Virus record (IMG/VR): IMGVR_UViG_3300042865_000219
Span: 1-42,905 of that record
DNA: 42,905 nucleotides
Source of the DNA: a virus
Reading direction: 5' to 3' (one strand)
Shown: positions 1 through 42,905 of the stretch, piece after piece
Layout: each line of letters starts with the position of its first letter
Position numbering within the stretch: position 1 is the first letter of the stretch
Program-made: the position numbers and the translations under genes
Notes under the pieces: generated by a model
Databases searched by the model: none
What the model was told of the DNA's origin: nothing
What the model saw: the letters and a program-made list of their open reading frames with translations, nothing else

Positions 1-16
1 GTTCCGCATGCTGGAG
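1..16. repeat. Terminal overlap of the assembly, left copy
   Basis: Bases 1-16 match bases 42890-42905 at 15 of 16 positions. The one difference is at base 13 (G here, C at 42902), a synonymous CTG/CTC Leu change. Because the capsid reading frame is continuous across the join, this is an assembly overlap of a circular or circularly permuted molecule and not a biological terminal repeat. Unique length would be about 42,889 bases. Confidence 0.8.
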
Positions 17-199
17 TTCGGTGACCCGGACAACGCCGGCCGCGACCTCGCCGGCCACAACGAGATCTTGTTCCGCACCGAGATCGTCTACGGCTGGTAT
101 GTGTTCGAGGATCACTTCTCGGTGATCGAAACCACTGCCGCGACAGTCACTCCCGACCCGGTGGTGGAGAAGACCAGCACCGCGAAGGCCGCGAAGTAG
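1..199 (+). CDS. Major capsid protein, 3' part (continues from window end)
   Basis: This is the C-terminal part of the HK97-fold major capsid protein whose N-terminal 257 codons are at 42135-42905. Read in frame from base 2 it gives FRMLEFGDPDNAG..., and the same residues FRMLE end the window, so the joined protein is about 317 residues, a normal size for an actinophage capsid. The visible part ends with a low-complexity Thr/Val/Ala/Lys tail after HFSVIE. It forms the icosahedral shell. A strong hairpin follows the stop codon. Confidence 0.9.
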   Translation, partial: FRMLEFGDPDNAGRDLAGHNEILFRTEIVYGWYVFEDHFSVIETTAATVTPDPVVEKTSTAKAAK

Positions 200-212
200 G
201 AAACCCTCAGCA

Positions 213-241
213 GGCGGGGCTCGGCGATCCCGAGCCCCGCC
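213..241 (+). terminator. Hairpin after the capsid gene
   Basis: A perfect 12-bp stem (GGCGGGGCTCGG pairing with CCGAGCCCCGCC) with a 5-base loop lies 14 bases after the capsid stop codon. Three more pairs are possible beyond a bulge. There is no T-run, so it could attenuate transcription or protect the capsid mRNA 3' end. Confidence 0.6.
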
Positions 242-258
242 CTGCGGGGACACCTCTC

Positions 259-738
259 ATGCCAGCGGTAACGATCACCCCGGACGACCTCAAGCCGTTC
301 GCCGAGATCCCGCCCGATAAGGCGCAAGCGATGTGCGACGACGCACTCGCGATCGCCGCTGTGTACGCGCCGTGCATCCTCGACCCGCGTTTCGAGTACG
401 ACGACGCGGCGAAAGCGATCATTCGTGGCGCGATCCTGCGCTGGAACGCCGCCGACACCGGCGCGGTCACATCGCAGACAGCCGGCCCGTTCGGGATCAC
501 CATCGACTCGAGCTACCGACGCTCGGGTATGTATACCCCGGCCGAGATCGAAGCACTGAAAGCACTGTGCAACACCGGATCCAGTTCGGCCGGCGGCGCA
601 TGGAACTACGACACCGTGCCGGCGGCGTCGCCGCAGCACGCCGAGATCTGCTGCAAAACCTTCAACGAGCCGCACTGTTCCTGCGGGGCGAACCTCACCC
701 GCACCGGGCAACCCCTGTGGGACGGATACGCGTCGTGA
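259..738 (+). CDS. Head-to-tail adaptor protein
   Basis: This 159-residue protein follows the capsid gene, the usual place for the ring that sits under the portal (HK97 gp6-like adaptor). The first ~110 residues are helical with the family-like pattern of an N-terminal helix bundle (DDLKPFAEIPPDKAQAMCDDA). A C-terminal extension carries ICCKTF...CSCGANL, a cysteine-rich tail common in actinophage versions that may bind metal. It overlaps the next gene by four bases (GTGA), which suggests coupled translation. The assignment rests on order, size and motif pattern. Confidence 0.75.
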   Translation: MPAVTITPDDLKPFAEIPPDKAQAMCDDALAIAAVYAPCILDPRFEYDDAAKAIIRGAILRWNAADTGAVTSQTAGPFGITIDSSYRRSGMYTPAEIEALKALCNTGSSSAGGAWNYDTVPAASPQHAEICCKTFNEPHCSCGANLTRTGQPLWDGYAS

Positions 739-1079
739 GGGCGTTCCCGTTGCCGTTCATCGCGCAGCATCAGTCCTACACCGCCGGCGAGGAAGACGGA
801 CACGGCAACATCACTCCGGGCTGGCTCGACGACGTCGCGGTGCCGTGCGTGTGGTGGCCGGTGTCATCGGAGGAACCGGCCAGCCCGCCGACAGGATCGG
901 AGCGTGTCGTCGCCGAGCTCGCCCTCGTCGTCGACGCCACCCTGCTTGTCGATCACCGCGACCGGTTCACCGTCGAGGGTCAACTCTTCGAAGTGACCGG
1001 CCTGCCGAAGAACTACGACTACGGGCCGTGGGGCTTCGCACCCGGCCGGCAGGTCGTCGAACTGAGGATGGTGCGCTGA
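735..1079 (+). CDS. Head-to-tail stopper
   Basis: A 114-residue, beta-rich protein starting at GTG within the stop of the adaptor gene. Position between adaptor and tail terminator, size, and a C-terminal strand pattern (FTVEGQLFEVTGLP...GRQVVELRMV) fit the stopper family (SPP1 gp16 / HK97 gp7-like) that closes the portal channel after packaging and connects to the tail. No other function is suggested. Confidence 0.7.
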   Translation: MRAFPLPFIAQHQSYTAGEEDGHGNITPGWLDDVAVPCVWWPVSSEEPASPPTGSERVVAELALVVDATLLVDHRDRFTVEGQLFEVTGLPKNYDYGPWGFAPGRQVVELRMVR

Positions 1080-1080
1080 C

Positions 1081-1365
1081 ATGGCGATCAAGTTCGTCCC
1101 GAAGAACGCCGGCTTCAACGCGCTACGAACATCAGCAACGGCGAACGCGTTGATCCGTGAACCGGCCGAACGTATCGCCGCCGGCGCGAACGCTATCCCC
1201 TCGACGACGTCGCCGGCGGCGACCGAACCGTACTACGAGGTTAAAGAAGCCGGCGACGAGAAACGCGCCCGCTACCGCGTCACCACGACGTCGATTAGAG
1301 CGTCGCGGCACGAAGCGAAAACCTTTGCACTGCACAGGGCTTACTCAGCGGAGTCCGGTGCCTGA
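1081..1365 (+). CDS. Neck / tail-completion protein
   Basis: A 94-residue protein starting at ATG immediately after the stopper stop codon. It has a basic, Ala-rich N-terminus (MAIKFVPKNAGFNALRTS) and a tail of alternating charge. In many siphoviruses a protein of this size and position between stopper and tail terminator belongs to the HK97 gp10-like group and is needed for joining head and tail. The sequence is too short and divergent for a firm family call, so the role is inferred from synteny. Confidence 0.6.
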   Translation: MAIKFVPKNAGFNALRTSATANALIREPAERIAAGANAIPSTTSPAATEPYYEVKEAGDEKRARYRVTTTSIRASRHEAKTFALHRAYSAESGA

Positions 1366-1795
1366 CCTGCTGATGTTTCCCGATATGGATCGGGTGGCAC
1401 GTAAGTATCTGATCGCCGGCCTCGCCGAGCAGGGCATCACCGGCATCGCCGTCGGCACCCGGATCCCGTCGCCGCTGCCGGACTGGTTCATCAGGTGCTT
1501 CGCGCTGCCCGGCGCGGAAACCACGATGCGGACGCAGTGGTGTCAGGTCATCGTGCAGGTGTACGGCACCGACGACGAGTTCTGCTCAACGCTCGCGCGG
1601 ACGTGCGCGGCGGTGATGAGAGCGGCCCCCGAGATGGAGGTCGATGTGTACGACAGCGGCGAAAAGCTGCAACTTGTCAGCGAGCCCGTCGAGAAGACGG
1701 GACCGTTCCCGACCGAAGACCCGGACATTCCGAACCGTTCGCTGTATCAGGTGAACGTCGTGTGGACGGTCCAGTCGCAACTGTATTACCGGTAA
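1358..1795 (+). CDS. Tail terminator protein
   Basis: About 145 residues from the GTG at 1358, which overlaps the previous gene by 8 bases and has GGAG four bases upstream; the ATG at 1373 is an alternative. The protein opens with VPDLLMFPDMDRVARKYL and contains an alpha/beta core with the pattern WCQVIVQVYGTDDEFCSTLA, and it ends with strand YQVNVVWTVQSQLYY. This matches the tail terminator (lambda gpU-like) that caps the tail tube at its head end. It directly precedes the major tail protein as expected. Confidence 0.75.
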   Translation: MPDLLMFPDMDRVARKYLIAGLAEQGITGIAVGTRIPSPLPDWFIRCFALPGAETTMRTQWCQVIVQVYGTDDEFCSTLARTCAAVMRAAPEMEVDVYDSGEKLQLVSEPVEKTGPFPTEDPDIPNRSLYQVNVVWTVQSQLYYR

Positions 1796-1826
1796 TAGCA
1801 ACAGGTTTCCAAGGAGGAACACCCCC

Positions 1827-2492
1827 ATGACCACACCTACCCCGACCGCTCATACCTTGAGCAAGAACACGTTCGTCGGTAAGCCGAACGTGACCGGCGG
1901 CATCTTCCTGGTGCCGCAGACCGTCGCGCTGCCGACCGACGCGCTGTCCGACCGGCCCGCCGAGTGCATCCGCCTCGGTGGTGTCAGCGAGGACGGCTAC
2001 ACCTACATGAGCGAGCGTCAGGTCGAGAAGCGCAAAGACTGGAACGGCCAGGTCGTCCGCAGCTTGCAGACCAGCATGGACGATATGTTCGAGGTCACGT
2101 TCATCGAGTTCTTGAACCCCGAACTGCTCGCCGCGCTGTACGGCACCGACAACGTCACCGTGACGCCGGCGGACGCCACCAACGGCACGCAGATCGCGGT
2201 GCGGCACTCCGTTGAGATGCCCGAGCACGGCGCGTACATCGTCGACACCGTCGACGGGAAGGTGCGCCGGCGGCGTTGCATCCCCGACGCGCAGCTGGAA
2301 ACCCTCGACCCGATCGTCGAGAAGCCGGGCGAGTGGTCCGTGTTCAAGGCGAAGTACTCGATCTTCCCCGACAGCCAGGGCTTCACCAGCTACGTCTACA
2401 CCGTGCTGAACGACGCCACCGGCACCGTTCCGCTGAAAACGGAAACCCCGGTCGCCGCTGACGTCTCGGCTCCGAAGGTCACCGCGAAGTAA
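1827..2492 (+). CDS. Major tail protein
   Basis: A 221-residue protein with a strong Shine-Dalgarno (AAGGAGGA about 8 bases before ATG) as expected for a highly made tube subunit. It polymerises around the tape measure to form the tail tube. The sequence is beta-rich (ECIRLGGVSEDGYTYMSE, FEVTFIEFLNPELLAALYG) with an Ala/Val/Thr-rich tail, typical of siphophage tube proteins. It is followed by a strong hairpin and then by the frameshifted chaperone pair, the standard order. Confidence 0.85.
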   Translation: MTTPTPTAHTLSKNTFVGKPNVTGGIFLVPQTVALPTDALSDRPAECIRLGGVSEDGYTYMSERQVEKRKDWNGQVVRSLQTSMDDMFEVTFIEFLNPELLAALYGTDNVTVTPADATNGTQIAVRHSVEMPEHGAYIVDTVDGKVRRRRCIPDAQLETLDPIVEKPGEWSVFKAKYSIFPDSQGFTSYVYTVLNDATGTVPLKTETPVAADVSAPKVTAK

Positions 2493-2500
2493 CACGGTCA

Positions 2501-2543
2501 CCCCCCTGCGTCGTCTGTCCCGCCTTGGCGCGGCGCAGGGGGG
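2501..2543 (+). terminator. Hairpin terminator after the major tail protein gene
   Basis: A perfect 10-bp GC stem, CCCCCCTGCG at 2501-2510 pairing with CGCAGGGGGG at 2534-2543, around a 23-base loop. It lies 8 bases after the stop codon. It probably reduces transcription into the low-abundance chaperone and tape measure genes. Confidence 0.65.
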
Positions 2544-2581
2544 CTTCCCGTAGGCCGAGGCGAGCCAAGGTGGAATGAGAA

Positions 2582-2968
2582 GTGCCCAAAGAGAAAACGA
2601 CGCTCGAGCCGCCGGCCGAGAAGCCGGCCGCGCCGAAGCCGAAGCCCGGCGACGCCGACTACGACTGGTCGGCGCACTACGACACCGCAGATCTGTATCT
2701 GCACACATTCGCCAACGGCACCGTGATCGCACTCAAGCCGTTCGCGAGTATCTACTCGAAGACCTGGCTCTACAAGATCCGCTCGCTGCAAACCGACGTC
2801 GACATCGAGTTCGCCGCGATCGACCGCGCGGCGTGCGACACCGCGAAAGAACTGCTTCTCGCGCTCGACGACACCGACGGCGACCCGCTCGACGAACTGT
2901 TCAAAGCGTGGGCCGCAGCAGCGACCGCGAGATCCGAAGGCGAGAAGGGGATGACGCCGGGGGAATAG
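2582..2968 (+). CDS. Tail assembly chaperone, short form
   Basis: A 128-residue protein from a GTG start (MPKEKTTLEPPAEKP...). Its N-terminus is a Lys/Pro/Ala-rich linker, followed by a helical domain with WLYKIRSLQTDVDIEFAAIDRAA. Together with the longer frameshifted form it coats the tape measure protein during tail assembly (lambda gpG/gpGT paradigm). The reading frame ends in a G-rich slippery stretch right before TAG, and a second long frame takes over without its own good start. This arrangement just upstream of the tape measure gene is diagnostic. Confidence 0.85.
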   Translation: MPKEKTTLEPPAEKPAAPKPKPGDADYDWSAHYDTADLYLHTFANGTVIALKPFASIYSKTWLYKIRSLQTDVDIEFAAIDRAACDTAKELLLALDDTDGDPLDELFKAWAAAATARSEGEKGMTPGE

Positions 2969-3372
2969 CCTGGCTCGCCGGCGTCGTGACCGGGGAGCTG
3001 GCCGACGCCGTCGAGCGCGATCTACTCACTGACCGACTCGACTTCGACGAGCTCGGCTGGCGCGGACTGTGGGTCTATGTGACCGCCGCGCAGCCGGGCA
3101 CCGCGATCTACCACGCCCGACACGAAGGCTGGACGATCGCCGACCACATCGCCGCCGAGCAACTGTACGAGCAACGCAAACTCGGCTGGCGTTACACCGC
3201 AGTTCACTTCGAGGGCGGCAAGGATCAGCCGTTCCCCGAACGGATAGCGCGACCTGGTGTCGAACCGCCGGAGGTTTACGACGGGCCGACGTGGGAGACC
3301 GCCACTTTCGAAGAGATCGTTTCACCCGAAGTTCTTGAACTGTTGAGAGGAGGTGCACCATCCCCGAGCTAG
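2582..3372 (+). CDS. Tail assembly chaperone, long form by -1 frameshift
   Basis: The open frame that covers 2962-3372 lacks a plausible start but extends through the stop of the short chaperone. A -1 slip on GGGGGAA at 2959-2965 joins ...EKGMTPG to GIAWLAGVV... and gives a fused protein of about 263 residues. The second part (WLAGVVTGELADAVERDLL, then WTIADHIAAEQLYEQRK and VSPEVLELL) resembles the C-terminal gpT-like region of actinophage chaperones. The stop at 3370-3372 lies just before or inside the beginning of the tape measure gene, depending on which tape measure start is used. Confidence 0.8.
2959..2965 (+). promoter_or_regulatory. Probable -1 ribosomal slippery site
   Basis: In the zero frame the sequence reads CCG GGG GAA TAG. 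Shifting back one base on the run of five G keeps the P-site glycine tRNA paired with GGG and continues GGA ATA GCC TGG in the long downstream frame. The stop codon immediately after may increase slippage. Confidence 0.65.
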
Positions 3373-6300
3373 GTACCGCGTGGGTGACGCTCGCGATCTC
3401 GACGCAGAAAATGGAAAGCGACATCAAAGACGCGTTCCGCAGGGTCGAGTCGGCGGCGAAGATCTCCCCGGACGTCGACACGTCGAAGTCCTCAGCGAAA
3501 GCGAACCAGGCCGGCCGGCGTTTCCGTGACCTGTTCTCGCGCAGCGCGAAAGCGGACCCCGACGTCGACACGTCGAAGATGTCGACGAAGGCGTCGAGCG
3601 CGGGCCGCAGGTTCGGCGAGATCTTCGGCCGCAGCGCGAAGGTCGCACCCGATGTCGACACGTCACGTATGTCGGCGAAAGCAACCGCCGCCGGGCAGGA
3701 GTTCGGCAGCAGGTTCTCGGCCGGCGCGAAGGCCGGCCTCGCGGCGTTCGGTGCCGCCGGTGTAGCAAGCATGGTTGTCGACCAGTTCCGTCAGGTCATG
3801 ACGGTCGGCATGGACTACACCAAGAACATGAACACCCTTCAAGCGGTGACGCGTGCGGGTGCTGATGAGATGGCGCGCGCCGGCGACGCCGCGAAGCAAC
3901 TAGGCACCGATGTCAGCCTGCCGGCGACGTCAGTCAACGACGCCGCAGCAGCGATGACCGAGCTCGCTAAAGGCGGGCTGACGATCAACGAGGCGATGAC
4001 AGCGGCGAAGGGCACGCTGCAACTCGCGTCCGCCGCCGGCGTTTCGGCGCAGCAGGCCGCGACGATTCAGGCCGACGCACTGAACACGTTCCAACTCGGT
4101 GCCGATCAAGCTAACCGCGTCGCCGATCTCCTGGCGAACGCCGCGAACGCCTCGAGCGGCGAGATCACCGACTTCGCTGCGGCGTTAGCGCAGGGCGGCT
4201 CGGCCGCTGCCGGCTTCAAGGTGCCGATCGAAGACACCATGACGAGCCTGGCGATGTTCGCGAAGATGGGCGTCAAGGGCGCAGACGCCGGCACGATGCT
4301 CAAGTCGTCGCTGCTGGCGATCACTGACGGCGGCAAACCGGCGCAAGCGGCGATCAAAGAACTAGGGCTAGAGCTATACAAGAACGGCACGTTCGTCGGC
4401 TACCCGGAGATGTTGAAGCAGGTCGCGGCGGCGTCCGAGCGTATGACCGACGAGCAGTTCCAGGCAGCGACGGCGGTGCTGTTCGGATCTGATGCGATGC
4501 GCGCGTCGATGATCGCCGCGAACGGTGGAGCCGAAGCACTCGACTCGTTGGCCGGCGATGTGCAGCGTCTCGGCGGCGCGGCCGACGTGTCCGCCGCGAA
4601 GACCAAAGGCCTGCCCGGTGCGTGGGAGCGCGTCAAGAACGCACTCGAGTCGCTGCAACTCAAGGTGTACGAGGTCGTCGACGGGCCGCTCGAGACTCTG
4701 CTCGACGCGCTGTCGAAAGGCATGGACAGCCTCGGCAAGATCGGCGAGAACCCGGCGTTCAAGTCCCTCGGCGACGCGATCTCGAGCGCAGCACCCGGCC
4801 TCGCGTCGATCGCAGTGTCACTCGGTAAGGCTGCCGGCGCGATCGGGCTGGCGGCGTGGCAGGCGTTCACCGTCGCGCTCGAGGCTGCCGCCGGCGTCAT
4901 CAAACTACTCGCCCCGCTGCTCAACGGCATCGGCTCGGCGATGAAGAACAACCAAGGGCTGGTGACGGCGTTCGTCGGTGCGTTCGCCGCGTTCAAACTC
5001 TTGCCGTCGGTGCTGACCCGAGTGTCGGGTGCGTTCCTGCCGCTGTCGACAGCGATCGGCAACATCGGCCCGAAGGCCAAAGGGATGCGCGACGGCGTCG
5101 CGAACGCCGCCGACTCCTGGCGCACGATGGTCACCTACATGCAGCAGGCCAACCCGGAGCTATCCAAGGCCGACGCGAAGATGTCGATCTTGAAGAACAG
5201 CGCGAGCAGCGGCCTCGGCGCGTTGAAGAGCTCGGCCGGCGCGCTCGTCGGCGTGCTCGGCGGGCCGCTGAACATCGCGCTCATGGCCGGCGCGACCGCG
5301 TTCGGTGTGATCGCCACCGAAAACTCGAACGCCGCAGCAGCAGCCGACGGCTACAAAGCTGCGGTGAAAGCGTCGGCCGACGCGCAGGTGTCCCTCAACG
5401 ACGCGCTGCTGGCGTCTAACGGGCTGCTCGTCGAGAACGCGAAACTCGAAGCGTCCAAGCGCATCCAGGCCACCGTCGGCGAGATCGACGCCGGCTCGAA
5501 GAACACCGCATCGTTCCTCGACAGGTTCCGCGACGAGAACGGCAGCCTGCTCAACGGACTCACCGACTGGTCGCAAACAAGCCTGGCTGAGAAGAAGGGC
5601 GACGAGGCCCGCGTCTACAGCGAAGCCGCCGCAGCGATCGACAACCTGAAACTGTCTCAGGAAGCCCTCGACGCGCAGGTGACCGGCTCGCAGCAGACAT
5701 TCGACGCGCTCGTCGGCGCGCTCGAACGTCAAGGCGCGGGCGGGAAGCTCGCCGCCGAGAAACTGATCGAAGCGCGCGGCGCGATCCTCGGCGCGCAGGA
5801 AGCCGCCGCGACCGCCGCGCCGGTGCTCGCGCGACTCGGGGAGAACGTCGAGCAGTCGGCGGCTCGGGTGCGAACGGCGTTCGCCGCGATGCCCACCGAG
5901 GTGCCGATCACGATCACCGAAAAGGGCGGTCAAGAGGTTTACGACCTTCTCAAAGGGCTCGGCGTCCAGGTCAACACGAACAACGACAAAGAGATCCTGA
6001 TCGACGAAGAGGGCTCCGAGCTCGTCCTGGCTGCGCTCGACGCGCTGGGCATCAAGGTCCGCACCGATAACGGCAAGCTGATCATCGTCAAGCAGGAAGG
6101 CGCGGAGACTGCCGGCGCGCAGATCCAAGCGATCGCAGAAGCCGAGTACACCGCGATCGTCAAGGTGCTCACCGACACGTCGAACGCGCAGGTAACCGCA
6201 AACAACGTGGGCGGGTTGCTCGGTGCCGGTGTGCAGCCCCGCGCCGCCGGAGCGATCGTGCCTCGCGCGGACGGGGCGATCGTGCCGATGGCCGAGGGCG

Positions 6301-7859
6301 GGTTTCGGTTCATCGACAAGCCGCAGCAGGCCGACATCTACGACGGCCGAGGCGCGGGCACGGTCTTCGCTGAGGAAGAGACTGGCGGCGAGGCTTACAT
6401 ACCGCTCGCGCCGGCGAAACGTGAACGCTCCACCCGGATCCTCGCCGAGGTCGCGAGGCTGTTCGGTTTGAACCTGTCCGCCCCGACCGGCTCGGCCGGC
6501 GCGAGCGTGCCTGCCGGTGCTCCGGGCGATCTGATCGGCAGCCTGTCGACTGCGGTGACCTCGCCGATCGTCAACGCGCTCGAGCAGATCCGAGACGCGA
6601 TCGCGTCGTCGGTGTCGTCGCGCTACACCAGCGGCTCGCCGCTGCCGGTGTCGATGTCGGGTGGCTTCGACTCGGCACTGCTGTCTCGGGTGCCGGCCGG
6701 TAGCTACTCGCAGACCCAAGCCGCCGACCTGACCAAAGGCCTGGCCGACTGCTCGAGTGCGGTTGAGGATCTGGTCAACATGATGGACGGCCTGCCCACG
6801 GCGGGCAGGGAGATGTCGACCGGTAACGCCGCCGAGTGGTTGACGTCGCGCGGTTTCCTACCGACCGATGTTCCGATGCCGGGCACGTTTCAGGTGGGCT
6901 TCAACGGCACGCACATGGAGGCGACGCTGCCCGGCGGCACCGCGTTCAACTGGGGTGGTGACTCGTCGGCGGCGTCGGGTGGCACCGCCGGCGCGACCGG
7001 CGCGTGGGATGCGTCGTTTACCCAGCAGTTCTACCGGCCGGTGGATAGCTCATGGAAGACGCTCGCGAAGACAAGCGACGATCTGAACACCGCGCTCGGC
7101 GAGCGCACCGACGCCGAGCAGAAACTTACCGAAGTCACCAACAGCGCGATCACTTCGGCGGAGGCTTCGGTGAACGCCGCGCAGGGCCGCGTCACGTCGG
7201 CGCAGGCCCGTCTCGATCAGGCCGAGGCCGAGATCTCGCGGCTCGCCGCCGAGGGAGCCGACGCCAGCAAGCAAGCAGTCGCGGCGAAGCGTCGCGACGC
7301 CGCACTGCAGGCACTTGAAGCGGCGCAGGGCAAGCAGGCAGCCGCCGAGCAGCGGCTCGCCGAAGTCACCGACAAGCAGGCGACGACCGTCGCCGAGCAG
7401 AAGACGCCGGCCGGCGGCGGCGACGGATCGTCGTTGGGGCAGTCGCTTGTCTCCGGCATGCTCGAGTCGATCGGGCTCGACGGATCGCTGTTTTCGAATC
7501 CTTTCGAATGGGCGAACGTGAAAAGCGGCATGGCGTTAGCGAACTGGGGCGGCGGTCTGCTGCAAGGCATCCTCGGCGGCAGCGAAAACGAGGGCGGCGC
7601 ACCGAGCGCAGACGCCGCCGGCGGCGGCTTCGGCATCCCCGGCATCCCCAACATCGCCGACTTCATCAAGCCGCTGCCGAACGGCGCGATGCAGCCGCAG
7701 CAGCAGTCGAACGCACCGCATCAGGGTACCGGCGCGCCGGCCGGCCCGTCTGTCGTCGTCAACGGCAACGTCGGCATGGATCCACGCCAGTTCACGCAGC
7801 GCATCGACGCGCACCAGAACCAGGCTTACCGACGCAACATGAACGCAGTGAGGCCATGA
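3360..7859 (+). CDS. Tape measure protein
   Basis: About 1,500 residues, the longest gene, setting tail length and probably acting during DNA ejection. It has a charged N-terminus with three 30-residue repeats, a hydrophobic core region (residues ~470-680) and a phage-tail tape measure domain with ATIQADALNTFQLGADQANR at about 235-255 and coiled-coil stretches near the C-terminus. The start is uncertain. The first conventional start is GTG at 3384, but a near-perfect AGGAGGTG lies six bases before ATC at 3360, which would give IPELGTAWVTLAIS, very like the N-terminus usual for actinophage tape measures. I report the ATC start as the likely one. Confidence 0.85.
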   Translation: MPELGTAWVTLAISTQKMESDIKDAFRRVESAAKISPDVDTSKSSAKANQAGRRFRDLFSRSAKADPDVDTSKMSTKASSAGRRFGEIFGRSAKVAPDVDTSRMSAKATAAGQEFGSRFSAGAKAGLAAFGAAGVASMVVDQFRQVMTVGMDYTKNMNTLQAVTRAGADEMARAGDAAKQLGTDVSLPATSVNDAAAAMTELAKGGLTINEAMTAAKGTLQLASAAGVSAQQAATIQADALNTFQLGADQANRVADLLANAANASSGEITDFAAALAQGGSAAAGFKVPIEDTMTSLAMFAKMGVKGADAGTMLKSSLLAITDGGKPAQAAIKELGLELYKNGTFVGYPEMLKQVAAASERMTDEQFQAATAVLFGSDAMRASMIAANGGAEALDSLAGDVQRLGGAADVSAAKTKGLPGAWERVKNALESLQLKVYEVVDGPLETLLDALSKGMDSLGKIGENPAFKSLGDAISSAAPGLASIAVSLGKAAGAIGLAAWQAFTVALEAAAGVIKLLAPLLNGIGSAMKNNQGLVTAFVGAFAAFKLLPSVLTRVSGAFLPLSTAIGNIGPKAKGMRDGVANAADSWRTMVTYMQQANPELSKADAKMSILKNSASSGLGALKSSAGALVGVLGGPLNIALMAGATAFGVIATENSNAAAAADGYKAAVKASADAQVSLNDALLASNGLLVENAKLEASKRIQATVGEIDAGSKNTASFLDRFRDENGSLLNGLTDWSQTSLAEKKGDEARVYSEAAAAIDNLKLSQEALDAQVTGSQQTFDALVGALERQGAGGKLAAEKLIEARGAILGAQEAAATAAPVLARLGENVEQSAARVRTAFAAMPTEVPITITEKGGQEVYDLLKGLGVQVNTNNDKEILIDEEGSELVLAALDALGIKVRTDNGKLIIVKQEGAETAGAQIQAIAEAEYTAIVKVLTDTSNAQVTANNVGGLLGAGVQPRAAGAIVPRADGAIVPMAEGGFRFIDKPQQADIYDGRGAGTVFAEEETGGEAYIPLAPAKRERSTRILAEVARLFGLNLSAPTGSAGASVPAGAPGDLIGSLSTAVTSPIVNALEQIRDAIASSVSSRYTSGSPLPVSMSGGFDSALLSRVPAGSYSQTQAADLTKGLADCSSAVEDLVNMMDGLPTAGREMSTGNAAEWLTSRGFLPTDVPMPGTFQVGFNGTHMEATLPGGTAFNWGGDSSAASGGTAGATGAWDASFTQQFYRPVDSSWKTLAKTSDDLNTALGERTDAEQKLTEVTNSAITSAEASVNAAQGRVTSAQARLDQAEAEISRLAAEGADASKQAVAAKRRDAALQALEAAQGKQAAAEQRLAEVTDKQATTVAEQKTPAGGGDGSSLGQSLVSGMLESIGLDGSLFSNPFEWANVKSGMALANWGGGLLQGILGGSENEGGAPSADAAGGGFGIPGIPNIADFIKPLPNGAMQPQQQSNAPHQGTGAPAGPSVVVNGNVGMDPRQFTQRIDAHQNQAYRRNMNAVRP
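3450..3719 (+). repeat. Three tandem 90-base repeats in the tape measure gene
   Basis: The motif PDVDTS(K/R) recurs with its codons beginning at about 3471, 3561 and 3651, exactly 90 bases apart. Each 30-residue unit continues S/M-S-A/T-KA..AG(R/Q)(R/E)F. Units 2 and 3 also share the preceding bases GCAGCGCGAA. The DNA is diverged enough to be an old duplication under selection for the protein repeat. Confidence 0.8.
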
Positions 7860-9049
7860 CCCGCACCGATAAGCTCCGCTTCGATCTGTGGTCGCGTTTC
7901 GACACGCAGCAAGACGTCGAGCTCGGCATCGACGAGTGGATCCGGCCGGACGGCACACCGATCTACGCGCCGGTGTCCGACCGGCATCCGGGCTGGCAGC
8001 GGTTCACCTCGTGGTACGACCTCGGGCCGTGGGGCAAACAACTGCGCGGCAAGCACACCAAAGTGGTGTACGTGTCGCCGTCCGGGGAGCGGCTGTGGAA
8101 CCTCGCCGGCGATTGGGCAGGCAAAGAGGGTGTGGTGCTCGCCCCGAACCTTCAAGGGTCGATGCACGCGCCTTTCGAGCAACGCTACTCGGCACCTGCC
8201 TACGGTATCGGCGAGCAACTTGAGCGCACCGACTACCGCAAGCGGGTCTTCAACCTCGGTGTGATCCTCGGCCCGCACATCAACTATCTCGCCCGGAAAC
8301 GCTTCCCGGACAATGAGTTCTCTTACAGGATGCTCGAGGAAAAGTGGTGGTCGGACTGGCCCGAGCATCACCGCGCGCCGGCGGGCTACTGGGGCGAGTT
8401 CACCCGCACGCACGGCTGGCGATGGATCCGGGTTCGTCAGGGCGAAGCGAACGATCAAGCACTCGAACTGGATCCGACCGCGTACGGCAACAACTGCCAG
8501 TCGTGGGCGATGACGTTGCACGCCGAGTTTCCGTTCTACAGCAAGCGTCCGTACACGAAGGTGTGGGTCAACGACGCCGCGAACGCGACGATCAACGGAC
8601 GCAACAACGGCGTCTTCTACCTACCCAACAGAGGCGATTGGGATCAGTGGCCGAAGTTCGTCGTCGAAGGGTTCTCGCGCGGCGGTGACCGGGTGACGAT
8701 TCAGGACGGCATCACCGACCGCATGGTCGAGTTACCCGAATTTTTTGACACCGACGGCATGGTGCTCGTCGACACCGACCCGGCGAAGCGCACCCTGACC
8801 GGATCCACCGACCCTACCGACACCTGGTACTACAAACTGATCCGCTCGAGCGAAGTCCTCGACTATCTGCTCGGCGACATCAGTAACGCCGACTCCGGTG
8901 TCCCGGTCGGCCGCAGGATGCCCGGCGGCGTCGGGTTCGCTTCTCAACTACCCAAGAAGCAGACCACGTCGATCCGGGTGACGCACACGAACCCGAACGG
9001 GAAGATCACTGCGCTCGTGCCGCAGTGGTACAAGATGGGCTTCGCCTGA
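7856..9049 (+). CDS. Minor tail protein (distal tail-like)
   Basis: A 397-residue protein whose ATG overlaps the tape measure stop codon by four bases. The position right after the tape measure is that of the distal tail protein (Dit), the hub to which the tail tip attaches. It is rich in aromatic residues (WRWIRVRQGEAND, YGNNCQSWAMTLHAEFPFY) and beta-strand patterns, as in actinophage minor tail proteins at this position. The next gene overlaps by one base. The call is by synteny and general composition. Confidence 0.75.
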   Translation: MTRTDKLRFDLWSRFDTQQDVELGIDEWIRPDGTPIYAPVSDRHPGWQRFTSWYDLGPWGKQLRGKHTKVVYVSPSGERLWNLAGDWAGKEGVVLAPNLQGSMHAPFEQRYSAPAYGIGEQLERTDYRKRVFNLGVILGPHINYLARKRFPDNEFSYRMLEEKWWSDWPEHHRAPAGYWGEFTRTHGWRWIRVRQGEANDQALELDPTAYGNNCQSWAMTLHAEFPFYSKRPYTKVWVNDAANATINGRNNGVFYLPNRGDWDQWPKFVVEGFSRGGDRVTIQDGITDRMVELPEFFDTDGMVLVDTDPAKRTLTGSTDPTDTWYYKLIRSSEVLDYLLGDISNADSGVPVGRRMPGGVGFASQLPKKQTTSIRVTHTNPNGKITALVPQWYKMGFA

Positions 9050-10797
9050 TGGGTGGTTTCGTTCCCCGGCCGGCGCGACCGAAGCCGCGCGAGATCTCCG
9101 ACGGCAACGACGCGATCAGCAAGTGGCGTCTGCTCGACGCGCGCCGCCAGCTGGTGATCGACTCGAACCGGCAGCGGCCACTGCTGCGGCTGTGGGATAA
9201 ACAGTTTTCGTATCTGGGCACCGTCTCGGCAGAGCGCACCGGCGAGTACGGGCGCATGATGGACGACTCCGCGACGATCACGATCAGCCTGGCTTGGTCG
9301 GACTGGCTCGCCGATCTATGCGCGCACGAAACCCGCGTCGAAGAAGACCTGCACCTGACGATCGACCCCAACCCTAACGCCCGGCACTGGCGCACCCGAC
9401 TCGGCTATCGTGTGACAGCGGTGCGCGCAGTGAAACGCGAAGACGGAACGAAAAGCGTTGAGATAGAGGGTATCTCGCTGCGGGAACACGCCAAGCACCT
9501 CCGCATAGCTTCGACGCCTTTCAGTCCGCCGGAGTTCCAGCCCCTCAAGTCGTGGGTCTGGATGTCGCCGCTTCGTTCAGGTTTGGCGTTCACCACGTTC
9601 TTGAACCTGGCCCGCAACTTCTGGCCGCTGCTCGCGGTCCCTGTCTCGGTCATGGATCCGCTGCACTGGTCGACGACCCGCGCCGGCAACATGAGCCCGT
9701 TGCACTGGCCGATCCAGTGCCAGTTTGTCAACCCGTTCACTGACTCTTCCCGCTGGCTGCCGATCGCCTCGAAGTGGGGCGACCTGCACTCTGTGGCCGA
9801 GCCGCTGATGGACGACGCCGGCGTCTGCCTCGTCGATTACATCTGGCTTCCCGAAGACAAGGAGTCGCCGCACCCGGAGCTCGCCGAGCTCGTCGGCGAA
9901 GCCGCCGCGCGGCCGAGCCGCGCGTGCGTGGTGCTGGCGTTCGAAGATAAGTCGGGTGTGACCGGGCCGATCGGCGGGCCGGTCACCGGCGCACTCGATC
10001 TGATCGCCACGACGTTAGATGACCTGATCACCGAGATCTTGGTGCCGCTCGACGTCGACGGCGACGGCGTCACCGACCCGTTCTTTCGTAAGCTGCTCGG
10101 CGTCGCACCGGACAAACCGAGCCTGGTGTGGCGTGACTGCGAATACTCCGGCCTCGCGTCGAGCGAACACAAACTACAGCGCGCGACTTCGCAGACCGTC
10201 TACACCGGAGGCCAAAGCCCCACCTGGCTGAACCAGGTGATCGCCTTTGGTGCCCGCTACGGGCTCGCCCAACTCGACGCCACCATCACCACAGGCGTCG
10301 GGCAAGACTTCCAGATGCCGGCGACCTCCGGCCTTAACGAGGTCTACCAGGGTCAGGCCGACAACATTTTCCTGGCCTATGCGAAGTTCACGAACCCGAA
10401 GACAGCGGCGTGGCTCAACGACTACGCCCTGCTGGAAGGCTTCGAGCAGGGCAACGGCTACGCGTACGTGGTGTCGGCCGCGCTGACCCTGCGGCAAGGT
10501 TTGCATAAAAGGTCGCCGAAAGTGTCGTTCACGATGCAAGCCAAAGACGGCGAGCCGTGGTGTTACGGCTACGACTACGTCGTCGGCGACCGTGGCCTCT
10601 TCGAGATCGACGGCATCTACTACACCGAGCAGATCCGGGGCATCAAGTGGCGGTACGACGATACAACCGCTGTGCGCGCTGAACTTTCGATCGGCAAGGA
10701 CCGCGACCGCGACCCGTTCGAAGCGGGCATGAAGGCACTCGCCGACGGCTGGAACGCGATCGGCACACTCATCGGCGGCGCGGCGGTCGCGGCGTGA
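9049..10797 (+). CDS. Minor tail protein (Gp37-like tail-tip protein)
   Basis: A 582-residue protein following the Dit-like gene. Its N-terminal third has RPLLRLWDKQFSYLGTV and ERTGEYGRMMDDSATITI, the kind of pattern seen in the siphovirus ReqiPepy6 Gp37-like family, which corresponds to the tail-associated (Tal-like) baseplate hub. The middle and C-terminal parts hold long hydrophobic segments and a late beta domain. It probably forms the central tip that contacts the cell envelope. The stop overlaps the next start (GTGA). Confidence 0.75.
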   Translation: MGGFVPRPARPKPREISDGNDAISKWRLLDARRQLVIDSNRQRPLLRLWDKQFSYLGTVSAERTGEYGRMMDDSATITISLAWSDWLADLCAHETRVEEDLHLTIDPNPNARHWRTRLGYRVTAVRAVKREDGTKSVEIEGISLREHAKHLRIASTPFSPPEFQPLKSWVWMSPLRSGLAFTTFLNLARNFWPLLAVPVSVMDPLHWSTTRAGNMSPLHWPIQCQFVNPFTDSSRWLPIASKWGDLHSVAEPLMDDAGVCLVDYIWLPEDKESPHPELAELVGEAAARPSRACVVLAFEDKSGVTGPIGGPVTGALDLIATTLDDLITEILVPLDVDGDGVTDPFFRKLLGVAPDKPSLVWRDCEYSGLASSEHKLQRATSQTVYTGGQSPTWLNQVIAFGARYGLAQLDATITTGVGQDFQMPATSGLNEVYQGQADNIFLAYAKFTNPKTAAWLNDYALLEGFEQGNGYAYVVSAALTLRQGLHKRSPKVSFTMQAKDGEPWCYGYDYVVGDRGLFEIDGIYYTEQIRGIKWRYDDTTAVRAELSIGKDRDRDPFEAGMKALADGWNAIGTLIGGAAVAA

Positions 10798-11147
10798 GTT
10801 CACAGCAGCAACTCTCGGCCGCGATGCGCCGGCTCGCCGACGCGCTGGCGTTCATGCGCGGACCCGACGGCGACGTCATCTATCTCGGCGACAAGGCGTT
10901 GCACATCGCGTGGCATCTCGCTCGCGCCGGCTGCGACGTCAACCCGGACAACGCTGTCATTAAACGCCGGCCGATCCCTGCGCGGCCGGGCCAGATCGCC
11001 GGGCTGATCGACTGGGTGCCCGCCGACTGGCCCGACTCGGATCTGCCCGACGACACGTCGGCGCAGGGCGAGATCCCGAACCCGACCGACCTGCACAACT
11101 CGCTGCCGTGGCACGTCCGAACCCGAATTGAGGGAAGTTTCCAATGA
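10794..11147 (+). CDS. Small tail-associated protein
   Basis: A 117-residue protein with GTG start in the previous stop codon. It contains MRGPDGDVIYLGDKALHIAWHLARAG, a pattern repeatedly seen in small actinophage proteins encoded between tail-tip genes (DUF2744-like in my recollection). Its job is unknown; the four-base overlaps on both sides tie it to tail assembly or structure. Confidence 0.65.
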   Translation: MSSQQQLSAAMRRLADALAFMRGPDGDVIYLGDKALHIAWHLARAGCDVNPDNAVIKRRPIPARPGQIAGLIDWVPADWPDSDLPDDTSAQGEIPNPTDLHNSLPWHVRTRIEGSFQ

Positions 11148-12199
11148 GCGCACCGATTCCCGGCGACCCTGTCTACCTGGGCTCGTTCCTGGCGAACACG
11201 CACTGGTACGGCGTCGTCGGCGACGGCGACACCCCGGCGATGCAGGTCGCGACGATGGAAGCCGTCGGCCAGGATGCGGTGATCTGCTTGGACGCGTTGA
11301 AGGGCGAGCCCGGCGAAAAGGGAGACCCGGCCGACATCGTGCAGATGCAGTACGACCTGCTTGTCACGAAACCATCCGATCTTCCAACCGATCTGAACAA
11401 CTCGACCGACGTCGGCAAAGCCTGGTGGATCGAGTCGCAGGTGTACGTGTGGACGGGCGATCACTACGAGGCGAAGGCGATGGGATCCCCGGGTCAGCCG
11501 GGCGAGACGCCGCACATCACCGTTTCGACTGAGGTCATCCCACCGGACGGCGAGTCGATCGTCGAGCAGTCCGGCACCAGCCTCAACCCGCACCTGAACT
11601 TCAAGATCGCCGCGCCGCGCGGCCCGGCCGGACCCGCAGCGGCGATCCAGTTGGCCGAGGACTACGACAACACGCTGCCGCCCACCGACGGGCAAACCAT
11701 TGTCTGGAACGACGACAAAGAGATGTGGGAGCCGTCCGACTTCGCCGCGAAGCAGCCGCAGCTGTACTCGGTGCCCGAAGCGGCGTTCAACGATTACACC
11801 GGTCTGACACAACGGCATACGATCTGCTCGTTCACCATCCCGCCGCTCGACTACGACTGGGTGCCCTACGTCCACGGCCATATCAAAGCGTTCGGCGTGG
11901 AGCTCGGCGACTCCGATCCCATGACGATCGGCTGCGAGGTCAGGGTCGGAGATCCGGTCGCCGGCATACTCGTCGCACGCTCGCACGGCACGATCGCGCA
12001 CTGGACAACGGTCACGCCGCACTTCTCGTCGGTCGACGACCCAACCGCCGCTGTCGCACCGGACAACGGCGTCGCCACGATCCGCGCCGGAGCCGAAGCC
12101 ACCTTTAACGTCAACCTGGTCAACGACGGCTTGATAGGCAGCTATAGCTTCAACAAGCGCGGCGCGCAGTTGACTATCGTGACCTTCCCGCAGGGCTGA
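11144..12199 (+). CDS. Minor tail protein with collagen-like segment
   Basis: A 351-residue protein. After an N-terminal domain (PGDPVYLGSFLANTHWYG) comes GEPGEKGDPADIVQ, a short collagen-like Gly-X-Y run, then GSPGQPGETPHITV and PRGPAGPAAAIQL. The C-terminal ~150 residues look like a beta-sandwich (HTICSFTIPPLDYDWVPYVHGHI). Proteins of this build form trimeric fibres or side appendages of the tail tip. It lies in a run of tail genes with short or no gaps. Confidence 0.7.
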   Translation: MSAPIPGDPVYLGSFLANTHWYGVVGDGDTPAMQVATMEAVGQDAVICLDALKGEPGEKGDPADIVQMQYDLLVTKPSDLPTDLNNSTDVGKAWWIESQVYVWTGDHYEAKAMGSPGQPGETPHITVSTEVIPPDGESIVEQSGTSLNPHLNFKIAAPRGPAGPAAAIQLAEDYDNTLPPTDGQTIVWNDDKEMWEPSDFAAKQPQLYSVPEAAFNDYTGLTQRHTICSFTIPPLDYDWVPYVHGHIKAFGVELGDSDPMTIGCEVRVGDPVAGILVARSHGTIAHWTTVTPHFSSVDDPTAAVAPDNGVATIRAGAEATFNVNLVNDGLIGSYSFNKRGAQLTIVTFPQG

Positions 12200-12203
12200 C
12201 ACG

Positions 12204-12464
12204 ATGGCGTACCGCAAGACGTGGACAGTCCGGGTTCCGGTGCTACCGGGCACCGACGAGGACGTGCTGCTGTGGTTGATGCGGGAGTCGGCCGAGTGGC
12301 AGGCGCAGTCGTATCTGCTCAAGGTGATCGAGTTCGCCGACCTCGGCGAGATCCCCCTCGAGGACGTCGCGCCGCTCGGCGTCAAGCAACTCGGCCCGAC
12401 CTACCGCGATGCGACGTTCCGCGCTTTCCGTGTCGTCGCCGAGCGGGAGCCCGCCGGTGCCTAG
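12204..12464 (+). CDS. Small tail-region protein of unknown function
   Basis: An 86-residue protein starting at ATG four bases after the preceding gene. The predicted fold is mixed, with a strand (KTWTVRVPVLPGTDEDVL) and an amphipathic helix (WLMRESAEWQAQSYLLKV). I do not recognise a family. It overlaps the next gene by 8 bases and lies inside the minor tail operon, so a role in fibre structure or assembly is likely. Confidence 0.6.
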   Translation: MAYRKTWTVRVPVLPGTDEDVLLWLMRESAEWQAQSYLLKVIEFADLGEIPLEDVAPLGVKQLGPTYRDATFRAFRVVAEREPAGA

Positions 12465-13326
12465 AGCGTTCGACCGGCGGCAGTTGAGCATCACGCATGA
12501 CCCGACGAAACGCATCAACGAAGAGCTACCGAAGACGCCGCCGTTTACCGGGCCGACGCAGTTCGCTCCCGGCGGCGACATTCCGATACCTATTGTGCAA
12601 GAACTGATCGACTCGATCGTTCAAGGGTTTACGGCGTGGACTGGTCAGTCCGGCTTCGACACCGCCAACGTTCAAGACTTCTCTAACACTGTGGCGCAGG
12701 CGATCGCCACGATCGGCACGATCGGGCTGCGGCTACAGAAACTCGAAACGGGCGGCGCGGTCGTGATCGAGGACTTCTCCACCTACCCCAACAGCGCGAC
12801 GCTCGGCTCGAACTGGCTTCAATGGGAGAACGGCACCGGCCAGGGCACGATCGGCGTCACGAACAAGTACGCGATCTATAACCTTGCGCTCGACAACGTG
12901 AAACGGTCGGCCTACGCGCTGCATCAGACGCCGGCCGGCTCTGCGCTGCATAAGGTGTCGGTCACCTGCTCGACGCCGCAGGACGTGTTCGGGCAAAGCG
13001 AGAACTTCATCATCGGCCGCGCCGCGAACGCCTCGAGCACTGACTACGTGTTCGCCGGCATGACGTGGACGCGTGTCCGTCTCGGCTACGTCAAAGCGGG
13101 AACGACAACGCAACTCGCCGCGCGTGACTTCTTGTTCAAGAACGGCAGCGTCTACACGCTCGACGCGACCACGGCTGGCACGCTGCGGCTGTTCGAGAAC
13201 AACAACGAGATCTTGACCGCGTCGGACGCCGGCGCGCCCACCGGCCAGTACGGCGGCTTCGGTACCTACGCACCCAACGGGGCGGCGCGCCCCGGTGTCA
13301 TCGGCTCGCTCGCAATCTATGTCTAA
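12457..13326 (+). CDS. Minor tail protein
   Basis: About 289 residues from GTG at 12457, chosen because GGGAG lies about 8 bases upstream and because the protein then begins VPRAFDRRQLSITHDP. An N-terminal helical part (PIPIVQELIDSIVQGF, QDFSNTVAQAIATIGTI) may trimerise, and the C-terminal ~190 residues form a jelly-roll-like beta domain (VIEDFSTYPNSATLGSNW, YVFAGMTWTRVRLGYVKAG), as in carbohydrate-binding tail modules. The next gene has its Shine-Dalgarno at this stop codon. Confidence 0.65.
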   Translation: MPRAFDRRQLSITHDPTKRINEELPKTPPFTGPTQFAPGGDIPIPIVQELIDSIVQGFTAWTGQSGFDTANVQDFSNTVAQAIATIGTIGLRLQKLETGGAVVIEDFSTYPNSATLGSNWLQWENGTGQGTIGVTNKYAIYNLALDNVKRSAYALHQTPAGSALHKVSVTCSTPQDVFGQSENFIIGRAANASSTDYVFAGMTWTRVRLGYVKAGTTTQLAARDFLFKNGSVYTLDATTAGTLRLFENNNEILTASDAGAPTGQYGGFGTYAPNGAARPGVIGSLAIYV

Positions 13327-13336
13327 GGAGACAAGC

Positions 13337-16300
13337 GTGACTTCATCTCGGCATCTGCCCGGCGGCGCAGACCTTGTCTACTTCTCCGTGACGTGTCACC
13401 TCGCGCCGATCATTGCGGACCTGTCGACGGACAGCGACTACAACCCGAACAGCACCAGGATCGACGCGGTGGTGACGTTCACCCCGAAGCTGCGTACTGG
13501 CGAGGTTATCCACGCGCACGCCGCGTCGCCGCCGACCGGTTTCCTGCCGCTGCCTGTCACCGCGATAATCTCCGACGGCTATCTGATGCTTCGCAGCAAG
13601 CCCGACTCCGGTGCCGCGCCGCTGCCGGGCACGCTGCACGGCCTGAAAGCGAAGATCGCCGCCGACCTCGCCGGCGTCACGTTCGACGAGGCACTGACCG
13701 ACGAGTTCGTTGAGCCGCGCGCGTTGAACTACGCACCGGTGCGGCTGCTGGGCAACTCGGCGGCACTCGAGCTCGAACCCGACCAGCCTTTGTTCTACGA
13801 CTTCACCTTTGGCTCGATCAAGATCGACAACAAGGCCACGAACTACACGATCACCGGCGGCACGTTCGAAGCACCTTGGTCTGATGAAGTGATCGACCTG
13901 CTCGACTACATGCCGATGACACCGGGTCCGTACGCCGCCGGCATGATCCGAGGACCGCAAGGCGAGACTGGCCCTCCGGGGCCGGCGACGGTGAACGTCG
14001 GCACCACCACCACCAGCCTGCCCGGATCCGACGCCCTGGTGTCGAACAGCGGCGACAACCTCAACGCCGTGTTCGACTTCGTCATCCCCCGAGGCGAACC
14101 AGGCCCGCCCGGGGCGTCGCTGACCGAGGTCGCTACGGCCGCCGATCTTCCCGCCGGCCAGACCCCCGGCACCGTGTTCCTCACCCTGGACACCGGCGAC
14201 CTGTACCGGGCCGACGGCACCAAAGCGGGCGGCTGGGAACGGATCTCGCAGCGCGTCACCTCGACCGGCATCGAGGACTCGTCGGTTGTCGGCCGCGAGC
14301 TGGTCACCGCCGCCGACGCGGAAGCGGCCCGCGCCGCGATCAACATCGACGGGCAGGTGATCGGCACCGCCGACGCACTGCCGAATGAGTCTGGTTTCTG
14401 GTGGACTTCTGAGCCTGTCGCCGTGGACGGCAAGGTGTTCATGGGCACTGTTGCCGCCGATCAGGGTTCGTGGGTGCAGGAGTGGACGCAAACCGATTCT
14501 GACGGCCCGTTCTATTTGCACCGTTATTTCATGGGTTTCGCGCAGACGACTGCCACCGGCCCGTCGCAGTTGGGGCGCGACGATCTGCGCGATGACCACA
14601 ACCCGGCGCAGTGCGCGGTCAAGGCCGGGAAGCCGTTGGTGGTGTTCTGGTCCGGTCACGGCACCGAGAACCTGATGTACTACCGGGTGAGCGATCAGGT
14701 TGTTGATGCGGTTCGCCCCGGCGAGTTGACGTTCGGGCCGATCAAAACCTTTGCGGTTCCTGCCGATCAGCGGACTTCGTACACCGAGGTCATGGTTGAT
14801 GGTGATGACATTTGGGTGGCGCACCGTACCGGCTACAACGTCAACCAGTGGACGTTGACGAAGTTCCCGGCGTGGGCGACGGGCACCCCGGTGAGTCGCG
14901 ACCTTGTGGTCACCCCAATTGTGGGTGGTGTAGCGAATCAGTTGTATATGAAGGCGCGGATGGTCGATGGTGTCATCCGGTGCTTGGTGTCAACGCACCC
15001 GACGAACTCTGTTGCCGCGTATAACAAAATCTGGTACGTCGAAGTTGATGCGGCGACGGGTGCGGTCACCAAATCAGACGGCACCACCGTGCTGGGCAAT
15101 CTGGACGGCACGAACCTGCCGTTGGATGTGAACGCGAGCCTTGAGGTGGTGTTCACCGCCGCCGGCACGTCACGCCCGTGGGGCTTCGATGTGGGTTACG
15201 GGCCGGTGCGGGAGTTGGCGTTCACCGATGGTGTGCCGTCTAATTTCGCGGCGACCGCGAAGTACCGGGTGTCACGAAACACCGGGTCCGGCTGGACAAC
15301 CGGAGAAGTCACCAGCGTCGGTAACTACTTGTCAGCGACGACGGGTAATTATTTCCCGTCAATCAATTTCGTTCCCGGTTCGCCGGATCAGGTGTTGCTG
15401 GCGAGGGCGACGGGTGTCGCCACCGGGGTGAACTACGTCGAGAAGTGGGCAACCACCAACGGTTCAACGTGGGCGGTCAGCGAAGTCATTGATGAGGTTC
15501 CGATCAATTTCACCGCAGGCCCGTTGCGGGCGTTGACGCGGACCTACCCGGTTCGGGTGGAGTCTGGTGTCGCACCGTTCGATGTGATCGGCACCGAGAT
15601 ACTGGAATATCCCGGCTACGACTACGGTTGGGAGATGCGGGTTCGCCCGCTGCCGCTGTCCCACACGATCAAGCGGGTTCCCGCTGATGACCCGATCGTG
15701 CGCGGCCTGGAAACGGAGAAGAAGTCCCCGCAGGCGGGCTTGTATGTTCCGGCGCTGACCGGCAACTACATCGAAGGCCCGACTTCTGAGGCGACTGTCC
15801 CCACCGAGGGCATCCGGCTAGAGGTTGATGTTGCTTTGCCGAATTGGGTTCCCGGTGTGGATAAAACCCTGTTGGGTAAGGAGTCCACCGCGAGTTTGCG
15901 TGGGCCGCGACTGGTGTTGTCGGCTGTCGGCAGGATCGGTGTGTACTGGTCTGAGGACGGGTCCACGTTCCAGTCGCTGATCCCCAACGAGGTTCCGTTG
16001 CCGCCGTTTCAGCCGTGGCAGCGGGTCCAGATCGCTGTGGATTTCATCCCGAAACACGCCCACCCGTCCACGGTGGGCGGGTTCCAGCGGACGCTGCGTA
16101 GCTTCTACAGGTTCTCCGATGACGAGCCGTGGACAGGGCTGGCAGTGGCGCAGACCTCACCGGGAACCACCATGCACAAAGGTGGCACGTCCCCGTGGGA
16201 GGTTGGTGCCCGACGCTTGGGAACCACCGATCAGACCGAGGGTGTGTTCTACCGGGCGTCGGTGATGAAGATCGGCGGCGAGGTTCTCGCGGAGTGGCGT

Positions 16301-16885
16301 GCCGGCCAAATGTCGTATCGCGGCACTGGCCCTGACGTGAAGGGCAACACCTGGACGGTTCGGTCCCCGAATATGGAGTTCCGCAGCCCGGTCCTGGTTT
16401 CCCCGAGGATCGGCACCGTTGTTGATCCCGAGAGCAACATTCTGATCGCTCAGTTCGACGCTAAGGGAACGTCCGCGACACCTAACTCTGTGAGCATCTT
16501 CAGCGGCGATGTGACACCGGGGTTTGAAGCTTCCGGTGGAACTAACGTCGGCATCCAGGCGATTACGAGAGGGACGGGTGCGTTCCGCGTCTACTCGCCC
16601 GTTGCCAGCACCCCGACCCTTGAGGGTTTCGGTATTTCGGGTAACGCCGATTTCAGGATTGTCACTCAGTCGGTTGGCCGGGTTCTCATCAACGGTGTGC
16701 AGGCAGAGGTTAAGGGCCACACTCACGTCGCTGCTGATGTGGTGGGCGCGAGGTCATGGGCTGCTGTCCCGGCCACCGCTATCTCGCCGGGTACTGCAGG
16801 GCAAGAAGCGTATGACGCGAACTTCCACTACATCTGTGTCGCCGCGAACCAGTGGCGCAGAACCGCACTCACCACCTGGCCCTAA
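13337..16885 (+). CDS. Large minor tail protein / tail fibre
   Basis: About 1,182 residues from GTG 13337, preceded by AAGGAG. The N-terminal ~200 residues are followed by collagen-like GPQGETGPPGPAT and PRGEPGPPGAS segments at about residues 205-260, then a large beta-rich region rich in Trp/Gly (DDIWVAHRTGYNVNQWTL) that could be a propeller, and a concanavalin/LamG-like domain (RLEVDVALPNWVPGVDKTLL). Near the end are GHTHVAADV and a short C-terminal domain ending WRRTALTTW. This is probably the main receptor-binding fibre. Codon use changes visibly at about 14,385, suggesting module exchange. Confidence 0.7.
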   Translation: MTSSRHLPGGADLVYFSVTCHLAPIIADLSTDSDYNPNSTRIDAVVTFTPKLRTGEVIHAHAASPPTGFLPLPVTAIISDGYLMLRSKPDSGAAPLPGTLHGLKAKIAADLAGVTFDEALTDEFVEPRALNYAPVRLLGNSAALELEPDQPLFYDFTFGSIKIDNKATNYTITGGTFEAPWSDEVIDLLDYMPMTPGPYAAGMIRGPQGETGPPGPATVNVGTTTTSLPGSDALVSNSGDNLNAVFDFVIPRGEPGPPGASLTEVATAADLPAGQTPGTVFLTLDTGDLYRADGTKAGGWERISQRVTSTGIEDSSVVGRELVTAADAEAARAAINIDGQVIGTADALPNESGFWWTSEPVAVDGKVFMGTVAADQGSWVQEWTQTDSDGPFYLHRYFMGFAQTTATGPSQLGRDDLRDDHNPAQCAVKAGKPLVVFWSGHGTENLMYYRVSDQVVDAVRPGELTFGPIKTFAVPADQRTSYTEVMVDGDDIWVAHRTGYNVNQWTLTKFPAWATGTPVSRDLVVTPIVGGVANQLYMKARMVDGVIRCLVSTHPTNSVAAYNKIWYVEVDAATGAVTKSDGTTVLGNLDGTNLPLDVNASLEVVFTAAGTSRPWGFDVGYGPVRELAFTDGVPSNFAATAKYRVSRNTGSGWTTGEVTSVGNYLSATTGNYFPSINFVPGSPDQVLLARATGVATGVNYVEKWATTNGSTWAVSEVIDEVPINFTAGPLRALTRTYPVRVESGVAPFDVIGTEILEYPGYDYGWEMRVRPLPLSHTIKRVPADDPIVRGLETEKKSPQAGLYVPALTGNYIEGPTSEATVPTEGIRLEVDVALPNWVPGVDKTLLGKESTASLRGPRLVLSAVGRIGVYWSEDGSTFQSLIPNEVPLPPFQPWQRVQIAVDFIPKHAHPSTVGGFQRTLRSFYRFSDDEPWTGLAVAQTSPGTTMHKGGTSPWEVGARRLGTTDQTEGVFYRASVMKIGGEVLAEWRAGQMSYRGTGPDVKGNTWTVRSPNMEFRSPVLVSPRIGTVVDPESNILIAQFDAKGTSATPNSVSIFSGDVTPGFEASGGTNVGIQAITRGTGAFRVYSPVASTPTLEGFGISGNADFRIVTQSVGRVLINGVQAEVKGHTHVAADVVGARSWAAVPATAISPGTAGQEAYDANFHYICVAANQWRRTALTTWP

Positions 16886-16896
16886 AGGAGAAAAAG

Positions 16897-17226
16897 ATGG
16901 TTGATAACAAGATGGAACAGGTTCTCCGAGCAGAGCTTTCCGAAGAAGACGCAGCGAAGGTGCTGGCCGCTCTTGAGGCAGTGACCACCGACCCTGCGGT
17001 GGGCACGGTGTTACGCCACCCCAACTCAGGGGACGTAGCCCTGCACGTCCGCCAGTACGACCAAACGTACTGGCGTATCTACTCCACCGACGACCGCACC
17101 TGGATCGAGACCGAGCCGCTTGTCGGCTGGGATGTTTTGCACGAGGCGGCTGCCGTGGTCACCACACCCGGCGATGCTGCGGTTGATCCTGTCGAGGCTG
17201 AAGCACCCGCCAAGAAGACCAAGTAA
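16897..17226 (+). CDS. Small protein downstream of the tail fibre
   Basis: A 109-residue acidic protein with a good Shine-Dalgarno (AAAGGAGAAAAAG before ATG 16897). It has a helical N-terminus (EQVLRAELSEEDAAKVLAAL) and a strand region (GDVALHVRQYDQTYWRIYS), ending in a Val/Glu/Ala/Lys tail. I do not recognise the family. Its place between two fibre genes suggests a fibre chaperone or small structural protein. Confidence 0.55.
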   Translation: MVDNKMEQVLRAELSEEDAAKVLAALEAVTTDPAVGTVLRHPNSGDVALHVRQYDQTYWRIYSTDDRTWIETEPLVGWDVLHEAAAVVTTPGDAAVDPVEAEAPAKKTK

Positions 17227-17251
17227 AACCCCCACCCAGGAGGAGCCTGCC

Positions 17252-18616
17252 GTGACGTATCTGCCCCGCGCCAACGAACCAGTCGTCGAGCCGCACACCC
17301 ATGAGTCCCGCGCCGAGAGTTGGGGCTGCCCAACGTGTATCGCTGATGAGGCCGCAGCGGGTGGCGGTGGCGGCGGGGTTGGTCCCGCCGGACCTCCCGG
17401 TCCCGCCGGACCTGTCGGGCCTGCCGGTCCCGCCTCCACTGTCCCCGGCCCGGCTGGCCCCGCCGGCCCGGCCGGACCTGCTGGCGCTGACTCCACCGTC
17501 CCGGGGCCCGCTGGCCCCGCCGGCGCTGACTCCACTGTCCCCGGTCCCGTCGGGCCTGCCGGTGTCGACGGCACTTCGCTGTCCATACAGGGCGCGGTCC
17601 CCACCTACGCCGACCTCCCCGCCGACGCGGTCGCCGGTGACTGCTACGTCGTCGAGGCCGACGGCCTGCTGTACGACTCCGACGGCGTCGGGTTCCCCCC
17701 AGACGGTGCGGGTGTGCCGTGGGTCGGTAAACAAGGCATCCAAGGCATCCCCGGCGAAATGGGCAGCCAGGGCATTGGCATCAAATACGTCGCCACCGTG
17801 GCTACGGCCAATCTGCTCCCCGCCTCTGCTAACCAGGGCGACTTGTATGTGGTGCAGGATCCCGCCCCGGCGCACGGATTCGTTTGGGATGCAGCCACTT
17901 CCGCGTGGGTGGACGCTGGCCCAGTCCAAGGGCCCCAGGGCGTTCCGGGGGAGCAGGGCGTTCCGGGGATCGCAGGCCCAGCCGGGGCTGACGGCGCCGA
18001 CGGAGCCGACGGTGCCGTCGGCCCAGCGGGTCCGATCATTCCAGCTACCGCAACGGTTTTGGGTGGTGTGAAGATCGGCTCTGGTATCACGGTGACCGCT
18101 GATGGGACGATTTCGTCTTCCGGCGGTGGCACCGGGTTCCTGCCCACGACCGGCGGGGAGATGACCGGGGCCATTGTCTTGCCTTCCGGTATCACTGCCA
18201 TGTCGGTGAAGGGCACCGGCTACAACATGTTGGGTGGCAGCGGCGGTGTCGCGTTCCGCAATAACACGTCAAACATCATCAACCACACCGCGACAGAGGT
18301 GGTCGCCTATGTGCCGATCACCACCTCGGGCAGCGGCGTCGGCGTCCGGTTCGGTAGCGGCGGCCCGTCACTGTCGAAGTCCGGCACCATGATCGCCGCG
18401 TCGGCCCCGATCACCGTGGCGGCGGCCCCGGCCACCGACCCGGAGCTGGCGAACAAGGCTTACGTCGACGCCCAGGTGGCGGCCGGCGGTGGTGGCAGTT
18501 CGGTCACCAACCCGGTCTCGGGCAGCGTGGCCGGAATGTCCATCTGGACAGGCACCCAATCGGCCTACGACGGCCTCACCAAGCAGGCCACAACCGTGTA
18601 CTTCATCACCGGCTAG
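17252..18616 (+). CDS. Collagen-like tail protein
   Basis: A 454-residue protein from GTG 17252 with AGGAGGAG upstream. The first ~40 residues end in a CPTC-like pattern (ESWGCPTCIADEA). They lead into a long Gly-X-Y block (about residues 48-105) with repeated (G-P-A) and GADSTVPGPAG units, then a globular segment (PTYADLPADAVAGDCYVVE) that occurs twice in related form (YVATVATANLLPASANQGDLYVV), another Gly-X-Y stretch (GPQGVPGEQGVPG), and a C-terminal fibre domain. Collagen repeats give trimeric rods. Probably a side fibre. Confidence 0.75.
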   Translation: MTYLPRANEPVVEPHTHESRAESWGCPTCIADEAAAGGGGGGVGPAGPPGPAGPVGPAGPASTVPGPAGPAGPAGPAGADSTVPGPAGPAGADSTVPGPVGPAGVDGTSLSIQGAVPTYADLPADAVAGDCYVVEADGLLYDSDGVGFPPDGAGVPWVGKQGIQGIPGEMGSQGIGIKYVATVATANLLPASANQGDLYVVQDPAPAHGFVWDAATSAWVDAGPVQGPQGVPGEQGVPGIAGPAGADGADGADGAVGPAGPIIPATATVLGGVKIGSGITVTADGTISSSGGGTGFLPTTGGEMTGAIVLPSGITAMSVKGTGYNMLGGSGGVAFRNNTSNIINHTATEVVAYVPITTSGSGVGVRFGSGGPSLSKSGTMIAASAPITVAAAPATDPELANKAYVDAQVAAGGGGSSVTNPVSGSVAGMSIWTGTQSAYDGLTKQATTVYFITG

Positions 18617-18624
18617 GGGCTGAC

Positions 18625-19578
18625 ATGCCATTCGATACAGCAGTCGGCGACACACCGATCGTCAAAGCGTATGTGGGGACCACCCCGGTGATCCGCACCT
18701 ACGTCGGTGATAAGCACGTCTGGCCTCCGTACAGCAGCCGGGTTACCTACGTCAGCTCCCAGGTGTTTACCGGGACCACCAGCGTTGCGTTCCCGACGCA
18801 CACGCCTAACGACCTGCTGGTGATCTACGCAGTGGGCGGGGCGGCACCCACGGCTCCCGCAGGGTGGACGGCGGTGCCTACCGGCCAGACGGGTAACCCG
18901 GCTGGGACGCTGGCCTACAGGTGGGCCACCAGCACCAGCGCGAGCACCGGGACGTGGACGGGCAACGCGGCGGGTGTCATGTATGTGTTCCGGGGTGCCG
19001 ATCAGGTCAACCCGTTCGGGACAGTCGGCACCAGCGTCGGCCCGTCCAGCACCACCGTCACCGCCCCGGCGATCACCCTGACCGACCCCAGCGGCGGGTC
19101 ACTGGTGGCGCACAACTACTACAACAACGGCACCACCGGGGCGTGGACAAACAAAGCACCGACCAACTTCATCATCAAGAACCTCAACTCCCGCATGGCA
19201 TCCACCCTCGCCATCGACACCGCCAGCACCGACGTGGGCGCAACCTCGCTGACGCACTCCTCGGCGCAGACCTGGCGGTCACTGGCGTTTGAGGTGATGG
19301 CACCGGCAGTGTCCACCGGCTTGTACGCGGTGGACGTGGAGTACCTACCCGCCTATGAGGTCCGGTTCACCTGTCGAACCACCTACCCCGAGAGTGCCAG
19401 CGACGGGTTTGCTTTCACGTCCACACCAACCCAAGGGCATAACGGCTACGTCGGGCGGGTGTTCACCCAGAAGTGGACGAGCCAGACGGTGCAGACCTGC
19501 CAGATTCAGGACATCTACGGCGGCGGTGCTGGCGGCACCATGAACACGATCACCGTTGCGGTCAGCCCGAAACCATGA
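18625..19578 (+). CDS. Minor tail protein with beta-sandwich domain
   Basis: A 317-residue protein starting at ATG nine bases after the fibre gene. The short N-terminus (PIVKAYVGTTPVIRTYVGD) has the repeated V-K/R-x-Y-V-G pattern used by many actinophage tail proteins as an attachment sequence. The body is Thr/Ser/Gly-rich beta structure (PNDLLVIYAVGGAAPTAPAG, MYVFRGADQVNPFGTVG). It ends with a Gly-rich tail. The last structural gene of the late tail region; it overlaps the next small gene by four bases. Confidence 0.65.
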   Translation: MPFDTAVGDTPIVKAYVGTTPVIRTYVGDKHVWPPYSSRVTYVSSQVFTGTTSVAFPTHTPNDLLVIYAVGGAAPTAPAGWTAVPTGQTGNPAGTLAYRWATSTSASTGTWTGNAAGVMYVFRGADQVNPFGTVGTSVGPSSTTVTAPAITLTDPSGGSLVAHNYYNNGTTGAWTNKAPTNFIIKNLNSRMASTLAIDTASTDVGATSLTHSSAQTWRSLAFEVMAPAVSTGLYAVDVEYLPAYEVRFTCRTTYPESASDGFAFTSTPTQGHNGYVGRVFTQKWTSQTVQTCQIQDIYGGGAGGTMNTITVAVSPKP

Positions 19579-19652
19579 CCACCGGGATCCTCGGCACCTA
19601 CCTGCTGATCTCGGCGCTGGCCGGCCTGTCCGCCTGGATCCTCTGGTGGTGA
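19575..19652 (+). CDS. Small membrane peptide, 25 residues
   Basis: ATG overlaps the previous stop codon. The peptide MTTGILGTYLLISALAGLSA plus ILWW is one hydrophobic helix with almost no soluble part. Coupled overlaps with genes on both sides support it as real. It could be an accessory lysis protein, as it lies directly upstream of the lysis module. Confidence 0.5.
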   Translation: MTTGILGTYLLISALAGLSAWILWW

Positions 19653-19753
19653 GGTCACTGTTCGCCGCCGCCCTCCTCGTGGCGGTGGTCGCCGGCGGGT
19701 TCGTTATCGGTGCGGTGCAGGCCGTCGCCGAGGAGACCTGGCCGGACTGGTAA
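19649..19753 (+). CDS. Small membrane peptide, 34 residues
   Basis: GTG at 19649 overlaps the preceding stop by four bases. The product begins VRSLFAAALLVAVVAGGFVI, a single transmembrane helix or uncleaved signal sequence, and ends AEETWPDW outside the membrane. It looks like a small membrane partner of the lysis genes; function unknown. Confidence 0.5.
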   Translation: MRSLFAAALLVAVVAGGFVIGAVQAVAEETWPDW

Positions 19754-19756
19754 GCC

Positions 19757-19804
19757 CTCCCAGGCCGGGTGGAGACCCGGGACGGCCGTCACCCGGCCTG
19801 GGAG
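19757..19804 (+). terminator. 15-bp perfect hairpin before the endolysin gene
   Basis: CTCCCAGGCCGGGTG at 19757-19771 pairs perfectly with CACCCGGCCTGGGAG at 19790-19804 around an 18-base loop. It begins three bases after a stop codon. No T-run follows. It probably ends or attenuates the long tail transcript, so the lysis genes may use their own promoter. Confidence 0.6.
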
Positions 19805-19911
19805 CCCTCGAGCTCCCGGCGACCGTCCCAAACAATTGAGTAAGTGCAGCAGCCGTCCCGCTGGCCGTCCCGCCGCCCTAAGGCCGTCCCATAACCCTTA
19901 GGAGTCCACGC
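19805..19911 (+). promoter_or_regulatory. Leader of the endolysin gene with CCGTCCC repeats
   Basis: This gap contains four copies of CCGTCCC starting at 19823, 19853, 19865 and 19884, three of them as GCCGTCCC. The sequence GACGGCCGTC in the loop of the upstream hairpin carries related bases. AGGAG at 19901-19905 is the ribosome binding site for the GTG start at 19912. The repeats could be protein-binding sites or an RNA element. Confidence 0.4.
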
Positions 19912-20805
19912 GTGGCGCAAGTGTTGTCGTACAACAGTTCTCACGACCTCGTAACCCAAGAGACCTACTACAACTGCGGCCCTGGCTCGAGTCAGCTGGT
20001 CCTCAACGCGCGGGGCATCAATGTGTCCGAAGCCGAACTTTCCGGCGTGCTGGGAACCACCGAGAACGGCACCCCGTCGATCGACAACATCGCGAACGGG
20101 CTCAACCATTACGACGGCGAGTCGGCATACGCCTCGATGTGGATGAGCAACGATCCGCCGACGCCGGACGAAGTTAACCTGATGCGCGAAAGGATCTTTC
20201 GGACGATCGCGTGGGGGCGGGGATGCGTCGCGAACGTGGTCGTGCCGCCAGCGAATTACCCTCGCGCTGTGCCGAAGTCAGATCCGAACCTGCCCGGCGC
20301 GGCGGGGCAGTCACCGGGCTACGGCGGCGGCATCGTGTACCACTACATCAGCGTGCTCGGTGCGGACGATTCCGACGACACCGCGATGATCGTGGACCCA
20401 GGGTTTCAGCCGTCGACCTACTGGGTGACCATCACCCAACTAGCCAGCATGGTCACCCCGCACGGCATCGTGTGGGCGTCGGGTGCGCCGCCTCTCGCGC
20501 CGCCCGCGCCGGCCGCGCCGCCGGCGGCGGAGGGCATCGCCACGGTCATCGGTCGTAACGGCCCGAAGCCGTACACCGCTTACAGCGTCGACGACAAGGT
20601 CAGCCATACCGCGCACGAAGTGACGATGTGGCTGCCGGGTCGCACGCTGCGTGACGCCGAGCTCGCCGGGTTCGTGCGAGATCCGGCGCGCGCCGATACC
20701 AGCTTCGGTCACTCGATCAACGCCGCAGCACTGGCGCGCGTTAATCACGAGATCTTGGTGCGGATCGCGGCGAAGCTCGGCGTCGACATCACGGACGTGA
20801 TCTAG
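19912..20805 (+). CDS. lysA: Endolysin (lysin A) with C39-type peptidase domain
   Basis: A 297-residue protein from GTG 19912. The N-terminal domain has YYNCGPGSSQLVLNARG (Cys22), GIVYHYISVLG (His144) and MIVDPGF (Asp162), the Cys-His-Asp arrangement of papain-like C39-type peptidases found at the N-terminus of many actinophage lysin A proteins. It would cut peptide cross-links or stems in peptidoglycan. A Pro/Ala linker (~195-205) leads to a C-terminal ~90 residues without a recognisable amidase or glycosidase domain. It is thus shorter than typical two- or three-domain lysins. The holin gene begins right after the stop codon. Confidence 0.8.
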   Translation: MAQVLSYNSSHDLVTQETYYNCGPGSSQLVLNARGINVSEAELSGVLGTTENGTPSIDNIANGLNHYDGESAYASMWMSNDPPTPDEVNLMRERIFRTIAWGRGCVANVVVPPANYPRAVPKSDPNLPGAAGQSPGYGGGIVYHYISVLGADDSDDTAMIVDPGFQPSTYWVTITQLASMVTPHGIVWASGAPPLAPPAPAAPPAAEGIATVIGRNGPKPYTAYSVDDKVSHTAHEVTMWLPGRTLRDAELAGFVRDPARADTSFGHSINAAALARVNHEILVRIAAKLGVDITDVI

Positions 20806-21246
20806 GTGGGCGACTCGATCCTGACGAGTGCGCGCTTCTGGCAGCAGACCGGCGTCAGGTGCATCAGGACGTTCGCTCAAGCCGCCGGTGGTGTGCTCGG
20901 CGCGTCGGCGACGAACGTGCTGTCGGCGAACTGGCAGCAGGCCGCGACCGCCGGACTTATGGCTGCCGGCATCGCGCTACTGATGTCACTCGAGAAACTT
21001 GAAGAGCTCCCGCCTGATAACGCCGAGGAAGCAGCGGTCGACGCGATCCTCAAGAAGCAGGGCATCGACAGCGGGGCTCCGCTGCCCCCTTTACCGGCGA
21101 GCCGGCCGCAGACGCCGGCGACGAGGACTGCGACACCCCCGCCGCCGGCTTATTCCACGCCGCCGAGATCCGCGCCCGCCTCGCCCGCGATCGTTACGAG
21201 CCCGGTCACCGCTTCTGGTTATCCAAGCCTCGGTGATCCCGCGTGA
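20806..21246 (+). CDS. Holin, r1t-like, with long Pro-rich tail
   Basis: A 146-residue protein with GTG directly after the endolysin stop codon. The N-terminal ~65 residues read FWQQTGVRCIRTFAQAAGGV then a second hydrophobic helix (ATAGLMAAGIALLMSLE), the layout of r1t-type holins with two transmembrane helices. The C-terminal half is a Pro/Ala/Thr-rich tail (residues ~90-146), longer than usual. It would permeabilise the membrane so the endolysin reaches the wall. The stop overlaps the next gene. Confidence 0.75.
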   Translation: MGDSILTSARFWQQTGVRCIRTFAQAAGGVLGASATNVLSANWQQAATAGLMAAGIALLMSLEKLEELPPDNAEEAAVDAILKKQGIDSGAPLPPLPASRPQTPATRTATPPPPAYSTPPRSAPASPAIVTSPVTASGYPSLGDPA

Positions 21247-21434
21247 ACGACATTAAAGACAAACTGCTGGCGTCGCCGAAGACGTTGTTGACTGCGCTCG
21301 TCGCCGCGCTGTGGGGCTTGTCGTTCGTCGTGCGTATCTGGAAGCCGGAGTTCACTCTCGGCGCGGCGTTCGACTCCACCACCACGACGGTGATGGGTTA
21401 CTGGTTCACTCAGCAGAAGGGCGACGAAGTATGA
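21243..21434 (+). CDS. Small membrane protein of the lysis module
   Basis: A 63-residue protein from GTG 21243 with one clear transmembrane helix (LLTALVAALWGLSFVVRIW) and a second weakly hydrophobic segment (FDSTTTTVMGYWF). Size, overlap with the holin gene and topology suggest a second holin or an antiholin. Four-base overlaps join it to both neighbours. Confidence 0.6.
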   Translation: MNDIKDKLLASPKTLLTALVAALWGLSFVVRIWKPEFTLGAAFDSTTTTVMGYWFTQQKGDEV

Positions 21435-21817
21435 CGCAGCAATGGATCAGCCTGTTGCTGGTCGGCATCATCATGGGCTTCTTGTTAGGCGGGTCGTTCG
21501 CGCGGCGCAACAAGGGCGATAAATGGAACATGGCCCTCGGTGTCGCGTTCGCGATGGTCGGCGTGTTGTCGATGGGCAACCTGGTGATCCTGGCGCAGAA
21601 GCAGCGTCAGGCGTTCCAGCAGGCCGACGCGAAGCTTGCGTGCATCTCGCAGGTCGTCGACGCGGCGCGCTCGTCGACGGGATACAACAGCATCCGCGAT
21701 ACGGCGTTCCTTCAATACTTGAAGGGTGAGACTCCGGTCGATCAGCTGCGCGACGTGCTGTCCGCGCCGCCGCCGCCGCTGCCGGCGTGCGACATCACCT
21801 GGGACGGCGTCGGCTAG
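21431..21817 (+). CDS. Membrane protein of the lysis module
   Basis: A 128-residue protein with two N-terminal transmembrane helices (SLLLVGIIMGFLLGGSFA and ALGVAFAMVGVLSMGNLVI) joined by a basic turn, followed by a soluble helical region (AQKQRQAFQQADAKLACISQ) and a Pro-rich end with two cysteines. It could be a holin-associated or spanin-like protein. The family is not recognised. Confidence 0.55.
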   Translation: MTQQWISLLLVGIIMGFLLGGSFARRNKGDKWNMALGVAFAMVGVLSMGNLVILAQKQRQAFQQADAKLACISQVVDAARSSTGYNSIRDTAFLQYLKGETPVDQLRDVLSAPPPPLPACDITWDGVG

Positions 21818-21822
21818 ACATC

Positions 21823-21990
21823 ATGTGGCTCGTCGTTGAGATCTTCGGTGTGACGGTGTTCGCCGCTGGTGTGGGTACGCGCCGCCGGCCGCAGTGGATC
21901 ACGAACACCGACGGTAGTTTCGAGCTCGCGCCGGCCGAGCCCGAAGAAGAGTATGAGTACGAGTACGAAGACGTGTTCGGCTTCCACTAG
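21823..21990 (+). CDS. Small membrane protein with acidic tyrosine-rich tail
   Basis: A 55-residue protein from ATG 21823. One hydrophobic helix (LVVEIFGVTVFAAGVG) is followed by RRRPQW and a highly acidic tail with repeated EYEYEYED. It is the last gene before a strong terminator and closes the late operon. Function unknown; gene order suggests lysis. Confidence 0.5.
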   Translation: MWLVVEIFGVTVFAAGVGTRRRPQWITNTDGSFELAPAEPEEEYEYEYEDVFGFH

Positions 21991-22003
21991 AACCAACGAA
22001 ACA

Positions 22004-22033
22004 AAAGGCCCCCCTCTTCGGAGGGGGGCCTTT
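22004..22033. terminator. Bidirectional intrinsic terminator
   Basis: AAAGGCCCCCCTC pairs perfectly with GAGGGGGGCCTTT through a TTCG tetraloop, and is flanked by A-rich sequence on the left and TTTGTTTTG on the right. It ends the rightward late operon and the leftward two-gene operon that faces it. Confidence 0.92.
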
Positions 22034-22044
22034 GTTTTGTCGTC

Positions 22045-22242
22045 TTAGGTGTAGTCGTGTCTGCCGGTGGCGAGCCGCTGCTCGGCTTCGCGTTTCGCGC
22101 GGTCGACGTCGCCGGCCGAGAAACCTTTCGCCGCGATCTTCTCGGCGAGTTCGACTGCCTGCTGCGCCTTCTCGTCGGTCGGTGCGGTCACTGCGAGTAC
22201 GAGTGCTTCGACGAGCGCGTCGTATCGGGTCGGGAAGGTCAT
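22045..22242 (-). CDS. Small leftward protein of unknown function
   Basis: A 65-residue helical protein (MTFPTRYDALVEALVLAVTA, then EKAQQAVELAEKIAAKGFSA) starting at 22242. It overlaps the HTH gene upstream by four bases and stops just before the bidirectional terminator. A regulatory partner of the HTH protein is possible, but the sequence shows no DNA-binding motif. Confidence 0.6.
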   Translation of the reverse strand: MTFPTRYDALVEALVLAVTAPTDEKAQQAVELAEKIAAKGFSAGDVDRAKREAEQRLATGRHDYT

Positions 22243-22433
22243 CGGCGTCCGTCTCTGATCTGGTAGGTGCGTTCTGGTGACAGTCCGGCGGCGGCTGCGA
22301 TCTCCGGGCCGGTGTGTCCGGCGTTGAACGCCGCGCGGACGAGTTCGACGAGCTCGGCGGTGAGTTCGTGTGTTTGTTCGTTGAGTTTGCGGTACCGCGT
22401 GCGGTTGGCGGTTATCGCTGCTAGTGGGTTCAT
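22239..22433 (-). CDS. Small helix-turn-helix DNA-binding protein
   Basis: A 64-residue protein. The C-terminal part reads ELVRAAFNAGHTGPEIAAAA then GLSPERTYQIRDGRR, a clear helix-turn-helix. It is transcribed leftward from the palindrome-rich gap at 22434-22503 and shares that gap with the rightward small-gene operon, so it may regulate both. A four-base overlap couples it to the next leftward gene. Confidence 0.7.
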   Translation of the reverse strand: MNPLAAITANRTRYRKLNEQTHELTAELVELVRAAFNAGHTGPEIAAAAGLSPERTYQIRDGRR

Positions 22434-22503
22434 GCCGGCGACTGTAGCACGCTTCTAGTGGTGGGATTAGTAATCCGTAGCTGTAGCGTGCTACATTAAA
22501 CGC
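22434..22503. promoter_or_regulatory. Divergent promoter region with palindromic operators
   Basis: Three symmetric elements fill this gap: GGATTA-G-TAATCC at 22464-22476, TGTAGC-GT-GCTACA at 22482-22495, and a further TGTAGCACGC at 22443-22452 that is an inverted partner of the latter. The AT content is higher than around it. ATG 22504 lies only eight bases after the second palindrome, so its transcript may be leaderless with CTACATTAA as the -10 region. Confidence 0.6.
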
Positions 22504-22851
22504 ATGACCAACACGAACGCGCGCCCCGCGCGCTGCCGCGACTGCGGCTCGACCGACGTCGAGTGGCGTCAGAACAAAGCGGGTAAGTGGTATCTCGCCG
22601 ACCTGCGCCACGGCATCCGTGGCTCGGTCTACTCCGACGGGCCGCACTACGGGTCGTGCTCGGTTAAGGGTCCGCGCGCCGAGCGTCTGCGCGCGATCGA
22701 AGAGCACAACGCGCGCGTCGAAGCCGAGCGCGCCGCCGAAGCGAAGAAGTCCGCCGAGATCAACGCGCGGATGCTCGAGATGATCAAGTCCGGCATGAGC
22801 AGCGACGAGATCGTCGCCGCTATCTACAACGAAGAGGGAGACAGCAAGTGA
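22504..22851 (+). CDS. Small zinc-finger-like protein
   Basis: A 115-residue protein with N-terminal CRDCGSTDVEWRQNKAGKWY, a partial zinc ribbon, completed perhaps by the later single Cys in YGSCSV. The C-terminal half is a long charged helix (RLRAIEEHNARVEAERAAEA). First gene of a rightward operon of small genes. Function unknown. Confidence 0.6.
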   Translation: MTNTNARPARCRDCGSTDVEWRQNKAGKWYLADLRHGIRGSVYSDGPHYGSCSVKGPRAERLRAIEEHNARVEAERAAEAKKSAEINARMLEMIKSGMSSDEIVAAIYNEEGDSK

Positions 22852-23093
22852 TCGACAACAGTGCGCGGCGCGCGAACCACGGCGACATCGTCGTCGACAT
22901 CAGCCGGCCGCACCGAGTCACGATCGGCACGGTCGTCGGATCTCGCGGCGGAATGTTCAACAACGACCTTGTCGACGTGTTCTGGCATCACCTTGGTTAC
23001 ACGAACTGGGAGCCGGCCGGCGGTCTGCTGCTGGTCGAGCTCGCCGGCCGCGACGTCGCGGTCACCGACAAAACGATGGGAGACAGCAAGTGA
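22848..23093 (+). CDS. Small protein of unknown function
   Basis: An 81-residue protein from GTG 22848, overlapping the previous stop. The sequence HGDIVVDISRPHRVTIGTVV and FWHHLGYTNWEPAGGLLLVE suggests a small beta barrel. No family recognised. The C-terminal MGDSK resembles the end of the upstream gene (EGDSK) because both carry the ribosome binding site for the next start. Confidence 0.55.
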   Translation: MIDNSARRANHGDIVVDISRPHRVTIGTVVGSRGGMFNNDLVDVFWHHLGYTNWEPAGGLLLVELAGRDVAVTDKTMGDSK

Positions 23094-23269
23094 GGATCGA
23101 CAACATCGCCGAGTACCGGCGCGGGAAGCTCGACGGGAAACTCGCGCACGACGCCGCGCAGCGCGGCGGCGCGTCGTACAGCATCGCGTACCCGCGTCAC
23201 CACGACGACTCGTACATCGCCGGCTGGGTCGCCGGCTGGGACAACTGCGCGCACGGGTCAGCCCGATGA
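23090..23269 (+). CDS. Small conserved-type phage protein
   Basis: A 59-residue protein from GTG 23090. It contains EYRRGKLDGKLAHDAAQRGG and SYIAGWVAGWDNCAHG. The paired G-x-x-x-G motifs around conserved aromatic residues are seen in many small actinophage proteins and recall ribosome modulation factor-like domains; that link is tentative. Overlaps its neighbours by four bases on each side. Confidence 0.5.
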   Translation: MRIDNIAEYRRGKLDGKLAHDAAQRGGASYSIAYPRHHDDSYIAGWVAGWDNCAHGSAR

Positions 23270-23382
23270 TCGCGCAGTGCGACGAGTGCCACTGGGAGTA
23301 CATGGTCGATCACGCGCTGGCGTGCGAAGCGCGCGCCGCGCAGCACGCCGCGACGACCGGGCACGAGGTCGAGGTCCGATGA
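23266..23382 (+). CDS. Very small Cys/His protein
   Basis: A 38-residue protein beginning MIAQCDECHWEYMVDHALAC and ending with a His-rich helix (QHAATTGHEVEV). The CxxCH...C...H spacing fits one small zinc knuckle. Tight four-base overlaps with both neighbours support it as a real gene. Confidence 0.5.
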   Translation: MIAQCDECHWEYMVDHALACEARAAQHAATTGHEVEVR

Positions 23383-23528
23383 AGGTTCGTGTGACGTTCA
23401 CCGTCGACGTCGACCCGGAGGACTGGGCGAACGCGTTCGGCCTGGAACGCTCCGAAGTGCGAGCCGACGTGCAGCGGTATCTCGCACGTATCGGTCAAGA
23501 GTATGTCGATTATCAGATCAACGGATAA
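23379..23528 (+). CDS. Small DNA-binding-like or adaptor protein
   Basis: A 49-residue protein, MKVRVTFTVDVDPEDWANAF with a helical end (RADVQRYLARIGQEYVDYQI). The strand followed by two helices could be a ribbon-helix-helix fold, though this is a guess. Overlaps the preceding stop codon. Confidence 0.5.
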   Translation: MKVRVTFTVDVDPEDWANAFGLERSEVRADVQRYLARIGQEYVDYQING

Positions 23529-23538
23529 GAGGAGAACA

Positions 23539-23865
23539 GTGATCACGAATATGAGTTACGGGTCGTGGGCTCGGCGGGTCGAGCACGCGACGACGACGCT
23601 CGAGGACAGCGTGCAAGACGCGCTGTCGGACGGGCACGCCGGCAAGGTCGACTTCGACGCGATCGTCGCCGACTACCGCGCGGCGATCAACGCCGCGCTG
23701 CCGGCCGGAGTGCAACTGTGCGGCAGCGAGTTCTACGGGCCGGCATACGAAGCGGACTGCGACTTCGCCGGCTTCGATCTCGACGAGGACGGATTGCTCG
23801 ACATCAACGCGATCATCTGCGCGATCGACTTCTGGGCGATCGTCGAGAAACACTCGCCGAGTTAA
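23539..23865 (+). CDS. Protein of unknown function
   Basis: A 108-residue acidic protein from GTG 23539 (GAGGAG upstream) or ATG 23551. It has a helical start (SWARRVEHATTTLEDSVQDA) and an acidic C-terminal part (FAGFDLDEDGLLDINAIICA) that superficially resembles a calcium-loop or acidic DNA-mimic segment. It is the last gene before a strong terminator. Confidence 0.55.
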   Translation: MITNMSYGSWARRVEHATTTLEDSVQDALSDGHAGKVDFDAIVADYRAAINAALPAGVQLCGSEFYGPAYEADCDFAGFDLDEDGLLDINAIICAIDFWAIVEKHSPS

Positions 23866-23890
23866 GAGGCTTAACCCGATCCGAACCGAG

Positions 23891-23923
23891 AACGCCCCGC
23901 TAGCGTCGCGCTAGCGGGGCGTT
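23891..23923. terminator. Bidirectional intrinsic terminator
   Basis: A perfect 15-bp stem (AACGCCCCGCTAGCG with its complement) and a three-base loop separate the rightward small-gene operon from the leftward integrase gene. T-rich sequence follows only weakly on either side. Confidence 0.88.
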
Positions 23924-23933
23924 TCCGTTGCTG

Positions 23934-24782
23934 CTACGAGACGAACGCGAGCCGATCGAGCTCGAGGCTGTTGATCGCTTTCGCGCGGCGTTCATCAGTG
24001 ATCCGGGTGTAGATCTCGGTCGTCGCAAGGTTCTGATGCCGCAGCAGCACCTGAACTGTTCGGAGATCGACGCCGGCCTCGACGAGTGCGGTGCCGAACC
24101 AGTGCCGCAAGCTGTGCGCCGAGCCGGGAACGCCGGCGCGCAGCATCACTTCTTTGATCGTCGACGAGATCGACTCGCGCCGCTGATGCCCCTGATCCGA
24201 ACCGGGGACCCAGAAGCCCTTCGCCGGCATCTCATAGACCAGCGTGGCGACGCGCCGGTGCAGCGGCAGCACAGCCTTGACCGCGCCCTTACCGACGACG
24301 GTCATCGACTGCTCGGCGAGGTTGAAGTGATCGGCCTTGATCTTCGCGATCTCATGCACGCGCAGCCCTTGGAACGCCGCGAGGGTGATCATCGCCCTGG
24401 TGCGGCGGTGCATGCGCGTACGCAGCAGCCGGCGCAGGTCGGCGTCGCTGATCGGGTGCGGCTCGCCTTTGCGCCGGCGTGGACTGTCGATCTTGATCAT
24501 CGGGTTGTCGTGGCGGTGCTCGAGTCGCTGCAACCACACGAACCAGGAGTTCAGTGCTGTGTAGTACGTCCACCGGGTGTTCGGCGACCAGCCGCCGGCG
24601 GCGAGCCACGCGATCAGGTCGGCGGTGTCGACCGACTCCGGTGCAGATCCGACGCCGTCGGCCATACGCAGCACGATCGCCGCGCGGTCGTCGACGGTGC
24701 GTTTCGAGAGTCCTTTCGCGTACTGCCAGATCTGCCACGCTTCTACTAGCCCCTGTTTGCTCATAACGTCAGGTTCCAGCAT
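23934..24782 (-). CDS. int: Tyrosine integrase
   Basis: A 282-residue site-specific recombinase. The N-terminal SAM-like core-binding domain (residues ~8-90) is followed by the catalytic domain with Arg141 (GLRVHEIA), Lys165 (GKG), His223 and Arg226 (HSLRH), His249 (LLRHQNL) and nucleophile Tyr258 (TTEIYTRI), so all catalytic residues are present. The start at 24782 lacks a clear ribosome site; Met7 is an alternative. It is read leftward, away from attP, which lies about 115 bases upstream of its start. It inserts the phage into a host tRNA gene. Confidence 0.95.
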   Translation of the reverse strand: MLEPDVMSKQGLVEAWQIWQYAKGLSKRTVDDRAAIVLRMADGVGSAPESVDTADLIAWLAAGGWSPNTRWTYYTALNSWFVWLQRLEHRHDNPMIKIDSPRRRKGEPHPISDADLRRLLRTRMHRRTRAMITLAAFQGLRVHEIAKIKADHFNLAEQSMTVVGKGAVKAVLPLHRRVATLVYEMPAKGFWVPGSDQGHQRRESISSTIKEVMLRAGVPGSAHSLRHWFGTALVEAGVDLRTVQVLLRHQNLATTEIYTRITDERRAKAINSLELDRLAFVS

Positions 24783-25047
24783 CTAGCCGTGGCGCGGATC
24801 ATTGTGGCCGGTTCGACGCTTTGCTGTGTCTGAATCATCACGACGCGCATCGAAGACGCCCCCTGTATAGGTAACCGGAAACCGTGGTTTCGTGCGCCTT
24901 GTAATGAATAGGGCCGGGGTTCGATTCCCCGAGGCGGCTCTCACGTATCGCGGTTAGTCGGCGGCGCAGTTCGGCCGGCTCGAGGAACGCCGGCGTCGGG
25001 TTAGTGGCCGGGCGGATCCCGGCCGGGATGGTGGTGGTTACGGCGGG
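24783..25047. other. Integration region without genes
   Basis: This gap between integrase and repressor-like gene holds the attP core. It also has a GAAACC-GT-GGTTTC palindrome at 24878-24891 just outside the core, and three similar sites GCGGTTAGTC (24950), CGGGTTAGTG (24997) and CGGGTTAGGC (25044) on the other side that could be integrase arm-binding sites. No credible coding sequence is seen. Confidence 0.55.
24898..24940 (+). other. attP: attP core matching the 3' half of a tRNA-Thr (TGT) gene
   Basis: From the anticodon loop CTTGTAA (anticodon TGT) the sequence runs through the anticodon 3' stem TGAAT and a perfect T-arm (CGGGG-TTCGATT-CCCCG, 24915-24931) to the acceptor 3' strand AGGCGGC. 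The 5' half of the tRNA is missing: the bases before the loop do not pair. This is the pattern of tyrosine-integrase phages that integrate in a tRNA gene and restore its 3' end. The amino acid identity rests on the anticodon and the acceptor sequence. Confidence 0.8.
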
Positions 25048-25218
25048 TTAGGCCAGCGTCAACTTGCTGGCCGGGTGCCACTCCTGGGCACCGACGGCGG
25101 GGATGTGGACGAGAACCTTGTCGCCCTTGCGGCCTTCCAGCACCCACCCGCGCTGCGTGTATCCCCGCGCCTTGTGGACGATGACCTGCTGGTTGGTGGA
25201 GATCTCGCTGATGTTCAT
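25048..25218 (-). CDS. Possible internally started short protein
   Basis: An in-frame start within the repressor-like gene: ATG at 25218 has AAGAAAGGA seven bases upstream, as strong as the site of the full gene. The 56-residue product (ending HPASKLTLA) is beta-rich (KARGYTQRGWVLEGRKGDKV) and unlike the N-terminal part. It could be a separate gene fused by loss of a stop codon. Confidence 0.4.
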   Translation of the reverse strand: MNISEISTNQQVIVHKARGYTQRGWVLEGRKGDKVLVHIPAVGAQEWHPASKLTLA

Positions 25219-25506
25219 GGTGGTGTCCTTTCTTGGCAAGTACGGGATGACCGAGTCGGAGATCCCCCACTCCTGCGGCTCGAGTCCCATCGCTGTCAGC
25301 AGCAGCCAGGCGCGCACCTTGTCGGCGTCGTCGAGCTCTTCGGGGTTGTCGAAGTGAACGAGTTTCGCGTAGGTGTTCCGCACGCCGGCGAGCCCGCCGG
25401 CAAGCTTCGCGATGTCGGCGTGAACGCCCTTGAGTCCGCTTCTCGGTAGCTTCTTGATCTCGAGCCAGAGCTCTTCACCCCAGGTGACTTCTCGAGTTCT
25501 TGTCAT
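25048..25506 (-). CDS. Probable immunity repressor with C-terminal extension
   Basis: A 152-residue protein starting at ATG 25506 with GAAGGA eight bases upstream. Residues ~20-50 (RSGLKGVHADIAKLAGGLAG) look like a helix-turn-helix and residues ~60-90 (KVRAWLLLTAMGLEPQEWGI) match a segment common in small actinophage repressors. It is placed between attP and a divergent Cro-like gene, as expected. Unusually, an in-frame ATG at 25218 preceded by AAGAAAGGA starts a 56-residue second segment (MNISEISTNQQVIVHKARGY), so the frame may encode a fusion plus a separately made short protein. Confidence 0.65.
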   Translation of the reverse strand: MTRTREVTWGEELWLEIKKLPRSGLKGVHADIAKLAGGLAGVRNTYAKLVHFDNPEELDDADKVRAWLLLTAMGLEPQEWGISDSVIPYLPRKDTTMNISEISTNQQVIVHKARGYTQRGWVLEGRKGDKVLVHIPAVGAQEWHPASKLTLA

Positions 25507-25617
25507 GGTGTCGATCCTTCCCCCCTAAGTGTGGCCCGCCGCCGACCGGCGACTTAGTCGTAAACGATACGTCGAATGTGCTAGCTCCACTACCCCGGAT
25601 CTGCTAGGGTCTGCGAC
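25507..25617. promoter_or_regulatory. Divergent repressor/Cro promoter region
   Basis: Between the two start codons are a CGACT-T-AGTCG palindrome at 25550-25560, a GCTAGC palindrome at 25580-25585, and TAGGGT at 25605-25610 that fits a -10 element placing a transcript start at or next to the GTG at 25618. The Cro-like mRNA may therefore be leaderless. The repressor-like gene has a normal ribosome site. Confidence 0.55.
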
Positions 25618-25827
25618 GTGTCAAAAATGAGATTAGGCGCAGCTGTGCGGCTGCGACGTGAACAATTAGGCATCTCGCGCGAAGCCCTCGCCCGCGACGC
25701 CGGCATCTCGTCGTCGACGCTGCTTCGGCTCGAGCTCGCCGAGCAGGAGTGCTCGTTCTCGAAACTCGCCCGGATCGGAAAGCTGCTCGGCCTGTCTCTC
25801 GACGAACTGGCGAGCGACGTCGCGTGA
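25618..25827 (+). CDS. Cro-like HTH (XRE family) regulator
   Basis: A 69-residue protein from GTG 25618 that is a single XRE-type domain: LRREQLGISREALARDAGIS then SSTLLRLELAEQECSFSKLA and a final LGLSLDEL. It is the first gene of the rightward early operon, divergent from the repressor-like gene, the place of Cro. It overlaps the next gene by four bases. No ribosome binding site is apparent, consistent with a leaderless transcript. Confidence 0.85.
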   Translation: MSKMRLGAAVRLRREQLGISREALARDAGISSSTLLRLELAEQECSFSKLARIGKLLGLSLDELASDVA

Positions 25828-25979
25828 CTAACGAGTCTTACCTGCGCGCGCTGCGCGATATGGACGCGGCGATCAAGTCTGCGAACGCGCGCCGGCCGGA
25901 GTGCGCGGCGATCACTGAACGCAACGAACTGATCGAACTGCTGCTCGCGCAACTCGCCGCGCTCGAGGGCGGCGACTGA
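25824..25979 (+). CDS. Small helical protein
   Basis: A 51-residue protein from GTG 25824 inside the previous stop (VTNESYLRALRDMDAAIKSA...). Two helices with conserved-looking RNELIELLLAQLAALEGGD. Coupled to the Cro-like gene. Function unknown. Confidence 0.6.
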   Translation: MTNESYLRALRDMDAAIKSANARRPECAAITERNELIELLLAQLAALEGGD

Positions 25980-26001
25980 ACTTCCCAACGGGAGAAAAGA
26001 A

Positions 26002-26030
26002 GCCGCCACCGAGGACTAGTCGGTGGCGGC
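26002..26030 (+). terminator. Hairpin after the Cro operon
   Basis: GCCGCCACCGA at 26002-26012 pairs perfectly with TCGGTGGCGGC at 26020-26030 with a seven-base loop. There is no T-run. It may be a partial terminator or attenuator between the Cro-like genes and the exported-protein cassette. Confidence 0.55.
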
Positions 26031-26062
26031 GAAGCGGATCACCACGAAAGGAGACCAAACAA

Positions 26063-26446
26063 GTGAACCGCAACAGCAAGGATAACAACAGGTCGCGCTA
26101 CCGCAAGGCGAAGATGCTCGACGCGCTCGGCGTCGCGCTTCTGATGCTCTTCTGCGCGCTGCTCGGCATGATCACCCTGCTCGCCTCGGCACCGCACGCG
26201 AAAGCAGACGCCGACCCGGTCGTCGTCGCGTACGCGGCGCACTACGCCGGCGCAGTGTGCGAAACCCTCTCGGAGTTCCCCAGCACGAACGGGCTGCTCG
26301 GCATTATGTCGGCGATCACCGACGACGGGTTGACACCGAGGCAGGCTGGACAGGTCGCCGCGATCTCGGTGCTCGAAGCGTGCCCCCGTTACGCGTATCT
26401 GCTCGACGCGTTCGTCGCGCAGTACGGCGAGACGAGCGTCGCATGA
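26063..26446 (+). CDS. Secreted DUF732-like protein
   Basis: A 127-residue protein from GTG 26063 with AAAGGAG upstream. A basic N-terminus and long hydrophobic stretch (LGVALLMLFCALLGMITLL) end in APHAKADADP, a likely signal peptidase site. The mature ~78 residues have two cysteines (C66, C107) and the pattern AGAVCETL...GLTPRQAGQVAAISVLEACP, resembling the small secreted DUF732 proteins abundant in mycobacteria. It is followed by two overlapping genes for membrane and secreted products. A lysogen-expressed envelope role or superinfection exclusion is possible; the true role is unknown. Confidence 0.7.
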   Translation: MNRNSKDNNRSRYRKAKMLDALGVALLMLFCALLGMITLLASAPHAKADADPVVVAYAAHYAGAVCETLSEFPSTNGLLGIMSAITDDGLTPRQAGQVAAISVLEACPRYAYLLDAFVAQYGETSVA

Positions 26447-26619
26447 TCCGCATCGCTGTCGGCGGCGCGATCACCACGGTCATCGGCGCGCTGTGGGCGT
26501 TGATCGCGTTGATCTTCTCCACCGACACGAACCCGATCGGCGGCGAACTCGTCGCCGGAGTCCTCGTCGCGGTCACCGGTTTGGTGATCGTGCTGCTGAC
26601 CGGAAGGAACCAACCGTGA
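26443..26619 (+). CDS. Small two-helix membrane protein
   Basis: A 58-residue protein with two transmembrane helices (ITTVIGALWALIALIF and ELVAGVLVAVTGLVIVLL) separated by a short DTNPIGG turn. ATG overlaps the DUF732-like stop, and its stop overlaps the next start. Probably an inner-membrane partner of the exported pair. Confidence 0.65.
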   Translation: MIRIAVGGAITTVIGALWALIALIFSTDTNPIGGELVAGVLVAVTGLVIVLLTGRNQP

Positions 26620-26957
26620 AACGACTCGCCGCAGTAGCGGTCACCGCACTCATCGCCGCGCCGCCGGCCGGCGCAGTACCGATCGTCGGCGGCAACGGAC
26701 TGTCGCCGAACGCGTGGGCGTTAGCGAACTACGTTCAAGCGAACTATCCGGCCGTGCAGTCGATCGGCGGCGTCAGATCCGATCCGCTGCCGGATCACCC
26801 GTCGGGCATGGCGATCGACATCATGGTCGGCGGCGACGCCGCGCTCGGCAATCAGATCGCCGCCGACATCAGGTCGCAGTCTGGACGCTTCGGTGTCTCT
26901 TATCTGCTGTGGCAGACCGCCGGCCACTACGACCACATTCATGTGACGGTGTCATGA
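26616..26957 (+). CDS. Secreted M15/VldE-like peptidase domain protein
   Basis: A 113-residue protein from GTG 26616. The first 20 residues are a cleavable signal peptide (MKRLAAVAVTALIAAPPAGA). The rest has GGVRSDPLPDHPSGMAIDIM and HYDHIHVTV, giving the His61-x6-Asp68 and His107-x-His109 zinc ligands of LAS/M15-type peptidoglycan peptidases and related domains. This is a single small domain exported from the cell, encoded far from the lysis genes in the early region. It may cut or bind cell wall peptides in the lysogen or early in infection. Confidence 0.7.
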   Translation: MKRLAAVAVTALIAAPPAGAVPIVGGNGLSPNAWALANYVQANYPAVQSIGGVRSDPLPDHPSGMAIDIMVGGDAALGNQIAADIRSQSGRFGVSYLLWQTAGHYDHIHVTVS

Positions 26958-27058
26958 CACCGGCTTGCCTGTGCGGTCACAGCGCGCTCGAGCACGACGC
27001 CGGCCTCGCCTGCGAACTGTGCCACTGCCCCTACTTCGCGTGGGAGGGCGACGAGTGA
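26954..27058 (+). CDS. Tiny zinc-finger protein, 34 residues
   Basis: MTPACLCGHSALEHDAGLAC then ELCHCPYFAWEGDE: six cysteines and two histidines with spacing for one or two zinc ions, similar to small actinophage treble-clef proteins. Both ends overlap neighbours by four bases. Confidence 0.6.
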   Translation: MTPACLCGHSALEHDAGLACELCHCPYFAWEGDE

Positions 27059-27207
27059 AAGACAAGTGCCCCGTCTGCTGCAACACCGTGACGCGTAACG
27101 AGAACGACCGCATCCGTCTGCACCGCGACAAACTCGGCACCTGGTGCCCGGCGTCCGGTGCCCCGATCTACATCTGCAAGGAGCTCTTGTGCAAGACAGT
27201 CGACTAA
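27055..27207 (+). CDS. Small zinc-ribbon protein
   Basis: A 50-residue protein from GTG 27055: MKDKCPVCCNTVTRNENDRI, then TWCPASGAP and ICKELLC. CPVC plus a later CP..C-like pair form a zinc ribbon. It overlaps both neighbours. Confidence 0.6.
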   Translation: MKDKCPVCCNTVTRNENDRIRLHRDKLGTWCPASGAPIYICKELLCKTVD

Positions 27208-27527
27208 TACAGATCCGAGAGATGGCCAAAGAGTGCCAGAACCTCGCCGCCGAGATGCTTGACGAACGCATCTCTGACCCGCAGGAGATGCTGCACGTCG
27301 CTGCGATGCATCAGCTAGCGGCCGGCCTTGAGAAGCGAGCCCGGCTGACGTACACCGAAGCTGCTGTTGTTGAAGCGTGCGAAGTGCGCGGCGGCTTCTC
27401 GTCGGTCTGCGAGTTACCGGCCGGCCACGAAGGTAAGCACCGTCACCGCACCTTCGAGTGGGACGCCGAGGCGCAGTCAGCGTTCGACAGGTCGATGTCC
27501 GCCGGCGCGTTCGGGCGGCTCGACTGA
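27189..27527 (+). CDS. Protein of unknown function before the recombination gene
   Basis: A 112-residue protein from GTG 27189, chosen because AAGGAG lies five bases upstream; Met at 27222 is an alternative. The N-terminal half is helical (QNLAAEMLDERISDPQEMLH). The C-terminal half has CEVRGGFSSVCELPAGHEGKH, a C...C...H-x3-H pattern typical of small actinophage zinc-binding proteins. It overlaps the preceding frame by 19 bases and abuts the Rad52-like gene. Confidence 0.6.
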   Translation: MQDSRLIQIREMAKECQNLAAEMLDERISDPQEMLHVAAMHQLAAGLEKRARLTYTEAAVVEACEVRGGFSSVCELPAGHEGKHRHRTFEWDAEAQSAFDRSMSAGAFGRLD

Positions 27528-28087
27528 TGGGCGATATGGAGCAGTTGAAGAAGCTTCGCGAGCCGTTCCCGCCGGAGCAGATCGGCAAGCTACCGAAGGG
27601 CGGCGTGACGCTCGACTTTGTGGGTCACGGCTATCTGACGCAGCGTCTGCTCGACGTCGACCCGCTGTGGTCGTGGGAGCCGCTGTCACTCGACGAAAAC
27701 GGGCTGCCGCGCTTCGACGAGTTCGGCGGTCTGTGGATCAAGTTAACCGTCTGCGGCGTGACCCGACTCGGCTACGGCGACGCCGGCGGTCGCAAAGGCG
27801 CGAACGCTGTCAAGGAGATGATCGGCGACGCGCTGCGTAACGCCGGCATGCGCTTCGGCATGGCACTGGATCTGTGGTCGAAGGGAGATCCCGACGCGCC
27901 GCAGCCGCCGACCCGGAAACGGATCGCGCAAGACGAACTGATGTCGGTGTGTAAGCGTCACGGTCTTGTGCCGGGCGATGTGGGTCAACGCTTCGCTGAC
28001 GAGTACGGGCACAGCGTCGCGCAGGCAGAAGCAGCGGTGATTGAAGCGTTCGCGAAGATCATCGACGAAGAGAACAGCGCATCGTGA
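27527..28087 (+). CDS. Rad52/Erf-like single-strand annealing protein
   Basis: A 186-residue protein (ATG 27527). The core reads VTLDFVGHGYLTQRLLDVDP, WSWEPL, GGLWIKLTVCGVTRLGYGDA and NAVKEMIGDALRNAGMRFGM, a signature of Rad52-like annealing proteins used in phage recombination. The C-terminal region (RIAQDELMSVCKRHGLVPGD) is a likely DNA- or SSB-binding tail. It would pair complementary single strands during recombination-dependent replication. SSB, HNH and nuclease-like genes follow in the same operon. Confidence 0.8.
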   Translation: MGDMEQLKKLREPFPPEQIGKLPKGGVTLDFVGHGYLTQRLLDVDPLWSWEPLSLDENGLPRFDEFGGLWIKLTVCGVTRLGYGDAGGRKGANAVKEMIGDALRNAGMRFGMALDLWSKGDPDAPQPPTRKRIAQDELMSVCKRHGLVPGDVGQRFADEYGHSVAQAEAAVIEAFAKIIDEENSAS

Positions 28088-28434
28088 TCACCGACGTCAC
28101 ACCGCAACTCGCCTACGAGTACCTGTCGAAGCTATCCCGCGAGCTCGACATCGAGGTCTACAAACTCGGCGACGTCGCGAAGCGCGCCACCGACCGGCGC
28201 ATGCGCTATGAACTGGCGTACTCCGAAGCGTTCCTGCGCGCCGCCGGTTCGATGGATCTGCGTAAGCATCTCGCGCTCGTTGAGACGCATAACCTGCGCG
28301 TCGAAGCCGAGCACGCGAAGGACGACCTCGACACCGCGAAGTTGAGGATCCGGGCGATGGAAACACGTATCGGTGCGGGCCGGTCGCTGCTGACGACGCT
28401 GCGCGCCGAAATAGATCTGGTCAGGGCAGGATGA
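28084..28434 (+). CDS. Coiled-coil protein next to the annealing protein
   Basis: A 116-residue protein from GTG 28084 that is almost all helix (YEYLSKLSRELDIEVYKLGD, HAKDDLDTAKLRIRAMETRI). It overlaps the annealing protein gene and the HNH gene by four bases. Genes of this size next to annealing proteins often act with them. Function not established. Confidence 0.6.
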   Translation: MITDVTPQLAYEYLSKLSRELDIEVYKLGDVAKRATDRRMRYELAYSEAFLRAAGSMDLRKHLALVETHNLRVEAEHAKDDLDTAKLRIRAMETRIGAGRSLLTTLRAEIDLVRAG

Positions 28435-28754
28435 CCGGCTTTCCCCCGAAGGTTCGTCAGATCGTCGTCGAGCGTTCCGGAGGCTACTGCGAAGGCTGCG
28501 CGTATCAACGCGCCGAGCAGATCCATCACCGCCGGCCGCGCGGCATGGGCGGCTCGAGTGCAGCGGACACGAACACCGCGTCGAACGCGCTCGCACTCTG
28601 CTACCCGTGTCACGCCGGCTTCGAGAGCCGCCGAGAAGCCGCCGAGAAGTTCGGCTGGCTAGTACCGCAGGGCATCTCGCCGGCCAGCCGGCCGGTGCTG
28701 CGGCGCGGCGTGTGGGTGCTGCTCGACGACGACGGGAAGGTGATCGAGCAGTGA
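28431..28754 (+). CDS. HNH endonuclease (recombination cluster)
   Basis: A 107-residue protein with GYCEGCAYQRAEQIHHRRPRG, then SNALALCYPCHAGFESRREA. This is the HNH fold with CxxC...HH...N...CxxCH, where the first His of HH is the general base and the Cys pairs bind structural zinc. It may nick or cut branched or foreign DNA during recombination, or be a selfish nuclease. It overlaps neighbours on both sides. Confidence 0.8.
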   Translation: MTGFPPKVRQIVVERSGGYCEGCAYQRAEQIHHRRPRGMGGSSAADTNTASNALALCYPCHAGFESRREAAEKFGWLVPQGISPASRPVLRRGVWVLLDDDGKVIEQ

Positions 28755-29215
28755 CCGACGTCCGGCTTAGTCCGCATGAGGTCTATATGGCTGCGTCGGT
28801 GGGTCTGCGCCGGCAGGTGTCGGCGATCTCAGCGAACCGCAAAGACCGGCATGGGCTCAACCCTGACGACGGCTGGCGCGTCCACATCGAAGGCGCGTGC
28901 GGCGAGCTCGCTGCGGCGAAGTTCCTCGGCCGCTACTGGGACGGATCTGTTGACACGTTTCGGTCGCTGCCGGATCTCGGAAACGTCGAGATCCGAACAC
29001 GCTCGAAACACAGCTACGACTTGATCATCAGAGACGACGACGACCCGCAGAAGTTCTACGTGCTCGTCACCGGCACCGCACCGTTTTATCGCGTGCGCGG
29101 CTGGATCAAGGGCGAAAACGCCCGCAAAGACGAGTGGAAACAGACCCACGGAGGCCGAGAAGCAGCCTGGTTTGTGCCCGCTTCGGCCCTAAATACAACA
29201 TGGAAGGCGCGCTAA
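28751..29215 (+). CDS. Putative PD-(D/E)xK-like nuclease
   Basis: A 154-residue protein from GTG 28751. HIEGACGELAAAKFLGRYWD gives Glu48/Glu52 in a helix, followed by LPDLGNVEIRTR (Pro74-Asp75...Glu80-x-Arg82) and SYDLIIRD, YVLVTG strands. The order helix-Glu, PD..ExR, then beta-strands fits a PD-(D/E)xK nuclease fold with Arg for Lys. It could act on recombination intermediates. Family assignment is by pattern only. It overlaps the replication gene start by one base. Confidence 0.55.
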   Translation: MTDVRLSPHEVYMAASVGLRRQVSAISANRKDRHGLNPDDGWRVHIEGACGELAAAKFLGRYWDGSVDTFRSLPDLGNVEIRTRSKHSYDLIIRDDDDPQKFYVLVTGTAPFYRVRGWIKGENARKDEWKQTHGGREAAWFVPASALNTTWKAR

Positions 29216-29559
29216 TGGGACTGCCTTGGGTTCGTCTCGATACACAATTTCCCTCTAATCCGAAGGTGCTCGAGTTGACCACCGCCGGCCGGTGGCGCGC
29301 GGCGTTCGTGTACGTCGCCGCGCTCGCGTACGCCGGACAGCACGGCACCGACGGCTACGTACCGAAGACGTGCCTACCGTTCATCCACGCGACGAAGCGC
29401 GACGCCGATGACCTCGTAAAAGCCGGGTTATGGCACGACGACGTCGGCGGCTGGTACATCAACGGCTGGGACGAGTTTCAGATCTCCGACGAGGCTTCTC
29501 GGCTGCGTTCTAAGAAGGCTCGAGAAGCCGCGCTGAAACGGTGGCACCCGGATGCTTGA
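29215..29559 (+). CDS. Replication initiator-like protein, N-terminal (winged helix) part
   Basis: A 114-residue protein starting at ATG 29215 (GGAAGG upstream; ATG 29200 is a less good alternative). LPWVRLDTQFPSNPKVLELT, RWRAAFVYVAALAYAGQ and INGWDEFQISDEASRLRSKK match the N-terminal winged-helix domain of phage replication proteins related to DnaD/lambda O. It ends AALKRWHPDA after a short Arg/Lys linker. The downstream frame at 29552 looks like the missing C-terminal part, so the two may be one gene separated by a frame change. Confidence 0.65.
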   Translation: MGLPWVRLDTQFPSNPKVLELTTAGRWRAAFVYVAALAYAGQHGTDGYVPKTCLPFIHATKRDADDLVKAGLWHDDVGGWYINGWDEFQISDEASRLRSKKAREAALKRWHPDA

Positions 29560-29803
29560 GCATGCCCCGAGCATATGCGCCGAGCATATGCGTTCGCATT
29601 GCGACGAGCAGATGCACGTACGTAACGGACGTACTTACGTAAGAACTACTCAACTAAGTAGCTATGTCTCGTTACGTATCGCGCGCGAGAAAAGCGGCAA
29701 GAAGTCCGGCGGCGGTGAGGACAAACCGTTCGCCGGCGATCTCGCTGCGCTCGCTCGGCGCATCGAAGACAACCCCGAACAGTTCCGGGTGACCGATGCC
29801 TAA
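29552..29803 (+). CDS. Possible C-terminal half of the replication initiator
   Basis: An 83-residue frame whose ATG overlaps the previous gene by eight bases in the +1 frame. The first ~40 residues are a repeat-like stretch rich in His, Cys and Met (EHAPSICAEHMRSHCDEQMH) translated from iteron-like DNA; the rest is a short basic part and LAALARRIEDNPEQFRVTDA. It may be an independent small protein or a part reached by frameshift. Confidence 0.5.
   Translation: MLEHAPSICAEHMRSHCDEQMHVRNGRTYVRTTQLSSYVSLRIAREKSGKKSGGGEDKPFAGDLAALARRIEDNPEQFRVTDA
29559..29665. other. Candidate replication origin: iteron-like repeats
   Basis: The motif GAGCAT(G/A)TGC or near variant recurs: GAGCATGCCCC (29559), GAGCATATGCGCC (29570) and GAGCATATGCGTT (29583), nearly one helical turn apart, then GAGCAGATGCACGT. 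Next come symmetric ACGTACGTAACGGACGTACT-type sequences and an AT-rich stretch (AACTACTCAACTAAGTAG). Repeats inside a replication initiator gene followed by AT-rich DNA are the layout of the lambda origin. Confidence 0.45.
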
Positions 29804-29960
29804 CTGGACAGGGTCACGCATCCAAACCGACGCGCTGACGATCTTGTGCCCGGACTGCCACGCACCGATCGGCGAACTGTGCCGAAACACGATCACCGGT
29901 GAACCGCTCGAGCGTTTCCCGGCGCACGTCTCCCGCATCAACAAAACGAAGGACAGCTAA
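29796..29960 (+). CDS. Small zinc-finger protein (paralogue of the one at 30646)
   Basis: A 54-residue protein from ATG 29796: MPNWTGSRIQTDALTILCPD then CHAPIGELCRNTITGEPLER. The C-x2-C-x2-P-x-GELC core and following H..R pattern are shared with the 30646 gene. It stops immediately before the SSB start codon. Confidence 0.65.
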   Translation: MPNWTGSRIQTDALTILCPDCHAPIGELCRNTITGEPLERFPAHVSRINKTKDS

Positions 29961-30413
29961 GTGAACGAAACCATCATCACGATCGTCGGCAACCTGACCG
30001 CAGATCCGGAGCTCCGGTTCACACCGAACGGGGCGGCGGTCGCGAACTTCACGATCGCGTCGACGCCGCGCGTCAAGGACGGCGACGGCTGGAAAGACGG
30101 CCAGCCGTTGTTCTTGAACTGCTCGATCTGGCGGGAAGCCGCCGAGAACGCCGCCGAGTCACTGACCCGGGGTTCTCGGGTGATCGCGACCGGCCGGCTC
30201 AAGCAACGCAGCTTCGAAACACGCGAGGGCGAGAAACGCACCGTCGTCGAGCTCGACGTCGACGAGCTCGGCCCGTCGCTGCGGTACGCGCGCGCGAAGG
30301 TCGAGAAGACCGCTGCGGGGCGTCAGCAGCCGAAGCAGACCGCGCCGGCGTCCGAAGATGACCCTTGGGGCTCCTCGCCGGCGATCGGCGACGACGGATT
30401 GCCGCCGTTCTGA
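29961..30413 (+). CDS. ssb: Single-stranded DNA-binding protein
   Basis: A 150-residue SSB from GTG 29961. The OB-fold core begins [20 protein letters not shown] and includes [18 protein letters not shown] and [18 protein letters not shown] Gln/Ala/Pro linker leads to an acidic end finishing GDDGLPPF, the conserved C-terminal tip that recruits partner proteins. It binds single strands during phage replication and works next to the annealing protein and the initiator. Confidence 0.95.
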
Positions 30414-30649
30414 TGACCGAGAAACGCCGCAGCAGACGCCTCGACTGGCGCGAAACGCACGTCAGCACAGCAGGGGCTGCGAAGCATCTCGGCGTCGACA
30501 CCGCCGTTCTGCGCGGCGTCATTCGACAAGGGCTGCTGCAATACGATCCGCAGCCCGATCGCAGCGGCCGGCTTCTCGACGTTCTGCGCCGCAGCGACGT
30601 CGAAGCGATCAAACAGCGCATGTACTCACTGCGAGGCGACTCGAAGTGA
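30413..30649 (+). CDS. MerR/excisionase-like HTH protein
   Basis: A 78-residue protein with HVSTAGAAKHLGVDTAVLRG then GLLQYDPQPDRSGRLLDVLR, the pattern of a winged helix of the excisionase/MerR kind. ATG overlaps the SSB stop. It could be the recombination directionality factor for the integrase, or a regulator. No other excisionase candidate is obvious in the window. Confidence 0.6.
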   Translation: MTEKRRSRRLDWRETHVSTAGAAKHLGVDTAVLRGVIRQGLLQYDPQPDRSGRLLDVLRRSDVEAIKQRMYSLRGDSK

Positions 30650-30822
30650 CTCGGCTTACCGAACAGTTGACAGACCCGGACAGCGCGATCGTCCGGGAGG
30701 CGTTGACGCGCCGCTGCGATCAGTGCCGCGCACCGGCCGGCGAGCTCTGCTTGAGACGCGGCGGTATCCAGCACGACCTACTCGGCCGGGTGATCCACAT
30801 CGGGAGGATGCAGCAGCCGTGA
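30646..30822 (+). CDS. Small zinc-finger protein (paralogue of the one at 29796)
   Basis: A 58-residue protein from GTG 30646: CDQCRAPAGELCLRRGGIQH, then LLGRVIHIGRM. It shares the C-x2-C-x-AP-x-GELC core and the H..R end with the 29796 product, so the two probably arose by duplication. Overlaps both neighbours by four bases. Confidence 0.65.
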   Translation: MTRLTEQLTDPDSAIVREALTRRCDQCRAPAGELCLRRGGIQHDLLGRVIHIGRMQQP

Positions 30823-30959
30823 ACTACACGATCAAGGACATCGCGGTCATGGCGTTCGTCGCCGGACTACTCACAGGTCTGTTAGTGGCGTTCGCGTCGT
30901 GCAGCCCTACACCGGACGCAGCGAGTTACCACATCACGACAGGAGCACAGCAGCAGTGA
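30819..30959 (+). CDS. Small putative lipoprotein
   Basis: A 46-residue protein from GTG 30819. After a short start comes the hydrophobic helix MAFVAGLLTGLLVAFASC, in which FASC resembles a lipobox with Cys28 as lipid attachment site, followed by SPTPDAASYH and a Gln tail. It may be exported and anchored at the membrane; phage lipoproteins of this kind can block superinfection. Confidence 0.5.
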   Translation: MNYTIKDIAVMAFVAGLLTGLLVAFASCSPTPDAASYHITTGAQQQ

Positions 30960-31084
30960 CCGACCCGAAGACGTTCCCGGAGATGCTTGACGCCGCGCAG
31001 ACCGGCGAGCAGTTCGCCGCGCTGCTCGGCGGCGCGTTCAAAGCCTTAGAGAAGGCAATCGACGAAGAGCACGACGATGAGTGA
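30956..31084 (+). CDS. Small acidic helical protein
   Basis: A 42-residue protein from GTG 30956 (MTDPKTFPEMLDAAQTGEQF...) ending EKAIDEEHDDE. Overlaps neighbours at both ends. Function unknown. Confidence 0.5.
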   Translation: MTDPKTFPEMLDAAQTGEQFAALLGGAFKALEKAIDEEHDDE

Positions 31085-31298
31085 CGATCTGCGCCGGCGC
31101 ATCGCCGAAGTTCTGCAACGCGATGCGTTCGGCATGACCACACCGACCGCCGCCTACCGGCAGGCCGACGCGATCATCGTCGAGCTCGGTCTGCGGATCG
31201 AGCACGGTCAACGCTCGAACACGACCGGCCCGCTGTGGGGCGGCGACAACCGTCACACCGTTCACCGCTGGGTCACCGACTGGAAGGCCGACGAGTGA
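31077..31298 (+). CDS. Small protein with possible winged-helix features
   Basis: A 73-residue protein (ATG 31077), LRRRIAEVLQRDAFGMTTPT and TAAYRQADAIIVELGLRIEH then HRWVTDWKADE. It resembles short actinophage proteins that pair a helix bundle with an N-terminal start region. Function unknown. Overlaps both neighbours. Confidence 0.55.
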   Translation: MSDDLRRRIAEVLQRDAFGMTTPTAAYRQADAIIVELGLRIEHGQRSNTTGPLWGGDNRHTVHRWVTDWKADE

Positions 31299-31750
31299 AC
31301 TGCCTCGACGTCGTGCCGCTGACATTCCTCGAGGCCGCAACGTTCGTCGGCGACCACCACCGGCACCACAAACCGCCACCTGGCCATAAGTTCAGCATCG
31401 GAGTGTCAGCGGACGACAAGATCGTCGGCGTCGCCATGATCGGCCGGCCAGTCGCGCGGCACTTCGACGACGGCTGGACCCTCGAAGTGAACCGCACCTG
31501 CACCGACGGCACACCGAACGCAAACTCGATGCTGTACGCAGCTGCATGGCGGGCGACCAAAGCGATGGGCTACCGCCGGCTGATCACATACACGCGCGCC
31601 GGCGAGACAGGATCCTCGCTGCGCGCCGCCGGCTGGCGCATCGTCGCCGAACGCTCACCACGCAAAGGATGGGCCGCGCAAAGCAAGACCAGGCCGAGAG
31701 TCGACACCACCGAGCACAGCATCCAGCGCACGCTATGGGAGGCGCAGTGA
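31295..31750 (+). CDS. XF1762-like (GNAT-type) protein
   Basis: A 151-residue protein from GTG 31295. It reads FLEAATFVGDHHRHHKPPPG, KFSIGVSADDKIVGVAMIGR, LEVNRTCTDG and YRRLITYTRAGETGSSLRAA. These are hallmarks of the phage XF1762 group, which has an acetyltransferase-like (GNAT) fold with a strand-helix core at GVAMIG. The substrate is unknown; a GNAT fold next to a DNA-modification cassette is noted but unproven. Overlaps neighbours by four bases. Confidence 0.75.
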   Translation: MNCLDVVPLTFLEAATFVGDHHRHHKPPPGHKFSIGVSADDKIVGVAMIGRPVARHFDDGWTLEVNRTCTDGTPNANSMLYAAAWRATKAMGYRRLITYTRAGETGSSLRAAGWRIVAERSPRKGWAAQSKTRPRVDTTEHSIQRTLWEAQ

Positions 31751-31938
31751 CCGACGACGACCACGCGGCGGCGATACGCGCCAGCATCACCGACGCCGTC
31801 CGCTACGCACTCGGCCACGCCGCAAGCGTTATCGACGACTACGCCGCCCAGACACCAGCCGCACGACCGTTCTGCGACGACCTCGTCACCATCCTCCGAC
31901 ACCACAGCGCAGGCTTCGGCCAGGAAGAGAAACCATGA
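31747..31938 (+). CDS. Small protein of unknown function
   Basis: A 63-residue protein from GTG 31747 with a helical Ala/Asp-rich body (IRASITDAVRYALGHAASVI). Located between the GNAT-like gene and the zinc-ribbon gene and overlapping both. No family recognised. Confidence 0.55.
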   Translation: MTDDDHAAAIRASITDAVRYALGHAASVIDDYAAQTPAARPFCDDLVTILRHHSAGFGQEEKP

Positions 31939-32552
31939 CCGACGAACGCACCCTGCCCGACGCGCTACGACAACTCGAGAACGCGATCACCGCACTCATC
32001 GACCCACGACCCACCACGATCGCAAACAACGTCATCTGGATCGACAGCATCTACACCGAACTTCGGCATGCGATCCACGGACACCGCGCCGGCTCAACCC
32101 GACAACCCTCCGAGCCGCAGCCACCGCTATGGATCGACGGACTCGACCTGTGCCGCGACATCGACGACCAAGCGAAAGCATGGGAACCGAACCCGGCCGG
32201 CTTCGAGCACCACACCGTCAACAGGCTCCGCGCGCTGCTCGAGCGATCCTGGCGACCACAGGACACCGGCACCATCGAAAACATCGCGCGCGGCGTCAAC
32301 GTGTTCGTCCGCCGATACACCACCCTCACTGAAACCAAAGCGAAGACACTGCCCAACCCATGCCCCCGCTGTAACCAGAAGTGGGCGTACCGCGTCCTCG
32401 ACGGCGAACGACTACGCCAACCCTCACTTCAAGTAACCACCGAAGAGTGCCGCTGCCTCGCCTGCGGCGCGAACTGGCCGGCCCGCGAGTTCAGGTTCCT
32501 CGCCGAACGACTACTCGGCTATGCACCACCCGAAGGCGTCGCCGCGTCATAA
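31935..32552 (+). CDS. Zinc-ribbon protein of early region (DUF7341-like)
   Basis: A 205-residue protein (ATG 31935). The first ~130 residues are helical (LPDALRQLENAITALIDPRP). The C-terminal ~65 residues include NPCPRCNQKWAYRV and ECRCLACGANWPAREFRFLA, two CxxC pairs of a zinc ribbon, as in many actinophage early proteins I know as DUF7341. Such proteins often lie near replication genes. Last of the long overlapping early operon. Confidence 0.7.
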   Translation: MTDERTLPDALRQLENAITALIDPRPTTIANNVIWIDSIYTELRHAIHGHRAGSTRQPSEPQPPLWIDGLDLCRDIDDQAKAWEPNPAGFEHHTVNRLRALLERSWRPQDTGTIENIARGVNVFVRRYTTLTETKAKTLPNPCPRCNQKWAYRVLDGERLRQPSLQVTTEECRCLACGANWPAREFRFLAERLLGYAPPEGVAAS

Positions 32553-32737
32553 CTGACACGCCGGCCGTGGCAAAAACCACACGAATGTAATTCTTCTGGT
32601 AGTTTCAACGGCGGCGATACAAGCGCGCCCGCACAACGGTGACGAGCATGACGCCAGCGCAGCCCGGACAGAAGCCCTCCCCCCGATTCTGTCCGGGCTT
32701 CGCTATATCCCCACCCACGACCACCGGAGATCCGACC
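32553..32737. other. Gap with hairpin, no gene
   Basis: This 185-base gap is slightly AT-richer near 32575-32610 (TGTAATTCTTCTGGTAG), which may hold a promoter. It also contains the 13-bp inverted repeat at 32661-32699 described separately. No coding sequence is convincing. Confidence 0.4.
32661..32699. terminator. 13-bp perfect hairpin
   Basis: AGCCCGGACAGAA (32661-32673) pairs with TTCTGTCCGGGCT (32687-32699), 13 bp with a C-rich 13-base loop. It separates the early operon from the next operon and may be a terminator or an RNA/protein-binding site. Confidence 0.6.
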
Positions 32738-32881
32738 GTGGCAACAGTCCTCGAACGCGACATCACCTACGCCCTACACCGGCTTCGCCTCGCCCGCACC
32801 GAAAACAACGAACGCGCCGCCGGCATCTACCAGCGCAGGATCGACGAACTACTCGACCGGTTCGCCGCAACACGACGATGA
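32738..32881 (+). CDS. Small helical protein
   Basis: A 47-residue protein from GTG 32738, with GGAG about nine bases upstream: LERDITYALHRLRLARTENN and IDELLDRFAATRR. Its stop overlaps the HNH start by four bases. Function unknown. Confidence 0.6.
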   Translation: MATVLERDITYALHRLRLARTENNERAAGIYQRRIDELLDRFAATRR

Positions 32882-33147
32882 AACGCAGCACCACCCGCCG
32901 AGACAGGCACCGCAAGATCATCGCCCGCGACAAACCGCCATGCCACTGGTGCGGCGACGACATCGACTACGACGCCGACTGGCTCGACCCGCACGCATTC
33001 CAAATCGACCACGTCATCCCCCTCAACAAAGACGGGCTAGACGCACTCGAGAACATCGTCGCCTCACACCGCAAGTGCAACCGCGAGAAGAGCGACAGCA
33101 TCCCACTACCGGCCGGCGTCCACTACGTCACCGAACGAACCTGGTAA
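32878..33147 (+). CDS. HNH endonuclease (cargo region)
   Basis: An 89-residue protein: PCHWCGDDIDYDADWLDPHA, FQIDHVIPLNKDGLDALENI, then HRKCNREKS. CxxC, DHVIPL (catalytic His), N and KCNxxK are all present. Small HNH proteins near terminases help packaging in several phages, but here six genes lie between it and the terminase. It may instead restrict competing DNA. Confidence 0.8.
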   Translation: MKRSTTRRDRHRKIIARDKPPCHWCGDDIDYDADWLDPHAFQIDHVIPLNKDGLDALENIVASHRKCNREKSDSIPLPAGVHYVTERTW

Positions 33148-33170
33148 CCCAACAAAGGACACCACCACCG

Positions 33171-33848
33171 ATGACCGAAGCGATCAAAGAACTCTGGCGC
33201 ACGCTCGCAACCATCGCCCCTAAAGCCGCGCTGTTCGTAGCCATACTCGCGCTCGGCTGGCTCGTCTCCCGCATCGTCTCCCGCATCGTCGCCAACCTGC
33301 TGCTGCGCGCCGGCTTCAACCGACTCATCGACCGGGCCGGACTGAACAAGATGCTCGGCCAAAGCTACGGCCACGAACTCATCGGCAAGCTCGCCTACTT
33401 CGCCGCGCTACTCGTCACACTGCAACTCGCCTTCGGAGTGTTCGGCCCCAACCCGATCAGCACACTCATCACCAGCGTCATCGCGTTCCTACCCCGACTC
33501 GTCGTCGCACTCGCCCTCGTCGTCGTCGCCACCACGATCGCCTCGAAGGTCCGCGACCTCATCGCTAACGCAATCGGCGGACTGTCCTACGCCAACCTGC
33601 TCGCCACCGCCGCCAAAGCGTTCGTGATCGCACTCGGTGTCATCGCCGCGCTCAACCAGGTCGGTGTCGCACTCACCGTCACCATGCCCGTACTCGTCGC
33701 CGTGCTCGCCACCGCCGCCGGCGTCATCATCGTCGGCGTCGGCGGCGGACTGATCAAACCCGCGCAACAACGGTGGGAACGCGTACTTGACAAAGCCGAG
33801 GCCGAAACCACCACGAAGCTGACCGTCGAACGCACGGTCGTCGAGTAA
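33171..33848 (+). CDS. CmpX / MscS-like conserved transmembrane protein
   Basis: A 225-residue protein with a strong Shine-Dalgarno (AAAGGA) and about five transmembrane helices at residues 19-38, 72-92, 105-125, 147-167 and 173-193. The repeated hydrophobic helix followed by RDLIANAIGGLSYANLL resembles the conserved TM-helix repeats of CmpX-type mechanosensitive-channel-related proteins, though the usual C-terminal MscS domain is absent. The C-terminus is a short coiled coil (RWERVLDKAEAETTTKLTVE). A stress or envelope function in the lysogen or infected cell is likely. It is unusual cargo for a siphophage. Confidence 0.7.
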   Translation: MTEAIKELWRTLATIAPKAALFVAILALGWLVSRIVSRIVANLLLRAGFNRLIDRAGLNKMLGQSYGHELIGKLAYFAALLVTLQLAFGVFGPNPISTLITSVIAFLPRLVVALALVVVATTIASKVRDLIANAIGGLSYANLLATAAKAFVIALGVIAALNQVGVALTVTMPVLVAVLATAAGVIIVGVGGGLIKPAQQRWERVLDKAEAETTTKLTVERTVVE

Positions 33849-33855
33849 CAACCCG

Positions 33856-33921
33856 ATGACCACCTGCACGATCGTGAACGTCGTGCTGTGGTCGCTCGGT
33901 GTCTTTGTCAGCGTCTGCTGA
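33856..33921 (+). CDS. Possible 21-residue membrane peptide
   Basis: ATG 33856 opens MTTCTIVNVVLWSLGVFVSV plus Cys, a single hydrophobic helix, seven bases after the CmpX-like stop. No clear ribosome binding site of its own. Listed with low confidence. Confidence 0.25.
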   Translation: MTTCTIVNVVLWSLGVFVSVC

Positions 33922-34045
33922 CGCACCCCTGACCCCTGGCTAGGTGACCCATGTCACCTTTCCTTCCGTCTCTCGAGGTGCATAGGCGATTTTCACACAC
34001 GGAACGAAAACGTCGTTCCGGCAGTCTTACCGAACCGGAGACTAG
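33922..34045. promoter_or_regulatory. Regulatory gap upstream of the DNA-modification operon
   Basis: Two inverted repeats lie here: AGGTGAC-CCAT-GTCACCT at 33942-33959, followed by a pyrimidine-rich stretch and so possibly a terminator, and CGGAACGA-AAACG-TCGTTCCG at 34000-34020, a candidate operator. TTTTCACACAC precedes the second. The start codon at 34046 has GGAG eight bases upstream, within ACCGGAGACTAG. Confidence 0.5.
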
Positions 34046-34585
34046 ATGACCAGCACGACCGGCGAAACGCCGTCTAGCGGCTCGCTGGGGGCCATTAAAC
34101 GCCTGCCGATCGCCGACTTGAGCACTGTTGAGGGCAATCCTCGGCGTGGTCAGGTCGATGTGATCGCCGAGTCGCTGCGCGTGAACGGGCAGTATCGGCC
34201 GATCGTGGTGAACGCCGGCTCGCTGACCGGCCGGCGCAACGAAGTGCTGGCCGGTAATCACACGATGCTCGCCGCGCGGCAACTCGGCTGGGCCGAGCTC
34301 GACGTGTTCGTCGTCGATGTCGATGAGGAGTCGGCGCGGCGCATCGTCGCGGTGGATAACCGGTCGGCGGATCTCGGTAACTACGACTCGCACTTGCTGC
34401 GTGATCTGCTCGAGTCGCTTGAAGATCTCGACGGCACTGGTTACTCGGATGCGGACTTGAAGGCGTTGACTCGGATCACTGAGGATCCGACGCCGCCGAC
34501 GGACTTTCCGACGTTCGATGAGGATCTTGCGACTGCGTATTGCTGCCCGAAGTGCGGGTATGAGTGGTCGGGTCAGCCGAAGTAG
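34046..34585 (+). CDS. ParB-like nuclease-domain protein of the modification operon
   Basis: A 179-residue protein (ATG 34046). GNPRRGQVDVIAESLRVNGQ, YRPIVVNAG and VLAGNHTMLAARQLGW form the ParB/Srx N-terminal domain (CTP/ATP- or DNA-phosphate-acting fold), here with VDNRSADLGNYD and a C-terminal YCCPKCGYEWSG zinc knuckle. ParB-like proteins often accompany phage DNA methyltransferases and modification genes. It may guide or regulate the modifying enzymes or act as a nuclease. Its stop overlaps the methyltransferase start by one base, tying it to the operon. Confidence 0.8.
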   Translation: MTSTTGETPSSGSLGAIKRLPIADLSTVEGNPRRGQVDVIAESLRVNGQYRPIVVNAGSLTGRRNEVLAGNHTMLAARQLGWAELDVFVVDVDEESARRIVAVDNRSADLGNYDSHLLRDLLESLEDLDGTGYSDADLKALTRITEDPTPPTDFPTFDEDLATAYCCPKCGYEWSGQPK

Positions 34586-35649
34586 TGAAGCCTGCGTATC
34601 GGGTGCCGTCGATGGGCGAGATCCGGGCGATCGAGCCGACTGGTTTGGTTGCTGCGTCGACGTTTTCGGGCTGCGGCGGGTCGAGCTTGGGTTATCGGAT
34701 GGCCGGCTTCTCGGTGCGGTACGCCAACGAGTTTGTTGAGGCTGCCCGCGATACTTATGCGGCGAATCAGTCGCCGGCGACGTTCCTCGATGACCGGGAT
34801 ATTCGGACGGTGGCCGGTGCTGAGATCTTGGAGCACTGCGGCGGGTCGATAGATCTGCTGGATGGGTCGCCGCCGTGCGCGGCGTTCTCGACTGCCGGTA
34901 AACGCCATGAGGGTTGGGGCAAGGTTAAGGGCTACTCGGACACCGAGCAGCGCGTGGATGACTTGTTCTTTCAGTTCGCGCGGATTGTTCGGGAGACGCA
35001 GCCTCGGGTGTTCGTCGCCGAGAACGTGTCCGGGCTTGTAAAAGGCTCGGCGAAAGGCTATTTCAAACTTATTTTGGCTGCGCTGCGTGACTGCGGCTAT
35101 CGGGTTGAGGCGAAGCTGCTGAACGCGGCGTGGCTGGGTGTGCCGCAGGCGCGCCAAAGGTTGATCTTTGTTGGTGTGCGCGCCGATCAGGGTTTCGATC
35201 CTGTGTTTCCGTCGCCGCTGCCGTATCAGTATTCGGTGCGCGATGTTATGCCGGCGGCGGCGGTCGAGCCGATCGAGGTTGATCCGGAGACGGGCCGCGA
35301 GATCACGTTCTATCAGCACGCGATCTACCCGTTCTGGCTGCGCCTGGGCCGGGGTGAGTCGCCGAAAGCGAAGAAGTTCAACCTGATCAAGGTTGATCCG
35401 GACAAGCCGTCGCCGACGATCTTCGCCGCCGGCGGCAACGTCGGAATACCGGGGCCGACGCACTGGGACACGCCGCGCAAGTTCACGCTGCTCGAGGTTC
35501 GCCGGCTGTGCGGCTTCCCTGACGACTTTGTTCTGACCGGTTCGTACGCGAAACGCTGGGAGCGTCTGGGGCGTGCTGTGCCGCCGGTAATGATGAGCCA
35601 CATCGCGGCGTCGCTGCGCGATGAGCTCCTGGCGTGCGTGCCTGCCTGA
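34585..35649 (+). CDS. DNA cytosine-C5 (carboxy)methyltransferase
   Basis: A 354-residue protein from GTG 34585. All core motifs of C5-cytosine methyltransferases are present: motif I FSGCGGSSLGYRMAGF (27-42), motif IV GSPPCAAFS with catalytic Cys98, motif VI ENV (146-148), motif VIII QARQR (188-192) and the target-recognition region before LLEVRRLCGFPDDF. Motif X reads ERLGRAVPPV, with Arg330 where nearly all relatives have Asn (GNxxPP). In engineered M.MpeI a basic residue here (N374K) allows use of carboxy-SAM. Followed directly by an amidotransferase and a CmoA homologue. I infer carboxymethylation of C5; plain methylation is the alternative. Confidence 0.9.
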   Translation: MKPAYRVPSMGEIRAIEPTGLVAASTFSGCGGSSLGYRMAGFSVRYANEFVEAARDTYAANQSPATFLDDRDIRTVAGAEILEHCGGSIDLLDGSPPCAAFSTAGKRHEGWGKVKGYSDTEQRVDDLFFQFARIVRETQPRVFVAENVSGLVKGSAKGYFKLILAALRDCGYRVEAKLLNAAWLGVPQARQRLIFVGVRADQGFDPVFPSPLPYQYSVRDVMPAAAVEPIEVDPETGREITFYQHAIYPFWLRLGRGESPKAKKFNLIKVDPDKPSPTIFAAGGNVGIPGPTHWDTPRKFTLLEVRRLCGFPDDFVLTGSYAKRWERLGRAVPPVMMSHIAASLRDELLACVPA

Positions 35650-37010
35650 TGTGCGGGATCCTCGCCGGCTTCGATCGGAGCCTCGACCCGTCAAGGTTGG
35701 CGCATCGCGGCCCGGACGCGCAGCGCAGAGTGACCGTCGGTGCGGTGACGCTCGGGCACACCCGGCTGGCGATACAGGATCCGCAGCCGCGCTCGGATCA
35801 GCCGTTCACGTTCGGCGATGTCACGCTGGCGTTCAACGGGGAGATCTTTAATCACCGCGAGCTTCGAGGCCGGTTCGATCACCGGTGGCTCACCGAGTCG
35901 GACACCGAGACACTTGCTGTCGGTTTGGCGTCGATGGGTGCGGACTTCTTGCCGCTGATCGACGGAATGTTCGCGGCGGTGTGGGTTGATGAGAACGAGC
36001 CCGACGTGTTGCACGCCGCGCGTGATCGTCAGGGCGAGATCCCGCTGCACTTGTCGACGCACCCGACGGTCGTTGTGTCCTCGGAGCGCAAAGCACTCGA
36101 CGCGACCGGTAAGGCTGTTGTCGACATCGGGGCGGGAACGTATAACCGGATCACCGCGACCGGCATGAAGACGCACCGCTGGCACACGTTGGAGGCTGCG
36201 CCGGCCGGCGCGACGCTCGAGGAGTCGGCGGTGCGGATCCGGCTGCTACTTGAGCAGGCTGTCGCCGCACGCTCGATCGCCGATGTGCCTGTTTGCACGT
36301 TGCTGTCCGGCGGCATCGACTCGGCGATCATCGCGCTGCACTTGAAGCAGATCGTCCCGGATCTGGTGTGCTACACCGCGCGGCTGGATCCCCGGTCGCC
36401 GGATCTGATCGCCGCGCGGCTTGTCGCCGAGACGATCGGCGCGCCGCTGATCGAGGTCGATGTTCCGCCGCCGACGGCCGATGACCTGTCGGAGGTTGTT
36501 CGGGTGATCGAGCAGCCGTCGAAGGCGCAGACCGAGATCGGGTGGGCTTGTTTGCAGTTAGCGCAGCGCATCGACGATGACGGATTCAAGGTGACGTTCT
36601 CCGGGGAGGCGTCCGACGAACTGTGGGGCAGTTACGAGATGAGCTACCACGGCATCAGGCAAGAAGGCTGGTACGGCTACCGGCGGAACTTGACCGCGCG
36701 GCAGGCGTCGAAGAACTTTCCGCGCGTGAACAAGGTGTTCATGGCGCACGGCGTTGAGGCGCGTCTGCCGTTCTGCGATCCGCGCGTCGTCGACTACGCG
36801 CTGTCCCTGCCGGAGCACGCTGTGCGTACCGGTAAGGACGCGAAGTCCCGCAAGGCGATCTTGTCGCGCGCGTATTCCGGTGCGCTGCCGGCGGCGATCA
36901 CTGACCGGGAGAAGGTGGCGTTCCAAACCGGTTTGGGGTTGTCGAAAGTGATCCCGGTGCGAGATCCGGCCCGCTATTACAAGGCCGAGTTCAGGCGCAT
37001 GTATGGCTGA
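35649..37010 (+). CDS. Asparagine-synthetase-like amidotransferase (candidate DNA amidase step)
   Basis: A 453-residue class II glutamine amidotransferase starting MCGILAGF, so Cys2 becomes the N-terminal nucleophile. RGPD (20-23), NGEIFNH (63-69) and SDTET (84-88) form the glutaminase site. SGGIDS (220-225) is the ATP-pyrophosphatase loop, and SGEASDELWGSY (318-329) completes the synthetase site. E. coli AsnB is longer (554 residues). AsnB adenylates a side-chain carboxylate and turns it into an amide with ammonia from glutamine. In this operon the substrate may be a carboxymethyl group on cytosine in DNA. It overlaps both neighbours by 1 and 8 bases. Confidence 0.85.
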   Translation: MCGILAGFDRSLDPSRLAHRGPDAQRRVTVGAVTLGHTRLAIQDPQPRSDQPFTFGDVTLAFNGEIFNHRELRGRFDHRWLTESDTETLAVGLASMGADFLPLIDGMFAAVWVDENEPDVLHAARDRQGEIPLHLSTHPTVVVSSERKALDATGKAVVDIGAGTYNRITATGMKTHRWHTLEAAPAGATLEESAVRIRLLLEQAVAARSIADVPVCTLLSGGIDSAIIALHLKQIVPDLVCYTARLDPRSPDLIAARLVAETIGAPLIEVDVPPPTADDLSEVVRVIEQPSKAQTEIGWACLQLAQRIDDDGFKVTFSGEASDELWGSYEMSYHGIRQEGWYGYRRNLTARQASKNFPRVNKVFMAHGVEARLPFCDPRVVDYALSLPEHAVRTGKDAKSRKAILSRAYSGALPAAITDREKVAFQTGLGLSKVIPVRDPARYYKAEFRRMYG

Positions 37011-37716
37011 CATCGCGGACAGGTTCCCGGCCGGCGGCTGGGAGTTCACTCCCGAAGTGACCGAAGTGTTCGACGAGCACGTCCGCGCGAGTGTCCCGTA
37101 CTACGACGACATTCAGGCGATGGTCGCCGAGTTCTCCGATTGGCTGCTGCCGAACAACGGCTGCTTCGCCGACCTCGGCGCGTCAACCTGCACGACGCTC
37201 GAGACGATCTGCGCGCGGCACCCGAACCGCCGGATCCGCGCCGAGCTCTACGACGAAGAGCCGTCGATGCTTGAGCAGGCCAAGCGCAAGACCGCCGGCT
37301 TGAATATCCTCGCGAACTTCCACAACCAGCGGTTGCAGCAGCCGTTCAAGCACACGAACGCCGACCTGACCGTCGCGCTGTTCACCTTGCAGTTCCTGCG
37401 GGAGCAGGATCGGGTGCAGGTGCTCGCCGAGGCGTGCCGCTGCTCGGCTCCGGGCGGGGCGATCGTGCTCGCCGAGAAGATCCGCCCGCAGAACGCGCTG
37501 CTCGCCGAGATCGCGATGGACGCCTCGCACGACTTCAAAGCTGCCGCCGGGATCTCCGACACCGCGATCCGCTCGAAAGCGCGCGCGTTGAGGGGAGTGC
37601 TGATGCCGCAGTCGATGAATCAGTTGATCGGCCAGTTGTATGAGGCCGGCTGGCACGGCGTCGATGTGGTGTTCCGCTGGCATCAGTGGGTCATCGTGAT
37701 CGGCTTCGCGCGGTGA
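37003..37716 (+). CDS. cmoA-like: CmoA-like carboxy-S-adenosylmethionine synthase
   Basis: A 237-residue SAM-binding protein closely following E. coli CmoA along its length: WEFTPEVTEVFDEHVRASVP, DLGAS at 57-61 (CmoA DLGCS), DEEPSML (CmoA DNSPAM), LFTLQFL (126-132; CmoA NFTLQFL), AEK and HDFK (176-179; CmoA HDFK). CmoA condenses SAM and prephenate to Cx-SAM. The carboxylate-binding Arg199 of E. coli aligns one place from Arg194 here (KAR versus KRS); Asn132 is Leu. No CmoB (tRNA carboxymethyl transferase) is in the window, so the product probably feeds the DNA methyltransferase. A general methyltransferase is the weaker alternative. Confidence 0.8.
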   Translation: MADIADRFPAGGWEFTPEVTEVFDEHVRASVPYYDDIQAMVAEFSDWLLPNNGCFADLGASTCTTLETICARHPNRRIRAELYDEEPSMLEQAKRKTAGLNILANFHNQRLQQPFKHTNADLTVALFTLQFLREQDRVQVLAEACRCSAPGGAIVLAEKIRPQNALLAEIAMDASHDFKAAAGISDTAIRSKARALRGVLMPQSMNQLIGQLYEAGWHGVDVVFRWHQWVIVIGFAR

Positions 37717-38111
37717 ACGAGTTGTCGCAGCGCGTGCTGCAACTGTTCCTCGCCGGCGCGACGTTCCCGCAGATCGCTTCGGCGGTCGACGTCGACGAGA
37801 AGAAGGTGACCGACATCGTCGCGGCGGCGATAGAGGACTCTAGTTCGCGTCGTGCGCTGCTGATGCAGAACGCCCGAGCGATACATCAGGAACGCACCGA
37901 GGCCCTGTTTAAGGCGCACTGGGCACCGGCTTTGCGCGGCGATCACCGATCGGCGGAGATCTGCCGAAGGATCCTTGAGCGTCAGGCGCAGCTGCTCGGC
38001 GTCGCGGCGCAAGTAATGGAAGGCGACTCTGTTGACGAGATCGCGGCGCGGCGCGCTGCTCGGCGAGCAGGCACCACCTCGGGTTCGTCACGCGCCAAAC
38101 GTCCGGGCTAA
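37713..38111 (+). CDS. Terminase small subunit
   Basis: A 132-residue protein from GTG 37713, overlapping the CmoA-like stop. N-terminal LSQRVLQLFLAGATFPQIAS has a helix-turn-helix for recognition of packaging sites; a coiled oligomerisation part follows (RTEALFKAHWAPALRGDHRS). The basic C-terminus overlaps the large subunit gene by 80 bases in another frame. Confidence 0.8.
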   Translation: MNELSQRVLQLFLAGATFPQIASAVDVDEKKVTDIVAAAIEDSSSRRALLMQNARAIHQERTEALFKAHWAPALRGDHRSAEICRRILERQAQLLGVAAQVMEGDSVDEIAARRAARRAGTTSGSSRAKRPG

Positions 38112-39468
38112 CGCCTGGGAGGACGTCGCCGACCTGTCGGCGTCGTTCGGTGTCGTGCTCGATCAGTGGCAAGAGAACGTGCTTCAGGCTGCGATGGGTG
38201 AACGCTCCGACGGAATGTGGGCGGCGCGCCAGATCGCGGTCAGCACGCCCCGTCAGAACGGGAAGAGTCAGCTTATTGTCGCGCGCGCGCTGGCCGGCGT
38301 GCTGCTTTTCAACGAGCAGACGATCATCGTTTCGGCGCATCAGCAGGACACCGCGCGGGAGACGTTCGGCCGGATCCTCGACCTGATCGAAGAGCATCCC
38401 GCGCTCGAGCGTCGCGTCGACTCGGTGATGAAAGCCGTTAACCGCGAACATATCCGGTTTACGTCCGGGCAGGTCATCAAGTTCAAGGCGCGCTCGAGCT
38501 CCGGTGGTCGCGGCTTCTCCTGCGACTGCCTGATGCTGGATGAAGCGCAGATACTTGGTGCCTCGGCGTGGGCTTCGATCCTGCCCACGATGTCGGCGCG
38601 CCCGAACCCGCAAGCCTGGCTGTTGGGGACGCCGCCGACCGAGAACGACGACGCCGAGATCTTCGAACGTCTACGCGCGATCGGCTTAGAGGGCAAAGAG
38701 CAGCGCATCGCTTATCTCGAATGGTCGGCTGACCCGGACGCACCGATCGAAGAACCGGAGACGTGGGCGTCGGCGAACCCCGCCTACGGGAAACGCATCG
38801 ACTATGAGGCGATCGCGACGGAGCTCGCGTCGATGTCCGAAGAGCAGTTCCGCCTCGAGCGGCTGGGGATCTGGCCGTCGTTAGCGCGTCACATTCCGGT
38901 GGTGAAACCGTCGGAGTGGCGCAAACTGCACGCCGCCGGCCCGCCGGCCGGCACCGCGCCGGCGGCGTTAGGTGTCGATATGTCGCACGGCTTGCAGATC
39001 TCGGTCGCAGCGGCGTGGGTGATCGACGACCGCATCCACGTCGAAGAAGTGTGGTCGGGCAGCGACGTCGCAGCGGCGACGGCGTGGATCGTTGAGAAGG
39101 CCGGTAAACGCATGGAGGTCGTGATCGACGACCTGTCGCCGGCATCGCAGATGATTCCCGAGCTCGTCTCGCGGCGCGTCAAACTGAAACGCTCGAACGC
39201 CCGCGATATGACGAAGGGCTGCGGCATGTTCGAGACGCGCGCCGCCGCGCAGACGTTGACGCACGCGAACCAGGAGTCGCTGTCGGCGGCGGTCAACGGC
39301 GCGCGTAAACGTCCGATCGGCGACGCCGGCGGCTGGGGCTGGGACCGCCGCGACGCCACCGTGTCGATACAGCCGCTCGTCGCGGCGACCCTCGCGCTGC
39401 TGTCAGCGTCGACTAAACCCGCCCAGAAACGAACGTCACGAACAGGAAGGAGGGCCGTGCTGCTGTGA
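38032..39468 (+). CDS. Terminase large subunit
   Basis: A 478-residue packaging ATPase and nuclease. It starts at TTG 38032, chosen because GGAAGG lies eight bases upstream and no ATG or GTG exists before the conserved N-terminal part. Walker A is TPRQNGKS (72-79), Walker B LMLDE (167-171), and the C-terminal nuclease domain shows LGVDMSHG and VVIDDLS. It cuts concatemeric DNA and drives it into the prohead through the portal encoded next. The 80-base overlap with the small subunit is unusual in size. Confidence 0.93.
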   Translation: MTRSRRGALLGEQAPPRVRHAPNVRANAWEDVADLSASFGVVLDQWQENVLQAAMGERSDGMWAARQIAVSTPRQNGKSQLIVARALAGVLLFNEQTIIVSAHQQDTARETFGRILDLIEEHPALERRVDSVMKAVNREHIRFTSGQVIKFKARSSSGGRGFSCDCLMLDEAQILGASAWASILPTMSARPNPQAWLLGTPPTENDDAEIFERLRAIGLEGKEQRIAYLEWSADPDAPIEEPETWASANPAYGKRIDYEAIATELASMSEEQFRLERLGIWPSLARHIPVVKPSEWRKLHAAGPPAGTAPAALGVDMSHGLQISVAAAWVIDDRIHVEEVWSGSDVAAATAWIVEKAGKRMEVVIDDLSPASQMIPELVSRRVKLKRSNARDMTKGCGMFETRAAAQTLTHANQESLSAAVNGARKRPIGDAGGWGWDRRDATVSIQPLVAATLALLSASTKPAQKRTSRTGRRAVLL

Positions 39469-40889
39469 TCGAGCACATCCACCTTCCCGGCTTGAGTGAC
39501 GACGAAGACCGTCTGCTGAACCATCTCCTCGAGCAACTAGAGGATCGGCAGCACCGCAACTACCTGCGCGCCTCGTACTACGACGGCCGGCGCGCGATCA
39601 AACAGGTCGGCACCGTCATCCCGCCGCAGTATTACCGGCTCGGCCTTGTCTTGGGCTGGTCAGCGAAAGCGGTCGATATGCTCGCCCGCCGAACCAACAT
39701 CGACGGGTTTGTGTGGCCAGACGGCGACCTCGAAGCACTCGGCATCAGGGAGCTCGTCGAGTCGAACTATCTTCTCGCCGAGGCGCAGTCAGCGTTCGTG
39801 TCGTCGATGATCTACGGCGTGGTGTTCGGCATCAACTCACAAGGCGGGCCCGGGGAGCCGCCGGCGTTAATCCACTTCAAGGACGCGTTGAACGCGACCG
39901 GAGACTTGAATCGGCGCACCCGCCGGCTCGACAACCTGCTGTCGATCATTGGCCGCGACGGAGACGGCCGGCCGGCCGAGCTCGCCTTGTACCTTGACGG
40001 CGAAACGATCTCGGCGATCAAAGATCCGCAAGCGGGCTGGCAGGTTGATCGAAGCTTTCACAGCTACGGAGTTCCGGCCGACGCGATGATCTTCCAGCCG
40101 CGCACCGACCGGCCGTGGGGCTCGTCGCGCATCAGCCGCGCGGTGATGTCGCACCACGATCAGGCGTTACGCACCGTGATCCGACTCGAAGCGCACATGG
40201 ACGTCTATAGCTTTCCCGAGATGTGGATGCTCGGCGCGGATATGAGTGTGTTCCGCAACCCGGACGGCTCGCAGAAGCCGTCCTGGGAGGTGATGCTCGG
40301 CCGCATCAAAGGCGTGCCCGACGACGACGACGCACCCGAGTCGCTGGCCCGCGCCGACGTCAAGCAGTTCCCGGCGGCGAGCCCGCAGCCGCACCTTGAC
40401 GCGTTGAAGCAGCAGGCGCAGCTGTTCGCCGGCGAGACATCTATCCCGATCACGTCGCTCGGTGTCTCCGATATGTCGAACCCGACGTCGGCGGACTCCT
40501 ACATCGCCGCCCGCGAGGATCTGATCCGGGAAGCGGAGTCGGCGACCGACGGCTGGACACCGTCGATTAAACGGCTGATGGGCCGCGCGCTGGCGATGCA
40601 GAACAACGAGCAGTCGGTGCCCGAGCAGTGGTCGACGATCTCGGCGAAGTGGCGTTCGCCGATGTATATGTCGCGCGCGGCGCAGGCCGACGCCGGCATG
40701 AAACAACTGACCGCTGTGCCGTGGCTCGCCGAAACCAGCGTCGGGCTTGAACTTCTCGGGCTGACCGATCAGCAGATCACCCAGGCGATGTCGGAGAAGC
40801 GACGCAACCTCGGCTCGACGACGGTGATGCGTTCCGCGCTCGACGCGATCAGGCAGCAGCAGCCAGATGCCGGCGACGCTGTCGTCTGA
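39465..40889 (+). CDS. Portal protein
   Basis: A 474-residue protein from GTG 39465, overlapping the terminase stop by four bases. YRLGLVLGWSAKAVDMLARR and WGSSRISRAVMSHHDQALRT, FPEMWMLG are typical of phage portal proteins of the SPP1/lambda-like portal group in actinophages. It forms the 12-fold ring at one vertex for DNA entry and exit. The 3' end overlaps the MuF-like gene by 23 bases. Confidence 0.93.
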   Translation: MIEHIHLPGLSDDEDRLLNHLLEQLEDRQHRNYLRASYYDGRRAIKQVGTVIPPQYYRLGLVLGWSAKAVDMLARRTNIDGFVWPDGDLEALGIRELVESNYLLAEAQSAFVSSMIYGVVFGINSQGGPGEPPALIHFKDALNATGDLNRRTRRLDNLLSIIGRDGDGRPAELALYLDGETISAIKDPQAGWQVDRSFHSYGVPADAMIFQPRTDRPWGSSRISRAVMSHHDQALRTVIRLEAHMDVYSFPEMWMLGADMSVFRNPDGSQKPSWEVMLGRIKGVPDDDDAPESLARADVKQFPAASPQPHLDALKQQAQLFAGETSIPITSLGVSDMSNPTSADSYIAAREDLIREAESATDGWTPSIKRLMGRALAMQNNEQSVPEQWSTISAKWRSPMYMSRAAQADAGMKQLTAVPWLAETSVGLELLGLTDQQITQAMSEKRRNLGSTTVMRSALDAIRQQQPDAGDAVV

Positions 40890-41532
40890 CCTCACGGTGA
40901 TCACCGGCCTGGCGGTCGCTGACCTGTCGATGGTTTACGAGCTCGAGTCGCCGGATCTGATCGCCGCCGCGCTGCGCGAAACGATGCCCGGCCTCGTCGA
41001 CACGTGGGCCCTGGCGGGCGCGGCAGCAGCGGCCGACCATTACGACCGGCTGCGCGAAGAGAACGACATCGAGGGACGCTTTCAGGCGATCGTCGCGCCG
41101 CTGGGAGATCTCGGCGCGGAAGCCCTCGCAGGCTGGGCGACCGAGCCGCTGTTCTACGAGATCCCCGACATCGTGTCGTCGCAGTCACGCGCCGAAGCAG
41201 GATTACAGAAGCGCATCGTCAACACCGGCAACAAGACGATCGTGGACTCTTCGGTCGCCGACCCGAAGTCCTACGGCTATCAACGTCGCTGCCGGCCGGA
41301 CGCCTGCAATTTCTGCCGCATGGTCGCCGACCGTGGCGCGGTGTACCGCAAGTCGACCGCGACGTTCGCGTGTCACGATCACTGCTACTGCGAAGCGGTG
41401 CCGGCGTGGGGCGGCAAGCCGCTGCCGGTGAAGAAGTACACGAAGTCGTTCACGAACGCCGGCCTGACCGACGAGCAGCTGGCAGAAAAGAACGCCGCCG
41501 CGCGTGCGTGGATCGCCGCGAACCTCACCTAA
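40867..41532 (+). CDS. MuF-like minor capsid protein
   Basis: A 221-residue protein. The C-terminal part has YGYQRRCRPDACNFCRMVAD and FACHDHCYCEAVPAW, the Cys/His signature of the Mu gpF-like family common in actinophages. MuF proteins are packaged minor head proteins that sit near the portal and may be ejected. It lies between portal and scaffold as expected. Confidence 0.88.
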   Translation: MPATLSSDLTVITGLAVADLSMVYELESPDLIAAALRETMPGLVDTWALAGAAAAADHYDRLREENDIEGRFQAIVAPLGDLGAEALAGWATEPLFYEIPDIVSSQSRAEAGLQKRIVNTGNKTIVDSSVADPKSYGYQRRCRPDACNFCRMVADRGAVYRKSTATFACHDHCYCEAVPAWGGKPLPVKKYTKSFTNAGLTDEQLAEKNAAARAWIAANLT

Positions 41533-41538
41533 AGACCT

Positions 41539-41559
41539 CCCCGACCGAACGGATCGGGG
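41539..41559 (+). terminator. Short hairpin before the scaffold gene
   Basis: CCCCGA at 41539-41544 pairs with TCGGGG at 41554-41559 around nine bases, with two extra inner pairs possible. It is in the 54-base gap before the scaffold gene and could adjust the high expression of scaffold and capsid. Confidence 0.4.
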
Positions 41560-41586
41560 CCAACCCAGAAATTGGGAGAACACCGC

Positions 41587-42108
41587 ATGCCCGAAACACC
41601 GACCCCGACCTTTCTAGAGCCAACCGAACCGGTGGCCGAGGAAACCGAAACGGAAACCGAAGACACCGAGCAGATCGACTTCGAGCAGTACCCGGAGGAT
41701 CACCCTCTGGTTAAAGCGTTCGTCGCGCAGAAGACGAAACTCCATGCGAGACAAGCACGACTCGACCAGATCGAGGAAGAGCGGAAACTCGAATCGGAGA
41801 AGGCGTCGCTGCAAGCGAAAGAAGTCGAAGACCGTCTAGCGCAGGCCGACGCCGCAGTCGCCGGCATCCCGGCGAAAGTGTGCGAAGCACTCAAAGCCCA
41901 CCTGATCGTTCTGCACGGAATCGAACAGGAGGACGCCGACCTGCTCTTAACGGCCACCGAACCGGATCTGCTGCTCAAGCAGGCCGAAAGGTTGGTCGGT
42001 CAATCGGGTAAGCGCAAGAACTATGTGCCCCGCGAGGGCAGCAACCCGAACCCGAGCCCGTCTGATCCGACGCGAGAGTTCCTGCGTTCGATCAACGGCC
42101 AGGTATAA
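41587..42108 (+). CDS. Scaffolding protein
   Basis: A 173-residue protein from ATG 41587 with GGGAGA upstream. The N-terminus is acidic with EETETETEDTEQ, the centre is a long coiled coil (ARQARLDQIEEERKLESEKA) and the C-terminus has basic KRKNYVPREG. This is the standard scaffold composition and position immediately before the capsid gene. It directs prohead assembly and leaves before packaging. Confidence 0.85.
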   Translation: MPETPTPTFLEPTEPVAEETETETEDTEQIDFEQYPEDHPLVKAFVAQKTKLHARQARLDQIEEERKLESEKASLQAKEVEDRLAQADAAVAGIPAKVCEALKAHLIVLHGIEQEDADLLLTATEPDLLLKQAERLVGQSGKRKNYVPREGSNPNPSPSDPTREFLRSINGQV

Positions 42109-42134
42109 CGCACTCACACTAGGAGTAAAACAGC

Positions 42135-42905
42135 ATGACCGCTTTGCAAAGCACCGACCTGTTTCTGCCAACCAACATCGCCGCCGGCATCGTCGAGCGC
42201 ACGAAGACCGGCTCGACCGTCGCCGCGTTGAGCGGCCAGGAGCCGATGCGCTTCGGCAACGTGAACATCATTACGTTCGATGAGGATCTGACCGCCGAGT
42301 TCGTCGAGGAGTCCGCGCACAAGGGCTCCGACATCGCGAAGCCGTCGTTCGTGACCGCTGTGCCGCACAAGGCGGTCGTGCAGATGCGGACCTCCGAAGA
42401 GTTCAAGTGGGCCGACGAGGACTACCAGATGTCGATCCTCGCCAAGTATCAGGAGAAGTGCGCGCGGGCGATCTCGCGCGGATTGGACCTCGGCCTGTAC
42501 TACCGGCTGAATCCTCGCACCGGCACTGAACTTTCGTGGACGAACTACCTCAACTCGACCACGAAGCGCGTCACCGCCGGCGACAACGCCGACATCGACT
42601 TCGAGCAGGCCGCAGGCCTGGTGATCGCTGACGGCTATTCCGTCAACGGTGTCGCGTTCGACCCGCAGTACGCGTGGACGCTGTCGACTGCCCGCTTCAA
42701 CGACGGACGCAAGAAGTACCCGGAGCTGGGCCTCGGCAACAACCTGTCGTCGTTCGAAGGCGTCAACGCCGCAACCTCGTCGACGGTGTCCGGTAAGGCC
42801 CGCGACGGCGACGCCACCGACAACGGTGTCCGCGCGATCGTCGGAGACTTCCAGCAGGGCATCCGCTGGGGTGTGCAGAAGAACTTCCCGTTCCGCATGC
42901 TCGAG
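42135..42905 (+). CDS. Major capsid protein, 5' part (continues at window start)
   Basis: The first 257 residues of the HK97-fold capsid subunit from ATG 42135, with AGGAG upstream. It begins MTALQSTDLFLPTNIAAGIV and has SAHKGSDIAKPSF and WADEDYQMSILAKYQE, typical of capsid proteins of this class. It ends at the window edge as FPFRMLE and continues as FRMLEFGDPD... at base 2. Confidence 0.93.
   Translation, partial: MTALQSTDLFLPTNIAAGIVERTKTGSTVAALSGQEPMRFGNVNIITFDEDLTAEFVEESAHKGSDIAKPSFVTAVPHKAVVQMRTSEEFKWADEDYQMSILAKYQEKCARAISRGLDLGLYYRLNPRTGTELSWTNYLNSTTKRVTAGDNADIDFEQAAGLVIADGYSVNGVAFDPQYAWTLSTARFNDGRKKYPELGLGNNLSSFEGVNAATSSTVSGKARDGDATDNGVRAIVGDFQQGIRWGVQKNFPFRMLE
42890..42905. repeat. 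Terminal overlap of the assembly, right copy
   Basis: Matches bases 1-16 except at 42902 (C here, G at base 13). See the left copy for interpretation. Confidence 0.8.

Follow-up and report, generated by a model that had tools for sequence, protein, structure and literature searches.

Known systems related to the locus

A CmoA/CmoX/CmoY pathway of DNA hypermodification has been proven in Synechococcus phage S-B43 by Yang et al. (Nat Commun, December 2025; PMC12783734), in which Cx-SAM is used to form 5-carboxymethylcytosine (5cxmC) and this base is then converted to a glycyl amide, with glycine as the donor for the ligase SpCmoY. The same study established that wild-type SpCmoX accepts only Cx-SAM and not SAM, and that HhaI is blocked by 5cxmC. 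It also delineated a further cluster of ligases, in which a glutaminase domain is present, ammonia use was predicted and ParB neighbours were noted; an attempt to produce a member of this glutaminase-bearing subtype gave insoluble protein (PMC12783734). The engineered M.MpeI N374K, as cited therein, follows the same logic as CmoX in that a basic residue replacing the motif X Asn allows use of Cx-SAM, but it is a CG-specific laboratory variant with no ligase.

The DNA analyzed here, termed the window, is a viral contig of 42,905 nt from metagenomic data (IMGVR_UViG_3300042865_000219). Positions 34046-37716 of its + strand hold four ORFs, which a first-pass annotation had read as overlapping genes for a ParB-like protein, a C5-cytosine methyltransferase with Arg at the motif X Asn, an asparagine-synthetase-like amidotransferase and a CmoA homologue. 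All four identifications were upheld by the matches given below, with small corrections to the start codons of the methyltransferase and the amidotransferase. The locus shares with S-B43 a CmoA, a C5-methyltransferase with an SPPC motif and the equivalent of SpCmoX Arg350, and an AsnB-superfamily amide ligase with a conserved Lys/Glu pair, all adjacent and on one strand, which places it among the CmoA/CmoX/CmoY systems. The chemistry up to 5cxmC is predicted to be the same in both. The two differ in gene order, which in the window is ParB-CmoX-ligase-CmoA beside the terminase, in sequence (CmoX ~41% and CmoA 26% identical) and in the ligase, which has 453 aa with a glutaminase domain and a predicted use of ammonia in the window, as against 271 aa and glycine in S-B43. 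The domain layout of the window ligase is that of the published glutaminase-bearing cluster (A0A7T0Q3R0).

Two phages provide further comparisons. The cultured Streptomyces phage TurkishDelight (gp121-125), which is of this glutaminase-bearing type, has the same order ParB-methyltransferase-ligase-CmoA, with a ligase 55% identical to that of the window, but it carries an extra ParB-like gene in a different genome of 93.6 kb. Achromobacter phage Motura likewise has an AsnB-like amidotransferase inside a DNA-modification cluster, but this is a 7-deazaguanine cluster in which the gene lies beside QueC/QueE/Tgt homologues and lacks the Lys/Glu pair.

The proposed pathway

Very probably, the locus is a phage operon of the CmoA/CmoX/CmoY kind that is self-contained and serves to hypermodify DNA; it would belong to the glutamine-dependent subtype, with 5-carbamoylmethylcytosine as the predicted product. 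CmoA would convert SAM, with prephenate, to Cx-SAM; CmoX, with its motif X Arg binding the carboxylate, would move the carboxymethyl group to the cytosine C5 in a short sequence context; and the AsnB-like ligase would adenylate the carboxyl with ATP and amidate it with glutamine-derived ammonia to give the neutral 5-carbamoylmethylcytosine. The ParB-like protein would probably aid the methyltransferase on DNA. The first two reactions, which had been proposed in the first-pass annotation, are supported both by family comparisons and by the biochemistry of the homologous system (PMC12783734); recognition by the Arg has likewise been demonstrated in homologues. The amidation proposed alongside them is also supported by the family comparisons, and its end product still stands as a prediction. 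The pathway as such is not new, as the carboxymethylated cytosine, the motif X Arg, the ligase that forms the amide and the subtype dependent on glutamine have all been published (PMC12783734); the operon is a compact instance of that subtype with a predicted product.

The AsnB-like amide ligase

The ligase gene (35649..37010, + strand) most likely starts at ATG 35649, in a TGATG overlap with the methyltransferase gene, which places the catalytic Cys at position 2. Its product matches GATase_6/7 (1e-25) and Asn_synthase (2.9e-45) in Pfam, and its AlphaFold model (pLDDT 91.2) has E. coli AsnB (1ct9) as the best Foldseek match. Beyond the fold, the two share the residues of both active sites. 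Cys2, Arg39, Asn63, Glu65 and Asp85 correspond to Cys1, Arg49, Asn74, Glu76 and Asp98 of mature AsnB, with Glu65 kept in 24 and the other four in all of 26 glutaminase-type homologues, and the ATP site retains the PP-loop SGG-D-S and E320/D323/E324/K422. The N-terminal Cys following the Met, together with the glutamine-site residues, marks the protein as a class II (Ntn) amidotransferase.

The substrate of AsnB is free aspartate and not DNA, and the window ligase departs from this enzyme at two positions. Lys292 and Glu296 are invariant in the glutaminase-type (26/26) and the short ligases (22/22), 48/48 in all, whereas E. coli AsnB has Val320 and Arg324 (mature numbering) and the Motura protein Asn and Asp in these columns. 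This signature offers a simple candidate marker for ligases acting on carboxymethylcytosine. The window ligase also scores below the curated AsnB values (249 vs 267 bits for TIGR01536, and 238 vs 499 bits); these scores, together with Lys/Glu in place of Val/Arg, set it apart from the aspartate-type asparagine synthetase B. The NCBIfam equivalog cut-off by itself was rejected as a diagnostic, since SpCmoY also falls below it. On these sequence features the window ligase is a member of the glutaminase-bearing subtype, with a predicted function. Counting against the proposed pathway, a glutaminase-type ligase also occurs in one viral contig (L103) with no CmoX in the recovered 115 kb.

The alternative that survives best, although an unlikely one, is that the pathway is as proposed up to the ligase, which would then add another amine such as an amino acid or polyamine, with the glutaminase being vestigial or regulatory and the product not a simple carboxamide. 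Glycine is the amine used by SpCmoY, the proven relative that occupies the corresponding slot, and the fold matches of the ligase include beta-lactam synthetase and carbapenam synthetase, AsnB-fold enzymes that are not ammonia users. However, drifted relatives such as beta-lactam synthetase are without a working glutaminase, while every glutaminase-type homologue compared retains all four catalytic residues (Cys, Arg, Asn, Asp). Glutamine-derived ammonia, which the authors of PMC12783734 also infer, is the more likely nitrogen source.

Organization and recurrence of the operon

The ParB-like gene (34046..34585, + strand), whose product ends in a CPKCGYEWSG tail, is followed by the methyltransferase gene, whose start is most likely GTG 34585, given the 1-bp TAGTG overlap and the fact that the conserved part of the protein begins at Lys9. 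CmoA starts at ATG 37003, with an 8-bp overlap with the ligase gene. The gene set as a whole was found again in >100 viral contigs as well as in cultured phages; hence, the association is not due to chance. The operon had also been described as lying just before the terminase: the terminase genes do adjoin it, but a small-terminase-like ORF comes first and TerL begins only at 38032. From this position alone it does not follow that the DNA in virions is modified, although the base may be carried in virions and might benefit the phage.

As the contig is of metagenomic origin, the operon might conceivably be broken or unexpressed and the DNA unmodified, but the four intact frames, the tight translational overlaps and the presence of the catalytic residues make this improbable.

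A perfect 8-bp inverted repeat (CGGAACGA-5-TCGTTCCG, 34000..34020) lies 5' of the operon and is a weak candidate for an operator; it was not found in the relatives checked (L011 and L015). A nucleotide search of the phage collection returned only terminase/portal scraps with Mycobacterium phages, and thus no cultured near-identical phage in that collection, while a PADLOC scan gave generic methyltransferase and HNH matches only.

The CmoX-like methyltransferase

The methyltransferase (34585..35649, + strand) is a C5-methyltransferase (PF00145, 5.9e-53) whose best PDB match is Cx-SAM-bound SpCmoX (8yf3, 1.5e-65). It carries Cys105 in the SPPC motif and, at motif X, Arg337 (numbering from GTG 34564), which is aligned with SpCmoX Arg350, and it is predicted to be a DNA cytosine C5-carboxymethyltransferase. 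The link between this Arg and CmoA was counted on loci fetched by the ParB tail alone and, separately, by CmoX alone, with those retrieved through CmoA or the ligase left out. In the ParB-tail set of 63 non-redundant loci, CmoA is next door in 55 of the 58 with Arg and in none of the 5 with Asn (p = 8e-6), and in the loci found by CmoX the figures are 69/76 and 0/3 (p = 0.0015). Thus, across the relatives compared in sequence, Arg at motif X predicts an adjacent CmoA, which provides independent backing for the structural rule that this Arg denotes Cx-SAM use.

These counts bear on the notion of an ordinary phage enzyme making 5-methylcytosine, placed by chance beside metabolic genes, one for an asparagine synthetase of auxiliary function and one for a methyltransferase. 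C5-methyltransferases with a tail-bearing ParB neighbour, the motif X Asn and no CmoA do exist (L194, L195, L223, L229, L245, L246). However, the window enzyme has the Arg that co-occurs with CmoA, SAM is not accepted by wild-type SpCmoX, which has this Arg as well (PMC12783734), and the neighbouring ligase has, in place of Val320/Arg324 of AsnB, the Lys/Glu common to the proven DNA ligase family, so that we regard this explanation as very improbable.

The CmoA homologue

The last gene (37003..37716, + strand) encodes a predicted Cx-SAM synthase that matches the class-I methyltransferases in Pfam, E. coli CmoA (4gek, 9.7e-22) in phmmer and the NCBIfam CmoA family TIGR00740 (3.3e-31), though it is only ~26% identical to either proven CmoA. 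Two apparent diagnostics were rejected. The window protein falls below the TIGR00740 equivalog cut-off (108.8 vs 193.3 bits), but so does the proven SpCmoA with 115.6 bits. Likewise, it has Ala193 in the column of E. coli Arg199, the carboxylate salt-bridge residue, but the proven and highly active SpCmoA has Glu there, and hence Arg199 does not define the phage CmoA proteins. Arg197, one helical turn on, is common to the window protein and SpCmoA. In three actinobacterial host genomes no CmoA was found above the family cut-off, strong matches being confined to prophage loci. Gordonia phage Evaa encodes a CmoA and lacks a CmoX.

E. coli CmoA serves tRNA modification and phage CmoA is labelled 'tRNA methyltransferase' in PHROGs, but the idea that CmoA and the methyltransferase work as proposed on RNA (e.g. 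tRNA) in place of DNA is barely credible, as no CmoB homologue is seen among the operon genes and the methyltransferase is nearest to the proven DNA carboxymethyltransferase (1.5e-65) and far from DNMT2-type tRNA methyltransferases (7e-6).

The ParB-like protein

The ParB-like protein matches ParB_N in Pfam (3.7e-6) and is also recognized in PHROGs; its AlphaFold model (pLDDT 86.7) finds ParB-CTP structures as the best Foldseek matches (E 3e-7), indicating a ParB-CTPase fold. Its Box II reads GNHT and not GxxR, the arginine of which is needed for NTP binding in the ParB CTPase switch (PMC12704722), and a canonical NTP switch was therefore rejected. The C-terminal tail, as CPxCGYxW, is kept in divergent homologues, and a C5-methyltransferase adjoins 78 of the 79 tail-bearing ParB loci, including the Asn-type loci above that have neither CmoA nor ligase, on which ground a role as a pathway enzyme was also rejected. 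Since the tail is conserved and travels with C5-methyltransferases irrespective of Cx-SAM use, the protein is probably a general accessory of these enzymes and not a step in the chemistry.

Exchange of the ligase between CmoX and CmoA

When the window is compared with two pairs of relatives, differences in gene content are confined to the interval from the end of CmoX to the start of CmoA. This slot holds the glutamine ligase in the window, where it sits flush between its neighbours, and a stand-alone short ligase in L013/L015, and it is empty in L011/L012; homology breaks at the gene edges. On these alignments, the slot is a swap site for the predicted capping enzyme. All three ligase states occur in the 4-row clade of the CmoX tree that includes the window (SH-aLRT 99), and 26 changes of ligase state are seen over the tree. 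The novel element is this exchange of the capping enzyme among close relatives at a single, precisely bounded position.

We lean towards the view that 5-carbamoylmethylcytosine is a natural, as yet undetected DNA base, and that in this phage lineage the final side chain, be it a free carboxylate, an amino-acid amide or a simple carboxamide, depends on which ligase cassette occupies a fixed slot, the cassette being exchangeable with CmoX and CmoA staying put. If true, such swapping would fit selection by modification-sensing host defences. The natural ligase variants occur in phages with terminases 67-89% and CmoA proteins 78-87% identical, and the no-ligase, short-ligase and glutamine-ligase phages form a ready comparison set for relating the side chain to restriction and modification-dependent defences. 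The S-B43 clade repeats the slot swapping, and in L079 a glutamine ligase adjoins a CmoX that shares 79% identity with SpCmoX, the proven enzyme.

Organization of the operon and its relation to the published pathway

The 42.9-kb IMG/VR virus record (GC 63-66%) contains tail, lysis, recombination, terminase and portal genes as well as an integrase-like gene. The four genes that the first-pass annotation had grouped as an operon are all intact, lie on a single strand and are translationally coupled: they encode the ParB-like protein (34046-34585, +), the C5-MTase (34585-35649, +; most likely from the GTG at 34585, in a TAGTG overlap with ParB), the ligase (35649-37010, +; from the ATG at 35649, in a TGATG overlap with the MTase) and CmoA (37003-37716, +), with a small-terminase-like ORF and then TerL located 3' of CmoA. 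The Arg noted earlier at motif X of the MTase is present and aligns with Arg350 of CmoX from Synechococcus phage S-B43 (SpCmoX), which is also the top PDB match of the window MTase (8yf3, 1.5e-65). In S-B43, CmoA produces Cx-SAM, CmoX writes 5-carboxymethylcytosine with the carboxylate held by Arg350, and CmoY ligates glycine (Yang et al., Nat Commun, December 2025; PMC12783734). The same study reports 5,615 CmoX candidates, ParB neighbours of CmoX with no role given, and a second cluster, of glutaminase-bearing ligases, for which ammonia use was predicted and purification was unsuccessful. Judged by its architecture, the window ligase belongs to this second cluster. Hence, the operon is of an already published kind, of which the window is a further member; the proposed route via 5-carboxymethylcytosine to 5-carbamoylmethylcytosine is right in outline and partly proven in S-B43, while its product stays a prediction yet to be detected.

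The leader upstream of the operon (33960-34045) has GCATAGGCGA-TTTCACACACGG and AGTCTTACCGA in common with the compared locus L011, and is a possible conserved control region. Elsewhere in the window, a tyrosine integrase gene (23934-24782, -) adjoins a tRNA-Thr(CGT) (24858-24940), and the phage is therefore likely to be temperate with a tRNA-linked attachment site.

Exchange of ligases in the slot between CmoX and CmoA

In the nearest relatives of the window ParB, CmoX, CmoA, TerS and TerL are syntenic (TerL 67-89% and CmoA 78-87% identical), and DNA homology ends in the final CmoX codons and returns at the CmoA start. The intervening slot holds the glutamine ligase in the window and a 262-aa stand-alone ligase in L013 and L015, and is empty in L011 and L012, as scored on the compared stretch only, such that a ligase could lie elsewhere in genomes of the latter type. 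Mapping the three ligase states onto a CmoX tree of 119 rows requires 26 changes against a shuffled mean of 40.8, the count of "none" being possibly inflated by short contigs; the starred branches by themselves require at least 7 glutamine-type and at least 11 short-type changes. The window sits in a four-row clade (SH-aLRT 99) containing all three states, and the S-B43 clade displays the same pattern, with the glutamine ligase of locus L079 adjoining a CmoX 79% identical to SpCmoX. This swapping makes the side-chain question open to test.

The fold that best matches the ligase model (pLDDT 91) is that of E. coli AsnB. Among its glutaminase residues, Cys, Arg, Asn and Asp are invariant across 26 homologues and Glu is present in 24. 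The same homologues retain the ATP-site residues, together with the equivalents of AsnB Asp351, Glu352 and Lys449, and 25 of them have that of Glu348. The short ligases, in contrast, lack the Glu348 and Lys449 equivalents. Lys292 and Glu296 are invariant in the 26 glutaminase-type and 22 short ligases, whereas at these columns E. coli AsnB has Val320/Arg324 (mature numbering) and the AsnB-like protein from the 7-deazaguanine cluster of Achromobacter phage Motura has Asn/Asp. As this pair is common to ligase types that diverge elsewhere, it suggests that both would act on one substrate, carboxymethylcytosine. A glutaminase-type ligase with the Lys/Glu pair is also found beside a radical SAM protein and a thymidylate synthase (L103:4989-6413), on a 115-kb contig across which no CmoX was found, and may work on a different carboxylated base.

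The ParB tail, and coupling of CmoA to the motif X residue

Among loci collected solely through the CPxCGYxW tail on their ParB, and counting non-redundant MTases as loci instead of independent events, CmoA adjoins 55 of 58 Arg-type MTases and none of five Asn-type ones (p = 8e-6), the latter comprising four scripted calls and one locus (L245) judged by eye. Ligases in this set accompany Arg-type MTases only. Likewise by locus count, those fetched by CmoX similarity have CmoA with 69/76 Arg-type and 0/3 Asn-type MTases (p = 0.0015). In two Staphylococcus phages (L007:4980-7498 and L008:4980-6679) CmoA adjoins a C5-MTase with Gly (VGGVINQ) at motif X, perhaps an alternative route for admitting Cx-SAM.

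The modelled ParB-like protein adopts the ParB-CTPase fold, with GNHT at the position of the GxxR motif, the Arg of which is required for NTP binding in the relatives tested (PMC12704722). Its homologues keep the tail F..DEDIETxHxCPKCGYEWSG, while the remainder often falls to 25-45% identity; a C5-MTase lies next to the tail-bearing ParB in 78 of 79 loci, the other ending at a contig edge. We take this protein to be a probable MTase accessory. The conserved CPxCGYxW tail (34505-34585), seen on ParB partners of both Arg- and Asn-type phage C5-MTases, is a candidate zinc knuckle or docking tail.

CmoA and its other contexts

With E. coli CmoA the window protein shares about 26% identity, and its TIGR00740 score is 108.8 bits, compared with 115.6 bits for the CmoA of S-B43 (SpCmoA). 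The column of E. coli Arg199 is occupied by Ala193 in the window and by Glu in SpCmoA, whereas both share Arg197, four residues further on; Arg occurs at 197 in 62 and at 193 in 17 of 114 homologues. The turnover of SpCmoA is tenfold that of E. coli CmoA (2.33 versus 0.23 per second; PMC12783734). Since SpCmoA is active without Arg199 and both phage proteins possess Arg197, the carboxylate-binding Arg might have moved by one helical turn. No CmoA above the family cut-off was found in three actinobacterial genomes bearing such prophage loci, and such phages would therefore have to supply their own.

Verrucomicrobiota MAGs (L147-L163) contain several ParB-CmoX-CmoA copies per genome, with no ligase found near them. 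In Gordonia phage Evaa (complete, 61 kb; L003:1-3952) and two further loci (L115:2249-6714 and L120:3044-6711), in whose records CmoX was not found, a CmoA 53-56% identical to that of the window adjoins ParB and a ParB_N-fused protein. N6/N4 candidates were absent from the published preliminary search (PMC12783734). The fused protein (511-555 aa, phrog_5475), with a Rossmann-like motif DFGAGH...FEP and no family assigned, is possibly a Cx-SAM user other than a C5-MTase.
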